Source: Flagellimonas sp. MMG031 (GTDB taxonomy: Bacteria; Bacteroidota; Bacteroidia; Flavobacteriales; Flavobacteriaceae). From it: a DNA stretch of 64,000 bases. Made by a program: the position numbers and the translations under genes. The notes beneath the pieces are model-generated. The model was not told the DNA's origin. It made no database searches and saw nothing but the letters and a program-made list of their open reading frames with translations. The stretch spans positions 560,501-624,500 of the forward strand of contig NZ_CP157804.1 of the NCBI RefSeq assembly GCF_040112705.1, in the 5' to 3' direction. The number at the start of each line of letters is the position of its first letter. The first letter of the stretch is position 1. Shown here piece by piece: positions 1 to 64,000 of the stretch.

Positions 1-743
1 TTCAGTTCCTGCTTTACCTTCAAAATTTTAGCGGTAACGGACTCAAAACTGGTATTGTCCGAGATTTGGACAAACATTTGAAACGAATTGTTGCCCCACT
101 GATCTTCGGCATTCTTGATCCACTCGTTCACGGAAACATATTTATCCCAAGGCATGATAAATTCTGCATCATTGAACGAATTATTGAAGGGGATATCCCC
201 GTACACCGCGGTCACCATCATATCGTATTGGCTGTTCACCTTTACGGTTTTTCCGATGGGGTCTTCATCCCCAAAAAGTGCCTTAGCGGTAGACTCACAT
301 AGCATGATGGAGTTGATTTCGCGAACACCGTCCTTTTCGCCTTTTAATATGTTGAGGTCCAACATGTCGGGAGCCTCACGCTGCATAAAGTTCCCTGTTC
401 TGGAAATGCTGGTTTCTTTATACTTTAGGTATTGGGAAGTGTTCCAAGAGGACATGACCAAATGCTGGAAATTGTCCATATAGCTTTCTCGCAAGGCTTT
501 CTCCAAAGGACGTGGAATAGCGGGCCCTGTGCCCGTTTCACCATTGAATGTCTGCGATTGGAACACTTGCGCTATCTGGTTCTTATGGGTAAAGTAATCG
601 TTATGGCTCAGCTCGTCGTTGATCCACAAACCAATAATCAGGGTAACGGCCATCCCAATGGCCAATCCGCCCACGTTGATGATGGTGTAACCCTTATTCT
701 TTGAAAGGTTCCTCCAAGCTATTTTTAGATAATTCTTGAACAT
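1..743 (-). CDS. MacB/FtsX-type ABC transporter permease, N-terminal part (cut by window edge)
   Basis: The last 247 codons visible on the minus strand begin with MFKNYLKIAWRNLSKNKGYT, the standard N terminus of Bacteroidota MacB_PCD/FtsX permeases, followed by one membrane segment (about residues 20-45) and the start of the large periplasmic MacB_PCD domain. The C-terminal FtsX membrane segments lie beyond position 1. It is the last gene of the TolC-HlyD-ATPase-permease operon read from 6624 leftward and starts 22 bp after the neighbouring permease stops. It resembles that permease in plan but not closely in sequence, so the exporter may use two different permease chains or two permeases sharing one ATPase. 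The substrate cannot be told. Confidence 0.88.
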   Translation of the reverse strand, partial: MFKNYLKIAWRNLSKNKGYTIINVGGLAIGMAVTLIIGLWINDELSHNDYFTHKNQIAQVFQSQTFNGETGTGPAIPRPLEKALRESYMDNFQHLVMSSWNTSQYLKYKETSISRTGNFMQREAPDMLDLNILKGEKDGVREINSIMLCESTAKALFGDEDPIGKTVKVNSQYDMMVTAVYGDIPFNNSFNDAEFIMPWDKYVSVNEWIKNAEDQWGNNSFQMFVQISDNTSFESVTAKILKVKQEL

Positions 744-765
744 GGTTTTCGTTTTTTTGATTGAT

Positions 766-3183
766 TTATTCCGTTCGCAAGCCTTTGGTGGGCTTCAAGA
801 GCGCCGCCCCAATGGATTGATAGCTAATGGTTACAATCGCTACGCCGAGCGCTATAAGTGCCGCCAGGGAAAATATTTCCCAGCCTATGTTGATGTGGTA
901 TGCAAATCCTTCCAACCACCGGTTCATCAAATACCAACCAATAGGAATCGCAATTCCGATGGAAATAAGGATCAGCTTTAAAAAATCGAGGGTGAGCAAT
1001 TGGTATATGTTCTTGAACGGTGCTCCCAAAACCCGGCGGATACTGATCTCCTTTCTGCGCTGTTCCACCATAAAGGCCGAGAGGGCAAAAAGTCCCAAAC
1101 AGGCCACAAGAATGGCAAAAAGGGCAAAACTGTTAAAGATGCTTCCCATACGTTGCACATCGGCATGCATTTGGGCGAACTCTTCTTCCAAAAAGGTGTA
1201 GTTCATCGCTTGGTTGGGAATCGTACGGTTCCACACCTGCTCCACCGAGGCCAGTGCTTCTGCAGGATTTCCCTTTTCCAATTTTATGGAAACGGCTCCT
1301 ACATCTTTCCCAATGACCAACGACAATGACGAAATATCCTCTTTTAAAGACTTAAAGTGAAAGTCCTCGATTACCCCAATAATGGTAAATACTTGGCTGT
1401 TATTGTCCAATTTCTTGCCGATGGGATCTTTCAATCCCAGTTCGGAGGCCATTTTGCTGTTGATTACAATGGAGTTGATGGAATCATAGGCATATTCTTT
1501 GGAGAAGTTCCTCCCTTTTTCCAGCTGAATTCCTAGGGTTTCGATATAATCATAATCGACACGCCATTTTTGTGCAGGCACACCCCTTCCGCCATCATCC
1601 TGACCGTCCACCATAAAAGTGTTGCCGTTTCTGCTCCCACCATCAATGGGCAAATAATTGGTGGCTGTTACACTCTTTACTTGCGATAGTCCCTCCAATT
1701 GCTCCTTAAAAGCTTCCATTTTGTTCCCTAAGATGTTGGTTCCTTCCAACACGACCACACGCTCCTTATCATAGCCAAGTTCTTTGCTGACGATAAAATC
1801 CATCTGGCGATAAATGATCAAGGTGCCGATAATCAAAATGACCGAAGTGGTAAATTGAAATATGACCAATCCGCTGCGCAACCTTCCGCTTTTGCTGCCT
1901 ACGCTCAGGGTTCCCTTTAAAACATTTACGGGCCTAAAGGCCGACAAATAGAAAGCGGGGTAGAGCCCTGCCAAAACCCCCACCAAAAGAGCGGCTACAA
2001 GCAGGATGGGAAGAAACCACCATTCGGACAAAGGCAGTTCCATGTTTTTGGCGGCTATTTGGTTGAAGGTAGGGAGTAGCACCCAGGCTAATCCAACACC
2101 CAAAACGAACGAAATGATGCTGAAAATCATCGATTCCGTGAGAAACTGCCCCACCAAATTGTTGCGAAAGGCCCCGATGGTTTTTCGCAACCCCACCTCC
2201 TTGGCCCGATTCGCTGATTTGGCGGTGGAAAGGTTGATGAAGTTGATGATGGCCAACAACAGCACAAAAACGGCAATGGCCGCAAACAGCCAAACAAACT
2301 TAATGTCCCCGTGCTTTAGGCCATCCTGCATTTTAAGGTCGGATTTCAAATAAATATCGGTAACCGGTTGAAGCTTGTATTCCGCTGTTCTCAGCACATC
2401 GATAAAGTCGGCCGAACGCCCTCTTTTTATTTGGGCCGGAATGATATATTTTTCGACAATCAAGGACATTTTCTGTTCCAACGCCGGGATGTCCGTATTC
2501 GGGTTTACCAGTACGTAGGTAAAATAATTCTGGTTGGTCCAATTTTGATTCGTGTCCTCAATGGGCAACAAAAAGTCAAAATCCAAGTGCGAGTTCTCCG
2601 GCACATCTTCCATAATTCCCGTAACCGTGTAAGGCTTGGAGGTATCATTGTCCAAAAAAATGGTCTGCTGCAGGGCATCTCCGTTTGGAAAGTATTTATC
2701 CGCCTTGGAGCGAGACATCACAATACTGCTGGGTCGTGAAAGTGCCGTTTGGGGGTTGCCTTCATCCAGCTGGATTTCCAAGATATCAAAAGCCTCTTGA
2801 TCGGCCAGAATAAAGTCCTCTTCAAAAGTGTTCTCGTTTTGTCCACTTACCCGCATTCCTCTTTTGCCAGCACCAAAAATCTCAATGGTATTGACTTTGC
2901 CCGCCTTGGTGATTTCTGGAAAATCGGATTGGAGCGCATCGGCAAAGGGCAATTGAAAATGGGTGCTCTTCATCACTTCGCCTTGGACCTCTCCTTGAAA
3001 AACCACCCGGTAGATCTGGTCCTTTTTTATATAGTGTTCATCATAACTGATTTCGTTTCGGATAAAAAGAGCGATCAAAAGGCAGGCGGCAATACCTACG
3101 GCAAAGCCTCCAATCTTGATAAACGTGAAGAGCTTGTCCTTTTTAATGGTCCTCCAGGCAATATTTAGGTGGTTTTTGAACAT
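766..3183 (-). CDS. MacB/FtsX-type ABC transporter permease
   Basis: An 805-residue protein with the double FtsX layout typical of Bacteroidota: one N-terminal membrane segment (residues about 20-42, GGFAVGIAACLLIALFI), a periplasmic MacB_PCD domain, three membrane segments around residues 285-435, a second periplasmic domain, and three more near the C terminus (about 675-790). Such permeases pair with a MacB/LolD-type ATPase and move peptides, lipoproteins or toxic compounds out of the inner membrane or periplasm rather than across it. The ATPase lies immediately upstream (3268-3963), with an 84-bp gap holding a small palindromic repeat. Family assignment is firm; the substrate is unknown. 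Confidence 0.92.
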   Translation of the reverse strand: MFKNHLNIAWRTIKKDKLFTFIKIGGFAVGIAACLLIALFIRNEISYDEHYIKKDQIYRVVFQGEVQGEVMKSTHFQLPFADALQSDFPEITKAGKVNTIEIFGAGKRGMRVSGQNENTFEEDFILADQEAFDILEIQLDEGNPQTALSRPSSIVMSRSKADKYFPNGDALQQTIFLDNDTSKPYTVTGIMEDVPENSHLDFDFLLPIEDTNQNWTNQNYFTYVLVNPNTDIPALEQKMSLIVEKYIIPAQIKRGRSADFIDVLRTAEYKLQPVTDIYLKSDLKMQDGLKHGDIKFVWLFAAIAVFVLLLAIINFINLSTAKSANRAKEVGLRKTIGAFRNNLVGQFLTESMIFSIISFVLGVGLAWVLLPTFNQIAAKNMELPLSEWWFLPILLVAALLVGVLAGLYPAFYLSAFRPVNVLKGTLSVGSKSGRLRSGLVIFQFTTSVILIIGTLIIYRQMDFIVSKELGYDKERVVVLEGTNILGNKMEAFKEQLEGLSQVKSVTATNYLPIDGGSRNGNTFMVDGQDDGGRGVPAQKWRVDYDYIETLGIQLEKGRNFSKEYAYDSINSIVINSKMASELGLKDPIGKKLDNNSQVFTIIGVIEDFHFKSLKEDISSLSLVIGKDVGAVSIKLEKGNPAEALASVEQVWNRTIPNQAMNYTFLEEEFAQMHADVQRMGSIFNSFALFAILVACLGLFALSAFMVEQRRKEISIRRVLGAPFKNIYQLLTLDFLKLILISIGIAIPIGWYLMNRWLEGFAYHINIGWEIFSLAALIALGVAIVTISYQSIGAALLKPTKGLRTE

Positions 3184-3211
3184 CTGATTGATTTGATTGT
3201 TTTTTGATTGA

Positions 3212-3254
3212 CCCTTGGCTTCGACTACGCGCTCGGCAGAACTCGCTCAGGGCT
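3212..3254. repeat. Intergenic palindromic repeat of the CTTCGACT/GCTCAGGG type
   Basis: Between the ATPase and permease genes lies a GC-richer stretch reading CCCTTGGCTTCGACTACGCG followed by CTCGGCAGAACTCGCTCAGGG. Read on the minus strand it contains CCCTGAGCGAG and GAGCGCGTAGTCGAAG, two partial copies of a CCCTGAGCG-AGTCGAAGGG palindrome. I recall this motif as a scattered intergenic repeat in flavobacterial genomes, but copy number cannot be checked here. It interrupts an operon and could act as an mRNA-stabilising or attenuating hairpin. Confidence 0.5.
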
Positions 3255-3267
3255 GGTGAATAAACTC

Positions 3268-3963
3268 CTATACCATGCTTTTCAATGGTTTGTTTTGGCT
3301 TTCTGTTACAATTTGCCCGTCAAACAGGTTGATTACCCTGTGGGCGTAATGTGAATCATGATCGGAGTGGGTCACCATTACGATGGTAGTTCCTTCTTGG
3401 TTGAGTTCCGTTAACAGGTTCATCACCTCAATTCCGTTTTTGGAATCTAGGTTACCTGTGGGCTCATCCGCCAGGATCAGTTTTGGGTTCGTCACAACGG
3501 CTCTGGCAATGGCCACTCTCTGTTGTTGACCTCCAGACAGCTGTTGTGGAAAGTGCTTTTCCCTATGGGCGATTTTCATGCGCTCGAGTACCTTTTGTAC
3601 TTTTTCCCTGCGCTCTGCCTTGTTCATTTTAAGGTAGATCAAGGGCAGTTCTACATTTTCGAATACGGTGAGCTCATCGATCAGGTTAAAGCTTTGGAAC
3701 ACAAAGCCCAAATTTCCTTTTCTCAACTGGGTGCGTTGGCTTTCTTTGAGTCCGCCCACTTCGTGGCCCGCAAAGTTATAGCTCCCTTCAGTAGGGTTGT
3801 CCAGCATACCGATAATGTTCAACAAGGTTGATTTTCCGCAACCGGACGGTCCCATAATGGCCACGAATTCGCCTTCTTCCACTTTGAGGTTCACCCCGTT
3901 GAGGGCCAAGGTCTCTACCTCCTCGGTGCGGAAGCTTTTTTTAAGGTTAGTAATCTGTATCAT
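3268..3963 (-). CDS. ABC transporter ATP-binding protein, MacB/LolD type
   Basis: A 231-residue ATPase with every expected motif: Walker A GPSGCGKST (about 38-46), Q-loop in FVFQSFNLIDELTV, signature LSGGQQQRVAIARA (about 142-155), Walker B LILADEPTGNLD, and the H-loop MVTHSDHD. The spacing and the NLID insertion are those of the MacB/LolD/FtsE-like class that works with FtsX-fold permeases. It lies between the HlyD-type adaptor gene (59 bp upstream) and the permeases, so it should power the tripartite exporter encoded by this operon. Confidence 0.95.
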   Translation of the reverse strand: MIQITNLKKSFRTEEVETLALNGVNLKVEEGEFVAIMGPSGCGKSTLLNIIGMLDNPTEGSYNFAGHEVGGLKESQRTQLRKGNLGFVFQSFNLIDELTVFENVELPLIYLKMNKAERREKVQKVLERMKIAHREKHFPQQLSGGQQQRVAIARAVVTNPKLILADEPTGNLDSKNGIEVMNLLTELNQEGTTIVMVTHSDHDSHYAHRVINLFDGQIVTESQNKPLKSMV

Positions 3964-4022
3964 TTTTTGATGGTTGTTTTATAAAGACTATTCTATTTTA
4001 AGGATTGTTACAATTATATGGG

Positions 4023-5273
4023 TCATTGGAGCACGATTCGTTCCGCATCACCAAAACTGTCGTAGTTGCTAGTAATCACCTGTTCCCCGGGTTGAAGGCC
4101 CTCCAAGACCTCATAATATCTTGAGTTTTGCTTGCCCAAACGTACATTTCGTTTGATGGCCTCGTCCCCGTTGGGGTTGACCACAAATACCCATTGGCCC
4201 CCGGTACTCTGGAAGAAACCGCCCTTGGGCAACAATAAAGCATCGTTGGATTCGCCTAGCTGCAGTCGAATATTGTAACTCTGACCTGCACGGATGGTCT
4301 CAGGCCTGTCGTCCACAAAAACCAAATCTACACGGAACCTACCGTTCCTAACTTCGGGGTATACTTTGCGTAATCGCAGTTTGTATTCGTTGCCGTTGCG
4401 TTCCAAGACTGCCGAAAGATCTCTTTTTACCCTATCGATATAATGCTCATCAATATCGGCCTCGATCTTAAAATCGGTCAGTACGTTGATCTGTCCAATA
4501 CGTTGGCCCTGGGATATGTTTTGACCGATTTCTGCGTCCAAAAAGCCCAACTGTCCGTCTGCTGGGGCCCGAACGTTCAAGTGATCCAAACGCTCGTACA
4601 CCATGGACAAGGTTTTTTGCATCCTATCCAAGTCGGCATCCAAGCCTTTGAGTGAGGTTTCCCGCAGCTCATCGTCCTGCTCGGTCTGCAGTTTCACAAT
4701 TTCATATTGCTTTTTGGCCAGTTCATAGTTTTCTTTGGACAGTAAATAGGCCTCTTTGGAAATCAATTCGTCCTGGTACAGCTCCTCGTTCTGTTCGTAG
4801 TTCCGCTTCAACCGTTGCAAATCATACTCGGCAGTGGCCAAAGACCGTCTTCCCTCCACTTGGCGGGAATCGAAAGTAAGTTTAGTGGAGCGTAAATCGT
4901 TTTGCTTGAGTGCCAAATTGCTCTCACTTGCCAAAATTTGCTCATAAAGGACCATGTTCTCCAACTTCAGGATAATGTCCCCTTTTTTGACCATCGAGCC
5001 CTCCTCTATCAATTTTTCGGAAACCCTTCCGCCCTCGTAGGCATCCATATAAATGGTTGCAATCGGGGCCACGTTGCCATTAATGGTGATATAGTCATCA
5101 AACTTTCCATCGGTCACCGTGGAAATCGACAAACGTTCCTTTTCCGTTCTGAAAGTGGACACCGAACTGGCAAAAATCAATTTGTAGCCCACAAACAACA
5201 GCAATATCCCTAGTGCGATATATCCATAATGCTTGGGTTGTAGTCCTTTTTTCTTTTCTAATTGTATATCCAT
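4023..5273 (-). CDS. HlyD/MacA-type periplasmic adaptor protein
   Basis: A 416-residue membrane-fusion protein. Residues about 15-34 form a single N-terminal membrane anchor (YIALGILLLFVGYKLIF). There follow a lipoyl half-motif (GGRVSEKLIEEGSMVKKGDIIL), a long alpha-helical hairpin (about 105-220, rich in E, L, K and Q), the second lipoyl half (LNVRAPADGQLGFLDAEIGQ), and beta-barrel and membrane-proximal domains ending QVITSNYDSFGDAERIV. It would bridge the inner-membrane ABC permease to the TolC-like outer-membrane channel encoded 8 bp upstream. Confidence 0.93.
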   Translation of the reverse strand: MDIQLEKKKGLQPKHYGYIALGILLLFVGYKLIFASSVSTFRTEKERLSISTVTDGKFDDYITINGNVAPIATIYMDAYEGGRVSEKLIEEGSMVKKGDIILKLENMVLYEQILASESNLALKQNDLRSTKLTFDSRQVEGRRSLATAEYDLQRLKRNYEQNEELYQDELISKEAYLLSKENYELAKKQYEIVKLQTEQDDELRETSLKGLDADLDRMQKTLSMVYERLDHLNVRAPADGQLGFLDAEIGQNISQGQRIGQINVLTDFKIEADIDEHYIDRVKRDLSAVLERNGNEYKLRLRKVYPEVRNGRFRVDLVFVDDRPETIRAGQSYNIRLQLGESNDALLLPKGGFFQSTGGQWVFVVNPNGDEAIKRNVRLGKQNSRYYEVLEGLQPGEQVITSNYDSFGDAERIVLQ

Positions 5274-5281
5274 GGTCGTTG

Positions 5282-6624
5282 TTAGTTGATATTAAAAATG
5301 GGCAGACCTCTATAAAAATCCAGTGTGCTATTATTGACCCGCAATCGGAGCTGGGCCTGTAAATTTTGATTTTGTGCGGTTGCGAACAAGTTTTTGGACT
5401 GTCTAAGTTCGATAGCGTTTATCATTCCCTTTTCGTAGCGTTTTTGAGCAATGGCAAAGGCAAGGGCCTGAGACTCCATTCCCTTTTGCGTTGTACCGTC
5501 TCCGCCATCAAAGCTTCGTGCTCTTGCACCAATTGTTGAATAATCTGATATAGCTCCTGCTCGGTAATTTTGGCATTGTTCTTTGCTCTTTCCAAAGCTA
5601 TTTTCTGTTGCTTCACCCGGGAACGGCTGGCCCATCCACCAAATATTGGAACGTTCAGGGAAGCCCCAATAAATTTGAAGGTATTGTCACGTATTTGGTC
5701 CCTAAAAGGAATGGTAGTGCCCAAAGAGTCCCTTATGGTTTCAAAGTATCCGGTGCCGATTCCCCCCTGCAAGCTAATGGAAGGGTAAAGACCGCCTCGC
5801 GTTGCCGATAATTGTTTTGTTGCGGCCTTTACCCGAAATTCTTGTGCCTTTATCGACGGCATAAAATCTTTGGCGGCAACAAATATGGAGTCCGAAACCA
5901 TAGCTTCAGTCTTTTCAAAAGAACCTGCCGCGATAAGTTCAGGCTGCAATTTGATATCGTTTTGGCCCTCAATGTTCATGGCTTGCAACAAGGTAAGCTT
6001 TGCCGCTTTCAACCTGTTCTCATTTTGGGTTAACGCTAAGCTGTCCGCATACAACAAGGATTCTGCCTCATATAAATCGGCCCCTGCCATCACCCCGAGT
6101 TCCACCTGCTTTTTGACCAAATCGTAATTGGTCTGGGATATTTGTACCTGCTCCTTCGCGATGTCGATAAGCCCTTGGATAAATTGGATGTCGTAATAGG
6201 CAGACATGACCCTAAAAGCCAATAAATACTTCTGCTGAAGACTTTCTTCTTGGGTCGCCTTGTACAAAAACTTAGAAGCCTTGATATTGTTTATTTTTTG
6301 GAACCCCTGAAAAAGGTCGAAGGACGATTGTAGGGAATAATTGTTGGAGAAGAATTCAGTATTCACAAAACTGTTGTTCTCTGGGTTGATCGATCTACCA
6401 AAATTTATGCTGTAATCGGCAAACCCGTTGATTATGGGCAACAGATTGCGGACAGATTGGCGATAGGACTCCTTGTTTGAATCAGTGTTCAGCTCAAAGT
6501 CATTGATTTGGAGATTGTTTTTTATGGCGTAGGCCACGCACTCATCCAATGTCCAGACTTGCTGAGCCGACACCACCGCGGATGCAAATAAAAGTAATGT
6601 TGTTATGTATGTTTTTAAATTCAT
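5282..6624 (-). pseudogene. TolC-family outer-membrane efflux protein, broken by a frameshift
   Basis: From ATG at 6624 (MNLKTYITTLLLFASAVVSA, a signal peptide) the frame gives two OEP repeats up to ETVQRKRE and then runs out of frame into SLRPLPLPLLKNATKRE and stops at 5422. The missing C terminus, ESQALAFAIAQKRYEKGMIN to LDFYRGLPIFNIN, is intact in the next frame and ends at 5282. A one-base loss near 5477 explains it: one extra T would give GAA TTG GAG TCT and restore the family pattern. Either the channel is inactivated, it is expressed through frameshifting, or the read is in error. It is the promoter-proximal gene of the export operon. An ATG at 6654 is in frame but gives a poorer signal peptide. 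Confidence 0.85.
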
Positions 6625-6826
6625 AGTGATTTCCTGTGCCAAACTACTTTCCATTCTTATGCCAAAATATTTTTTGTCTGATAATCAGGTGTTTATGTGT
6701 AATTCCATATAAAATAATCCTTGCAGGTGTAAAAATTTTGTACAAAAAATGTCCAAATATTTTACAGTGACGCGGAGCGTATCCCTGCAATTTGTAGTTT
6801 TAACCATCACCAAGAACAAAACACCC

Positions 6827-8191
6827 ATGGTCGATGCCCATATTTTAGTGGTCGATGATAACAAAAGTGTACTGAGCGCTTTGGAGATCCTCCTTCAGTT
6901 TGAATACAAAAGTGTGCAGACCATTTTTAACCCGAACCAGATTTCCTCTTTCCCAAATCTCGAGGATATTGACATTGTGTTGTTGGACATGAACTTTTCC
7001 GCCGGGGTGAATACGGGAAACGAAGGGTTGTATTGGCTCAATGAAATCAAAAAGAGGTCTCCCCATACTTCCGTGATTATGATGACCGCCTACGGAGCGG
7101 TGGACCTTGCCGTGAGGGCCCTCAAACAAGGCGCTTCCGATTTTGTGCTCAAACCTTGGAACAACGAGCGTTTGATGACCACGGTAAAATCTGCCTACGA
7201 ACTGAGAAAATCCAAGCAGGAAATCCACAACCTGAAGAAAAAGGAGAACAATTTAAAGCAGGTCATCAACGAGGGGCGAAATTACATCATCGGTAAATCC
7301 AAAGCATTGACCACCGTGCTCAACTTGGTGGCCAAGGTAGCCAAGACAGATGTAAATGTCTTGATTACAGGGGAAAACGGTACGGGAAAGGAATTGATTG
7401 CTCGGGAACTGCACCGTTTATCTACCCGGAAGGACGAGGTTTTTATTGGGGTGGATATGGGGTCCATTGCCGAAAATCTGTTCGAGAGTGAACTTTTTGG
7501 GCATACCAAAGGCTCTTTCACCGATGCCAAGGAAGATAGGGCGGGCAAATTTGAGGCCGCCCACCAAGGCAGTCTTTTTTTGGATGAAATTGGGAACCTT
7601 TCATTACAAATGCAGGCCAAACTCTTGTCGTCCATCCAAAATAAATCAGTAGTTCGCGTAGGGTCCAACAAACCTATCAATGTGGATATTCGTTTGATTT
7701 GTGCCACCAATTGCAATCTGGAGCAAATGGTTGCCGATGGACTGTTCCGGGAGGATTTGCTGTACCGCATCAACACCATCCACATAGAAGTGCCGCCTTT
7801 GCGAGAACGTGATGATGATATTTTGGTACTTGCCGATTTTTTCCTGAAAAAGTTTGCCCATAAATACGATAAAAGCGGTTTGCGGATGAACCAATTGGCC
7901 CAAGAAAAGCTGATGGAGTACCCTTGGCCCGGAAACATACGGGAATTGCAGCATACCATGGAACGTGCCGTAATCCTCTCAGATGGTAGTGTGCTGAAAC
8001 CCTCCGATTTTTTATTGCATGCCAAGCCCATGCAATCCATGGACAGTGAACCCATGACCCTAAATGAAATGGAACAACAGATGATTCTAAGGGCATTGGA
8101 ACAAAACGAGGGCAATTACAGTGCCGCGGCCGAACAATTGGGCATTTCAAGGCAAACACTCTACAACAAGTTGAAGAAAAAGAACGACTGA
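6827..8191 (+). CDS. Sigma-54-dependent response regulator (NtrC family)
   Basis: A 454-residue three-domain regulator. The receiver domain has phospho-acceptor D54 in VVLLDMNFSAG and K in FVLKPW. The AAA+ domain has Walker A GENGTGKE, Walker B LFLDEIGN and arginine-finger region. The C-terminal Fis-type helix-turn-helix is NYSAAAEQLGISRQTLYNKL. The sigma-54-contacting loop reads GSFTDA rather than GAFTGA. I start at 6827 (MVDAHILVVDDN); the open frame reaches an ATG at 6749, but those 26 extra residues precede the receiver fold. It overlaps the kinase gene by one base (TGATG) and is divergent from the efflux operon, which it probably controls. Confidence 0.93.
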   Translation: MVDAHILVVDDNKSVLSALEILLQFEYKSVQTIFNPNQISSFPNLEDIDIVLLDMNFSAGVNTGNEGLYWLNEIKKRSPHTSVIMMTAYGAVDLAVRALKQGASDFVLKPWNNERLMTTVKSAYELRKSKQEIHNLKKKENNLKQVINEGRNYIIGKSKALTTVLNLVAKVAKTDVNVLITGENGTGKELIARELHRLSTRKDEVFIGVDMGSIAENLFESELFGHTKGSFTDAKEDRAGKFEAAHQGSLFLDEIGNLSLQMQAKLLSSIQNKSVVRVGSNKPINVDIRLICATNCNLEQMVADGLFREDLLYRINTIHIEVPPLRERDDDILVLADFFLKKFAHKYDKSGLRMNQLAQEKLMEYPWPGNIRELQHTMERAVILSDGSVLKPSDFLLHAKPMQSMDSEPMTLNEMEQQMILRALEQNEGNYSAAAEQLGISRQTLYNKLKKKND

Positions 8192-9543
8192 TGGCGAGCA
8201 GAAATTTTTACATCCAGCTCATTGTCCGCGTAGTGTTTCTCACTCTTACGGCCATCGCCATGGCCTTTTCATTGGCCTACCTTTGGTACTTTACCATGGG
8301 GGTTTGTGCGCTTGCCTTGGTAATACAGGTGTTTTCCCTAATCACCTTTATCAACAGGACCAATAGGAAAATTGCCTACTTTTTTGATGCCATCAAGAAC
8401 GAAGATTTTACATTGCGCTTTCCTGAGAGCGTTACCATAGAGTCCTTTAAGGAACTCAACCGTAGCCTGAATCGGGTGAACGGCTTGATCCATGAGGTCC
8501 ATTTGCAGTTGCAGATACGGGAACAATACTATCAGGAAATTTTGAAGCAGGCCAGTATCGGGATTATGACCTTCAACGCAAAAGGACACATCCTCTTTGC
8601 CAACCCCACCTTGGAGCAGTTGTTGGACTACACGCCCCTCAACCACATCAAACAGCTAAAACAAGTAGATGAAAAACTCTACGAAATCTTCAAGGATTTT
8701 AAACCCTTTCAGCGAAAGCTGTTTCAACTGTCCAACGAAAGGGAACAGACCCAATTGGCCTTGAAGTCGTCGCCCTTAAAACTGGACGGGCAGGAGCTGC
8801 TATTGGTGGTGGCACAGGATATTCACAAGGAACTGGACGAAAAGGAAACCGAGTCTTGGGTGCGTCTTATCCGGGTGCTCACGCATGAAATTATGAACAC
8901 TATTACCCCGATTACCTCAATATCCGACTCCATCATCAAATATTATCGCAAGGGAAGCAAGATCACGCCCTTGGAGGAATTGGAAGAGAGCCAGATAAAA
9001 AATACGCTCAAAGGCTTGGAGGTGATCAAGGAACAAGGTGGCGATTTGATGGATTTTGTGCAATCCTATAGAAGTCTGCTGCATGTACCGGACCCCAACA
9101 AAATCCTTGTAAAAGGGAAAGCACTTCTGGATAAGATAGATGTGCTTATGTCCGCTCGGCTCACCGATGGCAACAGTGCATTTAAAACGGTATGCAATCC
9201 GGAAAACCTTGAATTTTATATTGATGAAAAACAGATTTCCCAAGTATTGATCAATTTGGCGAAAAACGCATTGCAATCTGTGGAAAACACCGAAAACGGT
9301 AAGGTGCTGATAGTGGCCGGAACCGATGAAAACGGCTCTAAATTTATTGATGTGATAGATAATGGCCCTGGCATCCCGCCCGAGGTAATGGACGAAATTT
9401 TTGTGCCCTTCTTCACCACCAAAAGCGAGGGAACCGGTATTGGATTAAGTCTTTCCAAACGAGTTATGCAACTTCATGGTGGAGGCATACAAGTACGTTC
9501 CGTACCCCATAAAGAAACGGTTTTCCGACTTACCTTTGCCTAA
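8191..9543 (+). CDS. Membrane sensor histidine kinase
   Basis: A 450-residue kinase with two N-terminal membrane segments (about 10-58) separated by almost no periplasmic loop, a HAMP-like linker, a PAS-like region (about 110-200), a phospho-acceptor helix with H232 (RVLTHEIMNTITPI), and a HATPase_c domain with N box (QVLINLAKNALQSV), G1 box DNGPGIP, F box VPFFTTK and G2 box GTGIGLSLSKR. With so short a periplasmic part it probably senses a membrane or cytoplasmic cue. Translationally coupled to the preceding sigma-54 regulator, it should be its cognate kinase. Confidence 0.93.
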   Translation: MASRNFYIQLIVRVVFLTLTAIAMAFSLAYLWYFTMGVCALALVIQVFSLITFINRTNRKIAYFFDAIKNEDFTLRFPESVTIESFKELNRSLNRVNGLIHEVHLQLQIREQYYQEILKQASIGIMTFNAKGHILFANPTLEQLLDYTPLNHIKQLKQVDEKLYEIFKDFKPFQRKLFQLSNEREQTQLALKSSPLKLDGQELLLVVAQDIHKELDEKETESWVRLIRVLTHEIMNTITPITSISDSIIKYYRKGSKITPLEELEESQIKNTLKGLEVIKEQGGDLMDFVQSYRSLLHVPDPNKILVKGKALLDKIDVLMSARLTDGNSAFKTVCNPENLEFYIDEKQISQVLINLAKNALQSVENTENGKVLIVAGTDENGSKFIDVIDNGPGIPPEVMDEIFVPFFTTKSEGTGIGLSLSKRVMQLHGGGIQVRSVPHKETVFRLTFA

Positions 9544-9550
9544 TCTTGTT

Positions 9551-9994
9551 ATGAAAAAAGCCCTTTTGGAATTTTGTTGGGAATACGTTGACGAGCGAAT
9601 GGCGCGGCTCAAAAAACAGAGCGATGAGCTCCAAGAATCTCTGGGTTCCGAAACCAAAAGTTCGGCAGGGGATAAGCACGAAACGGGTAGGGCCATGGTG
9701 CAATTGGAACAGGAAAAACTGGGTCAACAATTACAGGAAGTCGATGCTACCCGAAGCATTCTCAAAAAAATCAATATTGAAAAGCCGTCGGAAAAAATAC
9801 GTTTGGGGTCTTTGGTAAAAACAAGTATGGCCACTTATTTCATCGCTATATCGGCAGGGGCTTTTAAATATAATGATACAACTGTTTACTGTATTTCAGC
9901 AAGCGCACCCATAGCGCAATTGTTGTTGGGTAGGAAAAAGGGTGAAAGCTTTGCTTTTAACGGAAAGGAGCAATCGGTTTTGGAGGTAGATTAG
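9551..9994 (+). CDS. Small GreA/GreB C-terminal-fold protein
   Basis: The likely start is ATG 9551 (MKKALLEFCWEYVDERMARL), just after the kinase stop; the longer open frame begins inside the kinase gene. The 147-residue product has a charged alpha-helical N-terminal half (about 1-85, coiled-coil-like) and a C-terminal half, IRLGSLVKT... ISASAPIAQLLLGRKKGESF, matching the FKBP-like C-terminal fold of transcription-elongation factor GreA and of Rnk. Homologues are often mislabelled 3-oxoacyl-ACP synthase. It may touch RNA polymerase, but the acidic residues of the GreA coiled-coil tip cannot be assigned. Its stop overlaps the convergent gene by 4 bp. Confidence 0.75.
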   Translation: MKKALLEFCWEYVDERMARLKKQSDELQESLGSETKSSAGDKHETGRAMVQLEQEKLGQQLQEVDATRSILKKINIEKPSEKIRLGSLVKTSMATYFIAISAGAFKYNDTTVYCISASAPIAQLLLGRKKGESFAFNGKEQSVLEVD

Positions 9995-10611
9995 GAGCCG
10001 TCTTCCACAAGTTTCATATCCGATTTATCCCGATGGAAAACAATAACAAGAAAAAGGATTCCGATAATAATCAAGAACACGATTTCAATACGGGATAACA
10101 GCTGGTTCATCCCCAAAGATTTTTTGGAACGCTGAGTGAGGTTCCGCCCTTCCGACAGTTGCACCTCAGCAAGCTCATCCAAATCTCTGCTAATGTTGTT
10201 CAATACGGAAACAATGGCCTTCTGGGAATTATCTTTTTGGTCCAAATTGGCTTCCAGTGTTTTGAGTTCGGTATAATTGTCTTTTAAATTGGTCAAGTAT
10301 CTGGACTCTTCCGGAGTTAGCTCTGTTTTTTCAAAATCCGATAGGATGCCTTTTATCTTCGGATATTGTGGAATTGCTTTGATATTCTCCGGATTATTGG
10401 CCAAATACAATTCCTTTTTATGAAACAAATTGTTCAGTGTGTAAATATATTCTTGCACTACCAAGCGGTCCTCAAAAACAGAGTCCACGCCATGCTCAAC
10501 TGTAGAAAAGTTACGGTTGTTCAACCGGTTGGATGCAAGAACCAATAAAAATGCTGCTGCAAGTATCAGGCCTGCGTTTATTCGCTGTTTTATGGACATT
10601 TTTTTTGGCAT
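9991..10611 (-). CDS. Four-helix-bundle (4HB_MCP-like) membrane protein
   Basis: About 206 residues from ATG 10611 (MPKKMSIKQRINAGLILAAA); the frame opens at 10671, but the first 20 residues are a low-quality basic extension. It has two membrane segments, near residues 10-27 and 180-198, enclosing an extracytoplasmic helical domain with heptad-like LxxLxxL patterns, and a short cytoplasmic tail (HRDKSDMKLVEDGS). The layout matches the sensory 4HB domain of chemoreceptors and kinases but lacks any signalling domain. It is the last gene of the run downstream of the sigma-54 promoter at 11603. Confidence 0.7.
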   Translation of the reverse strand: MPKKMSIKQRINAGLILAAAFLLVLASNRLNNRNFSTVEHGVDSVFEDRLVVQEYIYTLNNLFHKKELYLANNPENIKAIPQYPKIKGILSDFEKTELTPEESRYLTNLKDNYTELKTLEANLDQKDNSQKAIVSVLNNISRDLDELAEVQLSEGRNLTQRSKKSLGMNQLLSRIEIVFLIIIGILFLVIVFHRDKSDMKLVEDGS

Positions 10612-10732
10612 TTTCTTGCTTTTCTTGTTTCTATTGAGCGTTAATTTATTAAAATAAATCCGCCCAGCCATTAGCTAACCATTCTAATTGAGCAAACCTA
10701 TTGCCTTAAGCTGAGCGGAAATCATCAATCAA

Positions 10733-11092
10733 CTATAGTACACTTAACTCGCCAGACTCAAGTGCATCTTTCAAATCTGCTTTAACAACAGGGTGACTGT
10801 TAAAAAATCTTTTACCATCGGTTTTTTTGATTTTGACCACTACGGTGCCATCTTTTTTCTCTTTAATGTCGGTTACCACAACCTTGTTTCCAACCACTGT
10901 TTTATAATTGGCAATGCCTCCTTTTTTAATGATGAAGTTGGCTCTCGGGAAATCAATGTGCTTGAACTTTGGGGTGTCCGGCTTACCAATTTCCAACACA
11001 TCACCAACTTTTATATCTTGGGGATTTGCGTTTTGTGCATTGATATTTGTGGTTGCTACCACGAACAGAAGTGCTAAAATTATTTTTCTCAT
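10733..11092 (-). CDS. Small secreted protein of unknown function
   Basis: A 119-residue protein with a clear signal peptide (MRKIILALLFVVATTNINAQ). The mature part is basic and beta-rich, with repeated VG/VVV turns (IKVGDVLEIGKPD, VGNKVVVTDIKEKKDGTVVVKI). The VTDIKEKKDGTVVVKIKK part resembles an OB- or SH3-like small barrel, but I do not recognise the family. It sits between the Rnk-like gene and the 4HB membrane gene, probably in their operon. Confidence 0.75.
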   Translation of the reverse strand: MRKIILALLFVVATTNINAQNANPQDIKVGDVLEIGKPDTPKFKHIDFPRANFIIKKGGIANYKTVVGNKVVVTDIKEKKDGTVVVKIKKTDGKRFFNSHPVVKADLKDALESGELSVL

Positions 11093-11125
11093 AACTATCT
11101 AATATTTAAGGTTTACAATTAATTT

Positions 11126-11521
11126 TCATAAATCAAAACTGGATGATACTTGGTGCGACTGTTCTACGCCGACTATCTTAAAGGATTTGATATCTGATGG
11201 AAGGCCTAACTGTATTCGATCGTCCACCGCAAGTCCGACCAAACTCGCTCCCAGCGTACTCACTACGGAAATCATATTCTTTTTAAGATCGTCCCGAGTC
11301 GATGGGACCAGTTGAAACGTTTTCCTTTCGCCATGCAGGAACTCCACTGTTACTTTGGAGTTCAATCGAACCACATCGTCGGGCATATCGGAATCATCTT
11401 CCACCAATGCTTTGTCAATCCTATCGCCCAATTGCTCCAAAGCATCTTTATGGGCATAGTCCTCATAATACCTGTGAAAGTTCAGTATTCGTTTCAACGT
11501 TAGATAATCCTTCTTTTCCAT
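11126..11521 (-). CDS. Rnk/GreA-like regulator of nucleoside diphosphate kinase type
   Basis: The 131-residue product from ATG 11521 (MEKKDYLTLKRIL; another ATG at 11542 is in frame) has a short helical N terminus and a GreA/GreB-type C-terminal domain: RLNSKVTVEFLHGERKTFQLVPS, then ISVVSTLGASLVGLAVDDRIQ, corresponding to the S-P-x-G-x-A-L-x-G region of GreA. Rnk proteins have this architecture and bind RNA polymerase as anti-Gre factors. It is the first gene behind the sigma-54 promoter at 11603-11618, so it is probably an output of the neighbouring two-component system. Confidence 0.75.
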   Translation of the reverse strand: MEKKDYLTLKRILNFHRYYEDYAHKDALEQLGDRIDKALVEDDSDMPDDVVRLNSKVTVEFLHGERKTFQLVPSTRDDLKKNMISVVSTLGASLVGLAVDDRIQLGLPSDIKSFKIVGVEQSHQVSSSFDL

Positions 11522-11602
11522 GATAAGGCTTCCGTATTTCATTTCCAGTTCTTATCAAAATCAGGGAGCTCAAACAGCATCCCAACATTTTGACCATATA
11601 AA

Positions 11603-11618
11603 GGCAAAGCGCGTGCCA
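11603..11618 (-). promoter_or_regulatory. Sigma-54 (-24/-12) promoter
   Basis: On the minus strand the sequence reads TGGCACGCGCTTTGCC, matching the consensus TGGCACG-N4-TTGC with GG and GC ten bases apart. Transcription would start near 11592, giving a leader of about 50-70 nt before the Rnk-like gene. The adjacent gene encodes an NtrC-type activator with a canonical GAFTGA loop, the kind of protein needed to fire such a promoter. Confidence 0.8.
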
Positions 11619-11708
11619 TTCGAAAGAACAACCCTGGGATAAAACTGGTAAAAATTTGATTATGAGTTACTTAAACTTTTTTAATATGAAATGAATGAAA
11701 CGTGAGTT

Positions 11709-11743
11709 CGGGTAATTTTTACCCGGTAGGGGCGAAATGCCCC
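11709..11743. other. Two adjacent perfect hairpins downstream of the regulator gene
   Basis: CGGGTAA-TTT-TTACCCG (11709-11725) is followed by GGGGC-GAAAT-GCCCC (11729-11743), five bases beyond the stop of the response regulator. There is no T run on the minus strand after them, so they are not a standard intrinsic terminator. They may mark the 3' end of the kinase/regulator message or be protein-binding sites upstream of the sigma-54 promoter. Confidence 0.5.
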
Positions 11744-11748
11744 AGTGA

Positions 11749-13074
11749 TTATTTCAATTTTTCGCGTAGTGTTTTACGATTGATGCCCAAAATTTCGGCA
11801 GCTTTGGTTTTGTTGCCCTGTGTGGAAAGGAGCACTTCTTGAATGTATTCCTTTTCTTTTTGTTGGAGTGTTTTGAATCCCTTTTTAGGGAAATCGATTT
11901 TGTACTTGAGCACATCGGGCAGATGCTGCAATGTGATTTCGCCATCGCACATAATCACGGCCCGCTGCACCACATTTTCCAGTTCACGGATATTGCCTGG
12001 CCAAGAATATCGTTTTAAAACTTCAAGGGCATCATCAGTAATACGAACAAAGCGGTCTTTGTACTCTACTCCGTACTTTTGGAGAAATTGCTCCACCAGC
12101 AGCGGAATATCCGAAGGTCGCTCCCTCAGCGGCGGCACCTCAACGGTCACAACCGATAATCGATAAAAAAGATCTTCCCTAAAGGTTTTTTTCTGAATCA
12201 GTTCGTCCAAATCACTGTTGGTGGCGGCAATGACACGAACGTCCAATTTTTCGGGTTTTTGAGAGCCTATTTTGGTGACTTCCTTTTCTTGGAGCACACG
12301 TAGCAACCTATTTTGAACAGGCAAGGAGGCATTTCCGATTTCATCCAAAAAAATAGTGCCCCTGTGCGCCGCCTGAAAAAAGCCATCACGATTCTCGTTG
12401 GCGCCCGTGAATGCACCTTTGGTATAGCCAAAAAGTTCGGCCTCCAACAGATTCTCGGGAATGGCCCCACAATTCACTGCGATAAAGGGTGCCCGGGAAA
12501 ACTTGCCGGAGTAATGAATGGATCTTGCCACCAGCTCCTTTCCAGTTCCGCTTTCGCCGCGAACCAAGACCGTGGCTCGATTGTCTTTTACCCGATCTAT
12601 GATTTGGGTCACTTTTTGGAAGGCTTCGGAGTTTCCGATCATATCGGAATACCCGTTGGTGGCCACAGGTATTGCCGGTGGTGTTTTATCTGTTTTCTTT
12701 GATTCCTTACTGGCAAGTGCTTTTTTTACGGCCAGCTCCAGCTCAACTTTGGTAAAAGGTTTGGTCAAATAATCCGTTGCCCCGTGCTTGATCACACTCG
12801 ATGCATCTTCGACAGATGGAAATCCCGTCACCACCAACTTGGGCATATGGGGATAATGTTCCGCCACATATTTCACCAATTCCAGCCCATCGATCTCCGG
12901 CATATTGATGTCCGTCACCAATAGGTCAATCTCTGTATCCTTTAGGATATAAAGCGCTTCCTTGACCGAAACCGCCTTATAGGTATGGTAATCCATTGAC
13001 TTTAGGTGCCGTTGCAGCAATTCCAAAATGTCGATATCGTCATCGACCAGCAATATGTTCTCCTTTTTTAGCAA
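11749..13074 (-). CDS. Sigma-54-dependent response regulator (AtoC/NtrC family)
   Basis: A 441-residue regulator with receiver domain (D55 in LLVTDINMPEIDG, K in YLTKPF), AAA+ domain (Walker A GESGTGKE, sigma-54 loop GAFTGA in LFGYTKGAFTGANE, Walker B IFLDEIGN, FREDLFYRLSVV), and a C-terminal Fis-like helix-turn-helix (KTKAAEILGINRKTLREKLK). All residues needed for sigma-54 activation are present. The gene follows its kinase by 5 bp and precedes the sigma-54 promoter at 11603. Confidence 0.95.
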   Translation of the reverse strand: MLKKENILLVDDDIDILELLQRHLKSMDYHTYKAVSVKEALYILKDTEIDLLVTDINMPEIDGLELVKYVAEHYPHMPKLVVTGFPSVEDASSVIKHGATDYLTKPFTKVELELAVKKALASKESKKTDKTPPAIPVATNGYSDMIGNSEAFQKVTQIIDRVKDNRATVLVRGESGTGKELVARSIHYSGKFSRAPFIAVNCGAIPENLLEAELFGYTKGAFTGANENRDGFFQAAHRGTIFLDEIGNASLPVQNRLLRVLQEKEVTKIGSQKPEKLDVRVIAATNSDLDELIQKKTFREDLFYRLSVVTVEVPPLRERPSDIPLLVEQFLQKYGVEYKDRFVRITDDALEVLKRYSWPGNIRELENVVQRAVIMCDGEITLQHLPDVLKYKIDFPKKGFKTLQQKEKEYIQEVLLSTQGNKTKAAEILGINRKTLREKLK

Positions 13075-13079
13075 AGTGG

Positions 13080-14171
13080 TTATTTTTTAGGGAATTGCAA
13101 GGTAAAGATAGTGCCTGCCGGGGTATTCGGGGTAACTGCAATGCTGCCTTGGTGACTCTGCACAATGCCGTGCACTACGCTAAGTCCCAATCCAGAACCT
13201 TCACCCACAGGTTTGGTGGTAAAAAATGGGTCAAAAATATGTGCTTTGGATTCTTCCGGTATGCCCGGCCCTTGATCGGCAATTTTTAGGATGATATTTT
13301 CTTTTTCAATCGCCAATGAGACTGAAATCGTGCTTTTTGGCGGCGCAAAATAGATGGCGTTCACTATAAGGTTGAAGACCACCTGAGTCAGCTGGATTTT
13401 ATCAATACGAAGTTCAATGGTTTCTTCGGAATGTTCAAAGTCACAAGAGACATCATTTTGGCGCAAGGTAGTCCGCAGCATATTGATGGCCTCTTCTATC
13501 ACCTCAACCACATTGATGACTTCCCTTGTTTCGGGCATTTCGCAAGCGAAGAACATCAGTTTTTTGACCACTTCGCGTGAAAAAATCGTATTCGTGATGA
13601 TTTTATCCAAATCCTTGAGGGCTTGAGGGTCATCACTTATGTGTTCCTGTAGAAGCTCGGTAAAGCCCAGAATGTTGGCAAGCGGTGTGTTGAGCTCGTG
13701 GGCGATACCGGCCGTAATCTCTCCCAATATCCGAAGCCTGTCAGCTTGTTCCACCTGTCGGCGTATCTGCTCTTCCTTTTCTTTGATTTCCTTGCGTTCC
13801 AATAGGTTGCCCACCTTTAAGCACACATTGTCCAACAGTTGTTGCTCTTCCTCCAAAAAATCCTTGAGTTGGTATTTCGGTGACGGATACCCCACCTTGA
13901 TTTCACCTCTAGGTTTGTTGAACACGGTTATGACCGACTCCAAAAACACGTAATCTTCTCCTTTCTCCTCGGTTTTGATAAAATAATCAGAGTTGGATAA
14001 GAGCACGTACGTATCCTCATTAAACTGCCAAGCACGCTGCAAACACTGCACAATGCCGAGTAGCGCCGTTTCCATATCGTCATAATCGCAGTTGACGATG
14101 AGGGATGTTACCTCATACAAACAGGTGAGTTCCTTGATGCGTTCCTTAAGTTTTTGTTCGGCAGTGAGCAT
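13080..14171 (-). CDS. Soluble sensor histidine kinase with GAF-like input domain
   Basis: A 363-residue kinase without membrane segments. The N-terminal part (about 1-118) looks like a GAF domain (LYEVTSLIVNCDYDDMETAL), then a charged helix (KEKEEQIRRQVEQADRL), the HisKA helix with H158 in GIAHELNTPLANILGF, and HATPase_c boxes (QVVFNLIVNAIYFA, DQGPGIPEE, DPFFTTKPVGEGSGLGLSVVHG). It probably senses a cytoplasmic signal and phosphorylates the regulator encoded just downstream. Confidence 0.93.
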   Translation of the reverse strand: MLTAEQKLKERIKELTCLYEVTSLIVNCDYDDMETALLGIVQCLQRAWQFNEDTYVLLSNSDYFIKTEEKGEDYVFLESVITVFNKPRGEIKVGYPSPKYQLKDFLEEEQQLLDNVCLKVGNLLERKEIKEKEEQIRRQVEQADRLRILGEITAGIAHELNTPLANILGFTELLQEHISDDPQALKDLDKIITNTIFSREVVKKLMFFACEMPETREVINVVEVIEEAINMLRTTLRQNDVSCDFEHSEETIELRIDKIQLTQVVFNLIVNAIYFAPPKSTISVSLAIEKENIILKIADQGPGIPEESKAHIFDPFFTTKPVGEGSGLGLSVVHGIVQSHQGSIAVTPNTPAGTIFTLQFPKK

Positions 14172-14251
14172 GTTCTTCTCCTTTGTAGCAAATTAGTGAA
14201 TTCTTAGGATTTGGGGGTTGCATGGTCTAAAGTCACTGAAGGTATTTAATC

Positions 14252-16606
14252 CTACTCGTTGGAAGATTCAACGTTCACAAACGGACTGCAGGTCTGTTCG
14301 GTGTGGTACAACAGCCCTTGGGTCGACATCCCCTCGATAATTATTTTGACCTCCTGTTGTTCGTTGAGGGGAACCGTGATTGAATGTGGTATCTCCGAGC
14401 TGACCTTAACTTGACTTTCCCACCAAATAGCGCCATATCTTTTGTACAAAAACGAACTATAATCCGGGTAATTGGGGGTAAAATAAGCTTGAGGACGATT
14501 GAACCCTTTAGGAATCGCAAAACTTGTGAAACGCGCTTCCCTGCCATACAATTCATCATAGTCGTATCGTAAAGACAACGCAATAAATGGCCCTTGATGA
14601 GGCATAACGTACTTATTATAAACGATTGATGCTATGGATGAAAGTGGCATTGAAATAAGGTCTCCCGGATTGGCGGGAACTCCTCCAATCGAGACGGGCA
14701 CCGGCGCGATACCCGGCGCGTTAAAAACGTAAACGCCAATACCTCCCTCCTGAACATTCGGCCGAATCTGAAAGCCCAATTTTTGGATATAACTTATAAA
14801 TGAGTTGTGCTGGCTTAAGGCTGTTTTATCAATTATTCTAGCTTCTATTTCGGTGGTTATCTGGAATTTGGTGTTCTCCTTTATCTTTTCCGAAACTACT
14901 ACCTCATCAAGCGATATCGTTCTATCGGTTAGGTCTAGGTCTTCCCCTATTTTAAAAAGCGCAGGTTCTTGTTCAATTTGGTTTCTTTTGGCCAACCATT
15001 TAGAATAATCAAAAGTATCCAAACGATGATTATCGAATTTTAGTTCTGCTTTTGGCTTTCTGAGTTTTCCCTTTTCGTCCAAAACACTGACCAAGACCGA
15101 GTCGTTCTCGAATAAGGGAAGTCTCCCCCCAAAGTTCTTGTTTGATGAAAGATCAAAGAAATTGACTGTACCGAACGTTTGGGACATTATCGAAACCTGT
15201 TTTTCACTTTTGAGGTCGGCATCCAAAATTTTACCGCTGAAGGCTATGCTTTCTTCAAATTCGTAGGTGATGTTTTCGTTAAGTTCTTTGCCCATAAGCT
15301 CGCCGAATTTTTGGCTGCCTTCCATGAGCAACCTCGTATCCATTTGATAGTCCCTGGAACGGTCTGCGCCTTCAAAAAAATACCTGCCATCAAGAAACTG
15401 CTGCTGAAGGTAAGGTTGTACCCAAAAGGATGAACTTATCGAATTGTTAGGGTAATATGCTCTTGATTCCACCGGAAGTACCGATATGCTTAGATTGGCT
15501 TGTTCATTTCCTTCTGGCAGCATCAGGTCTATCTGAAGTGAGTCTTGGTTTTGGGTCAAGCAATAACTGATATTTACCGAATGTGGCTTTATATCCAAAC
15601 TTTGTTTGTTGAAGAACATTCGTTGTGATACGGGGCTCATATCTTCGTCCAAAATGACCGCCGTATTGATTCCGCTTGGGATTTGATTGCGGCCAATGGA
15701 AATGGGCGTGTTGTTGGGGTCGATTTCATAACGATGCATGTAAGTGCCCTCCGTATGATTAAAAATTGCCATCGAAAATTTTGTGCCATCTTTTACATGT
15801 AAGCTTGGTTTAGATCTTTTGGAACGTATCACAACCACCTCTTTTGCCGTATTGTCCACGCTTATTCCAATTCCCTGATGCGGTTCAATTTCCAATTGAT
15901 GTGTTGTCCAAAGCCCTTTTATTCCTTTAATTTTTAAAAAATAGGATTCGTTTGGTTCGGCAAAAAAGCCAAACCTGCCTTGGCCCAACTCGTTTGTTTG
16001 AATATCCGACTGAATTTGTTTGCCGCTTTCAGTCAACAGATAAATGTCGTTAGTTTGTATAGGACGCCTATGCCCATCAACAACCGTAAAACCAACACTG
16101 TTGTATGCATCTGCAATGATTTGTTGTCCTTCAGGATGAACGAGAATTGTCAAATCATCCTTGCCCTGGCTCATTTGCTTGGTCTTCCCAACAATCTTGA
16201 TTTGTTGAAGAAACGGAGTGGCCGACTCAAAGTTTTTCATATAGTTGGTCCAAGCCATCAACGTATAGGAATCCTCAACAAAGGTGGAATCAATGGAAAA
16301 ATCGCCATAGGAAATACCATTGTTTACAAGGAGCATTTTCTTTTGTAAAGCCTTTCCTTCCTTTGAAAAAATGCCAACATGTAAGTTCGTAGTAGTTGAA
16401 GAAGGCAAATGTTGGCGTTGGTCTTTCACATACGCTTTAAACCAAAGGTGCTCTCCTTTGAAAAAAGCCGTTTTGTTCAAATGTAGATGGATATTTTCAA
16501 GCAATGGAGGGGCTTCCGAATCTGCTTTTGCCGCATCTTGTCCAAGGGCGACAACGGACAGAATCAAAAGAATGGGGAATACGATAATGTTTCTAGCGCG
16601 AATCAC
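14252..16606 (-). CDS. Large secreted protein with MG2-like and TonB-plug-like regions
   Basis: I start at GTG 16606, which gives a signal peptide (VIRARNIIVFPILLILSVVA); the open frame extends to an ATG at 16699 without making a better one. The 784-residue product has an N-terminal domain with the alpha-2-macroglobulin MG2-like phrase NKTAFFKGEHLWFKAYV, several beta-rich repeats, and a C-terminal TonB-receptor plug-like stretch (SLDEVVVSEK ... GIGVYVFNAPGIAPVPVSIGG) but no beta-barrel after it. Proteins of this plan are common in Bacteroidota and unassigned; a surface or outer-membrane-associated role is likely. It stands alone between two systems. Confidence 0.75.
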   Translation of the reverse strand: MIRARNIIVFPILLILSVVALGQDAAKADSEAPPLLENIHLHLNKTAFFKGEHLWFKAYVKDQRQHLPSSTTTNLHVGIFSKEGKALQKKMLLVNNGISYGDFSIDSTFVEDSYTLMAWTNYMKNFESATPFLQQIKIVGKTKQMSQGKDDLTILVHPEGQQIIADAYNSVGFTVVDGHRRPIQTNDIYLLTESGKQIQSDIQTNELGQGRFGFFAEPNESYFLKIKGIKGLWTTHQLEIEPHQGIGISVDNTAKEVVVIRSKRSKPSLHVKDGTKFSMAIFNHTEGTYMHRYEIDPNNTPISIGRNQIPSGINTAVILDEDMSPVSQRMFFNKQSLDIKPHSVNISYCLTQNQDSLQIDLMLPEGNEQANLSISVLPVESRAYYPNNSISSSFWVQPYLQQQFLDGRYFFEGADRSRDYQMDTRLLMEGSQKFGELMGKELNENITYEFEESIAFSGKILDADLKSEKQVSIMSQTFGTVNFFDLSSNKNFGGRLPLFENDSVLVSVLDEKGKLRKPKAELKFDNHRLDTFDYSKWLAKRNQIEQEPALFKIGEDLDLTDRTISLDEVVVSEKIKENTKFQITTEIEARIIDKTALSQHNSFISYIQKLGFQIRPNVQEGGIGVYVFNAPGIAPVPVSIGGVPANPGDLISMPLSSIASIVYNKYVMPHQGPFIALSLRYDYDELYGREARFTSFAIPKGFNRPQAYFTPNYPDYSSFLYKRYGAIWWESQVKVSSEIPHSITVPLNEQQEVKIIIEGMSTQGLLYHTEQTCSPFVNVESSNE

Positions 16607-16882
16607 TATCCCTAAAGATAGCACATTATCTAAGTATTCCGAACAGATGCCTTCAGAAATTTCTTTCAAGGAGGGGTGGTAAAAGCTCAGTCTCAACATA
16701 AAAAAGCCCTAAATGGTTGGGGTTTTCCATAGCAACACTAGCAATAATTCCAGTGCAACATATTCCCACATTTTTTGTAATATTGATTTCCCTCCGCTAA
16801 ACTCATTTTAATATGGGATTTTTTCTTTCGTTTCCGAAAGGGAAAGGCTCCTTAACTAATAGTATTTGAACACATAGACCGA

Positions 16883-18449
<1,567 letters not shown>

Positions 18450-18457
<8 letters not shown>

Positions 18458-19592
18458 GTGGAAGCAATATTCGATTGAAGACTTTGCTGAAGTAAAGAAC
18501 ACCCTTAGAATCCCGCTCAGTAAGTTGGAGCGAGAAAAACGACAAGGGGATTTTCCATATTATGGTGCGTCTGGAATTATAGACTATGTAGATGATTATT
18601 TATTTGAAGGCGAACATGTCTTAATATCAGAGGATGGTGAAAATTTAAAGTCAAGAAAAACCCCAATTGCTTTTAAAGCTGATGGTAAATTTTGGGTCAA
18701 TAATCATGCTCATATCTTAAAGGGCAAACGAGATGAATTTAACGATTTACTTGTTTACTATTTCGCAAATCTCAATATCAATGAGTTCATTACTGGGGCT
18801 GTTCAACCCAAGTTGAGTAAATCTAACTTACTTTCAATTCCAATATTTCTGCCAGAAGATGAAGAAGTCATTTTAGAAATTGTAGACTTTCTTAAATCTC
18901 TTACCGACAAAATAGACCTGCTGCACCGCCAAAACCAAACCCTGGAGCAAATGGCGGAGACGCTGTTTAGGCAGTGGTTTGTGGAGCGAGAATCAGAATT
19001 AATTCCACTAGGTGAATGTATTAGAACGACATCAGGCGGTACGCCATCTAGAAAAAGAATGGATTTCTACGAAGGTGGTATATACCAATGGGTCAAATCC
19101 AAAGAGCTAAACGGTGGCTACATTTTCGATACAGAAGAAAAAATCACATTAGAAGCACTGAAAAAGTCGAGTGCGAAGTTATTGCCTGAGAACAGTGTAT
19201 TAATTGCAATGTATGGGGCTACGGTAGGTCAATTTGCAATTATTGGTCAGGAAGCCACATGTAATCAAGCTATTTGTGCTTGTCTTCCTAATGATGAATT
19301 CCCATACACATTTATTTACCACACTATCAAAGCAAATGTTGACGAACTAAAAAGCAGAGCAGTCGGCTCTGCTCAGCAAAATATTAGTCAGGTTCTTATC
19401 AAAAGTTTGGAAATTTCTGTGAACGAAAACATTGACAGGTTTCATGCAGAAGTTGACCCTATGATGCAGAAAATTAAAGCAAATTATACCCAAATCCGTA
19501 CCCTAACCGCCCTGCGGGATACGCTGCTGCCGAAGTTGATGAGTGGGGAGGTGAGCTTGTCGAACTTTAGGGAGGTGCGGCTGTCTGACTAA
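18450..19592 (+). CDS. hsdS: Type I restriction-modification specificity subunit HsdS
   Basis: A 380-residue subunit starting at ATG 18450 ([15 protein letters not shown]), overlapping the hsdM stop. It has two target-recognition domains, the first ending about residue 145 and the second starting near [16 protein letters not shown], separated by the conserved helical spacer [20 protein letters not shown] and [14 protein letters not shown], with a second spacer at the C terminus ([20 protein letters not shown]). The recognition domains are more AT-rich than the spacers, as usual for domains exchanged by recombination. It sets the DNA target of the complex with HsdM and HsdR. Confidence 0.95.
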
Positions 19593-19593
19593 A

Positions 19594-19638
19594 TATTTTG
19601 ACTTACATTTGCTGTCAATCAAAATAATTATATCTTTG
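19594..19638 (+). promoter_or_regulatory. Promoter and candidate autoregulatory operator of higBA
   Basis: A complete Bacteroidota promoter: TTG at 19609-19611, 19-bp spacer, TATCTTTG at 19631-19638. An inverted repeat TATTTTGA (19594-19601) / TCAAAATA (19619-19626) straddles the -33 element, a fitting place for HigA to bind and repress. The -7 element ends two bases before the higB GTG, so the mRNA would be leaderless or nearly so. Confidence 0.65.
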
Positions 19639-19640
19639 TT

Positions 19641-19979
19641 GTGAAAATAACCTTTGACGATAAAAAGCTGGAAAAACTGGCGAACGACTTTAAGAAGTGC
19701 CAAAAGCAGATGGGGCCAATTCGTGCAAAGCTATACAACAAAAGGCTTGGCGACCTGCACAACGCCCTAACCCTGGAAGACGTTCGATACTTGCCTGGGC
19801 ATTATCATGAACTCACAGGTGACCGTAAAGGACAGTGGGCCTGCGATCTTGACCAACCGTACAGGCTGGTTTTTGAGCCACACGAACAACCCATTCCCAC
19901 AGATGAAGATGGAAAATACATCTGGCTTGAAATCAAAGGGGTGGAAATCATAGAGATCACCAACTATCACGGCAAATAA
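19641..19979 (+). CDS. higB: HigB/RelE-family toxin
   Basis: A 112-residue basic protein starting at GTG 19641 (MKITFDDKKLEKLANDF). It fits the HigB (plasmid maintenance killer) family: small RelE-like fold with RLGDLHNALTLEDVRYLPGHYHEL, GQWACDLDQPYRLVFEP and C-terminal VEIIEITNYHGK. Family members are ribosome-dependent mRNA interferases. The antitoxin gene follows after 23 bp, giving the toxin-first order of higBA modules. The pair sits inside the type I restriction-modification operon, between hsdS and hsdR. Confidence 0.9.
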   Translation: MKITFDDKKLEKLANDFKKCQKQMGPIRAKLYNKRLGDLHNALTLEDVRYLPGHYHELTGDRKGQWACDLDQPYRLVFEPHEQPIPTDEDGKYIWLEIKGVEIIEITNYHGK

Positions 19980-20002
19980 GGAACAAGACAAAGGCAGAAC
20001 AC

Positions 20003-21094
20003 ATGGCAACTAAAACAAATCAATATCATCCGCAAATAGCTTTTCATCCTGGCGAAACGCTAGCTGAAAAGTTGGAGGAACTGGGTATGGGACCGAAAGA
20101 ATTTGCTATCCGTACAGGCAAGCCCGAAAAAACGGTAATAGCGATACTCAAAGGCAAAAGCAGCATCACACCAGAAATGGCGGTGCAATTTGAACATGTA
20201 CTCAAAATTCCTGCTCACTTTTGGCTGAATATGCAGCGTAATTATGATGAATACATGGCAAGAGAAGAACGCCAAGAACTGCTTCAAGAAGCAACAGAGT
20301 GGGCAAAATCATTCCCTTATTCGGATTTGGTCAAAAAAGAATGGATTCCTGCTAGACCCTCCATTTTGGAGAAAACATCCGAGTTATTGGCTTTTTTCGG
20401 CATCAGCAGTCACGCAGCTTGGGAGGACTACTACTTTAATCAGCAGCTTAAAGTGGCTTTTCGTATTTCTCTTGCTCATACCAAAGAACCCTACGCGATA
20501 TCAGCATGGTTACGCAAAGGTGAACTACAGGCCGCTGAGTTGCCTAAAATGCCATACAATGAGAGGTTGTTTAAAGATGCCTTGCCTGAAATTAAAAGCA
20601 TCATGGCAGCGCATCCTGCAAACTTCTTTGAAAAGCTACAAGCACTTTGTTTAGAAGCAGGTGTAAAAGTGGTGCATACACCCAATATTAAAAAAGCACC
20701 TATAAACGGAAGTACACGATGGCTTGGTGACACGCCACTCATTCAATTATCAGGCCGGTACAAAAGAAATGACAGCTTTTGGTTTACATTTTTTCATGAA
20801 GCAGGCCATATCATCCTTCATGGGAAAAAGGACATCTTTCTTGAAGACGTTGATTATTCAGATAAAGACTTGGCAAAGGAGGAAGAAGCAAACAACTTTG
20901 CAGTCAAATGGACCCTTTCAAATGAGCAAGAAGAAGAAATCATACAACGATATTCACTTACCGAAGATGATGTGCTGGAATTTGCTGAAAAATTCAACAC
21001 GCATCCTGCCATCATCATAGGTCGTTTGCACCATAAGAAACTATTGCACTACTCAGTAGGAAGACAGTTTATTGAACCTGTAGAGTTAGCATAA
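20003..21094 (+). CDS. higA: HigA-type antitoxin fused to an ImmA/IrrE metallopeptidase domain
   Basis: A 363-residue protein, much longer than a bare HigA (about 100). Residues 1-90 are an XRE/HigA helix-turn-helix (FHPGETLAEKLEELGMGPKEF, TGKPEKTVIAILKGKSSITP). The rest is a COG2856/IrrE-ImmA-like peptidase domain with zinc motif H265-E-x-x-H269 (FFHEAGHIILHGKKD) and a downstream acidic helix (KEEEANNFAVKWTL). In ImmA-like systems the peptidase cleaves a repressor, so this antitoxin might process itself or another target. It ends 3 bp before hsdR. Confidence 0.9.
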   Translation: MATKTNQYHPQIAFHPGETLAEKLEELGMGPKEFAIRTGKPEKTVIAILKGKSSITPEMAVQFEHVLKIPAHFWLNMQRNYDEYMAREERQELLQEATEWAKSFPYSDLVKKEWIPARPSILEKTSELLAFFGISSHAAWEDYYFNQQLKVAFRISLAHTKEPYAISAWLRKGELQAAELPKMPYNERLFKDALPEIKSIMAAHPANFFEKLQALCLEAGVKVVHTPNIKKAPINGSTRWLGDTPLIQLSGRYKRNDSFWFTFFHEAGHIILHGKKDIFLEDVDYSDKDLAKEEEANNFAVKWTLSNEQEEEIIQRYSLTEDDVLEFAEKFNTHPAIIIGRLHHKKLLHYSVGRQFIEPVELA

Positions 21095-21097
21095 GCC

Positions 21098-24000
21098 TTG
21101 ACAAGAATAACTGAACATAGCATAGAAGATTTTGCCATCAAATTGTTGGAGCATTTGGGCTATGAATACATCTATGCACCAAGTATTGCCCATGATGGCG
21201 AAAATCCCGAGCGGAGTTCATACGAAGAAATCCTACTCACCCATCGCATGGCAGAAGCCGTGCGAAGAATTAATCCAACCGTGCCATCTGCTGCACAGGA
21301 AGAAGCCATCAAAGAAATTCAGCGGATCCATTCGCCAGAGTTACTGACCAATAATGAGAGCTTTCATCGCTTATTGACCGAAGGAATCAAAGTCAGCTAT
21401 CAAAAAGATGGACAACAAAGAGGAGATTTGGTGTGGTTAATCGACTTTAACACACCCGAAAACAACGACTTCATAGTTGCCAACCAGTTTACGGTGGTAG
21501 AAGATGGCGTAAACAAACGCCCTGATGTCATTCTCTTTGTCAATGGAATTCCTTTGGTGGTCATCGAACTCAAAAATGCAGCAGATGAAAACGCCACAAT
21601 CAAATCTGCTTTTCGTCAAATAGAAACCTACAAAGCGGTCATTCCAAGTCTGTTTACATACAATGCGTTCACGATTATTTCAGACGGACTGGAAGCCAGA
21701 GCAGGAACTCTTTCATCGGGCATGAGCCGTTTTATGGCGTGGAAATCGGCAGACGGCAAAGAAGAAGCTTCGCACTTGGTAAGCCAAATGGAAACGCTCA
21801 TCAATGGCATGCTCAACAAAGAAACCTTGCTGGATTTGGTTCGGCATTTCATCGTTTTTGAAAAGTCCAAAAAAGAAGATGCCAAAACAGGCGTTACCAC
21901 CATTTCAACCGTCAAAAAATTAGCCGCCTACCATCAATACTATGCCGTAAACCGAGCGGTGGAATCTGCTATCAGAGCTACGGGGCACAATTCCCCTCCT
22001 GTGGAGGGGTGGTCGCAGACCGGGGTGGTTCCTAATCCCAGAATCAAAGAAATTAGCAGAGCCACTAAAAACTACTTCTCACTTCCTTATAACCCAAAAC
22101 TAAAGGAACGAGCACGTGAACTTCGAAAAGCAGGAAACCTTCCAGAGGTCCTTTTCTGGAATCAAGTAAAAAATAAACAATTTAAAGGTTTTGATTTTGA
22201 CCGTCAGAAAATCATTGGCAACTATATCGTTGATTTCTATTGTGCTAATTGTGGAGTTGTAGTCGAAATTGATGGCAGTAGTCATGATAATAAAGTGGAA
22301 TACGATGCTGAGCGAGATGCTTATTTAGAGTCACTCGGATTGACGGTTATTCATATACCAGTGAATGATGTCATGAAGCAAATGTCAAGTGTAATGAATA
22401 TGCTTTATGACCACCCAGCTCTGTCGAACACAAACAAACCACCCCGCCTTTCAGGCACCCCTCCACAGGAGGGGAATTTTGTGATGGAATCGCCTGAAAG
22501 CTATGGTGTGGCAGGTGTAAAATCACAACCCAAAGGTGACCGAAAAGGTGGTGTAGTTTGGCATACCCAAGGAAGTGGTAAATCCCTTTCCATGGTGTTT
22601 TTCACGGGTAAAATCGTATTGGCCTTGGACAATCCTACCGTTGTTGTCATCACCGACCGTAACGATTTGGACGACCAACTCTTTGATACGTTTGCTTCTT
22701 CCACACAGCTATTGCGTCAAGAACCGAAGCAGATTGAAAACCGAAACGACCTAAAGGAAAAACTGAAAGTGGCTTCTGGCGGTGTGATTTTTACCACCAT
22801 TCAAAAATTCTCGCCCGAAGAAGGCAATGTGTATGAAACGCTTTCGGAACGGGAAAACATAGTGGTAATCGCTGATGAAGCCCACCGAACACAATACGGT
22901 TTCAAAGCCAAAACCGTGGATGACAAAGACGAGCATGGCAATGTGATTGGTAAGAAAACTGTGTACGGTTTTGCCAAGTACATGCGTGATGCTTTGCCTA
23001 ATGCCACATACATCGGTTTTACAGGAACACCTATTGAAAGCACCGATGTAAACACCCCTGCCGTTTTTGGAAACTATATTGATGTCTATGACATTGCCCA
23101 AGCAGTTGAAGACGGTGCGACCGTTCGCATTTATTACGAAAGCCGATTGGCGAAAGTGAACCTGAGCGAAGAAGGCAAAAAGCTGGTTGAGGAACTGGAT
23201 GATGAGTTGGACGGTGAAGAACTCACCGAAACCCAAAAAGCAAAAGCCAAATGGACACAATTGGAAGCCTTAATCGGCAGTGAAAACCGCATTAAGAATG
23301 TAGCTAACGACATCATTCAGCATTTTGGTCAACGCCAGGAAGTATTTGAAGGTAAAGGAATGATTGTGGCCATGTCAAGAAGAATTGCCGCTGATTTGTA
23401 TGAGGAAATCATCAAACTAAAGCCTGAATGGCATTCAGATGATTTGGACAAAGGTGTGATTAAAGTCGTAATGACTTCATCATCTTCGGATGGGCCAAAA
23501 ATCGCCAAACACCACACCACCAAACAACAAAGAAGAACGCTTGCCGACCGAATGAAAGACCCAGACGATGAATTGAAACTGGTAATTGTTAGGGATATGT
23601 GGCTCACAGGCTTTGATGCACCGAGTATGCACACGCTTTACATCGACAAACCGATGAAAGGCCACAACCTGATGCAAGCCATTGCACGGGTAAACCGAGT
23701 GTACAAAGACAAGCCAGGTGGCTTGGTGGTTGATTATTTGGGTATTGCCTCTGATTTGAAGAAAGCACTTTCGTTCTATTCCGATGCAGGTGGAAAAGGC
23801 GACCCAACCATTGCTCAAGCACAGGCGGTTGAATTGATGCTCGAAAAACTGGAAGTGGTTTCGCAGATGTACAGCGGTTTTCCGTATGAAGATTATTTCC
23901 AAGCGGAAACAGGACAAAAACTTTCCATGATACTTGCTGCCGAAGAACACATTCTCGGACTCGAAGACGGTAAGAAACGATACATCAATGAAGTAACTGC

Positions 24001-24787
24001 ATTGTCCAAAGCCTTTGCGATTGCCGTTCCACACGAGCAAGCAATGGACGTAAAAGATGAAGTTTCATTTTTTCAAGCAGTTAAAGCACGTTTAGCCAAG
24101 TTTGACGGTACAGGTTCAGGCAGAACCGATGAAGAAATTGAGACGACTATTCGTCAGGTTATTGACCAAGCCTTGGTTTCTGAACAAGTGATTGACGTTT
24201 TTGATGCAGCAGGAATCAAGAAACCTGACATTTCCATTCTATCCGAAGACTTTCTGATGGAACTCAAAGGAATGGAACACAAGAACGTTGCTCTGGAAGT
24301 TTTGAAAAAGCTGCTTAATGATGAGATAAAAGCTCGTTCCAAAAAGAACTTGGTAAAGAGTAAGTCGCTCAAAGAAATGTTGGAGAATTCCATCAAGAAA
24401 TACCACAACAAGATTTTGACGGCAGCCGAAGTGATGGACGAACTCATCAAGTTGAGTAAGGAAATCGTGAACATGGATAGTGAAGCCAAAAAGCTTGGAC
24501 TCTCTGACTTTGAATATGCTTTCTACACCGCAGTAGCGAACAACGACTCAGCAAAACAACTCATGCAGCAAGACAAGCTGAGAGAACTCGCTGTGATTTT
24601 GACCGAACGAGTAAAGCAAAACGCTTCCATTGACTGGACAATTAAAGAAAGCGTACGAGCGAAATTGAAAGTAATCATCAAGCGGACTTTGAGACAATAC
24701 GGCTATCCACCAGATATGCAAAAACTGGCGACAGAAACGGTATTGAAACAAGCGGAAGCGATTGCGAAGGAGTTGACTGGCATTTAG
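21098..24787 (+). CDS. hsdR: Type I restriction endonuclease subunit HsdR with an inserted DUF559 nuclease domain
   Basis: A 1,229-residue translocase/nuclease starting at TTG 21098, 3 bp after higA. The N-terminal HSDR_N nuclease has D143 and E157-L-K159 (RPDVILF... VVIELKN). The SF2 motor has Walker A GSGKS (G492-S496), DEAH at 593-596 and GFTGTP; the C-terminal helical region binds the methylase. Residues 298-460 are foreign: they split the normal run from ESAIRATG to ESPESYGVAGVKSQPKGDR, encode a second PD-(D/E)XK domain (D379, E390, D392) and are flanked by inverted hairpin repeats. The frame stays open throughout. Whether the enzyme still works is unknown. Confidence 0.95.
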   Translation: MTRITEHSIEDFAIKLLEHLGYEYIYAPSIAHDGENPERSSYEEILLTHRMAEAVRRINPTVPSAAQEEAIKEIQRIHSPELLTNNESFHRLLTEGIKVSYQKDGQQRGDLVWLIDFNTPENNDFIVANQFTVVEDGVNKRPDVILFVNGIPLVVIELKNAADENATIKSAFRQIETYKAVIPSLFTYNAFTIISDGLEARAGTLSSGMSRFMAWKSADGKEEASHLVSQMETLINGMLNKETLLDLVRHFIVFEKSKKEDAKTGVTTISTVKKLAAYHQYYAVNRAVESAIRATGHNSPPVEGWSQTGVVPNPRIKEISRATKNYFSLPYNPKLKERARELRKAGNLPEVLFWNQVKNKQFKGFDFDRQKIIGNYIVDFYCANCGVVVEIDGSSHDNKVEYDAERDAYLESLGLTVIHIPVNDVMKQMSSVMNMLYDHPALSNTNKPPRLSGTPPQEGNFVMESPESYGVAGVKSQPKGDRKGGVVWHTQGSGKSLSMVFFTGKIVLALDNPTVVVITDRNDLDDQLFDTFASSTQLLRQEPKQIENRNDLKEKLKVASGGVIFTTIQKFSPEEGNVYETLSERENIVVIADEAHRTQYGFKAKTVDDKDEHGNVIGKKTVYGFAKYMRDALPNATYIGFTGTPIESTDVNTPAVFGNYIDVYDIAQAVEDGATVRIYYESRLAKVNLSEEGKKLVEELDDELDGEELTETQKAKAKWTQLEALIGSENRIKNVANDIIQHFGQRQEVFEGKGMIVAMSRRIAADLYEEIIKLKPEWHSDDLDKGVIKVVMTSSSSDGPKIAKHHTTKQQRRTLADRMKDPDDELKLVIVRDMWLTGFDAPSMHTLYIDKPMKGHNLMQAIARVNRVYKDKPGGLVVDYLGIASDLKKALSFYSDAGGKGDPTIAQAQAVELMLEKLEVVSQMYSGFPYEDYFQAETGQKLSMILAAEEHILGLEDGKKRYINEVTALSKAFAIAVPHEQAMDVKDEVSFFQAVKARLAKFDGTGSGRTDEEIETTIRQVIDQALVSEQVIDVFDAAGIKKPDISILSEDFLMELKGMEHKNVALEVLKKLLNDEIKARSKKNLVKSKSLKEMLENSIKKYHNKILTAAEVMDELIKLSKEIVNMDSEAKKLGLSDFEYAFYTAVANNDSAKQLMQQDKLRELAVILTERVKQNASIDWTIKESVRAKLKVIIKRTLRQYGYPPDMQKLATETVLKQAEAIAKELTGI
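21991..22476 (+). mobile_element. Hairpin-ended DUF559 nuclease element inserted in frame in hsdR
   Basis: 486 bp (162 codons). Both ends are 40 bp: 21991-22030 and, inverted, 22437-22476. Each reads TTCCCCTCC-TGT-GGAGGGG, T, an 11-bp inner hairpin, GGGGTGGTT. The inner hairpins differ (GGTC-GCA-GACC at the left, GCCT-GAA-AGGC at the right when inverted) yet both pair, suggesting the structure is selected. Between them lies a DUF559 domain (PYNPKLKERARELRK, FDFDRQKIIGNYIVDFYC, VVEIDGSSHD) of the Vsr-like PD-(D/E)XK superfamily. A second element of the same kind is at 40055-40546. No transposase is present, and target duplication is unclear because flanks extend the palindrome (AATT). Confidence 0.8.
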
Positions 24788-24808
24788 AAAAGATTCTTTC
24801 TTGCCTAG

Positions 24809-24847
24809 AACAAAAAAACCCGTACATAATCAGCACGGGTTTTTTAA
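24809..24847. terminator. Bidirectional intrinsic terminator between hsdR and tRNA-Met
   Basis: An A run, the stem ACCCGT / ACGGGT and a T run (GGGTTTTTTAAA) lie between the hsdR stop on the plus strand and the 3' end of tRNA-Met on the minus strand. Read from either side the stem is followed by at least six T residues, so it can end both transcripts. Confidence 0.8.
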
Positions 24848-24853
24848 ATGATG

Positions 24854-24927
24854 TGGTCCCACCTGGGCTCGAACCAGGGACCACCTGATTATGAGTCAGG
24901 TGCTCTAACCAACTGAGCTATAGGACC
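24854..24927 (-). tRNA. tRNA-Met (anticodon CAT)
   Basis: The minus strand folds into a full 74-nt cloverleaf: acceptor GGTCCTA / TGGGACC, D arm GCTC-AGTTGGTTA-GAGC, anticodon stem CCTGA / TCAGG with loop CTCATAA (anticodon CAT), variable loop TGGTC, T arm CCTGG-TTCGAGC-CCAGG, discriminator A, no encoded CCA. The stems match elongator tRNA-Met better than an initiator (no GGG/CCC anticodon stem). A tRNA-Ile with lysidine-modified CAT cannot be fully excluded. Confidence 0.92.
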
Positions 24928-24941
24928 GCATTTTGCGGATG

Positions 24942-24972
24942 CAATATTAGTGTTTATTTTTCTACAGCGCAA
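24942..24972 (-). promoter_or_regulatory. Promoter of tRNA-Met
   Basis: On the minus strand TTG (24972-24970), 20-bp spacer and TAATATTG (24949-24942), one mismatch from TAnnTTTG, end 14 bp upstream of the mature tRNA 5' end. Confidence 0.6.
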
Positions 24973-24982
24973 GGTTTTCCCA

Positions 24983-25390
24983 CTAGCCCTCTTTTATTTC
25001 TTGGCATAGCTCCACCAAAACGCCATTTGTGCCCTTTGGGTGCAAAAAAGCCACCAACTTGTTGTCTGCCCCTTTTTTGGGGGTTTCGTTCAACACTACA
25101 AAGCCCTCACCTTTCAATCGCTCCAGTTCCGAAACAATGTCCTCCACCGCAAATGCGATATGGTGAATGCCCTCCCCTTTTTTCTCTACAAACTTGGCAA
25201 TGGGGCTATCCGGTTTTGTGGCCTCCAACAGTTCAATTTTATTGGGCCCCGATTTAAAAAAGGAAGTCCTTACCCCTTCCGAGGCCACTTCCTCTACTTT
25301 ATAATGAGGCACCCCGAAAAGTTTGGCAAACAAGGCGTTGGAAGCCTCTAAATCCTTTACGGCAATGCCGATGTGTTCAATTTTGTCCAT
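24983..25390 (-). CDS. mce: Methylmalonyl-CoA epimerase
   Basis: A VOC-family metalloenzyme that interconverts (2R)- and (2S)-methylmalonyl-CoA in propionate/succinate metabolism. From ATG 25390 it is 135 residues with two beta-alpha-beta-beta-beta modules: MDKIEHIGIAVKDLEAS (first metal-binding His), NKIELLEA, GIHHIAFAVEDI and C-terminal GVLVELCQE. The open frame reaches ATG 25429, but that codon overlaps the -7 promoter element at 25427-25434, so the true start is 25390 or 25402. Divergent from rbfA. Confidence 0.9.
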   Translation of the reverse strand: MDKIEHIGIAVKDLEASNALFAKLFGVPHYKVEEVASEGVRTSFFKSGPNKIELLEATKPDSPIAKFVEKKGEGIHHIAFAVEDIVSELERLKGEGFVVLNETPKKGADNKLVAFLHPKGTNGVLVELCQEIKEG

Positions 25391-25426
25391 AGAAGTATCC
25401 ATAGCTTTAAAATACGTAGCTTTTTT

Positions 25427-25434
25427 CAAAATTA
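25427..25434 (-). promoter_or_regulatory. -7 promoter element of mce
   Basis: TAATTTTG on the minus strand is an exact TAnnTTTG. The predicted transcript start, near 25423, rules out the upstream ATG at 25429 as the mce start. No clear -33 TTG is seen. Confidence 0.55.
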
Positions 25435-25479
25435 CGCACTGTAAATGGTTAATCCTGTGACGTTAGTCATTAATTCGCT

Positions 25480-25487
25480 TATTTTTG
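25480..25487 (+). promoter_or_regulatory. -7 promoter element of rbfA
   Basis: TATTTTTG is an exact TAnnTTTG and ends four bases before the rbfA ATG at 25492, predicting a leaderless or nearly leaderless mRNA. No clear -33 TTG is seen. Confidence 0.55.
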
Positions 25488-25491
25488 CAGT

Positions 25492-25887
25492 ATGGAGGAA
25501 ACACAAAGACAGAAAAAAATAGCGGGAATCATTCAAAAGGATTTGGCCGATATCCTACAACGTGCTGCGACCGACGGTGGCCTTAAGGGAACTTTGATCT
25601 CGGTGTCCAAAGTTTCCGTGACCGTAGACCTGTCCTTGGCCAAGGTATATGTCAGCATTTTTCCGAACAAAGGCGCCAAGGAATTGTTGGAAGGTATTAA
25701 AGAAAACCAAGTAGCCATCCGATACGAACTGGCCCAGCGCACCAAGCACCAACTACGTCGTGTGCCAGAACTCAACTTTTATCTGGACGATTCGTTGGAG
25801 TACATCGAAGGAATTGAGAAATCGCTGAAGCGAGAGGAAAACCCTATCGAGAATAGGGACCTGCTCGACAAACGCAAGAAATCCTGA
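25492..25887 (+). CDS. rbfA: Ribosome-binding factor A
   Basis: A 131-residue KH-like protein that assists 30S maturation and 16S rRNA 5'-end processing. Recognised by RQKKIAGIIQKDLADILQ at the N terminus, ISVSKVSVTVDLSLAKVYVS in the middle, and TKHQLRRVPELNFYLDDSLEYI, the conserved family signature. The tail (about 115-131) is charged and probably disordered. Two bases separate its stop from the TTG of the following permease gene, so they are co-transcribed. Confidence 0.95.
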   Translation: MEETQRQKKIAGIIQKDLADILQRAATDGGLKGTLISVSKVSVTVDLSLAKVYVSIFPNKGAKELLEGIKENQVAIRYELAQRTKHQLRRVPELNFYLDDSLEYIEGIEKSLKREENPIENRDLLDKRKKS

Positions 25888-25889
25888 TT

Positions 25890-27095
25890 TTGAACTTTCC
25901 CCTGTATATCGCAAAGCGCTACTTGCGTTCCAAAAGCAGCCAGAATGCGGTGAACATCATCAATTTCATCACTTTTTTGGTGATTGTGATCGGTTCCGCA
26001 GCACTTTTTATCGTGCTTTCCGCTTTTGCAGGGCTACGGACCTTCAGCCTTTCCTTTTCCAACACCTTTGATCCCGATTTAAAGGCTTCGCCCACCATCG
26101 GGAAGCATTTTACCGTGTCGGCGGATGAAGAATTGGCCCTTGCCAACATCGAGGGACTGGCCAACTATGCCAAAGAATTGGAGGAGCGGGCCTACCTTAC
26201 CTATAAAGAGAAAAGTACCATTGCCTACATTAAAGGAGTGGATGAGCATTACCGAGCCGTTACTGGGGTCGACAGTACCCTGATTTTTGGGAATTGGGGT
26301 TCGGATGTCTATAGTGGCGTTATCGGTATCGGCATCTATAATTTGCTGGGTGTTCCGATGAACAACCGCACGGCAATGGAAGTCCTTGTGCCCAAACCAG
26401 GCGAAGGGTCCTTTTCCCAACAAGGCCTCAATGCCAAACCGTATGATGATCTGGCCCTAGTGGTGAGCGGAGTGTATGCCGTGGAAGAAAGCTTGGATAA
26501 AAAGTATGTGTTTGCCCAACTCCCCATTGTGCAAGAGCTGCTGCAAAAGGACTCTACCGAGATTTCCGGTATCAATTTTAAATTGGTGGAAAAGGCCTCT
26601 GCGGATGATGTCCGTAACGCCATAAAGGAAGTCTTGGGCGATAAGGTGTCCGTTTTAACGCGTAGGGAGCAAAATACCTCACTATATCGGATGCTGAACA
26701 CCGAAAATTTAGCCACCTATTTGATTTTTACCTTGGTGTTGATCATTGCCCTTTTCAATGTGGTCGGGGCCATTATCATGATGATTTTGGACAAACAACA
26801 AAATTCCAAAACACTGTACAGCTTGGGAACCACCATTAAAGAACTGAGGCGTATTTATTTTATCCAAGGCATCTTGGTCACTTCCTTTGGTGGATTGATC
26901 GGTGTGTTGATCGGTACACTTCTGATTGGATCACAATTGGCATTCGGTTGGTTGAAGATTACACCTACCCTGGCTTATCCCGTAGAATTCAATATCATCA
27001 ATATCTTGATTGTTATCGGAACGATTGTGGTATTGGGCTTTATCTCCTCAAAAATCGCGAGCAGCCGAATCAACGAAAAGTTGATTTCCGCTTAA
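25890..27095 (+). CDS. LolC/LolE-like FtsX-family permease
   Basis: A 401-residue permease starting at TTG 25890 (NFPLYIAKRYLRSKSSQNAVNIIN), the hallmark N terminus of lipoprotein-releasing permeases. It has one N-terminal membrane segment (about 24-48), a MacB_PCD-like periplasmic domain and three C-terminal segments (about 270-295, 325-350, 370-392). With an ATPase such as LolD it would extract outer-membrane lipoproteins from the inner membrane. No ATPase gene adjoins it; rbfA-permease is a recurring pair in Flavobacteriaceae, as I recall. It overlaps the convergent dus gene by 4 bp. Confidence 0.88.
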   Translation: MNFPLYIAKRYLRSKSSQNAVNIINFITFLVIVIGSAALFIVLSAFAGLRTFSLSFSNTFDPDLKASPTIGKHFTVSADEELALANIEGLANYAKELEERAYLTYKEKSTIAYIKGVDEHYRAVTGVDSTLIFGNWGSDVYSGVIGIGIYNLLGVPMNNRTAMEVLVPKPGEGSFSQQGLNAKPYDDLALVVSGVYAVEESLDKKYVFAQLPIVQELLQKDSTEISGINFKLVEKASADDVRNAIKEVLGDKVSVLTRREQNTSLYRMLNTENLATYLIFTLVLIIALFNVVGAIIMMILDKQQNSKTLYSLGTTIKELRRIYFIQGILVTSFGGLIGVLIGTLLIGSQLAFGWLKITPTLAYPVEFNIINILIVIGTIVVLGFISSKIASSRINEKLISA

Positions 27096-28084
27096 GCGAA
27101 CTGGAAATCGCCGAACTTCTCTTCCACCTCGTCAAAAGCGGCAAAAACATCGGCGGCATCGTCACTGGTCACCATTTTCATGCGGTATTCCTTAAAGTGT
27201 GGTATGCCCTTAAAATAATTGGTGTAGTGCCTACGGGTTTCAAAAACGCCTAGTTTTTCCCCTTTCCAGTCAATGGCCATCTGTAAGTGCCTACGGGCGG
27301 CATCCACCCGTTCTTGCATGGAGGGAGGTGCCAAATGCTCCCCTGTTTTAAAGTAGTGTTTCACCTCATTAAAGAACCATGGATAACCAATGCTTGCCCT
27401 ACCGATCATGGCTCCGTCCAGTCCAAATTCGTCGCGCATTTTCACTGCGGCTTCTGGCGTATCCACATCCCCGTTGCCAAATACTGGAATGTGCATACGT
27501 TGGTTGTTCTTCACCTCGGCAATGGGTTTCCAGTCGGCTTCGCCCTTGTACATCTGCACACGGGTACGTCCGTGAATGGAAATGGCCTGTATCCCAACGT
27601 CCTGTAAGCGCTCTGCGACCTCAACAATTTTAATGGAACTGTTGTCCCATCCCAATCGCGTTTTTACGGTAACGGGCAATTTGGTTCGCTTTACAATTTC
27701 TTCGGTGAGTTTGACCATCAAAGGAATGTCGCGCAAAATACCGGCCCCTGCATTTTTACAGACCACCTTTTTTACGGGACAGCCAAAATTGATGTCGATG
27801 ATGTCTGGGTTCGATTTTTCCACAATATCCACGGCTTGGAGCATCGAATCCAATTCGGCGCCAAAAATTTGGATGCCTACGGGCCGCTCTTTTTCGTAAA
27901 TGTCGAGCTTAATGACACTTTTGGCGGCGTCCCTAATCAATCCTTCCGAAGAGATAAACTCCGTATACACCACATCGGCACCCTGCTCCTTGCACAGTTT
28001 TCGAAAAGGAGGGTCGCTCACATCTTCCATGGGAGCTAGAAGAAGCGGAAAATCAGGTAGTTCTATGTTTCCAATTTTTGGCAA
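27092..28084 (-). CDS. dusB: tRNA-dihydrouridine synthase (DusB-like)
   Basis: A 330-residue FMN enzyme starting at TTG 28084 (PKIGNIELPDFPLLLAPMEDVSD). The TIM barrel carries IDINFGCPVKKVVCKNAGAG with the catalytic Cys, PVTVKTRLGW, ISIHGRTRVQMYKGEADW (FMN phosphate and substrate), and VFGNGDVDTPEAA. It reduces uridines in the tRNA D loop. Length and motifs fit DusB, the subfamily usual in Bacteroidota. Confidence 0.93.
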   Translation of the reverse strand: MPKIGNIELPDFPLLLAPMEDVSDPPFRKLCKEQGADVVYTEFISSEGLIRDAAKSVIKLDIYEKERPVGIQIFGAELDSMLQAVDIVEKSNPDIIDINFGCPVKKVVCKNAGAGILRDIPLMVKLTEEIVKRTKLPVTVKTRLGWDNSSIKIVEVAERLQDVGIQAISIHGRTRVQMYKGEADWKPIAEVKNNQRMHIPVFGNGDVDTPEAAVKMRDEFGLDGAMIGRASIGYPWFFNEVKHYFKTGEHLAPPSMQERVDAARRHLQMAIDWKGEKLGVFETRRHYTNYFKGIPHFKEYRMKMVTSDDAADVFAAFDEVEEKFGDFQFA

Positions 28085-28104
28085 ATCCTTTGTTTTTTGG
28101 ACTG

Positions 28105-28134
28105 CAAAAGTACAAAATAGGCGGCAAATCCAAA
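28105..28134 (-). promoter_or_regulatory. Promoter of the dus gene
   Basis: On the minus strand TTTG (28134-28131), 18-bp spacer and TACTTTTG (28112-28105), an exact match to the Bacteroidota consensus. The predicted start near 28101 leaves a leader of about 17 nt to the TTG codon and fits the absence of any nearer upstream start. Confidence 0.7.
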
Positions 28135-28135
28135 C

Positions 28136-30556
28136 TTAGTTCTGCGATTGCAGTCGGTCGCGTTCGTTTTTATCGATACCTCTTTGGTTATCCTCCAACC
28201 TAAAGTTCCCAAAATTATAGGTGAATCCAAAACGGATGAACTGTGTTTCGGGGCGTCTACGATAAAAATTGTCCTGATTCAGGTATTGCGAACGATAGGT
28301 GGGCACATACTGCTCCAAGATATCCTCTGCGGCAAGTGAAAGCACTATCTTATTGTCAAACAAGGTCTTGCGAAGGCCAAGCGTCAAATTAAACTGCTCA
28401 TCGGACACGTAAGAGCCAAAGAGAAATTGCGATACATAGGTGGCGGCGACTTCCCCGGTAAAGGTTCCATCTTTGGAAAGGGTCAAGTAATTGCCCAAAT
28501 AAGCGTAGACCCCATTCACCTCGTTGGTGAAGGGTACATTGCCGCTTTCCTCGGCCAAAAATGTTTCCTCTTCATGAAACAACGAAGTATAGGCGTACAG
28601 GAACCACGGATTCAAAATGGACTTGCTCAAGGTAAAATCCAATCCATAGGATTTACTTTCCAGTACGTTCTGTTTCAACTCTACCAAGGTTTGGTTCTCA
28701 TTGTCCTGAAATACCAAATAGGCTATGTTCCGGCCATTATCGCGATAGTATACATCAAAGAAGTACTCACTGTTGAGCGTGTAGTTGAAGTTGAAGTTAT
28801 TGCTAAAACTTGGCCTCAAACCCGGATTTCCTTCCTCAAAGTCGTTCTCGTTGTAAAAAAATCGGAAAGGATTCAGGTCGTTGTACTTGGGTCGGTTAAT
28901 ATTTCTTCCATAATCAAAGGAAAAGCTATGCTTGTCCGATGGCGAGTAAAGCAGGTACAGGGAAGGGAACGGCTCAAAAAAGTCCTGCGTATTTACCTGA
29001 TCTAAGGTCTCCGAAATACCTTCGGCCTGTGTCAACTCACCGCGCACACCCAATTTCATGGACCATTTTTCCCAGTTCTTCACAAAGCTCAAATACGCAG
29101 CGTAGACTTTCTCATCGTAGGTATACTCATCGGAGAGGGAGGCATCAACTGTATTGCTCGAACCGTTGAAATTGAAAAAATCGAGCTTGTTTTCGGAATA
29201 TATCGATGAATATTTCACTCCCGATTCAAAAGAGGCATTTCCGATGGGCGTAGCGTAGTCGATTTGACCTGTAAAAATTTGAATGTTTTGGTCGGTTTCC
29301 GAATCAAAACCAAAATCCCTTAAAAAAGTGCCGTCCGCATCAAAATAATCGGAGGCCAATCGTTGGAACGTCTCCCCGTTAAAATAGGTGTAATGACCGT
29401 TGGCCCGAATTTGCGCACCGGGTTTTTTGAGTTTGTGCACGTAAGTAAGGTCGAAGGCCAAGTTGGTATTGTCCATGTTGGCATTGTTCTGGGTGGTGAA
29501 GGTCGAATCCAACTCAGCCTGCGCATTGCTGATTTCGTTCCTGAGCAGGGTCTGTTGCTCTTGGTCCAGATTGAACAACAGGTTGGAGGTCAGATTGAGA
29601 CTATTGCGGTCATCAAAATCATAATCGAGGATAAAACTGGCATTTTGCGACTGCGAGCGGTCCGTTTGATTGTAATCTGTGTCCCAAACGGAGAAAATCG
29701 AATTGGTATCATCGATAAAACTGATGCCCTTTTTGGTTTTATTGACCTCTTTTTGGGGGTTGATGGTGTAATTGGCAAACAGATTGAGTTTATCCGTTTT
29801 GTAATAATGGCTCGTCCCGATACTGTACTTGGGGAATACCGCCTGGGTGAAGGATCCATTTACACTACCCTTATAGCCGGGAACAATGTTTTTGCTAGTG
29901 ACAATGTTCAAAATCGGTCCACCCTCGGCATCATAGCGGGCGGGTGGATTGGCTATCACTTCCACCGACTTGATGTTGGTTCCCGAAAGCCCTTGCAGCA
30001 GATCCTGTACCTCCTGCCCTGATAGCTGCACCTTTCTATCATTGAGGTAGACCGTGGCATTTTGGCCGCGTATCATCAAATTATCCTGATTGACGATAAC
30101 GCCGGGCGTATTTTTAAGGATGTCCCATGAGGTTCCCTGCGAAACCACTGTGTTTTCCACCGTAAAGACCAGTCTGTCCGGCAATCGTTGGAGTTTGGGA
30201 CGCTGAGCCGTGACCACTACCTCATCCAATTCATTGCTCTCCATGGGAATGATCAAAGCACCGAGGGATACGTCCTTTTTAATGTCCAATGCTCTGGGTT
30301 CGGAGCCCCTGCCCACATAACTCGCTTGCAGCAGATACAGGTTGGGCTCGACTTGCAAAAGCTCAAAAAAGCCTTCCTCATTGGCCGAACTTCCTTGAAC
30401 AAAGGTGGAATCCGTAGCCTTTAACAGCAAAATATTGGCGTAAGGTATTATCTGGTTCTGCTCGTCCACCACCTTTCCGGTAATCTTAAAGGTTTGGCCA
30501 TAAGCGCCACCTAAGGATAGGAGCACCCATATAAGTACGGTGGTGAGGTTCTTCAT
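28136..30556 (-). CDS. TonB-dependent outer-membrane receptor
   Basis: An 806-residue receptor with signal peptide (MKNLTTVLIWVLLSLGGAYG), a CarboxypepD_reg-like beta-sandwich (FKITGKVVDEQNQIIPYANI), a TonB plug (ELDEVVVTAQRPKLQRLPDRL ... VIVNQDNLMIRGQNATVYLN) and an OMP_b-brl_3-type barrel ending YNFGNFRLEDNQRGIDKNERDRLQSQN. Unlike SusC-type receptors it is short and has no SusD partner nearby, so a metal, peptide or siderophore ligand is as likely as a glycan. Transcribed alone, divergent from lepA. Confidence 0.92.
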   Translation of the reverse strand: MKNLTTVLIWVLLSLGGAYGQTFKITGKVVDEQNQIIPYANILLLKATDSTFVQGSSANEEGFFELLQVEPNLYLLQASYVGRGSEPRALDIKKDVSLGALIIPMESNELDEVVVTAQRPKLQRLPDRLVFTVENTVVSQGTSWDILKNTPGVIVNQDNLMIRGQNATVYLNDRKVQLSGQEVQDLLQGLSGTNIKSVEVIANPPARYDAEGGPILNIVTSKNIVPGYKGSVNGSFTQAVFPKYSIGTSHYYKTDKLNLFANYTINPQKEVNKTKKGISFIDDTNSIFSVWDTDYNQTDRSQSQNASFILDYDFDDRNSLNLTSNLLFNLDQEQQTLLRNEISNAQAELDSTFTTQNNANMDNTNLAFDLTYVHKLKKPGAQIRANGHYTYFNGETFQRLASDYFDADGTFLRDFGFDSETDQNIQIFTGQIDYATPIGNASFESGVKYSSIYSENKLDFFNFNGSSNTVDASLSDEYTYDEKVYAAYLSFVKNWEKWSMKLGVRGELTQAEGISETLDQVNTQDFFEPFPSLYLLYSPSDKHSFSFDYGRNINRPKYNDLNPFRFFYNENDFEEGNPGLRPSFSNNFNFNYTLNSEYFFDVYYRDNGRNIAYLVFQDNENQTLVELKQNVLESKSYGLDFTLSKSILNPWFLYAYTSLFHEEETFLAEESGNVPFTNEVNGVYAYLGNYLTLSKDGTFTGEVAATYVSQFLFGSYVSDEQFNLTLGLRKTLFDNKIVLSLAAEDILEQYVPTYRSQYLNQDNFYRRRPETQFIRFGFTYNFGNFRLEDNQRGIDKNERDRLQSQN

Positions 30557-30575
30557 TAGAGGTTTGGGTTGAACC

Positions 30576-30583
30576 TCAAATCT
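30576..30583 (-). promoter_or_regulatory. -7 promoter element of the TonB-dependent receptor gene
   Basis: TAGATTTG on the minus strand is an exact TAnnTTTG, about 20 bp upstream of the receptor ATG. The -33 element is weak. Confidence 0.55.
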
Positions 30584-30658
30584 AAGAAATTATTTTTGAG
30601 CGAAATAGCCCCTTATTTTCTTATTGATAAAAAACCCTTTATGGGTATGTAAAACAAT

Positions 30659-30666
30659 TATATTTG
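30659..30666 (+). promoter_or_regulatory. -7 promoter element of lepA
   Basis: TATATTTG is an exact TAnnTTTG 41 bp upstream of the lepA ATG at 30708. A transcript from it would exclude the open-frame extension that begins at 30624. Confidence 0.6.
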
Positions 30667-30707
30667 CAGTTGATAAAATCCCTTTTTTAGGGTATCTTAT
30701 TATTGTT

Positions 30708-32504
30708 ATGGAGAAGATCAGGAATTTTTGCATCATTGCACATATTGACCACGGTAAAAGTACCTTGGCCGACCGTTTGTTGGATTTTACCGGCTCGGTG
30801 ACCGAACGCGAGAAACAGGACCAATTGCTCGACAGCATGGACCTGGAGCGCGAACGTGGAATAACCATTAAGAGCCACGCCATTCAAATGGATTACGAGC
30901 ACAACGGTGAAAAGTATGTGCTCAACCTGATCGACACTCCCGGACACGTCGATTTCTCATACGAAGTGTCACGTTCCATTGCGGCCTGCGAAGGAGCGCT
31001 TTTGGTGGTAGATGCCGCCCAGAGTATTCAGGCTCAGACTATTTCCAACCTCTATTTGGCGTTGGAAAATGATTTGGAGATTATCCCCGTACTCAACAAA
31101 GTGGACCTTCCCAGTGCCAATCCCGAAGAAGTAACGGATGATATTGTGGACCTTTTGGGCTGCAAGCCGGAAGAGGTGATTCCAGCCAGTGCCAAAACAG
31201 GATTGGGTATTGAAGAAATATTAACGGCGATCATCGACCGTATTCCCCCACCAAAAGGGAACCGTGACGAGCCGTTGCAGGCCCTTGTTTTTGATTCCGT
31301 GTATAATCCTTTTAGAGGGGTGGAAACCTATTTTAGGGTTGTAAACGGAGAAATCACCAAAGGCCAAAAAATTAAATTCGTCGCTACGGGAAGATCCTAC
31401 GAAGCGGACGAAATTGGTACCCTAAAGCTGACCCAGCATCCCAAAAACAAGATTTCGACAGGGGATGTGGGCTATTTGATCACCGGTATAAAAGATGCAC
31501 GCGAGGTAAAAGTGGGTGATACCATCACCGATTCGGCCAACCCTACCAAAAACCCCATCAGTGGTTTTGAGGACGTAAAGCCCATGGTTTTTGCTGGAAT
31601 CTATCCCGTAGACACTGAAGATTTTGAGGATTTGCGGTCTTCCATGGAAAAATTGCAATTGAATGACGCTTCGCTGGTGTTTACACCTGAAAGTAGTGCT
31701 GCTCTGGGCTTCGGTTTTCGTTGTGGATTCTTGGGCATGTTGCATATGGAGATCATTCAAGAGCGTTTGGAACGTGAGTTCGATATGACCGTGATCACTA
31801 CGGTGCCCAACGTAAGCTACCACGCCTACACCACCAAAGGTGATGAAAAACCCATTATCGTTAACAATCCCTCCGATCTACCGGACCCATCGACCATTGA
31901 CCGGGTAGAGGAGCCCTATATTAAGGCGACCATTATCACCAAGGCCGACTTTGTGGGCAATGTGATGTCACTTTGCATTGAAAAGCGTGGACAAATCGTT
32001 AACCAGACCTATTTGACCACCGAGCGGGTCGAGTTGATCTTTGATATGCCCTTGGCTGAAATCGTTTTTGATTTTTATGACCGTTTGAAGACGGTTTCCA
32101 AAGGATATGCTTCTTTTGATTATTCCCCCATTGGCATGCGCACGTCTAAATTGGTACGGGTGGACATCCTGCTGAATGCGCAACCCGTTGATGCGCTTTC
32201 TGCATTGGTTCACTTTGACAATGCCTACCACATTGGTAAAAAGATGTGCGAAAAACTAAAGGAACTCATCCCAAGACAACAGTTCGATATTCCAATACAG
32301 GCCGCCATCGGTTCCAAGATCATTTCAAGGGAAACCATCAAAGCCTTGAGAAAGGACGTGACCGCCAAGTGTTACGGTGGAGATATATCGCGTAAACGTA
32401 AACTTTTGGAGAAGCAGAAAAAGGGTAAAAAGAGGATGCGCCAAGTAGGCAATGTGGAAATACCACAGCAAGCCTTTATGGCCGTTCTTAAATTGAACGA
32501 TTAA
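30708..32504 (+). CDS. lepA: Elongation factor 4 (LepA)
   Basis: A 598-residue ribosomal GTPase from ATG 30708 ([20 protein letters not shown]). G motifs are [24 protein letters not shown] and NKVDLPSA; the CTD signature [19 protein letters not shown] and C-terminal [26 protein letters not shown] distinguish EF4 from EF-G and TypA. It back-translocates or remodels stalled ribosomes and is very highly conserved. The 28 residues upstream in frame are not part of the family. Confidence 0.97.
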
Positions 32505-32675
32505 TAAGGTCTTCTCTTTAGGCTCTAGTTTTGATTTGATTCAGAAATGGAACTCCTCCACGCTATCCCTTTCTTGTTTTTATGACTACCCTATCAAAGA
32601 CTTAACAGCTATTTCCATGTATTTCAAAACTTAACTCACAACAAGTTGTCCCTATGGAAATGTGCTCTAATAAAA

Positions 32676-32710
32676 GAGGCCGAAGAAAATTTTTCCTTCG
32701 GCCTCTTTTT
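32676..32710. terminator. Bidirectional terminator between lepA and the lipoprotein gene
   Basis: A perfect 10-bp stem GAGGCCGAAG / CTTCGGCCTC with a T run on the plus strand and an A run on the other side. It ends both convergent transcripts. The 170 bp between the lepA stop and this hairpin hold no gene that I can see. Confidence 0.92.
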
Positions 32711-32720
32711 GAACATGCCA

Positions 32721-32969
32721 TTAATTTGAACACAATGATTGGGCATACTCTTTAGGCGTTAATCCTTCGGCCCCTAAAAGCTTGGGGTCTGTTGTTGTTG
32801 TAGAACCGGCAACGGATAGTGTCCAAGTGCCGTCAGCGTTATCGCATACTTCCACTTTATTTCCTTGAAGAGTACAAGATTCACATTCTTTGGTTGGTTT
32901 ATCGTCATCTTTAGAGCACGCTGTAATTAAAGTTGCAACAATAAGGGTTGTCAGTACTAGTTTTTTCAT
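32721..32969 (-). CDS. Small lipoprotein of unknown function
   Basis: An 82-residue protein with a lipoprotein signal (MKKLVLTTLIVATLITACSKDDD, lipobox ITAC; the acidic SKDDD after Cys is a Bacteroidota surface-export-like signal). The mature part has four further cysteines in CESCTLQGNKVEVCDN and SLCSN, which could form disulphides. No known domain. Upstream lie a promoter and the 21-bp triple repeat at 33037, so expression may be controlled by a dedicated regulator. Confidence 0.8.
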   Translation of the reverse strand: MKKLVLTTLIVATLITACSKDDDKPTKECESCTLQGNKVEVCDNADGTWTLSVAGSTTTTDPKLLGAEGLTPKEYAQSLCSN

Positions 32970-32976
32970 TTTTAAA

Positions 32977-33006
32977 GAAATCTATTTGGTTTATAATTCG
33001 CCAAAA
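32977..33006 (-). promoter_or_regulatory. Promoter of the small lipoprotein gene
   Basis: On the minus strand TTTTGG (33006-33001), 16-bp spacer and TAGATTTC (32984-32977), one mismatch from TAnnTTTG. The -7 element ends seven bases before the ATG, implying a leader of only a few bases. Confidence 0.5.
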
Positions 33007-33036
33007 TAGCTATGTCCAAACTTTTATTTGCCCCTT

Positions 33037-33099
33037 AATTGACAAATGACCCCTTTGAATTGATCAATGCCCCATATGAATTGACGAATGCATTTACAG
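33037..33099 (-). promoter_or_regulatory. Three 21-bp direct repeats, candidate regulator-binding array
   Basis: AATTGAC/T starts at 33037, 33058 and 33079, exactly 21 bp apart, each followed after two bases by ATG. Read toward the lipoprotein gene the unit is CATnnGTCAATT (one unit has GATCAATT). The same unit, spacing, copy number and orientation occur at 42565-42618 upstream of another gene. The 21-bp period (two helical turns) suits a dimeric or oligomeric activator binding one DNA face, as LytTR-domain proteins do. The array is about 50 bp upstream of the -7 element. Confidence 0.65.
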
Positions 33100-33509
33100 A
33101 TTTTTTCTTGTGGCTTTTTTATTACATCGCATGGTGTTAATCCTTATAGCGGTCTTTTCTTGGTCCTAATTTTCCACAAAAAGTCTAGCTATTGACATAA
33201 TTATCAAACAGCCATTAAGGAGTGAATCTCATATTAAGAAGAAATCGGCTGTTTGTGGCAAAATTGTTTCAAGTATTGATTAACAAGTCCATAAGCCCGA
33301 TACAATGGTTGAATTTTCTTGGTGTGTACTTTTTTGGTTCACAAAAATCTTGCTAAAAGGTCGTGGGAGTCTGTTTCGCAAAAAAAAACTTTCGTAGTAA
33401 CGCTTCTTTCGAAAATTTTCTACCCTAAGAAAACCCGTAAAGAAACCAATATTTATTCTTCAAAGAAAGCTACGGTGGAGTATTAATAGCTTTAATTGGT
33501 TAGCCCGTT
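33100..33509. other. Intergenic region without a recognisable gene
   Basis: About 410 AT-rich bases after the antiporter stop. No open frame of coding quality on either strand. The one structure I see is a 9-bp inverted repeat CAAACAGCC (33205-33213) / GGCTGTTTG (33247-33255) around a 33-base loop, which could be part of a small RNA or an operator. Confidence 0.5.
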
Positions 33510-35372
33510 TCATTCTTCATTTTCATCATTCTCATCTTCTTGGGTTTCGTCATTTTCCAATATTTTGCCTAGGTACACCAGCTTGTAGCCTTCCCCTTTG
33601 GGTGTAAAGTCCTTGCTGTTTGCAGGGATGATCTCGATACTGCCATCTGGGGATTTGGTAAATAAGGGAACAATATCGCGGTCTTCGTAGGTTATATCGA
33701 TAAGCTTGTCATAATGTTCTTTGTCCTCCAGTTCGATTTCGTGGATGGTAGGATGCTTGCGAACCGTGTCCATTAACTGGATAAAATCGTCCGTGTGTGA
33801 AAATAGCCCTTCCTTCGGATTGTTATCAGGGTCATTTACTTCCTCAGTGTTCACCAAGCGGAAAGCTCCATTTTCACCAAATTGTCGTTGGAATTTTTTG
33901 ATGGCAAATTTGTTGATGTCCGAATTGCCGGTCAATGCCATCAAATAACCCATATCGTTCAGTTCGATGTTATCCGTTAGCGTATCGGAAAAAATATTGG
34001 CCGTTATGGCTTCCAACCCCAATTTTTTGGCCTTGTCCACATTGTTTTGGTTGTTGTCTATCAACACCACGTGCCTGTTGTTCTTTCTAAGGTAGTTCCC
34101 TATCAATCTCGAGAGTCTGGAAGCACCGATAATCAATATACCTTCCGATTTCTTCAAAAACACACCCACCAATTTTGCAAATACACGGGCGGTGGTCGCA
34201 TTCAACAGTACCGTTCCCAACACGATCATGAATACCAAAGGGGTAATATATTCGGCTCCGGGTTCGCCCCGTTGCATCAGTTTTGAACCAAAAAGGGAAG
34301 CAATACCGGCCGCAACGATTCCTCGAGGCCCTACCCAACCGATAAAGAGTTTTTCGTTGAACTTTAAATTGGACCCTTGCGAACTCAAGAACACCCCTAT
34401 GGGCCTTATGAGAAAAACAATGACCGCAAAAAGGATGACTGTGTTCCAATTGTAAATCAACTCCATATCACTGATATTGATATTGGCCGCCAGCAGGATA
34501 AAGAGAATGGAAATCAAAAGTACGCTCAATGATTCCTTAAAATAGAGCAATTCTTTTAGGTTCGGCAAGTTCATATTGCCCATCACCATACCCATGACCA
34601 CAACGGCCAATAGTCCCGATTCGTGCGCAAACAGGTCCGATTCCACATACACCAATAGTACTGTTGACAGGGAAACCACGTTCAGCAAATAATGCGGAAT
34701 AAAATCCCTTTTGATGGCAAAGGCCAACGCATGCGCAAAGGTGAATCCGAAGGTGGTCCCAAAAAGGATAATCTTTCCAAACTCCACCAAAGCGGTCTGG
34801 GTAAAGGCCTGCCCCTCTCCCACACTGATAAACTCAAAAACCAATACCGCAACCAACGCTCCGATAGGGTCGATTAGGATACCTTCCCACTTTAAAACGG
34901 CAGAGACATCCTTTTTTAAGGGAATGTTCCTTAAAATCGGGGTAATTACCGTCGGGCCGGTTACAATGATCAGACCGGAGAACAAAAAGGAAATCTGCCA
35001 TGAGAGGCCAAAAATATAATGGGCCGCAACACCGGCGCCAAAAAAGGTAACGATGGTACCAACGGTGATCAGCTTGGTAATCACGGGCCCCACATTGGAT
35101 ATTTCAGCTCTCTTGAGCGTTAGGCCACCTTCAAAAAGGATGACGCTAATGGCCAGCGAAACAAAGGAATAGAGCCCTTCCCCGGGGAACAGGCCCTTTT
35201 CGCCGTTCCAGATAGGTTCTATCAATTTTGATCCGTCTTCCGTATATAGGGTGGCAATAGGCCCTACCAACAAACCAATCAATATCAAGGGCAAAATTGC
35301 GGGCAATTTAAATCGCCAGGCCACCCATTGTGCAATAATTCCAAGAATTATGATTCCTGCAAGTTCGAGCAT
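33510..35372 (-). CDS. Cation/proton antiporter (CPA family) with C-terminal RCK (TrkA-N) domain
   Basis: A 620-residue protein. Residues 1-400 hold about 12 membrane segments of the Na+/H+ exchanger fold, with VILFEGGLTLKRAEI, TGPTVITPIL, WEGILIDPIGALVAV and WVGPRGIVAAGIASL. Residues about 415-525 form a Rossmann-type TrkA-N domain (GILIIGASRLSRLIGNYL, VVLIDNNQNNVDKAKKLGL) that may bind NAD(H) and gate transport. The C terminus has a further RCK-like part and a very acidic tail (ENDETQEDENDENEE). It exchanges K+ or Na+ for H+ at the inner membrane. Stands alone. Confidence 0.92.
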   Translation of the reverse strand: MLELAGIIILGIIAQWVAWRFKLPAILPLILIGLLVGPIATLYTEDGSKLIEPIWNGEKGLFPGEGLYSFVSLAISVILFEGGLTLKRAEISNVGPVITKLITVGTIVTFFGAGVAAHYIFGLSWQISFLFSGLIIVTGPTVITPILRNIPLKKDVSAVLKWEGILIDPIGALVAVLVFEFISVGEGQAFTQTALVEFGKIILFGTTFGFTFAHALAFAIKRDFIPHYLLNVVSLSTVLLVYVESDLFAHESGLLAVVVMGMVMGNMNLPNLKELLYFKESLSVLLISILFILLAANINISDMELIYNWNTVILFAVIVFLIRPIGVFLSSQGSNLKFNEKLFIGWVGPRGIVAAGIASLFGSKLMQRGEPGAEYITPLVFMIVLGTVLLNATTARVFAKLVGVFLKKSEGILIIGASRLSRLIGNYLRKNNRHVVLIDNNQNNVDKAKKLGLEAITANIFSDTLTDNIELNDMGYLMALTGNSDINKFAIKKFQRQFGENGAFRLVNTEEVNDPDNNPKEGLFSHTDDFIQLMDTVRKHPTIHEIELEDKEHYDKLIDITYEDRDIVPLFTKSPDGSIEIIPANSKDFTPKGEGYKLVYLGKILENDETQEDENDENEE

Positions 35373-35591
35373 GGTCTAAGTTTTGTGGAAATTTACTGTT
35401 TTTCTTTTAGATATTGACCCTTTGCCCAACGCTCTACTGTTTCCCGCCGCCAATCGCTTGATCGTTTTGGGAACGACATTCATTTTTGGCCTTTACTGGT
35501 CGCTTTTTTGTTAAATTACGGCCAATATATCTTTATTTTTTCGGCATTTGGGGCGTGCTTTTCTTATTTTGCAGCCCATTTTACTTTCAGA

Positions 35592-36458
35592 ATGACAATT
35601 TATCCCATTGAGACCGGTAATTTTAAGTTGGATGGCGGAGCCATGTTCGGTGTGGTGCCCAAATCCATTTGGAACAGGACCAATCCTGCCGACCAAAACA
35701 ATATGATCGATTTGGCCGCCCGCTGCCTATTGATTGAGGATGGCGATCGACTTATTTTGATCGACAACGGTCTTGGGAACAAACAATCGGAGAAGTTTTT
35801 TAGCTATTACTATCTCTGGGGAGATCAAACATTGGACAGATCATTGGAAAAAGTGGGCTTCCACCGTGATGATGTCACCGATGTTTTTTTGACCCACCTT
35901 CACTTTGATCACTGTGGGGGCAGTATCCAATGGAACAAAGACCGAACAGGCTATGAACCTGCTTTTAAAAATGCCAAATTTTGGACCAACAAGGACCACT
36001 GGGAATGGGCCACCAAACCCAACGCCCGTGAAAAAGCTTCTTTTTTAAAGGAAAACCTTTTGCCCATGCAAGAGAGCGGCCAGCTCCATTTTGTGGACCG
36101 AAATGATGGTTCATTCCTAGAAAAATCCGAACTCGGTTTTGGCATCCACTTTGTGGATGGGCATACCGATAAGCAAATGTTGCCCCACCTCCAATACCAA
36201 GGTAAAACCCTTGTGTTTGTTGCCGATTTGATTCCAACCGTCGGTCACATTCCCCTACCCTACGTCATGGGCTACGATACCCGGCCATTATTGACACTGG
36301 AGGAAAAAAGCCGCTTTTTGAATCAAGCTGTTGAAAATGATTGGTTGTTGCTTTTTGAGCACGATGCCCACAATCAAATCTGCTCCTTGCAGCAAACGGA
36401 AAAGGGGGCGCGCCTCGATCAAGTCTTTACGTATCAAGAATTATTCAATACACCGTAA
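35592..36458 (+). CDS. MBL-fold metallohydrolase (AHL-lactonase-like group)
   Basis: A 288-residue metallo-beta-lactamase-fold protein from ATG 35592 (MTIYPIETGNFKLDGGAMFG); the frame is open from 35508 but the extra residues do not belong to the fold. Metal motif HLHFDHCGG (HxHxDH), later His in DGHTDKQMLPH and Asp in FVADLIPT; the final His is in LLFEHDAH. The GAMFGVVPKSIWN start and LIDNGLG are typical of quorum-quenching-lactonase-like hydrolases widespread in Bacteroidota; the substrate is unknown. The S8 peptidase follows after 24 bp. Confidence 0.9.
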   Translation: MTIYPIETGNFKLDGGAMFGVVPKSIWNRTNPADQNNMIDLAARCLLIEDGDRLILIDNGLGNKQSEKFFSYYYLWGDQTLDRSLEKVGFHRDDVTDVFLTHLHFDHCGGSIQWNKDRTGYEPAFKNAKFWTNKDHWEWATKPNAREKASFLKENLLPMQESGQLHFVDRNDGSFLEKSELGFGIHFVDGHTDKQMLPHLQYQGKTLVFVADLIPTVGHIPLPYVMGYDTRPLLTLEEKSRFLNQAVENDWLLLFEHDAHNQICSLQQTEKGARLDQVFTYQELFNTP

Positions 36459-36482
36459 CTCTTTTTTATTCCTAAACAATTT

Positions 36483-38132
36483 ATGAATTGCACATATAAC
36501 AAACTATCGTTCCTTTCGCTTTCTGCGGCCCTTATTTTGATGGGTTGTGGATCAACCACATTGGTTTCCACCCCTGTGGAGAACATCGATGCCGTTCCTT
36601 TAAAGGTTTCAGAGCTTACCGAAGCAGAAAAAAAGCATTGGGGACACCTAGACCTAATCCAAGACACCATTCCCGGAATGAGTGTGGACAGGGCCTACAA
36701 TGAAATTATCAAAAACAAAAAAGGAAAAACCGTAGTGGTCGCCGTTCTGGATTCAGGGATGGATTTGGACCACGAAGATCTAAAGGGTGTGCTTTGGACC
36801 AATTCCGATGAAACTCCCAACAACGGGAAGGACGACGACGGCAATGGTTATGTGGACGATATTCACGGCTATAATTTTCTTGGGGATTCCTATAATGAGC
36901 AATTGGAATATGTGCGTATGCTCCGCCTGAACATTGGTGATGCCTCACAAAGAGCAGAAGCGAGGCTTCTTTTGGATAAGAAATACCCTGAAGCCCTTCA
37001 AAACAAGCAGCAATACGAACAAATTTTTCAAGTGGTCAAAGGAGCCGACCAACTTGTCCAAGACGAACTTGGTAAAGAAACCTATACCAAGGAAGATTTA
37101 CTTTCCATTGAACCCAAGACCGCCCAAATGGAGCAAAGTGTTGCCGTGTTGACACAGATGTTCACCTATGGGGATAGTATTTCCGAAGTGTTGGAAGAAC
37201 TTGAAGAAGGAATTACCTATTTTACCGAGCAAGTCAACTATAATCTGAACAAGGACTTTAACGGTAGGGCTCCCGTGGGCGATGACCCTTACGACATTAC
37301 CGATGTGCCCTATGGCAACGGAAACCCGGACAACCAAGTAGAGAGCGAAAGCCATGGTACGCACGTAGCGGGTATTATTGCCGCACAGCGAAACAACGGA
37401 ATCGGTGTAAACGGCGTCGCCAAAAATGTGGAACTCATGAGTATTCGTGCGGTGCCAAACGGGGACGAATACGATAAGGATATCGCTTTAGGTATCCGAT
37501 ACGCAGTAGACAATGGTGCTTCCATCATCAATTGTAGTTTTGGAAAATCCTTCTCCCCAAAAGCAGAATGGGTCTATGAGGCCATCAAATATGCCGCCTC
37601 CAAGGACGTATTGATTGTTCATGCAGCTGGTAACGATGGAGAGAACCTAGAACTTCCGGAAAACAGAAATTATCCCAATGATGACATGGACACCGAAACG
37701 GAGTTTGTGGATAACTTGATTACCGTTGGGGCCCTTTCCAGTAACTATGGCTCCGAAATGGTTGCCTCTTTTTCCAATTATGGCAGTCAACGGGTGGACG
37801 TTTTTGCCCCGGGTGCAGAGATTTACTCTACCATGCCCAACAGTGCATACGAATTTCAAGGAGGGACTTCCATGGCAGCACCTGCCGTGGCCGGTGTAGC
37901 GGCCTTGATTCGCTCGTACTATCCCGACCTGTCGGCATCACAAGTAAAAAACATTATCATGGAATCCGGTCTAAGGACCAAAACCTCCGTAATTGTGGCC
38001 GGTGACGAAACCAAAGCCACCACTTTTGATAAAATTTCCAAATCGGGCAAAATGGTGAATGCCTACAATGCCTTAATTTTAGCAAACAACGTCTCAAACG
38101 GCAAAATGACCTTGGACAGTAATTCAAAATAA
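36483..38132 (+). CDS. Subtilisin-like (S8) serine peptidase, lipoprotein
   Basis: A 549-residue peptidase with lipoprotein signal (ALILMGCGS), catalytic triad D90 (VAVLDSGMD), H291 (SHGTHVAGI) and S463 (GGTSMAAPA). About 140 extra residues between D and H (helical, charged, 150-260) form an insertion larger than in classical subtilisins. It should be anchored on the periplasmic or outer face. The M1 peptidase gene starts 3 bp later, so the two secreted peptidases are co-expressed. Confidence 0.95.
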   Translation: MNCTYNKLSFLSLSAALILMGCGSTTLVSTPVENIDAVPLKVSELTEAEKKHWGHLDLIQDTIPGMSVDRAYNEIIKNKKGKTVVVAVLDSGMDLDHEDLKGVLWTNSDETPNNGKDDDGNGYVDDIHGYNFLGDSYNEQLEYVRMLRLNIGDASQRAEARLLLDKKYPEALQNKQQYEQIFQVVKGADQLVQDELGKETYTKEDLLSIEPKTAQMEQSVAVLTQMFTYGDSISEVLEELEEGITYFTEQVNYNLNKDFNGRAPVGDDPYDITDVPYGNGNPDNQVESESHGTHVAGIIAAQRNNGIGVNGVAKNVELMSIRAVPNGDEYDKDIALGIRYAVDNGASIINCSFGKSFSPKAEWVYEAIKYAASKDVLIVHAAGNDGENLELPENRNYPNDDMDTETEFVDNLITVGALSSNYGSEMVASFSNYGSQRVDVFAPGAEIYSTMPNSAYEFQGGTSMAAPAVAGVAALIRSYYPDLSASQVKNIIMESGLRTKTSVIVAGDETKATTFDKISKSGKMVNAYNALILANNVSNGKMTLDSNSK

Positions 38133-38135
38133 TTT

Positions 38136-39989
38136 ATGAAACGTTTACGAGTATTTCTTTTTTTAGCCCTTTTAGGGAGCAGTCTTTTTTTGAGTGCCCA
38201 AAATACGGGCTACTGGCAACAACATGTAGATTACACCATGGATGTGAACATGGATGTGGAAACCTACCAGTACAAAGGGACCCAAAAATTGGTCTACACC
38301 AATAACTCTCCTGATCAATTGGACCGCGTTTTCTATCATTTGTACTACAATGCCTTTCAGCCTGGTAGTGAAATGGACATTAGGCTGCAAAACATCAAAG
38401 ATCCCGATAAAAGAATGATGGAAGATGGCAAAAGTAGAATTGCTTCGCTTTCCGAAAGTGAAATGGGCTACTTGCACGCTACATCCCTTACCCAAGATGG
38501 CCAGCCTGTTACTTTTACGGAAGAAGGGACGATTTTGGTAGTGAATTTGGCACAACCCATTCCTCCTGGAGGAAAAACTACTTTTGATATGACTTTTGAA
38601 GGTCAGGTTCCGTTGCAGATCAGACGTTCTGGAAGAAACAGCAGGGAAAACGTAGCGCTATCCATGAGCCAATGGTATCCCAAACTTTCCGAATATGATT
38701 TTGAGGGGTGGCATCCCAACCCGTACATAGCCCGCGAGTTCCATGGGGTTTGGGGTGATTTTGATGTCAAAATTACTTTGGACAAGGACTACACGGTTGG
38801 AGGTTCTGGATATCTTCAGAATCCACAAGAAATCGGTCACGGGTATGAAGCCCCCGGCACTAAGGTAAAAACGAAGGGAAAAACATTGACCTGGCACTTT
38901 AAAGCGCCCAACGTCCATGATTTTATGTGGGCGGCCGACCCAGAGTACATTCACGATACGTACGAAATGGAAGATGGGCCAACTCTACATTTCTTTTACA
39001 AGGACAATCCAGAATTCAACGAAAACTGGAAAAAACTTCAGCCCAAAACAGCTGCGGCCATGAAATTTTTTAGCGACAACGTCGGGAAGTACCCCTACGA
39101 ACAATATTCTGTGGTTCAAGGAGGCGATGGCGGTATGGAATATGCCATGAGCACCTTGATCACCGGTGAACGCGAATTTGGCAGCTTGGTTGGGGTAATG
39201 GTGCACGAAATGGCGCACTCTTGGTTCCAGCACGTACTGGCTACCAATGAATCCGAGCACGAATGGATGGATGAGGGTTTCACCTCTTTTATCAGTAGTT
39301 TGTGTATGAACCAGATTATGGAGCAGAACAAGGAGAACCCTTTTGAAGGCTCCTACAGAGGGTACTACGCTTTGGTAAACTCTGGCCTGGAAATGCCACA
39401 AGCGACGCATGCGGACAGGTATACCACCAACTTCGCCTACGGTGTTTCGGCCTACAGCAAAGGATCCATTTTCCTTTCGCAATTGGGCTATGTTATTGGG
39501 CAAGACAAGCTTATGGAAACCATTCAAAAATACTTTGAGGATTTCAAGTTCAAGCACCCTGTGCCCAATGACATCAAAAGGACCGCAGAAAAAGTGTCCG
39601 GAATGGAGCTTAACTGGTACCTTAAAGATTGGACCCAGACCACCAATACCATCGATTACGGAATCAAAAGTGTGGAGGCTGATGGAGAAAATACTAAAGT
39701 GACCATGGAGCGCATTGGCGAAATGCCCATGCCTTTGGATATTTTGATAGTGGGCAAGGACGGCACCCAACAAACCTATTACGTTCCCTTGCGCATGATG
39801 TTCGGGGAAAAAGACAACCCATATCCTAATTTAAAGCGCACTGTTTTGGAGGATTGGCCTTGGGCATATCCTACCTATGTGTTTACCTTGGATATGCCGA
39901 TGGAGAACGTGCAGGCCATTATGATCGACCCATCCCAGTTGATGGCCGATGTTAATGGAGAAAACAACGTTTACCAAGCTGAGGAGTAG
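38136..39989 (+). CDS. M1-family metallopeptidase, secreted
   Basis: A 617-residue protein with signal peptide (MKRLRVFLFLALLGSSLFLSA), aminopeptidase-N-like beta domain, and zinc site H357-E-x-x-H361 with E380 (VHEMAHSWFQH ... EWMDEGF). The GxMEN exopeptidase motif is represented by GGMEYAMST. There is no type IX sorting domain. With the preceding S8 peptidase it probably degrades extracellular or periplasmic peptides. A strong terminator follows. Confidence 0.95.
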   Translation: MKRLRVFLFLALLGSSLFLSAQNTGYWQQHVDYTMDVNMDVETYQYKGTQKLVYTNNSPDQLDRVFYHLYYNAFQPGSEMDIRLQNIKDPDKRMMEDGKSRIASLSESEMGYLHATSLTQDGQPVTFTEEGTILVVNLAQPIPPGGKTTFDMTFEGQVPLQIRRSGRNSRENVALSMSQWYPKLSEYDFEGWHPNPYIAREFHGVWGDFDVKITLDKDYTVGGSGYLQNPQEIGHGYEAPGTKVKTKGKTLTWHFKAPNVHDFMWAADPEYIHDTYEMEDGPTLHFFYKDNPEFNENWKKLQPKTAAAMKFFSDNVGKYPYEQYSVVQGGDGGMEYAMSTLITGEREFGSLVGVMVHEMAHSWFQHVLATNESEHEWMDEGFTSFISSLCMNQIMEQNKENPFEGSYRGYYALVNSGLEMPQATHADRYTTNFAYGVSAYSKGSIFLSQLGYVIGQDKLMETIQKYFEDFKFKHPVPNDIKRTAEKVSGMELNWYLKDWTQTTNTIDYGIKSVEADGENTKVTMERIGEMPMPLDILIVGKDGTQQTYYVPLRMMFGEKDNPYPNLKRTVLEDWPWAYPTYVFTLDMPMENVQAIMIDPSQLMADVNGENNVYQAEE

Positions 39990-40014
39990 CCCTCACGAAT
40001 GGAAGAATCTTGAA

Positions 40015-40041
40015 GGGCGGCCATTGTGCCGCCCTTTTTTT
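40015..40041 (+). terminator. Intrinsic terminator after the M1 peptidase gene
   Basis: Stem GGGCGGC (40015-40021) / GCCGCCC (40028-40034) with loop CATTGT and seven T residues. Confidence 0.92.
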
Positions 40042-40048
40042 ATCTATC

Positions 40049-40129
40049 ATGAACAACTGTCCCCTTGAGGGGACCTTAGGGGTGTTACATGAACAATTAT
40101 TCTTGATATATTTGGGTTCGTTCGTATGA
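40049..40129 (+). CDS. Probable remnant of the original rnpA start, now a 26-codon leader ORF
   Basis: ATG AAC AAC at 40049 opens a 26-codon frame that passes through the left end of the DUF559 element and stops at TGA 40127-40129, which overlaps the ATG of the DUF559-rnpA gene (40126) as ATGA. Removing the inserted DNA joins ATGAACAA to TTCCTTTCCC, giving MNNSFPKKEKL, a plausible native RnpA start. So ribosomes loading at the old start could terminate and restart into the fusion gene. Inferred, not proven; homologues would settle it. Confidence 0.5.
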   Translation: MNNCPLEGTLGVLHEQLFLIYLGSFV

Positions 40130-40546
40130 AAAACAAGATTATTCCATATAATCCCAAGTTAAAAGAATTTGCAAGGCAACTGCGTAAAAACAGTACGCTC
40201 TCCGAGGTCCTTCTTTGGGAAAAACTAAAGCAACGTTCAATGGGGGTTCAATTTCATCGACAGGTTCCTTTACTTGAATATATTGTTGATTTTTATTGCC
40301 ACGAATTACAGCTTGCCATAGAAATTGACGGGGTTTCGCATGATTTCAAATATGACAAGGATCAACAAAGAGAACATCAACTAGAAAAAGTCGGCGTACA
40401 TTTGCTCAGGTTGCAGGATCAGGAAGTTAAAAGCAATATGTTCAGTGTTTTGATGAGCATAAAAGAAACGATAGCTCAAATGCAACACAAAGACCCTAAT
40501 TTGAATGCAGAAAAAACACCCCTAAAGTCCCCTCAAGGGGACAATT
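40055..40546 (+). mobile_element. Hairpin-ended DUF559 nuclease element inserted at the start of rnpA
   Basis: The ends are 32-bp inverted repeats matching at 30 positions: left 40055-40086 (AACTGTCCCCTTGAGGGGAC, then CTTAGGGGTGTT) and right 40515-40546. Each has an outer hairpin GTCCCCT-TG-AGGGGAC followed inward by GGGGTGTT. This is the plan of the hsdR element ends, with a different stem sequence and no inner hairpin. Between these outer limits it is 492 bp; exact borders are uncertain because ACAA occurs on both sides (ATGA-ACAA before, ACAA-TTCC after), a possible 4-bp target duplication. It carries its own ATG (40126) and a complete DUF559 domain. Confidence 0.8.
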
Positions 40547-40923
40547 CCTTTCCCAAAAAGGAGAAGCTCACCCATAAAACCATTTTTGAAAAGCTTTTTT
40601 CCGAAGGAAAAACACTGAAGGAGTTTCCCGTCAAACTGATATACCTCAACACCTCTTTTCCTGATGCTGTCCCGGTGAAGGTGGCCGTGGTGGCACCAAA
40701 GAAAAAATTCAAAAAAGCCGTGGAACGCAACCGTATCAAACGCCTGTTACGTGAGGCGTACAGGCTCAACAAGCCCCTCATTTTTAACAACATTGAGGGA
40801 AATTATGCGTTCATATTTTTATACCTTGGCAAGAAAGACCCCGATTTTAGGCAGGTCGAAATTGCTATGAAAACGCTGTTAAAGGCATTTGTAAACAAAG
40901 AATTCCATGAAAAGATTGATTAA
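40126..40923 (+). CDS. rnpA: DUF559 nuclease-domain / ribonuclease P protein (RnpA) fusion
   Basis: 265 residues. Residues 1-128 are a DUF559 (Vsr-like PD-(D/E)XK) domain: IIPYNPKLKEFARQLRK, EYIVDFYC with D55, LAIEIDGVSHD with E66 and D68. Residues 129-139 (TPLKSPQGDN) are encoded by the right repeat. From residue 140 (NSFPKKEKLTHKTIFEKLF) the protein is a complete RnpA with the RNR motif at 201 (AVERNRIKRLLREAYRL). RnpA is essential for tRNA 5' maturation, so it must tolerate the extension or be made separately; the only nearby in-frame alternative start is TTG 40501. It overlaps the next gene by 17 bp. Confidence 0.93.
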   Translation: MKNKIIPYNPKLKEFARQLRKNSTLSEVLLWEKLKQRSMGVQFHRQVPLLEYIVDFYCHELQLAIEIDGVSHDFKYDKDQQREHQLEKVGVHLLRLQDQEVKSNMFSVLMSIKETIAQMQHKDPNLNAEKTPLKSPQGDNSFPKKEKLTHKTIFEKLFSEGKTLKEFPVKLIYLNTSFPDAVPVKVAVVAPKKKFKKAVERNRIKRLLREAYRLNKPLIFNNIEGNYAFIFLYLGKKDPDFRQVEIAMKTLLKAFVNKEFHEKID

Positions 40924-42532
40924 GAAGCAGTTGATGATTCCCATGTTGGCCGTAGTCGTTTTGGTGGGTGCCAGCGGTTTTAAGAGTGACTTTTTTGAGA
41001 TTGCCAAGCAAATAGAAATTTTTACAACGCTCTTTAAAGAGCTGAACATGAACTATGTGGATGAGACCAATCCAGCTGCGCTGATGGATTCCGCCATAAA
41101 GAACATGTTGGAAGAACTAGATCCCTATACCCAGTTTTTGAACGAACAGGATGTGGAATCCTACCGTATCAATAATGCTGGTGAATACTCCGGTATTGGG
41201 GCCTTGGTGCGGACCAGTGACAGAAAATTGGTTGTCGTTGAAACCTATCAAGGCTATGCGGCAGACAAGGCCGGGCTAAAAGCTGGGGACGAAATCATTA
41301 AAATTGGGGAGACCAACGTTGCCGATTTTGACGACAACGCCGGAGAACTGCTCAAGGGCGCCAACAACTCCACGGTCGATGTTACATTTCTAAGACAGGG
41401 AAAAACCCAAACCGCCACAATCACCCGCGAAGGGGTTGAGGTCGATGCCGTGCCGTTTTACGACATGATCGACGAAAAAACTGGGTACATTGTGCTTTCC
41501 CGTTTTAATCGCAAGGCGTCCAAACAAACCCAATCCGCGATGCAAGACCTCAAGGGCAAAGGAGCGGAACGTTTGATTTTGGACCTTAGGGGCAATCCCG
41601 GAGGCCTGCTTTCGGAAGCTATTAATGTGACCAATCTTTTTGTGCCCAAAGGCGAATTGATCGTGACCACAAAATCCAAAGTCAAAAAATTTAATCAGGA
41701 ATACCGAACCAAAAACCAGCCAGAAGATGAGGAAATTCCGTTGGTAGTATTGGTGGATGGCAAAAGTGCCTCGGCCAGTGAAATTGTTTCCGGTGGATTA
41801 CAGGACTTGGACCGCGCTGTAATCGTGGGTGCACAAAGTTTTGGAAAGGGACTGGTGCAACGCCCGTTAAAATTGACCTACGGAACACAATTGAAAGTGA
41901 CCATCTCCAGGTATTACACGCCATCCGGAAGGTGCATACAATCCTTGGATTATTGGAATCGAGATAAAGAAGGCAATGCGGTTCGAAATACCGAGTTTAA
42001 TGAGTTTACCACCAGAAATGGCCGAAAGGTCTGGGATGGTGGAGGCATCATGCCCGATGTGACCATCGAATCCCTTAGAACCAACTCCTTAATAGACGCT
42101 TTGGAGCAAAACCAGCTGGTTTTTGATTTTGCTACGGATTATTTCTATGCCCACGATTTCAATTCGGTGGACAATTTCCGTTTCTCCGATAGCGATTATT
42201 CTGAATTCAAAAGCTTTGTGAAATCGGAAAACTTCACCTTTCAGACGGAAACAGAAAAGATTTTGGAAGAATCTATCAATACGGACGATACGTTATTGGG
42301 CTCCGAAGTCCAGGAAAAGTACAAAGATCTACTCTTAGCGGTTAACCGTGGTAAAATTTCGGCCTTGGACAGCTATCAAAAGGAAATCACCAAAAAGCTG
42401 GAGGACGAGATCATCACCCGATATTTTTATCGCGAAGGCCTGTACAAATATTATCTGAACCACGACGATGCCATCTTGACGGCCAAAGAGCTCTTGGCCG
42501 ACTCCCAAAAATATGCCAGTATTTTGAGGTAG
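40907..42532 (+). CDS. S41-family C-terminal processing peptidase
   Basis: A 541-residue periplasmic peptidase with an N-terminal signal anchor (LMIPMLAVVVLVGASGF), PDZ domain (YSGIGALVRTSDRKLVVVE ... KAGLKAGDEIIKIG) and the S41 catalytic region with Ser in DGKSASASEIVSGGLQD and Lys in QSFGKGLVQ, LDLRGNPGGLLSEA. The long C-terminal helical domain is typical of Bacteroidota CtpA proteins. rnpA followed by this gene is a conserved flavobacterial arrangement, as I recall. Confidence 0.95.
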   Translation: MKRLIKKQLMIPMLAVVVLVGASGFKSDFFEIAKQIEIFTTLFKELNMNYVDETNPAALMDSAIKNMLEELDPYTQFLNEQDVESYRINNAGEYSGIGALVRTSDRKLVVVETYQGYAADKAGLKAGDEIIKIGETNVADFDDNAGELLKGANNSTVDVTFLRQGKTQTATITREGVEVDAVPFYDMIDEKTGYIVLSRFNRKASKQTQSAMQDLKGKGAERLILDLRGNPGGLLSEAINVTNLFVPKGELIVTTKSKVKKFNQEYRTKNQPEDEEIPLVVLVDGKSASASEIVSGGLQDLDRAVIVGAQSFGKGLVQRPLKLTYGTQLKVTISRYYTPSGRCIQSLDYWNRDKEGNAVRNTEFNEFTTRNGRKVWDGGGIMPDVTIESLRTNSLIDALEQNQLVFDFATDYFYAHDFNSVDNFRFSDSDYSEFKSFVKSENFTFQTETEKILEESINTDDTLLGSEVQEKYKDLLLAVNRGKISALDSYQKEITKKLEDEIITRYFYREGLYKYYLNHDDAILTAKELLADSQKYASILR

Positions 42533-42564
42533 TTTTTGTGAGGTTTTTGATAGCCTGAATTCTT

Positions 42565-42618
42565 CATCCGTCAATTCAAAACCACCATCCGTCAATTCAA
42601 AACCATCAACCGTCAATT
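42565..42618 (+). promoter_or_regulatory. Three 21-bp direct repeats, second copy of the GTCAATT array
   Basis: GTCAATT ends at 42576, 42597 and 42618, exactly 21 bp apart, each preceded by CATCC or CAACC. The first two units are nearly identical (CATCCGTCAATTCAAAACCA). It has the same orientation toward its downstream gene as the array at 33037-33099, and the last unit in both is followed by a G-rich GGGC. A weak -7 element (AAATTTTG, 42659-42666) lies about 40 bp downstream, just before ATG 42670. Confidence 0.65.
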
Positions 42619-42669
42619 GGTGGGCTAAACTTTTCCTTGGGCGTCATATCTTAACTGAAAATTTTGCAT

Positions 42670-43635
42670 ATGACCTACACTGTGCTCACCTTGTCCTTGA
42701 TCGGCCTTGTTCTTTTTTATTGGTTGTACAATTTGATGAGCAATTGTTTCTCAAGGGCCTTCTGCATTGTACGTAATCGGAGAAGCGGATCCGTTACCAA
42801 AGAAGCCTCCATCATAACCGTAACTACCATTAAAGGCGGAAAAAAACCATTACTGGAGCTGTTGTTGCTGTTCGAGAATTTTTCCGGTCATCATATACAC
42901 CGAAAAATTCGGGTATGGGACACCAAACCCCATTTGCGACGGTTTGAAACAGATAAAACCATCGAAATTGGCCTCAATATTGCCCGAAAACCCAAAAATC
43001 CCATCTTCCTTTCCCAAAAACCCTGTCGGTTTTCATTTGTATTTGTCATCATCTGCAGCCTAAAAATCATTGTTTATGTGATTGGGAGCTATATCTTGAT
43101 GGGCGAGGCTATGGAACGGATTTTCGCTGCACCGAATACCTACGAGCAACTCTTTAAAACGTCGTATACTTGGCAAATTGGACTGACGCTCATTGTCGTG
43201 AGCATCTTCCTCTATCTGTTATTGCAAAAGATTGGGGTTTTGGTGGATAAAAAATCCTTGGAATACAACTGGAATCTCTTGTTCTATGGCGTTGGGGCGA
43301 CGGCAACAGTATCAGCCCGGAAAAATACGGGAACCTTGGTCAAGGCAGAACCTGTTTTTGATTTTTCCTATTTATTTAGGTCCCAAAATGGGGAGAAAAT
43401 CAAAGGAAATGATAAAAAAATAGCGGAAAATGCCCAGTCTGCTGAAGAAATGGACCATGTAGAGGTAATGTACCTCCCCGGAAATCCCGATGCTTCCAGA
43501 ATCACCGAAAATTTGGAAAATCAAGATTTTTCGCGATTCTTGAATACCATCTTTATGATTGTGGTCTTTATTTTTTCCGTCGTATTCCTGCTATCTTTTT
43601 ACCAAACCGTCTTTGATTCATCCATTAATGGTTAA
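42670..43635 (+). CDS. DUF3592-like membrane protein of unknown function
   Basis: 321 residues from ATG 42670 (MTYTVLTLSLIGLVLFYWLYNL). About four membrane segments: residues 5-22, 120-145, 165-190 and 290-312. Between segments three and four lies a region ending HVEVMYLPGNPDASRITE, which matches the V-x-Y-x-P-x-x-P motif of DUF3592 proteins; an earlier soluble part (about 35-110) may be a degenerate repeat of it. No known activity. It stands under the GTCAATT array and is followed by the methyltransferase gene. Confidence 0.7.
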   Translation: MTYTVLTLSLIGLVLFYWLYNLMSNCFSRAFCIVRNRRSGSVTKEASIITVTTIKGGKKPLLELLLLFENFSGHHIHRKIRVWDTKPHLRRFETDKTIEIGLNIARKPKNPIFLSQKPCRFSFVFVIICSLKIIVYVIGSYILMGEAMERIFAAPNTYEQLFKTSYTWQIGLTLIVVSIFLYLLLQKIGVLVDKKSLEYNWNLLFYGVGATATVSARKNTGTLVKAEPVFDFSYLFRSQNGEKIKGNDKKIAENAQSAEEMDHVEVMYLPGNPDASRITENLENQDFSRFLNTIFMIVVFIFSVVFLLSFYQTVFDSSING

Positions 43636-43664
43636 AAAAGAGGGAATAAATTCTATTTTTGGGC

Positions 43665-44912
43665 ATGCAACAACTTAAAGTGTGTGAACTTTTTGCAGGG
43701 GTTGGCGGTTTTCGCCTTGGTCTGGAACGCACCAAACGTTTCAAAGTGGTCTGGAGCAACCAATGGGAGCCTTCCACCAAAATGCAGCACGCTTCCTTGG
43801 TCTACGAAGCTCGGTTTGGCAAGGAAAACCATTGCAATGCGAATATCGAGACCGTGAAAACCGAAGAAATCCCAGACCATGATATGTTGGTCGGAGGCTT
43901 TCCTTGTCAGGATTACTCGGTGGCCACTTCCCTGAAAAACTCCAAGGGGCTTATTGGTAAAAAGGGGGTTCTTTGGTGGTCCATTCACCGTATACTTTCC
44001 GAAAAGAAAAACAAGCCAAATTATCTGTTTTTGGAAAATGTGGACCGCCTTTTAAAATCGCCTTCCACACAACGTGGGCGGGATTTTGCAGTGATGTTGC
44101 GTAGCCTGTCGGATTTGGGCTATGCCGTGGAATGGCGCGTAATCAATGCGGCCGAGTATGGAATGCCTCAGCGCCGAAGGCGCGTTTTTTTTCTGGCATA
44201 TTTTAAGGGGTCCAAAATCCATCAAAAAATGAAAAATTCGCATCCTGAAGATTGGATGCTTCGCGATGGTATTTTCTCCGAGGCCTTTCCCGTTGCTCCA
44301 ACCCATCAAAAAGCTGTTGTGTTCGATTTGGAAGAAGATTTGGTGGATGTATCCTCCAATTTCAATAGTGAAAAGGGACTATCTCCTTTCCTGAATACCG
44401 GAATCTGTGTAGATGGCAAGGTAACTACCTTAACCACCTCCGCTTCTTACGATGGAAATAGAACGACGTTATCGGATATTTTGGAGCAGGGTAACATTCC
44501 TTCCGAATATTATATTGATGAGGCCGATTTGCCCAAATGGGATTATTTAAAAGGCTCCAAAAAAGAAATACGCAAGACCAAAGCTGGTTTTGAATACCAT
44601 TATAGCGAGGGAAGCATGGTCTTCCCTGATGCTCTTGATCAACCTTCCAGAACTATTATAACCGGTGAGGGCGGGAAATCCCCTTCGCGGTTTAAGCACG
44701 TGGTCCAAACCTCCAAGGGACTGCGAAGACTCTTACCTGTTGAATTGGAAAGGTTGAACATGTTTCCGGACCATCATACCCAATTGGAGGGCATTTCGGA
44801 TGCCAAACGCGCCTTTTTTATGGGCAACGCCTTGGTGGTGGGCATTGTGGAAAAGATTGGTGCTTCCCTGTTCCGGAAAATTAACCACCTTGAAAAGCAA
44901 CTTCAAAGCTGA
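43665..44912 (+). CDS. DNA (cytosine-5-)-methyltransferase
   Basis: A 415-residue m5C methyltransferase from ATG 43665 (MQQLKVCELFAGVGGFRLGL, motif I). Motif IV GGFPCQDYSVA contains catalytic C81; motif VI is FLENVDRLL; motif VIII MPQRRRRVFFLAYF; motif IX PSRTIITGEGGKSPSRFKH; motif X AFFMGNALVVGIV. The target-recognition region lies between VIII and IX. The next gene starts inside its last codons, as in type II restriction-modification pairs. Confidence 0.95.
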   Translation: MQQLKVCELFAGVGGFRLGLERTKRFKVVWSNQWEPSTKMQHASLVYEARFGKENHCNANIETVKTEEIPDHDMLVGGFPCQDYSVATSLKNSKGLIGKKGVLWWSIHRILSEKKNKPNYLFLENVDRLLKSPSTQRGRDFAVMLRSLSDLGYAVEWRVINAAEYGMPQRRRRVFFLAYFKGSKIHQKMKNSHPEDWMLRDGIFSEAFPVAPTHQKAVVFDLEEDLVDVSSNFNSEKGLSPFLNTGICVDGKVTTLTTSASYDGNRTTLSDILEQGNIPSEYYIDEADLPKWDYLKGSKKEIRKTKAGFEYHYSEGSMVFPDALDQPSRTIITGEGGKSPSRFKHVVQTSKGLRRLLPVELERLNMFPDHHTQLEGISDAKRAFFMGNALVVGIVEKIGASLFRKINHLEKQLQS

Positions 44913-45498
44913 CCTATCCAAAGAACTACGATTAAGCTCCTTACTGGACACCTATTACCAAAAACACCTCAAAAGATATGATTTTGAGCGTGTTTCGGAA
45001 CTCAAAAAACAGTTACAGGGAATCGATTTGATTTTAAAGGACAAACAGTCGGGGCATTTCTTCTTTGTGGACGAAAAAGCCCAATTGGACTATATCAACG
45101 AAAGTTTGCCCACTTTTGCCTTTGAGCTCTTTTACTCAAAAAACGGGGTGCAAAAGCAGGGCTGGCTCTTCGATGTTTCCAAAAAGACCCATTTTTATGC
45201 ATTGGTCACCAGCATTTATTCGGATGAAGCTGATGTATTCACCAGTTGTAACATCACTTTTGTAAATCGGGAAAAACTGATTTTGCGTTTACATGAACTG
45301 GGTCTAAACCAATCTTTCTTAGAGGAATTAGCCCTTGATCACAAAGAGGTGAATGGAAAGTTGGTGCTGGAGGGTCTTGATCCCAAGAAAGAGGGCTATC
45401 TATATTTTTCCAGTACAAACAAAGTGGAAAAGCCAGTGAATCTTATTCTAAGACTTGAATTTTTGAATCGAATTGGAGTGGCGAAGAGGTTAATTTGA
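44890..45498 (+). CDS. Putative type II restriction endonuclease, PD-(D/E)XK type
   Basis: The frame opens at 44800 inside the methyltransferase, but that part is a shadow; I place the start at TTG 44890 (202 residues), overlapping the methyltransferase by 23 bp. No family is recognised by name. It has QGIDLILKD with D46 and FFVDEKAQLDYI with D61-E-K63, a spacing that fits a PD-(D/E)XK core, then beta-strands FAFELFY and GWLFDVSKKTHFYALV. Position, size and motif suggest the cognate nuclease of the upstream methyltransferase; this is inference. Confidence 0.65.
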   Translation: MKSNFKADLSKELRLSSLLDTYYQKHLKRYDFERVSELKKQLQGIDLILKDKQSGHFFFVDEKAQLDYINESLPTFAFELFYSKNGVQKQGWLFDVSKKTHFYALVTSIYSDEADVFTSCNITFVNREKLILRLHELGLNQSFLEELALDHKEVNGKLVLEGLDPKKEGYLYFSSTNKVEKPVNLILRLEFLNRIGVAKRLI

Positions 45499-45500
45499 AT

Positions 45501-45941
45501 TCACTTCTTCAACATTCTTCGATGCGGAATGCCATCTTCCAAATATTCTTCGCCAAAGGCAGAAAAACCAAGATCTGTATAAAACTTTAATAAATAGGAT
45601 TGTGCAGAAATTTCTATGGGTTTGTTGGGAAACCGTTGATCAATAGCTGCCATCGTTGCCAACATAATCTGTTTGCCCAAGCCGTATTTTCGTTGATCTT
45701 GACATACCACCACCCTGCCGATACTGACATTCTTAAAATAATCGCCCGGTTTAAAAACCCGGGTATAAGCAACTACTTCATCTTCTTTCAAGCCTATGAC
45801 ATGGAGTGCTTTTTGGTCCTTATTGTCCACATCTTGGTACACACAGTCCTGCTCCACTACAAAGACCTCACTGCGGAGGCGTAGAATTTGATAGAGCTCA
45901 TGAATGCTGAGTTCATCGAATGTTTTTATGGATACTTGCAT
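45501..45941 (-). CDS. ElaA-like GNAT N-acetyltransferase
   Basis: 146 residues from ATG 45941, which overlaps the stop of the preceding CDF gene by one base (TGATG). Motifs of the ElaA subgroup: LYQILRLRSEVFVVEQDCVYQDVDN at the start, acetyl-CoA loop GRVVVCQDQRKYGLGKQIM, and ISAQSYLLKFYTDLGFSAFGEEYLEDGIPH. It probably acetylates a small molecule or protein amine; the substrate is unknown. Last gene of an rpiB-CDF-GNAT operon. Confidence 0.9.
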   Translation of the reverse strand: MQVSIKTFDELSIHELYQILRLRSEVFVVEQDCVYQDVDNKDQKALHVIGLKEDEVVAYTRVFKPGDYFKNVSIGRVVVCQDQRKYGLGKQIMLATMAAIDQRFPNKPIEISAQSYLLKFYTDLGFSAFGEEYLEDGIPHRRMLKK

Positions 45942-46864
45942 CAATCTTGGACTATTACGCTTTTGGAATCACATTTATCAAACTCTGGCTGTATGTTCAC
46001 ATGGTTGATACCGTGCTTATGATACACATGTTCTTCTATTTTTTCGAGAATGGCATCAAATTCCGACAGTCGTATGTCTTCCTTAAAATCGATATGGGCT
46101 TCCATGTGCACTTCTTCCTCATTGAGCTGCCAAATATGAACATGGTGGACATTTTTCACAGGTTCAATGGTACAAATGGATTCCACGATATCTTGGATCA
46201 CTACTGATTTCGGTGTAAATAACATCAATACTTTGGTGGATTCCTTCAACAAATCATAACCCATATAAATCAAATAGACCCCAATAATCATGGTGAGGAT
46301 GGCATCTACCCAATATACCTGGAAATATTTCATCAGAATACCACCTATCAACACAGCCACGGAGGCCATCATATCGGTAAGCAAATGCAAATAGGCGGAT
46401 TTCATGTTCATATTGTGGTTTGAATCCTTTTTAAGGAGCAATACACTGAATCCGTTTCCAACTATGGCTATCAATGCCAACCAAATAACCAAGTTGGATT
46501 CAATTTCTTGTGGTTGCATCAACCGTTCCACAGCCTCTTTCATTAAAATAATGGCAACGACCACCAAAGTCGCCGCATTAATGAAAGCAGCCAAAATTTC
46601 TGCTCGCTTGTACCCGAAAGTTTTAAGGCTGGATGCTTGACGCTGCCCCAATCTACGGGCACCATAACTAATCACCAAGCTAAGTACATCGCTAAAATTA
46701 TGCAGTGCATCGGACAGCAGTGCCAAACTTCCCGACAGCAATCCACCCACAATTTGAGCCAGGGTGATACCTATGTTCAAAAAGATGGAAATAAGCAGAT
46801 TCCTTCCCTTTAAATCGGGATGTGCGTGGGAATGTGAATGTCCATGATGGTGATGGTGACCCAT
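45941..46864 (-). CDS. Cation diffusion facilitator (CzcD/ZitB-type) efflux protein
   Basis: A 307-residue antiporter with a His-rich N terminus (MGHHHHHGHSHSHAH), six membrane segments and the CDF metal site HxxxD in segment II (SDALHNFSD) and segment V (HLLTDMMAS). The C-terminal cytoplasmic ferredoxin-like domain contains VHHVHIWQL, which binds metal in family members. It exports Zn2+ (possibly Co2+ or Cd2+) in exchange for protons. It starts 6 bp after the rpiB stop. Confidence 0.95.
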   Translation of the reverse strand: MGHHHHHGHSHSHAHPDLKGRNLLISIFLNIGITLAQIVGGLLSGSLALLSDALHNFSDVLSLVISYGARRLGQRQASSLKTFGYKRAEILAAFINAATLVVVAIILMKEAVERLMQPQEIESNLVIWLALIAIVGNGFSVLLLKKDSNHNMNMKSAYLHLLTDMMASVAVLIGGILMKYFQVYWVDAILTMIIGVYLIYMGYDLLKESTKVLMLFTPKSVVIQDIVESICTIEPVKNVHHVHIWQLNEEEVHMEAHIDFKEDIRLSEFDAILEKIEEHVYHKHGINHVNIQPEFDKCDSKSVIVQD

Positions 46865-46870
46865 AGGGGT

Positions 46871-47302
46871 TTATCTACAAGGTATTTTTTCTATTCTACG
46901 CTCATGTCTGCCTCCTTGGAACTCGGTATTCAAAAAGGTCTGTACCATATCAAGGGCTTGTGGTAAAGCAATAAACCGAGCTGGCAGGCTTAAAATATTG
47001 GCGTCGTTATGTTCCCTGGCCAACTCTGTAATTTCTTTGTTCCAACAAAGCGCTCCGCGAACGCCTTGGTGTTTATTAATGGTCATGGTAGCGCCATTAC
47101 CACTACCACAAATAACAATGCCAAAATCGACATTGCCTTCTTCCACATCTTGTGCAACGGGGTGCACAAAATCAGGATAATCCACACTATCGGTACCGTC
47201 GGTGCCGTAGTTAACAACTTCAATTCCCTTAGATTTGAGAAGACCTATAATCGCTAGTTTATAATCCGTACCAGCATGGTCATTTCCAATGGCTATTTTC
47301 AT
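46871..47302 (-). CDS. rpiB: Ribose-5-phosphate isomerase B
   Basis: A 143-residue RpiB/LacAB-family enzyme of the pentose phosphate pathway, from ATG 47302 (MKIAIGNDHAGTDYKLAI). It has the active-site Cys in VICGSGNGATMTINKH, and the HPVAQDV and C-terminal GRHERRIEKI motifs. An ATG three codons upstream (47311) is also possible. First gene of its operon. Confidence 0.95.
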   Translation of the reverse strand: MKIAIGNDHAGTDYKLAIIGLLKSKGIEVVNYGTDGTDSVDYPDFVHPVAQDVEEGNVDFGIVICGSGNGATMTINKHQGVRGALCWNKEITELAREHNDANILSLPARFIALPQALDMVQTFLNTEFQGGRHERRIEKIPCR

Positions 47303-47329
47303 GGTGTTCATTTAAAAATGGGTATGTCA

Positions 47330-47337
47330 CAAAGGTA
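47330..47337 (-). promoter_or_regulatory. -7 promoter element of the rpiB operon
   Basis: TACCTTTG on the minus strand is an exact TAnnTTTG, about 28 bp upstream of the rpiB ATG. No clear -33 element. Confidence 0.55.
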
Positions 47338-47850
47338 CGATTTCTTTTCCTGTTGGGCTGTTTATAAAATCATCCAGATTTCTGCATTTCACTAGAAAAC
47401 AACTGCTTACCGAAAACAAGGTTTTGTTAATTAATTACAGAAAACTAATGGTAATGAAATTTTGTAATGACGAAAAAATAAACCATTAGGAAATAAGATT
47501 TAATGTTGGGGTAATATTCCATTAAAAATTAATCAACCTAAATCAACGCTTTTTGGAAGGTAATTAACATTAAAAATACATTAACTTTTCAATAAATTGA
47601 TGTTGATAACGGTTATTAAAATCGGTGTACAAAAAATCTAATCCCTTGATTTTTAAATTTATTCTGTTCTGACAAATTGTGAACAAAATTTTTAATCGGT
47701 TCAAAGCAACTTTTTGGTAAAAATTTTATTCCACATTTCAACGATCCATCATCATCACCATTTTTATAAATTTTAAAAAAGAAGAAAAGAGATAGTATTG
47801 ATTATTGTTGATAAAGTTCACTTTGTTTTGGATTACTCTTCCTTTCTTTG
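47338..47850. other. Long AT-rich intergenic region, no gene seen
   Basis: About 510 bases, strongly AT-rich with many A and T runs, between divergent rpiB and rnr. No open frame of coding quality and no strong hairpin. Its length and composition suggest a bent or nucleoid-protein-binding upstream region for rnr, but nothing specific can be shown. Confidence 0.5.
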
Positions 47851-47879
47851 TTGCTCAAGAATTATAATTCGTATTTTTC
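47851..47879 (+). promoter_or_regulatory. Candidate promoter of rnr
   Basis: TTG (47851-47853), 18-bp spacer and TATTTTTC (47872-47879), one mismatch from TAnnTTTG, ending 18 bp before the rnr ATG. Confidence 0.5.
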
Positions 47880-47897
47880 AAAAAAATAAGGACGTTA

Positions 47898-50081
47898 ATG
47901 TCAAAGAAAAAGAAGAGGGCAAGCAGTCAGCGAAAGAACGAGATAACCAAGGGCATTTTCACCGTATTGGAAAAAGAACCTTCCAAGACCTTCAATTACA
48001 AGCAGATAGCTTCTAAATTAGGGATTACAGATACGCAGGATAGAAACCTTTTGATCAAACGATTGGGACAGTTAAAGGCCAGTGACCGTATTGTGGAACC
48101 GGAAAGAGGCAAGTATCAAAAGAAACCATCGCTCCATACATACTTTACCGGAAGGGTAGATCTTACCAGTAGTGGCAATGCCTATATTGTGGTCGATGAG
48201 CTGGAGGACGATATTTTTGTGTCCAATAATAACCTCAACAAAGCATTCCATGGCGATACGGTAGAGGTATTCATAAAACCGAGGCGCAAGAGCAAGAAAA
48301 TGGAGGGTGAAATCTCCAGGGTACTGGAAAGAAAGAAAACCTCTTACGTGGGTATTGTGGACAAGCAAAAACGTTTTGCTTTTGTTCGCCCCACCGATTC
48401 CAGAATGTATACCGATATTTTTATCCCGCCGGAAAAGCTGAAAAAGGCCAACGATGGAGACAAGGTTTTGGTCAATTTGGGCGATTGGCCCGATGACGCC
48501 GATTCCCCGTATGGTGAAATTGTGGAGGTGTTGGGGAGACCCGGCGAACATAATACGGAAATCCATTCCATTTTGGCGGAATATGGACTTCCCCATGAAT
48601 TTCCTTATGAGGTGGAACAGTACGCCAAAACATTGGATACCAGTATAAAGGAATCGGAAATCGCTAAGCGAAGGGATATGCGCGATGTATTGACCTTTAC
48701 CATTGATCCCAAGGATGCCAAGGATTTTGATGATGCACTTTCTTTTCAAAAATTGGAAAACGGCAATTATGAAATAGGCATCCATATCGCGGATGTTTCC
48801 CATTATGTGCAGCCCGATACCATTTTGGAAGAAGAGGCTTACGATAGGGCTACATCGGTATATTTGGTGGACCGTGTGGTTCCCATGCTCCCGGAAGTGT
48901 TGTCCAACCAAGCCTGTTCGTTGCGTCCCAACGAGGAAAAATATACCTTTTCGGCCGTTTTTGAGATGAATGATAAGGCCCAGTTGGTCAAACAATGGTT
49001 TGGTAGAACCTCTATCAATTCCAACGAGCGTTTTGCCTATGAGGAAGCGCAGCACATTATTGAGACAAAACAGCATCAAATTCCAAAAGAAATTTCCATT
49101 CGAGGAAAGGCATATTCTGTTTCGGATGACATCGTTGAAGCCGTTCTCACTTTTGATCGGTTGGCAAAGATCATGCGAAAGGCACGTATGGATGCTGGAG
49201 CCATTTCTTTTGATAAGATTGAGGTGAAATTCAACCTTTCGGAGGACAATGAACCCGTAGGTGTGTTTTTCAAAGAGTCCAAGGATGCCAATAAATTGAT
49301 CGAGGAGTTTATGCTCTTGGCCAACAGAAAAGTGGCAGAGTTTATCGGGAAGCAGAAGAAAACCTTTGTGTACCGAGTGCATGATAAACCCGATGATGAT
49401 AAATTAATGGCCCTGAACGGCGTTATTTCCAGATTTGGACATAGTATCAACCTAAAGGACCGAAAGACCATCAATCAGTCCCTAAATAAGTTGTTGGAGG
49501 ACGTTAAGGGCAAAAAAGAACAGAATTTGGTGGATACCTTGGCCATACGAAGTATGAGCAAGGCTATTTATACCACTGAAAATATTGGCCATTATGGTCT
49601 TGGGTTTGACTACTACACCCATTTTACGTCTCCCATTCGACGATATCCGGATGTGATGGTGCACCGATTGCTACAGCATTATCTAGATAAGGAAAAGACA
49701 CCAAAAGCTACGTTTTACGAGGAAAAATGCAAGCATTCTTCCGATATGGAGCTATTGGCCGCGAATGCGGAAAGGGATTCCATCAAGTACATGCAGATCA
49801 AGTTTATGGAAGACCATAAGGACCAAGAGTTCTTAGGGGTGATTTCCGGGGTCACCGAGTGGGGCATCTATGTGGAAATTGTGGAGAACAAATGTGAGGG
49901 CATGGTACGGATTAGGGATATCAAAGATGATTATTATGTTTTTGACGAACGCCAATATGCCATTATTGGGGAACGGACCAAACGAATGTACCAATTGGGA
50001 GATGAAGTGTACGTGATGGTGAAGAGTACCGATTTGATCAAAAGACATTTGGACTTTTCCTTGATCGGTAAAAAGAAATAA
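47898..50081 (+). CDS. rnr: Ribonuclease R
   Basis: A 727-residue 3'-5' exoribonuclease. A basic, helix-turn-helix-like N-terminal domain (KKKKRASSQRKNEITKGIF) is followed by two cold-shock domains (YFTGRVDLTSSGNAYIVV), the RNB catalytic domain with the metal-binding acidic motif TIDPKDAKDFDDAL and FTSPIRRYPDVMVHRLL, and an S1 domain (FLGVISGVTEWGIYVEIVENKCEGMV). It degrades structured RNA, and matters for rRNA and tmRNA quality control and in the cold. Confidence 0.96.
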   Translation: MSKKKKRASSQRKNEITKGIFTVLEKEPSKTFNYKQIASKLGITDTQDRNLLIKRLGQLKASDRIVEPERGKYQKKPSLHTYFTGRVDLTSSGNAYIVVDELEDDIFVSNNNLNKAFHGDTVEVFIKPRRKSKKMEGEISRVLERKKTSYVGIVDKQKRFAFVRPTDSRMYTDIFIPPEKLKKANDGDKVLVNLGDWPDDADSPYGEIVEVLGRPGEHNTEIHSILAEYGLPHEFPYEVEQYAKTLDTSIKESEIAKRRDMRDVLTFTIDPKDAKDFDDALSFQKLENGNYEIGIHIADVSHYVQPDTILEEEAYDRATSVYLVDRVVPMLPEVLSNQACSLRPNEEKYTFSAVFEMNDKAQLVKQWFGRTSINSNERFAYEEAQHIIETKQHQIPKEISIRGKAYSVSDDIVEAVLTFDRLAKIMRKARMDAGAISFDKIEVKFNLSEDNEPVGVFFKESKDANKLIEEFMLLANRKVAEFIGKQKKTFVYRVHDKPDDDKLMALNGVISRFGHSINLKDRKTINQSLNKLLEDVKGKKEQNLVDTLAIRSMSKAIYTTENIGHYGLGFDYYTHFTSPIRRYPDVMVHRLLQHYLDKEKTPKATFYEEKCKHSSDMELLAANAERDSIKYMQIKFMEDHKDQEFLGVISGVTEWGIYVEIVENKCEGMVRIRDIKDDYYVFDERQYAIIGERTKRMYQLGDEVYVMVKSTDLIKRHLDFSLIGKKK

Positions 50082-50133
50082 TACTATTTTGGAACAAAGT
50101 TTGTTATCCTATTGAGAACCAAATTTTTATAAC

Positions 50134-50814
50134 ATGAGAATATGTACGATTGTTATGTTGTTCCTTTCACTGCAATACAGTGAAGCCCAGGATGCTACCA
50201 TTACCCAAAACCTACAAAAGTTTACCGAAGTCAAGGGATTTGATGGAATTTCCATTAATTTAATCAAGTCCAACGAAAATAAAGCCGTGATTACGGGAGC
50301 CAACACCAGTAATGTGGCCATAGTCAACAATGAAGGTGTGTTGAAAATTCGAATGGAAATCGTTAAAATTTTCAGTGGATATAGAACCTATGTTGATCTG
50401 TACCATTCGGAAGAATTGGTGGTGATCGATGTGAATGAAGATGCCAGGATATCATCCGATCACACCTATGTGCAAGATGTTTTGGAACTGAAGGCACAGG
50501 AGGGTGGTGAATTGGAAATCAACTGTGAGGTGGACCAATTATTGATCAAGTCCATATCTGGAGGTAAAATATTCGCTGCAGGATTTTCCAACACCCAAGA
50601 TGTGATCATCAATACGGGAGGTACATACAACGGTCGAACCTTTAAAACCAAATTTACCACGATAAGTGTGAACGCAGGGGGACATGCCGAAATCCATGCA
50701 ACCGATTATGTAAAGGCCAATGTAAAAGCTGGTGGCGAAGTGCTGGTGTATGGAGATCCAAAGACCATGGATGAACGAACCCTCTTTGGCGGAAAAATAA
50801 AAAGAGTAGATTAA
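50134..50814 (+). CDS. GIN-domain (DUF2807) secreted protein
   Basis: A 226-residue protein with signal peptide (MRICTIVMLFLSLQYSEA) and a right-handed beta-helix-like GIN domain: FTEVKGFDGISINLIKSNENKAVI, then repeats of short strands with GG turns (AQEGGELEINCEV, ISGGKIFAAGF, NAGGHAEIHA, KAGGEVLVYGDP). The family is common in Bacteroidota, periplasmic or surface-located, and unassigned. LysE-type exporter follows after 3 bp. Confidence 0.88.
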   Translation: MRICTIVMLFLSLQYSEAQDATITQNLQKFTEVKGFDGISINLIKSNENKAVITGANTSNVAIVNNEGVLKIRMEIVKIFSGYRTYVDLYHSEELVVIDVNEDARISSDHTYVQDVLELKAQEGGELEINCEVDQLLIKSISGGKIFAAGFSNTQDVIINTGGTYNGRTFKTKFTTISVNAGGHAEIHATDYVKANVKAGGEVLVYGDPKTMDERTLFGGKIKRVD

Positions 50815-50817
50815 AAA

Positions 50818-51480
50818 ATGATTGACGACATCCAAGCTGCAATCCCTTTAGGGCTTCTGTTGAGCTTTATGATCGGTCCTGTTTTCTTTGTTTTATTGGA
50901 AACCAGTGCCACAAAGGGCTTTAGGGCAGGGGTAAGTTTGGATCTAGGGGTAATCTTGGCGGACATCGTTTTTTTATTGATAGCCTATTTCAGTAGTTTT
51001 CAATTGTTGGAGAATTTGAGCAACGAACCTGGGCTGTTTGTGTTCGGTGGGATGATTTTGTTGGTCTACGGAATTTTTCTGTTTGTGAAGAAGGCAAAAA
51101 AAAAGACGAATGTCAAAGCCACCAAAGGAACCTATTTGGGACTCTTCGTAAAAGGTTTTCTGTTGAATTTTATCAATATTGGGGTATTGGCCTTTTGGTT
51201 GGGCCTGATTATAGTGGTGGGGCCCAGTTTGGAAAACAACCCCAACAGAATGGTGGTCTTTTTTGGAACGGTATTAATGGTCTATTTCGGAATTGATGTA
51301 CTTAAAATAGTGTTGGCCAAACAGTTGAAACGCTATTTGACCCAAGAACGGATCGTACTGATAAAAAAGGGATTGGGCATAGTGCTCATCATTTGCGGAA
51401 TCGTATTGATTACCAAAGGATTTTTGCCCAAAGACAGGTTTGATATACAGGAAGAAATCGAAAAAATAGAGAATCTATAA
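50818..51480 (+). CDS. LysE/RhtB-family exporter
   Basis: A 220-residue inner-membrane protein with six predicted segments, the first being AAIPLGLLLSFMIGPVFFVLLETS, which contains the family G-P motif, followed by GFRAGVSLDLGVILADIVFLLIAYF. Members export amino acids or related small molecules by proton exchange. The substrate cannot be told. Followed by a terminator shared with tRNA-Cys. Confidence 0.88.
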   Translation: MIDDIQAAIPLGLLLSFMIGPVFFVLLETSATKGFRAGVSLDLGVILADIVFLLIAYFSSFQLLENLSNEPGLFVFGGMILLVYGIFLFVKKAKKKTNVKATKGTYLGLFVKGFLLNFINIGVLAFWLGLIIVVGPSLENNPNRMVVFFGTVLMVYFGIDVLKIVLAKQLKRYLTQERIVLIKKGLGIVLIICGIVLITKGFLPKDRFDIQEEIEKIENL

Positions 51481-51481
51481 A

Positions 51482-51512
51482 CAAAAAAACCCAGCACATT
51501 GTACTGGGTTTT
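51482..51512. terminator. Bidirectional terminator between lysE-like gene and tRNA-Cys
   Basis: A7, stem ACCCAG / CTGGGT around CACATTGTA, then TTTT. It can end the plus-strand exporter message and the minus-strand tRNA-Cys transcript. Confidence 0.8.
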
Positions 51513-51513
51513 G

Positions 51514-51584
51514 AGGCATCGAGCGGATTCGAACCGCTGTACAAGCTTTTGCAGAGCTCTGCCTAGCCACTCGGCCACGATGCC
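51514..51584 (-). tRNA. tRNA-Cys (anticodon GCA)
   Basis: A 71-nt cloverleaf on the minus strand: acceptor GGCATCG / CGATGCC, anticodon loop CTGCAAA (GCA), T arm AGCGG-TTCGAAT-CCGCT, discriminator T (U in RNA), as expected for cysteine identity. No encoded CCA. Confidence 0.95.
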
Positions 51585-51594
51585 AATTGGATCG

Positions 51595-51602
51595 CAAAGC
51601 TA
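51595..51602 (-). promoter_or_regulatory. -7 promoter element of tRNA-Cys
   Basis: TAGCTTTG on the minus strand is an exact TAnnTTTG ending 10 bp before the mature tRNA. No clear -33 TTG. Confidence 0.55.
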
Positions 51603-51645
51603 AAAATATTTTGCGAATTTTTGTCCAGTATTCCTTTAAATAAAC

Positions 51646-52002
51646 TTATCGGCTGGAACTTAGTTTTACGGATACACTTTCCACATCGCCACCAATGGGT
51701 GGATTGATCTTGGCTACTTCTACCTCGACCTCCGTTACTTCCTTGATTTCTTTAAATATGCGATCAATGATGCGTTTGGCCACATGTTCCAAAAGGTTGG
51801 AACGCACCGTCATCTCTTCTTTTATAATGTTGTTCAAGTGTACATAATCCACGGTTTCACTGAGCTGGTCGGAATTGGCTGGTTGGGATAGATCAGCGGA
51901 AATCTCCAAATCTACCCTGTAATCGCTCCCAATGAGCATTTCTTCCTTCAAGCATCCGTGGTTGGAATGTATTCGAACGTTTTTTAACCTAATTTTTCCC
52001 AA
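51646..52002 (-). CDS. folB: Dihydroneopterin aldolase
   Basis: A 118-residue FolB of folate synthesis starting at TTG 52002 (GKIRLKNVRIHSNHGCLKEE). Motifs: NHGCLKEEMLIGSDYRVDLEI, catalytic and substrate residues in SETVDYVHLNNII and LLEHVAKRIIDRIF, and C-terminal AKINPPIGGDVESVSV. The enzyme forms an octamer and cleaves dihydroneopterin to 6-hydroxymethyl-dihydropterin. It has its own promoter element just upstream. Confidence 0.93.
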   Translation of the reverse strand: MGKIRLKNVRIHSNHGCLKEEMLIGSDYRVDLEISADLSQPANSDQLSETVDYVHLNNIIKEEMTVRSNLLEHVAKRIIDRIFKEIKEVTEVEVEVAKINPPIGGDVESVSVKLSSSR

Positions 52003-52022
52003 AGCCTTTAATTAAGAAAGGG

Positions 52023-52030
52023 CAAAAGTA
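52023..52030 (-). promoter_or_regulatory. -7 promoter element of folB
   Basis: TACTTTTG on the minus strand is an exact TAnnTTTG, 20 bp upstream of the TTG start. Confidence 0.55.
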
Positions 52031-52047
52031 CGGGAAATGAGTAGAAT

Positions 52048-53007
52048 TTAGTACATACATCTACAGTTACTTATTCCTTGGAACAGATCCATACCAACGG
52101 TCAATACATGCGTTCCCGTGCTGTAGCCCAAAATTTCGTTGGTGATGACCTGATAGGAATAGCCAAAATAGAAGTTACTCTTTTTAAATCCTGCAATGGG
52201 TGCAATGTAGAGTGGCTTACCTAACTGATCGTTCAAAAAACGATAGGTTACCCCTAAATAATAATAGTCCTCAAAATCACGGAACCGGAATTTGGTGTTC
52301 AGATCGGTTACGGAACGCCCATCACTTTCAAACCATTGAAAGAATACGGAAGGCTCTATTTCCAATTTGCTGTTCTTGCTTTTGGAAAAGCTATAACCCG
52401 AGTACACATAATAGTTTCTCAGCTTATTGGGCTCAATGGTAATGACATCCGTATTAAAATTGGTCAGGTCTTTATTTAAAACGTTGCCTGCATTTAGACT
52501 GAAAAAGAATTTATCGTAACGATAGAGTACACCCAAATCAAAATTATGGTTGGTAGTGGCTTTATCATCAGCGGGAAGCTGTCCATTACGCTCCTCAAAC
52601 TGCTCAACGTCGATTCGAAATTGGTTGAAGTTATAAGAGATTCCAAAGGAAAGGAAGATATCGTCATACCTATCCAAGGTTAAATGGTGGGCAAAGGACA
52701 CTCTGGCTCCCCGTTGCCGGGTGAAACCATTACTATCATTGTACAATAACATGCCTACTCCCGACCTGTTTCCGATCCGTGCATCTGCGGCCAAGGTTTG
52801 GGTATCCGGTGCATCTTCGATACCCACCCATTGGGTAAGGCCATTGAGCCTTACCTTGATATGGTCACCTATTCCCGCATAGGTTGGGGACATCAAAAAG
52901 GGATTGTCCGCAATATACTGGGATAGTTGGGGTACAGTCAACTCTTGTGCTTTGGCAAAGCATGCCAACAGAACAAATAAGATGGTTGCGTATACTTTTT
53001 TGAACAT
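52048..53007 (-). CDS. PorP/SprF-family outer-membrane protein
   Basis: A 319-residue protein with signal peptide (MFKKVYATILFVLLACFAKA) and the PorP/SprF hallmark N terminus QYIADNPFLMSPTYAGIGD, followed by an outer-membrane beta-barrel ending GMDLFQGISNCRCMY. In Flavobacterium johnsoniae SprF is needed for surface delivery of SprB by type IX secretion, and its gene follows sprB. Here it starts 24 bp after the giant adhesin, so it is probably that adhesin's dedicated partner. Confidence 0.93.
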   Translation of the reverse strand: MFKKVYATILFVLLACFAKAQELTVPQLSQYIADNPFLMSPTYAGIGDHIKVRLNGLTQWVGIEDAPDTQTLAADARIGNRSGVGMLLYNDSNGFTRQRGARVSFAHHLTLDRYDDIFLSFGISYNFNQFRIDVEQFEERNGQLPADDKATTNHNFDLGVLYRYDKFFFSLNAGNVLNKDLTNFNTDVITIEPNKLRNYYVYSGYSFSKSKNSKLEIEPSVFFQWFESDGRSVTDLNTKFRFRDFEDYYYLGVTYRFLNDQLGKPLYIAPIAGFKKSNFYFGYSYQVITNEILGYSTGTHVLTVGMDLFQGISNCRCMY

Positions 53008-53031
53008 GGGGTTAAAGTAGGTTAAGCGTTA

Positions 53032-56000
53032 TTATCGGTATAGGGTAAAATGCCCTACAAATTCTCTGTTATCCTGTTCACCTTGTAATTGAACAACGTA
53101 CCAGTAGTCACCAGTTGGCAATGGTTTGCCATCATAATTTCCATCCCAGCCCTTAACATTTCGGGCCATTACTTCCACTACTCTACCATAACGATCGTAA
53201 ATCTTGATTAGTACGTCGGGGAAGCCCTCAATGTTGTCTGGCAGCCATAAATCGTTGCGACCGTCACCATCTGGGGTGAAGAAATTCGGGAATTCTACAT
53301 CTATGAACTCCATAAAGATTTCTGCCGTGGCCTCACAACCATTTTCATCTACAACGGTTACCGTGTAGGTATCTGTCCTATTGATAAAATAGGTGTTGTC
53401 ACTTCCATTGTCCACTCCATTGAAATAGAATGTATAATCTTCCACACCACCTTCGGCCACGGCCGTAATCTGGTTGATGGTGTTGTTTTCCAACGTCAAT
53501 GTCAAAGGTTCAAAGGAATCGATGGTAAAGTCGTAGGTTGTCATACATCCATTCGAATGTGCAATGGTAATGTAATGGTCTCCAGGTGCCATGTTGGTAA
53601 AGTTGGCTTCCAACTGCATATCTGCAGGATCGGTGGAATCCAAGGCGTACATCAAATCGTTGGCAATGGATTCATCTTCCATTACAATGTCCAAATAATT
53701 ATCTGGGACATTACCGGTACATTCATACATTGGCGTAACTGTAGCGGCAAGGTTAACTCCGGGGTTTATTTCCACAATTACGTTTGTTTCACAACCTTGG
53801 GCATCCCTTACAAACACCACATGTGTTCCGGCTGGTACGTTTTGGAACAAGAACTGATCTTGTACAAAGTTGGAATCCGCAGTGGAATTTAAACTTGTTT
53901 CATAGGGTGCTGTACCTCCAGAAACCTGTAGTTCGAAGGAGCCATCACCACTTTCAAAACAGACCTCATCCATAATGTTGATAGCTTCGGCCACTACAGG
54001 ATCGGGTTGTGTAATTTCAAACTGGAACGTGATGAAACATCCGTTCACATCCTGTGCGATAACATCATAGATGCCGGGTTCTAGATCAGTAAAGGTGTTC
54101 ATCGTATCAAACTGATCTAGATTAGGTGAAATAGCGTATAGGATTTCACCTGTTCCCCCCGACACTTCAACAGTAATGGTACCGTCGTTCTCTCCTGAGC
54201 AAGTAATATTTGTAAATTCTTCTCTCTGCACTACCAATGGTTCGGGGTCTACAATGGTAATCACTGGAGATACCTCAACACAATCGTCACTGGTAACCCT
54301 TACATAGTAATCACCTGCCATCAAACCACCAAAGGTTCCGCTGGGTTGTGGACCATTGATCAAGTTGGTCAAAGCTGCATCTCCGAACAATTCGTAGCTG
54401 TAGTTACCGAGTCCACCTGTGGCTTGGGCCGTGATGGTCGCAGATGCCTCTCCCATACAATTGATCATCGCAGCAGAATCGTCAATGTTCAACGTAAGTG
54501 GTGGAACCGCGTCAACAGTAACTTGGTTGGAAATCAAAGCATCACAACCATTGGCATCCCTTACGTAATATTGATACGCTCCCGGACCTACATTGAACGT
54601 ATGGGTATCACCACCGCTCATTGCTGTAAAGTTGATACCATCAGTACTGTAGAAATAAGGAGCAGTTCCTCCTACGGCGTTCAACATGATCTCTGCATTA
54701 TTGTTACAGGTCATGGCACTCACTTCAATAAGGCTGGCCATTACCTCGGTAGGTTCCGTAATGGTAACTTGAGGAGTTTCTATACCGCAATTCCATCCAT
54801 CGGATACCGTGATACTGTAAATACCTGCACCCAATCCGTTAAAGGTATTGCTACTCTGTTCACCTGTGGTGAAAACGATATTGGCGCCTGTTGCATCGTA
54901 ATAGTTTAACTGATATACGTAAGAACCACTTCCACCGGCAACATTATGTGCCCATACGGATGCACTTTCTGCACCGTAGCACAATAAATCTATTGGAGCA
55001 GCATCAATGTCCGCAGTAATAGGAGTTGGTTCTATTAATGGAATCGTCCTATCTTCAGTACAACCTCCGTTATCCGTAACGCTTACCGTATAATCTCCTG
55101 CAGATAAACCTGTGAACACATAGCTGGCTACATTGTTCATGGTATACACTTGGGATGTGGTAGTATTGGTCAAAACAATATCATAAGGTGCGTAACCTCC
55201 TGTTGGGGCTATTAAAATTTCACCTTGATCATTGGTACAGGTTACATTGGCCACTTCTTGTGGGGTGTAATCCAGTGCAGAACTTGGGGAAACAATGGTT
55301 ATTGTACCTGATACTGCCGGACAGAAAGGGGCATTGGTCCCCACGACTTCCACATAATAGTTTCCACCGACCAAGGCAGCGGTTGGATCTGGAATCTGGA
55401 ATGGATTGGTAGTTGTATTGCCACTTCCGGTAACCCCTGTTGTTGTTCCATTTGCTTGGAATACTTCATAGTCGTACGTTCCAACGTAGCCTGAAACGTT
55501 GATTTCGATAGTTCCTGCATCACCAAAACAGATAGCAGGTGATGTTGCCGTAGCCACTACATCAATGGTATCGTATGGTGCAATTGTATGCGTAGTTTCT
55601 ACATAGCATCCAGTGGTGTCATTGGTGGCCCTAAAGGTATAACTACCGGGTTGGGTCAAATCAAAGGTAGCTGTTGTAGTTGTTGAAGCTGTCATTGATC
55701 CAAAAGGATTTCCAACAGGCAACAGTTCAAATGTATAGGTATCTCCACCAATACTTTCCGTAACGGTCAATGTTACCGTTTCTGGATTTGCACAAGTGAT
55801 AGCCACATCTTGATTGATACCCAAGGTAAATGTATTCAATGGCTGAACGATAATACTATCAGGATATTCACAACCATTGGCATCTCGCACCACATAGTTG
55901 ATGGTTTGGGCAGTTCCATTATCCACAATGTCAAACGTATCATTGGATGTAAAACTGTTTCCATTGAAACTGTACGCGTACGGAGCGGTTCCACCTGCGG

Positions 56001-59000
56001 CCACAACGGTGATGGTCGATTCATTAACCGAGTTGCTTGGTGAACAAACAAATGGTGTTGCCGTTGCGTTTGCGTTTAGAACAGATGGTTCGCCTACGGT
56101 AGCATCGAAAGTGTCATCACATTCCCTAGATGATATTACCCTTATTCGGTAATCACCGGCTGGAAGGTTATCAAAAACTGGACTTGATTGCGCAAATCGG
56201 TATGGATTTACCAAATCGGACATTTCGTAAAGCTCATAAGTGTATACAGGATCTACTACGGTTGCCGGATCTAGTACCACGGTCAAACTTCCATCGGAAC
56301 CTCCAAAACAGTTGACATCATCTACCAAAACATTGTCAATGACCGGGTCAACTTTATCATCAAGCTCTTGTGTAACGACGTACGTACAAGGTGTTGCTGT
56401 GTTGTTGTCGGTTACCGTAAAGGTGTATACCCCTGGCTGGGTTAGTCCAGTGAATACCCCTGTGATATTGGAATCGGTAGTTATTCCATCTGGGTAGACC
56501 ACATCAAATGTTAGGTTGGAAGAACCTCCCGATACATTCACAGTGATTTCACCTCCTGGGTTCAAGGTACAGTCGATGGGTTTATCCACAGTGGTGGTTG
56601 CTGTCATGGCATCTGTAAGCACTACGGGCCCAACCGTTGTGGTACAAGACCACTGATCGGCTACAAGTACTTCGTAAGAACCGGCACCAAGACCAGAGAA
56701 AATAGTACTGGTTTGTGGAGAACCTACATTTGATCCATTTCTGATCAATTGATAGGTGTAGTTACTTCCTTGGCCACCAGCGGTTCCAACCACTTGGATT
56801 TCTCCTTGTAGGTTGGTACAGTTTTCCACATTGATCTGTAAAGTTGCTGTAATTGGAGTTGGATCTGTCAGCACAGCGGTGTCCACCAATTGCTCGCAGC
56901 CACTGGAATCGATGACCCAAGCTTCGTAGGTACCTGCATTCAATCCAGTGAAATTTGGGCTGGCCACATAATCTCCCGGGCCAGTTGGTGAAGTAATTCC
57001 TACATAGTAGGAGTATCCACCCCATCCACCGGCAACGTTGGTAATCTGTACAGCTCCATCGTTACCAAGACATGTAATATCAGTAACTACAGTAGCTCCA
57101 GTAATGGCGGCAGCGGGGCCTGCAATCGTGAACGATTCACTATACAAACATGCTGATCCAGGAGGATTGGTGTCGGTTACTTCAATGAAATATGTACCAG
57201 CTGCCAATCCTGTGATGGTAAAGCTGCCATCAGCATCGGAACCTGTTGTCACAGTATCATCAGAAGTATCTGTAGGCGTGTTATTGGTATCGTAATAAAG
57301 TGTATAGCTAGTTGCACCGGCATAGGTAACAGAGGAGCTGTCTACCAAATTTAATTCAACGGTACCATTGGTATCACCAAAACAGGTGATATCCGTGGTG
57401 TTTACGATGTTTAAATCCAACACCTCTGGATCGGCCACTTCGTGGGATACGGTAATGATACATCCTGTTACTGTATTTCTAACTTCAAAATTGTGAGTGC
57501 CAACACTCAATCCAGTGAAACTTCCCGAAGCCTGGAAAGCACCAGAAGGCAATTCCCTAAACTCGTAGTTTGCAGGATGTGTATTGGAATCTGTGATGGA
57601 ACCAATTGCTGTAATGGTGATATCCTCTCCGGTGACACAAGTGGCCACTGCATCTACGGTTACCGTTGCCGAGTCCAAACGATCGAATGGAGCGATTACA
57701 GCTGTTGTGGTCCCCAAACAACCATTGGAATCGTATACATTGATGGTATAGTTTCCTCCGTTGATGTCGGTTGAGGTATACACAGGATTGCTTCCGGATT
57801 GCACTACTACGGAACCTGCGTTGTTGATAAATTCATAGCGCACATAGTTTCCACTTCCACCGGTTATGGATGATGCATCCACAGTGATAGTAGCGTTGTT
57901 CCTATTGTTACCTGCGGTACATGCAAATTCAACTACTGTAGGAGCAGGAACAGAGATAGGAGCAGGTTCGTTGATTACTATACCATTAATCTCAAAAGGA
58001 CAGCTATTCGTTCCCACTGCTCGCACATCATAGGTTCCTGCAGGTAGGTTTTCAAAGGTATTTCCGTTCAGGACAGCGCCGACAGGCATTGGTACAAGGG
58101 TATAGTTCAATGGTAGTATACCGTTATCAACGGCTGTCAAGGTAATGCTTCCATCATTTCCTCCAAAACAGCTCACATCTACGTGTGTTTCCGTAAAATC
58201 AGGGAGTGGCGCGTCCGGAACATCAATTGTAATGGTCTGAGAACAGTTTGGTGGTGCTGTTCCCATATCAAATACAATAACTTCATAGTTTCCGGCAGCG
58301 GCAGCGTCTGTCCATGTAAATGGATTGGACGGTAGCACCGCTCTAACTTGATCGTTGGCACCAGGTCCATCAATTACATATTCATAGTTACCAGAACCTG
58401 AGATTACCTCGATTTCAATCTCCGCATTAGCCGCAGTACCTGGCTCACAATCCAAAGCAACAGTCTGGATAGCCGTGAACTCCAATGGAGGATATACATC
58501 GATTACATCAGTATCCGTACATCCATTGCTATCCATGATGGCTACGTTATAGGTTCCGGGCGACACATTGGTAAATATCCCACCATTGTCCAAATAGGTT
58601 GCTCCTCCATCCAATGAATAGAATACTTGAGGAGCTGTGGTAGTTGCATTGATAGTTACTGTAATAGGAATGGAACAACTATCAATAAGTACACTGTCAA
58701 TAGTTGGGTTCGGAGTCAATGTTAAAGGAACAGATCCTAGGTTCACTCCACAGCCGAACTGATCTTCCATTGTAATATCGTAGTTTCCAGCAGGTGAGTT
58801 AGCTGGAATCTCGATTGGATTATCGGATGTTGAGGTTATGGTTGTAAAGCCGGCAGGGCCCGTTACGGTGTAGGTGTATATTCCACCACCGCCCAATGGG
58901 TTTTGGATTTGGATAAGGCCTGGAGCATTACAACTAATGTCTTGCAGCACAACAGGTGTTCCAGACAATGGATCAAGTTCTTCCAGCAATAGGTTTTCTG

Positions 59001-62000
59001 TTGCTCCCACACAACTATCAACACCTCCGCCATCAACTTCAATGACTTCGATGTAATAGTTTCCAGCAGGAAGGCCTGTTAAGGTAATATCTTGGGGAGA
59101 AGAATAAGGAACTATTCCACCACTATTGGTAACCAGTACAGGCGAACCAGAGCTCATATCATAGAAGTTCCATCTAAACTGCGACTCAAAAGGCGCTTGG
59201 TTATCTGTTACCGTGTAAGTAATGGTTCCATTATTTAATCCAGCACAACTTGGTGTGGATGTAGATGTGATTTCCAAGGGAACAGTAATCAGATCATTAA
59301 CGTTCACGTTACTTTGTCTAACACATCCTCCGCTATCCCTTACATAGAACACATAGGTTCTACCAGGAACCAATCCGGTCCATTGGTACATACCATGACC
59401 AGCGGTAACTGGATTACCCAGATTGTCCACACTTCCACCGGGATTCCAAGAAGCAGTAGCTGGATCAAAATTGGCCGGGTCATCAGAATAAGCATACTCA
59501 TATCCTGGAGCACCCTCTGATCCCTGTACGGTAACTTGAAGCTCGTTACAGTTTACAACCAATGCCGAAATGGTTATATCCAAATCATCCAAAGGATAAG
59601 GAATAATGAAAGGCGGCAGGTCTGTTTGACAGATAGTATTACCGGAACCGTCCACAGTCCTCATGGATGGGTAAACGGTATCACCGGAGTTATAACCAGT
59701 CAATTGATCGGTTACACCGGGTACGGAATTGTCACCAATCCAAGTAGCCCCCCCATCATCACTAAATTCAATGGTTCCCAAAGTTGTAGGGTAACTGGAG
59801 AAACCAAAACCAAAATCACTTGCCAATCCGGTACAGGTGGCAGGCGTAATTCCACTTACCACAGCTGTTAGTTCGTCTGGGTTGTTAATGGTTTGGGTAT
59901 CGGTAATAATACATCCTGATGCATCGGTTACATTGATAGTATAGTTGCCGGGCATTAGGTTATAGTAGGTTCTGCTAGAGGCCAAAACATTGGTGTTGGT
60001 TTGGCTGGAAGCCCCGCCATTGTCCAAATCAATAATTTCGATGGTATATGGAGCAATTCCAGAAGTGATATCTACCAGAATATTTCCAGTCCCATTATAA
60101 CAATCGGGATCGTTCGGAGTATTTGTCATGGTCAATGGAACCGCAGGATCAACCGTTACGGTTTCCATAAATTCACAGTAGGGTGCCGTAGCGGAATTAT
60201 CTCTGACGTACACATCAAATGTCCCTTCGTTTCCTGCAGTAACAGTAAATACGTTCGATGTGGAGAAAGAACCTGTTGGGTTCGTAGTTGTTGGAACAAA
60301 AGCGTATTCCAATGTTGGGCTTCCACCAGAAGCTGTAACAGTAATACTGCCGTCTGCACAAGTTGATACATCGACCACATCTACTGATGCTACCAAGGCG
60401 TCCACTATGGTCACTGGTTGTTGCAACGAACAACCGTATTGGTCGCGCACATCTACGGTATAGGTTCCGGCCACCAGATTATTGAATGTGTAGGTGGTAG
60501 CTGTTGAAGGGGATGGTGTGATCCACGCTCCGCCGTTCAAGCTAAACTGATAATTGCCATTTCCAGCGGTAACATCCACCTGAATACTACCGTCGTTATT
60601 TCCGCTATAACATGCTGTTGGGGTTGCATCAAAAGCAAGAATTTCAAAAGGATCTACCGTAATAGGTGTTGTATCCTCACAAGCATTGGTGTCTCTTACT
60701 CTAAGTACATAGTCACCATCGGTTAAGCCGGTAAATACATTGGATGATTGATAAGGAGTAAGTATAGCACCTAAGTTATCTTCCAATTGATATTGATATA
60801 CTGGTGTTCCACCGATCGCTGTTGCCGTTATGGTTGCACCGCCATTGGTACAAGTGAGTTGGGTGGTAACCGAAGCAGTAACGTCAACCACATCTGGTTG
60901 TGATAAGGTCTGATTAAGCACCACTGAACAAGCAGGGTCTCTCAAGTCAACAATTTCGATGGTATGTGCTCCTGCGGATAAACCGTTTACGGTTATAGGA
61001 CTGGCAAATTGCGCCGCTGAAACAGCACCGCCATCCACTTGATAGGTAAATCCGGCTGCAGGGTCAAAGTTTTCCGCTTCAAAAGTGATGGTGCCATCGG
61101 CAGCTCCATTACAAGTCAGGTCGGTAAATGCCGTAATCGCACCGTCAAAGGCACGTCCGTCTTCCACATTTACATTAATGGTCAACGATTCCGTACACAC
61201 TTCTGGGGTTTGGAAGGCTTCAATGTCATCTATTGCAATATCATTTCCTCCGGTTACTGCCGAATTGGTACGAATTACGATATCCAAATTGGTGTTTCCT
61301 CCCGGGTTAAGGGTCACGGAGTAATTCTGCCAATCGTTGGCCCCATTGTTTTTGGGAACGTTTCCTGTGGTTGTACTGGCAATTACGGTTCCGCCGCCAT
61401 CTACCAACTGAATGTCAATATCTGGGTCGGCTCCACCAGTTCCGTTTCTCAATAGATTAAATGCCCAAAGTGAAATGGTAATGTCCCTGTTGGGAACTAC
61501 CTCAATGCCTCTTTTGGCATAGATAATACCATTGGGCCCTACTGCACCACCAACGTTCATGGCCAAGAAGCGACCATTGGGCAAACCTGAGTGGTCATTT
61601 GGACTCAACCACGAACCGTAAGGGTTCACGATGTTTTGCGTCACAGAGTATTCCCCGTCTTGGATTCTGTTATTAATTGCCCATCCACAAGAATTTACGG
61701 TTCCGTTTTGTGGCTCGTAGCAGTATGCCGGGTCCACTTCGGGAATACTGGTGTTGGGTCCCGTTCCAAAGTTTTCGGTAAGTAGAATACTTGGGGAAGG
61801 AGCTATGTTGCTGGTATAGTTAACCGTTATGGTGTGGTTTCCAACGGGCACATTGCTGAACACGTTGGAAGTGTTCGGTGTATTTGGGGTTCCGTTGATT
61901 TCATAGGTATAATCAAAATCCGTACTACTTGTTGTTACGGTAATCGTTCCTTCTCCATCACACTCATAATCTATGGCCGGTGTTGCCGTAGGAGGGGTTG

Positions 62001-64000
62001 GTTCCGGGTCAATGGTAACCGTCATTGGATAGGTACACAAATTGGCATCCCTAATGTAAAGGGTATGGGTTCCGGGCAATAGGTAGCCGATAGCACTTGC
62101 GCCATAATTGGAACCGCCATCAAAGCTGTATTCGTAGGGAGCTGTGCCCCCAATTGCGTTGGTTATCCGTACCTCTGCACCCATACCGGGGTAACATTCG
62201 GCCAATGCTGTAACTGCGGCGGATGCAGATAGCGTTAGAGGCTCGTTTATCGTATAGATTTCGGTTACTTCACAGTTGTTGGCATCCCTTACACGGATAT
62301 TGTAGCTTCCCGCGGGAAGATTTACAAAAGTGTTCGAGGTTTGATAGGTAGACCCATTGTTGATACTGTACGTATACGGTCCCTCTCCACCAGACGCCGC
62401 AATAGTAATTTGAGCTTGTGCTTCCCCACTACAAAGAATATCTGTATTGGTCACATTAATGGTCAATGGGGGATCTTGGGCAATGGTGATATCATAATTT
62501 GCCTCACAATAGCCTGAAGCTCCACCATTGTCGCGTACATATACATCGTAGTCTCCAGCACTTGTAACGGTAACAGGATTTGTAGTTGAAAAATCTCCAG
62601 TTGTTGGAGTGGCCCCATTGGCCACCACGGCATACACGTAGTTGCCGTCACCACCGGCAGCGGTGATGGTTATATCTGTATCTGTAGCACATGCAGTAAT
62701 GTTTGGAGCGGAAGCCACTACGCTCAGCTCGGGGTCTATGGTAATAGTTTCCGAGTCGGTACAGTCATTTCCGTCCCTTACATCGATGGTATGGGTTCCA
62801 GGGCCCAAGCCGGTAAATACATTGCTGGTTACAAATGGACCTCCGTTAAGGCTGTATTCATAATTTCCATCCCCTCCAGAGATTACATTGGCCGTTAGGG
62901 TAAGACCTGTAGCATCATCATAGCAAATATCATTTGGAACAATGTCCAAAGCGGGTGCTACTGCTTCATTAATGACAAAGTCATCGGTATATACGCATCC
63001 GTTGGCGTCGGTAACAGTAAAGGTGTAGGTGCCGCCAATGTTCAAACCAGCAAAAAGACCGTTGGTCTGTGGTGCAGGAAGGGTATAGCCTGCTGGACCT
63101 GCAGTAATTTCATACGTATAGCTTCCCCATCCTCCAGCAGCGGCAATGGAAACGGAGCCATTGGCCAAACAGGTGGGCTGTGTAATGGTAACCGGTGCTG
63201 TAATGGCCGCTGTAGGAGCAGCTACGGTTAAGTTGGCTGTGTCGGTACAGTTGGTAAAGTTATCGGTTACGGTAATGGTATAGGTTCCTTCGGCCAATCC
63301 GTTCAATGAAATGGTTCCGCTGGTCTCCCCTGCTCCAGAAAAGTTGGCAGGACCTGTTACTGTGTAATCATAATCCGTATTGAAGTTGTTAACAGTATAT
63401 TGGATTTCACCATCGCTATCACCCAAACAGGTGATGTTGCTAATCAGCTGACCAGTAACGGAGATTTCAGTGACAGGGGCAATGGTGTGGCTTTCATCAT
63501 AAGTACATCCTGCGTTGTCCGTTACACGGAAAAGGTAAGTTCCCGGGGTCAAACCTGTGAAGGTATTATTGTTGCCATTGTTTACGGCACTTCCCACAGG
63601 AGAGATGATTTCGTATATCAAACTGGGCTCGCCTCCGGTTACGGTTAGGGTTACATCGGAAGTAAAGGTTGGACAAAGTGGATTGGTGGCCGCAAAATCG
63701 ATATCCGTTGGTGGATCTAGCGGATCGATTGTGATAGGAGTAGCTGTAAAGACACAACCAACGGCATCACGAACGGTTACTGTATAGGTTCCATCCGTAA
63801 AGTTGTTGAACGTTGAAGCACTTCCAAAAGTAACGCCATCAATACTGTACTCATAAGGAGCGGTCCCTCCTGTTACATTTTGAACATCGATAATTCCATC
63901 TTGTAAACAGGTGTAATCCTGGGTTAATACAGCATCGGCATCCAAAGCAAAGGATGGAGCTGAGATAGTGGAATACTCAAAATAATCACATGAGGCACTA
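53032..64000 (-). CDS. Giant SprB-like repeat adhesin with type IX (type B) sorting domain, N terminus beyond the window
   Basis: The frame is open to the right edge, so more than 3,650 residues are encoded; the true start is outside. It is built of roughly forty Ig-like SprB repeats of 75-90 residues, recognisable by CxGxxDGxI starts (CFGGNDGSITL, CSGENDGTITV, CLGDSDGEIQY) and GTYxVxVxDxxxC ends. Near DNA 61170-61800 a different domain interrupts them (ENFGTGPNTSIPEVDP ... IDIQLVDGGG ... NDIAIDDIEAF), like a carbohydrate-binding or MAM-type jelly roll. The last 85 residues (FPNFFTPDGDGRNDLWLPD ... WDGNYDGKPLPTGDYWYVVQL) are the gliding-motility-associated C-terminal domain. It is probably a motile surface adhesin. 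Confidence 0.94.
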   Translation of the reverse strand, partial: SASCDYFEYSTISAPSFALDADAVLTQDYTCLQDGIIDVQNVTGGTAPYEYSIDGVTFGSASTFNNFTDGTYTVTVRDAVGCVFTATPITIDPLDPPTDIDFAATNPLCPTFTSDVTLTVTGGEPSLIYEIISPVGSAVNNGNNNTFTGLTPGTYLFRVTDNAGCTYDESHTIAPVTEISVTGQLISNITCLGDSDGEIQYTVNNFNTDYDYTVTGPANFSGAGETSGTISLNGLAEGTYTITVTDNFTNCTDTANLTVAAPTAAITAPVTITQPTCLANGSVSIAAAGGWGSYTYEITAGPAGYTLPAPQTNGLFAGLNIGGTYTFTVTDANGCVYTDDFVINEAVAPALDIVPNDICYDDATGLTLTANVISGGDGNYEYSLNGGPFVTSNVFTGLGPGTHTIDVRDGNDCTDSETITIDPELSVVASAPNITACATDTDITITAAGGDGNYVYAVVANGATPTTGDFSTTNPVTVTSAGDYDVYVRDNGGASGYCEANYDITIAQDPPLTINVTNTDILCSGEAQAQITIAASGGEGPYTYSINNGSTYQTSNTFVNLPAGSYNIRVRDANNCEVTEIYTINEPLTLSASAAVTALAECYPGMGAEVRITNAIGGTAPYEYSFDGGSNYGASAIGYLLPGTHTLYIRDANLCTYPMTVTIDPEPTPPTATPAIDYECDGEGTITVTTSSTDFDYTYEINGTPNTPNTSNVFSNVPVGNHTITVNYTSNIAPSPSILLTENFGTGPNTSIPEVDPAYCYEPQNGTVNSCGWAINNRIQDGEYSVTQNIVNPYGSWLSPNDHSGLPNGRFLAMNVGGAVGPNGIIYAKRGIEVVPNRDITISLWAFNLLRNGTGGADPDIDIQLVDGGGTVIASTTTGNVPKNNGANDWQNYSVTLNPGGNTNLDIVIRTNSAVTGGNDIAIDDIEAFQTPEVCTESLTINVNVEDGRAFDGAITAFTDLTCNGAADGTITFEAENFDPAAGFTYQVDGGAVSAAQFASPITVNGLSAGAHTIEIVDLRDPACSVVLNQTLSQPDVVDVTASVTTQLTCTNGGATITATAIGGTPVYQYQLEDNLGAILTPYQSSNVFTGLTDGDYVLRVRDTNACEDTTPITVDPFEILAFDATPTACYSGNNDGSIQVDVTAGNGNYQFSLNGGAWITPSPSTATTYTFNNLVAGTYTVDVRDQYGCSLQQPVTIVDALVASVDVVDVSTCADGSITVTASGGSPTLEYAFVPTTTNPTGSFSTSNVFTVTAGNEGTFDVYVRDNSATAPYCEFMETVTVDPAVPLTMTNTPNDPDCYNGTGNILVDITSGIAPYTIEIIDLDNGGASSQTNTNVLASSRTYYNLMPGNYTINVTDASGCIITDTQTINNPDELTAVVSGITPATCTGLASDFGFGFSSYPTTLGTIEFSDDGGATWIGDNSVPGVTDQLTGYNSGDTVYPSMRTVDGSGNTICQTDLPPFIIPYPLDDLDITISALVVNCNELQVTVQGSEGAPGYEYAYSDDPANFDPATASWNPGGSVDNLGNPVTAGHGMYQWTGLVPGRTYVFYVRDSGGCVRQSNVNVNDLITVPLEITSTSTPSCAGLNNGTITYTVTDNQAPFESQFRWNFYDMSSGSPVLVTNSGGIVPYSSPQDITLTGLPAGNYYIEVIEVDGGGVDSCVGATENLLLEELDPLSGTPVVLQDISCNAPGLIQIQNPLGGGGIYTYTVTGPAGFTTITSTSDNPIEIPANSPAGNYDITMEDQFGCGVNLGSVPLTLTPNPTIDSVLIDSCSIPITVTINATTTAPQVFYSLDGGATYLDNGGIFTNVSPGTYNVAIMDSNGCTDTDVIDVYPPLEFTAIQTVALDCEPGTAANAEIEIEVISGSGNYEYVIDGPGANDQVRAVLPSNPFTWTDAAAAGNYEVIVFDMGTAPPNCSQTITIDVPDAPLPDFTETHVDVSCFGGNDGSITLTAVDNGILPLNYTLVPMPVGAVLNGNTFENLPAGTYDVRAVGTNSCPFEINGIVINEPAPISVPAPTVVEFACTAGNNRNNATITVDASSITGGSGNYVRYEFINNAGSVVVQSGSNPVYTSTDINGGNYTINVYDSNGCLGTTTAVIAPFDRLDSATVTVDAVATCVTGEDITITAIGSITDSNTHPANYEFRELPSGAFQASGSFTGLSVGTHNFEVRNTVTGCIITVSHEVADPEVLDLNIVNTTDITCFGDTNGTVELNLVDSSSVTYAGATSYTLYYDTNNTPTDTSDDTVTTGSDADGSFTITGLAAGTYFIEVTDTNPPGSACLYSESFTIAGPAAAITGATVVTDITCLGNDGAVQITNVAGGWGGYSYYVGITSPTGPGDYVASPNFTGLNAGTYEAWVIDSSGCEQLVDTAVLTDPTPITATLQINVENCTNLQGEIQVVGTAGGQGSNYTYQLIRNGSNVGSPQTSTIFSGLGAGSYEVLVADQWSCTTTVGPVVLTDAMTATTTVDKPIDCTLNPGGEITVNVSGGSSNLTFDVVYPDGITTDSNITGVFTGLTQPGVYTFTVTDNNTATPCTYVVTQELDDKVDPVIDNVLVDDVNCFGGSDGSLTVVLDPATVVDPVYTYELYEMSDLVNPYRFAQSSPVFDNLPAGDYRIRVISSRECDDTFDATVGEPSVLNANATATPFVCSPSNSVNESTITVVAAGGTAPYAYSFNGNSFTSNDTFDIVDNGTAQTINYVVRDANGCEYPDSIIVQPLNTFTLGINQDVAITCANPETVTLTVTESIGGDTYTFELLPVGNPFGSMTASTTTTATFDLTQPGSYTFRATNDTTGCYVETTHTIAPYDTIDVVATATSPAICFGDAGTIEINVSGYVGTYDYEVFQANGTTTGVTGSGNTTTNPFQIPDPTAALVGGNYYVEVVGTNAPFCPAVSGTITIVSPSSALDYTPQEVANVTCTNDQGEILIAPTGGYAPYDIVLTNTTTSQVYTMNNVASYVFTGLSAGDYTVSVTDNGGCTEDRTIPLIEPTPITADIDAAPIDLLCYGAESASVWAHNVAGGSGSYVYQLNYYDATGANIVFTTGEQSSNTFNGLGAGIYSITVSDGWNCGIETPQVTITEPTEVMASLIEVSAMTCNNNAEIMLNAVGGTAPYFYSTDGINFTAMSGGDTHTFNVGPGAYQYYVRDANGCDALISNQVTVDAVPPLTLNIDDSAAMINCMGEASATITAQATGGLGNYSYELFGDAALTNLINGPQPSGTFGGLMAGDYYVRVTSDDCVEVSPVITIVDPEPLVVQREEFTNITCSGENDGTITVEVSGGTGEILYAISPNLDQFDTMNTFTDLEPGIYDVIAQDVNGCFITFQFEITQPDPVVAEAINIMDEVCFESGDGSFELQVSGGTAPYETSLNSTADSNFVQDQFLFQNVPAGTHVVFVRDAQGCETNVIVEINPGVNLAATVTPMYECTGNVPDNYLDIVMEDESIANDLMYALDSTDPADMQLEANFTNMAPGDHYITIAHSNGCMTTYDFTIDSFEPLTLTLENNTINQITAVAEGGVEDYTFYFNGVDNGSDNTYFINRTDTYTVTVVDENGCEATAEIFMEFIDVEFPNFFTPDGDGRNDLWLPDNIEGFPDVLIKIYDRYGRVVEVMARNVKGWDGNYDGKPLPTGDYWYVVQLQGEQDNREFVGHFTLYR

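Follow-up and report, generated by a model that had tools for sequence, protein, structure and literature searches.

How can a nuclease-coding insert occupy the start of rnpA while the host gene survives, and how is such an insert expressed? The locus lies in a 64,000-nucleotide stretch of Flagellimonas sp. MMG031 (contig NZ_CP157804.1), hereafter the window, and an earlier note made from the sequence alone had proposed that a DUF559 element sits at the start of rnpA, is fused to RnpA and does not kill the host gene. These claims hold, as a single open reading frame of 265 codons contains both Pfam domains, and rnpA, present as the sole copy, remains in an open frame. The features of the locus, in positions of the window, are as follows.

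40012..40037, + strand: hairpin with a T tail after the upstream gene, resembling an intrinsic terminator (consensus match only)
40049..40129, + strand: leader frame of 26 codons, whose TGA overlaps the DUF559 ATG; ATG-led in only 3 of 9 intact copies
40055..40086, + strand: left inverted-repeat arm, containing the palindrome TGTCCCCTTGAGGGGAC
40107..40114, + strand: putative promoter-like -7 box TATATTTG within the element (Bacteroidota-type consensus)
40126..40923, + strand: DUF559-RnpA fusion ORF, 265 codons (open frame and Pfam domains)
40156..40473, + strand: DUF559 / Vsr-like nuclease domain, residues 11-116 (Pfam match; PDB 3hrl and, weakly, 3r3p)
40480..40482, + strand: element-borne in-frame ATG; RnpA of decayed relatives likely starts at its counterpart
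40515..40546, + strand: right inverted-repeat arm, reading TPLKSPQGDN in frame
40543..40923, + strand: RnpA portion, the only rnpA in the genome (Pfam match; single match per genome)

In the fused frame DUF559 comes first (PF04480, residues 11-116, E 4.9e-28, 97.6 bits against a Pfam cut-off of 20.6), followed by the right hairpin and then by RnpA (PF00825, residues 142-254, E 1.5e-18, 67.2 bits against a cut-off of 22.3). The insert of ~490 bp, nuclease domain included, is bounded by the two arms, each of 32 nt and 94% complementary to each other; RNA folding gives z-scores of -2.6 for the right hairpin and -0.6 for the left one. Since each of the 71 genus genomes has exactly one rnpA match, the fused gene is the sole rnpA. 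This gene survives with a DUF559 element joined to it in frame, and the open frame suggests that the fusion is made as one protein.

The earlier note further held that the old rnpA ATG at 40049 drives a leader of 26 codons and that the ATGA overlap couples translation of the element to it. The reading of the letters was accurate: the 26 codons opened by ATG 40049 end in a TGA that shares letters with ATG 40126. The same ATG-led leader with its overlap is found in Muricauda sp. ARW1Y1 (G041, listed as the window's species) and Flagellimonas marinaquae JCM11811 (G019), which with the window are the three closest of the nine intact genus copies and the only ones to have it, and in G053 a shorter TTG-led frame of 11 codons makes the same overlap with the DUF559 start. 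Against the proposed coupling, no such frame exists in the other five intact copies (G012, G026, G069, G044 and G027), so that leader-coupled expression was set aside as a general rule; the DUF559 start was taken as TTG or GTG in these five and in G053. The box TATATTTG, which we take to match the -7 promoter consensus of Bacteroidota, lies between the leader ATG and the DUF559 ATG and starts 19 nt ahead of the latter; six of the nine intact copies have TATATTT[GA] upstream of the DUF559 start, at a distance of 19-21 nt. Because this box lies downstream of ATG 40049 and the terminator-like hairpin ends at 40037, a dozen nucleotides before it, the leader may go untranscribed. Transcription would then start inside the element, between the left hairpin and DUF559, and the leader is probably incidental. 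Removal of the element does leave ATG AAC AAT TCC TTT CCC, as the earlier note had read, but these codons could not be confirmed as an old rnpA start: in the comparison with sister species that it had suggested, rnpA begins with MNNSFPKK in none of the 70 genus genomes, nor does DNA coding for MNNSFP occur at the rnpA start in any of them. We regard coupling to an old rnpA start as very improbable. Capture of rnpA by in-frame fusion is supported, and capture by leader coupling is not. The element-borne ATG at 40480 had been overlooked; a matching ATG is located at -63/-66 from the RnpA core in 6 of the 9 intact copies, and we predict that a separate RnpA is made from it in the window strain.

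The history of the insertion was followed at the rnpA loci of 70 of the 71 genus genomes, including the window and leaving out the locus of G061 (L144). The intact DUF559-rnpA fusion is present in 9 of the 70. These nine copies served to build a profile of each element end. At E<=0.01 the right end is detected in 18, the left end in 6 and either end in 21 of the remaining 61 genomes, against none of 120 control stretches; the recurrence of the element at the same place in rnpA of relatives exceeds chance. In all 18 genomes with a right-end scrap the scrap is in frame with RnpA; its ATG precedes the RnpA core by 66-78 nt and is the sole in-frame ATG in 13 of them. This comparison shows decay leaving the right end of the element in frame as the predicted N-terminus of RnpA, and the scrap ATG likely serves as the RnpA start in the decayed relatives. 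Three further rnpA-fusion copies (G015, G056 and G068) are frameshifted.

In the tree of downstream DNA, a clade of 24 genomes (SH-aLRT 90) combines 6 intact, 15 scrap and 3 doubtful rnpA alleles, and the intact copies of G044, G027 and G053 stand amid relatives labelled as having no intact copy. The tree labels (REM, weak and PART) had been assigned by eye before the end-profile test, which at E<=0.01 backed 15 of 15 REM, 3 of 3 PART and 0 of 3 weak labels. Also by eye, G007, G048 and G011 seem to use the start of DUF559 itself for RnpA, G035 seems to use an ATG of the left end, and G036 and G058 a GTG of the right end; the left-end profile matches G007 (E 5e-7) and G048 (E 0.006), reaches only E 0.35 in G011, and has no match in G035, G036 and G058. 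A pre-insertion allele was not identified among the genus rnpA loci compared. A family-wide scan of 199 genomes, with RnpA in 196, yielded two further long rnpA frames among the matches listed (G088 and G263), in which no DUF559 sequence was seen by eye.

Two other arrangements were observed near rnpA. In G033 rnpA has a right-end scrap, and a separate piece of rnpA-type DUF559 (L141) is found ~1.5 kb upstream of the gene; the element looks split by intervening DNA. At L053, L047 and L058 a lone palindrome lies ~50 nt upstream of rnpA with no DUF559 (weak profile E 0.012-1.6), possibly a leftover of element loss.

The relative age of the element and its flanks was assessed in pairs of genomes. 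Between the two species G026 and G012 the element has 2 differences in 410 positions and the flanks have 378 in 2630 (14%; Fisher 8e-23). The identical tract extends outside the element by 54 bp on the left and 31 bp on the right, and over ~20 kb just 2 of 94 comparison windows exceed 99% identity, both on the element, the next reaching 96% and the median being 86.8%. In total the rnpA element is younger than its flanks in 6 of 14 pairs, the others being G000/G019, G041/G019, G000/G041, G026/G069 and G012/G069; among the remaining eight, six show no difference and two have a more diverged element (p 0.005 and 0.027). For L151 (strain TY007) element and flanks do not differ significantly in any of four comparisons. 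Of the elements in other genes, described below, those at leuS are younger than their flanks in 6 of 10 pairs and those at recG in 4 of 15 (with one pair in reverse, p 0.023); at hsdR the element is younger in one of three pairs and more diverged in two, at metH it is more diverged in the single pair, and at hemD none of three pairs shows a difference. These patterns indicate mostly vertical descent with occasional transfer between species. They argue strongly for spread to the same rnpA site in another species for one pair and moderately for the others, the strong evidence at rnpA depending mainly on G026/G012, and low divergence of the element can partly reflect constraint.

The rnpA element is one of a larger set. 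The window genome has five PF04480 matches, which comprise the rnpA element, in-frame elements in recG and hsdR, one apparently intergenic copy and a partial match that is Vsr-like by eye. The element of hsdR (type I restriction R subunit; window ~21989-22480) is in frame and open through both palindromic ends, and the recG insert (L001, G000:C1:2639599-2639913) is in frame between the DEAD and Helicase_C domains, with a similar insert in five other genus genomes. Relatives carry in-frame inserts in metH (L078, L091) and leuS (L087, L095, L107, L109, L114) and N-terminal fusions to hemD (L098, L108, L115), the host genes having been confirmed by Pfam on one copy each. The genus elements have terminal palindromes and a frame open through their ends. 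In the genus tree of 76 DUF559 copies (rnpA 9, recG 6, leuS 5, hemD 3, hsdR 3, metH 2, and 48 others in two groups), which excludes L140-L143 (proteins that are short, broken or of another kind), the three frameshifted rnpA copies and weak, mostly partial matches, the copies group strictly by host gene, each host gene forming one clade (SH-aLRT 96-100), and no jumps between host loci are seen.

Beyond the genus, a protein search retrieved 427 relatives; of the 120 listed, 51 combine PF04480 with PF00825. Among the matches listed, these two-domain proteins come from Flagellimonas, Muricauda/Allomuricauda, Croceitalea, Arenibacter and Maribacter and, where named, are mostly annotated just as 'ribonuclease P protein component'. 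A contig search gave 112 relatives of the rnpA-type DUF559. Of the best 79 loci of these 112, which were kept, 12 are fused to rnpA, 16 carry an N-terminal DUF559 fusion to a threonine-dehydratase-like gene (PALP; L158 and 15 other loci, 13 of the 16 in Winogradskyella), one is fused to cutC (L153), and in 50 no such fusion was seen. A palindrome of the CCCCT..AGGGG type is found at both ends in 54 of these 79 loci, at the left end only in 9, at the right end only in 14 and at neither end in 2. The cross-genus tree, which omits L154, L185, L194, L206 and L207, is weakly resolved; the rnpA copies are scattered in it, and a single rnpA clade is not rejected (AU 0.786, in an analysis that also omits L209, L215 and L222).

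These observations bear on the possibility that the insert is palindromic and MITE-like and is mobilised in trans by a transposase, DUF559 being its passenger and the in-frame copies survivors of random insertion, as in the Rickettsia palindromic elements. In favour are the palindromes near both ends in 54 of the best 79 loci, the in-frame reading through of the element ends and the many occupied host genes. Against it, the copies of the genus separate by host gene into distinct DUF559 clades, no jump between loci is seen, and DUF559 is under purifying selection, as reported next. We consider this explanation improbable.

Selection on DUF559 was estimated in 12 pairs. Four informative pairs gave dN/dS values of 0.23, 0.07, 0.10 and 0.03, two near-saturated pairs gave 0.09 and 0.12, and five pairs were not computable; G026 and G012 differ in DUF559 by one synonymous change and no other. 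Low values were also obtained between lineages at dS 0.5-0.85, and RnpA itself has 0.07-0.19 in ten computable pairs. These ratios indicate that DUF559 is kept by purifying selection. Forty fused proteins were aligned, comprising that of the window and 39 of the 51 listed ones with two domains. E66 and H72 never vary among them, and E27, D55 and D68 hardly do; we take these five to be the catalytic residues. A DUF559 profile compared with PDB finds 3hrl (E 2e-16) and, weakly, 3r3p, a 'Mobile intron protein' (E 0.065) that is presumably the catalytic domain of I-Bth0305I. Nuclease activity of the DUF559 part is predicted.

Constraint of this kind could also be read as domestication, with DUF559 kept intact for a host function tied to RNase P such as regulation or quality control. 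The low dN/dS values, including those between the more distant lineages, the conservation of the five residues and the occurrence of DUF559-rnpA fusions in several genera of Flavobacteriaceae are all compatible with such a function. The intact copy is missing from 61 of the 70 genus genomes, however, domains of this family are also joined to unrelated genes, and the element shared by G026 and G012 is younger than its flanks. Domestication seems to us unlikely.

The explanation that we favour, and consider fairly probable, is that of a gene-dedicated, palindrome-flanked DUF559 element of homing type, with no recognisable intron or intein, which resides in frame at the start of rnpA and passes through decay and re-invasion. 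The element would be translated as the N-terminal part of RnpA, and in-frame translation would account for its being tolerated there. Its expression probably relies on a promoter that it carries itself, located after the left hairpin and before DUF559. Most likely it cuts rnpA alleles that are free of the element or bear a scrap of it and is then copied in; this mode of spread is suggested by elements much younger than their flanks, by the nuclease family and by the homing cycle as described in an excerpt of PMC3229294. Deletion or frameshift would then lead to decay, with the right end staying behind as an N-terminal extension of RnpA and the element-borne ATG likely becoming its start, after which re-invasion could follow. 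A broader proposal, to which we give roughly even chances, is that palindrome-flanked DUF559 nucleases make up a family of homing elements that do without self-splicing. Each lineage would be tied to one conserved gene and be maintained through fusion in frame with the host protein (rnpA, recG, leuS, metH, hsdR and hemD, and outside the genus the threonine-dehydratase-like gene and cutC), and its decay would repeatedly supply the new start codon and N-terminus of the host gene.

Other identities were searched for and set aside. For a self-splicing intron, Rfam at E<=1 returned three chance-level matches (E 0.3-0.56), none of them an intron; for an intein, Pfam scans of the rnpA fusion and seven other fusions contained no intein or Hint domain. 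Plasmids (36 matching records) and phages (2) were also considered as vehicles; identity stays under 60% in every record. The PADLOC matches are weak and partial (DpdF, mREase_II and PDC-S69). A literature search with sparse coverage of subscription journals found, among the matches listed, neither DUF559 fused to rnpA nor palindrome-flanked DUF559 elements.

The nuclease seems to occupy an essential tRNA-processing gene as a translated part of its product, and its remains resemble the present start of that gene. If true, this is another way to inhabit essential genes, and one that generates N-terminal extensions. Annotators should also take note, as both domains occur in 51 of the 120 listed relatives and those that are named mostly bear an RnpA name alone.

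The usual account of homing endonucleases in conserved genes, according to an excerpt of PMC3943268, has them within an intron or intein that splices out, and a DUF559 gene has been assigned to the EDxHD homing endonuclease family in the excerpted text of PMC9403480. The present element resembles EDxHD / Vsr-like homing endonucleases such as I-Bth0305I in a weak profile similarity (E 0.065) and in its presence at a fixed site with decay. It differs from them in that the rnpA element contains no Rfam intron (E<=1) or Pfam intein and reads on in the host ORF. The cycle of invasion, decay and re-invasion is shared with introns and inteins as excerpts of PMC3229294 present it; there inteins are said to require precise deletion, whereas decay of DUF559 leaves scraps that resemble the host N-terminus. 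Stand-alone DUF559 or Vsr-like nucleases (3hrl, and the Caulobacter Vsr-like protein in an excerpt of PMC12907096) have the same domain but are independent genes. Rickettsia palindromic elements are likewise palindromic in-frame insertions in host ORFs; in the portion of PMC10969869 describing them they are ~150 bp long and encode a short peptide, whereas the rnpA element has ~490 bp and a nuclease domain, and each DUF559 subfamily is restricted to one gene within the genus. We classify the DUF559 elements as a candidate homing-type variant whose palindromic ends resemble those of the Rickettsia elements, rather than as a proven EDxHD homing endonuclease.
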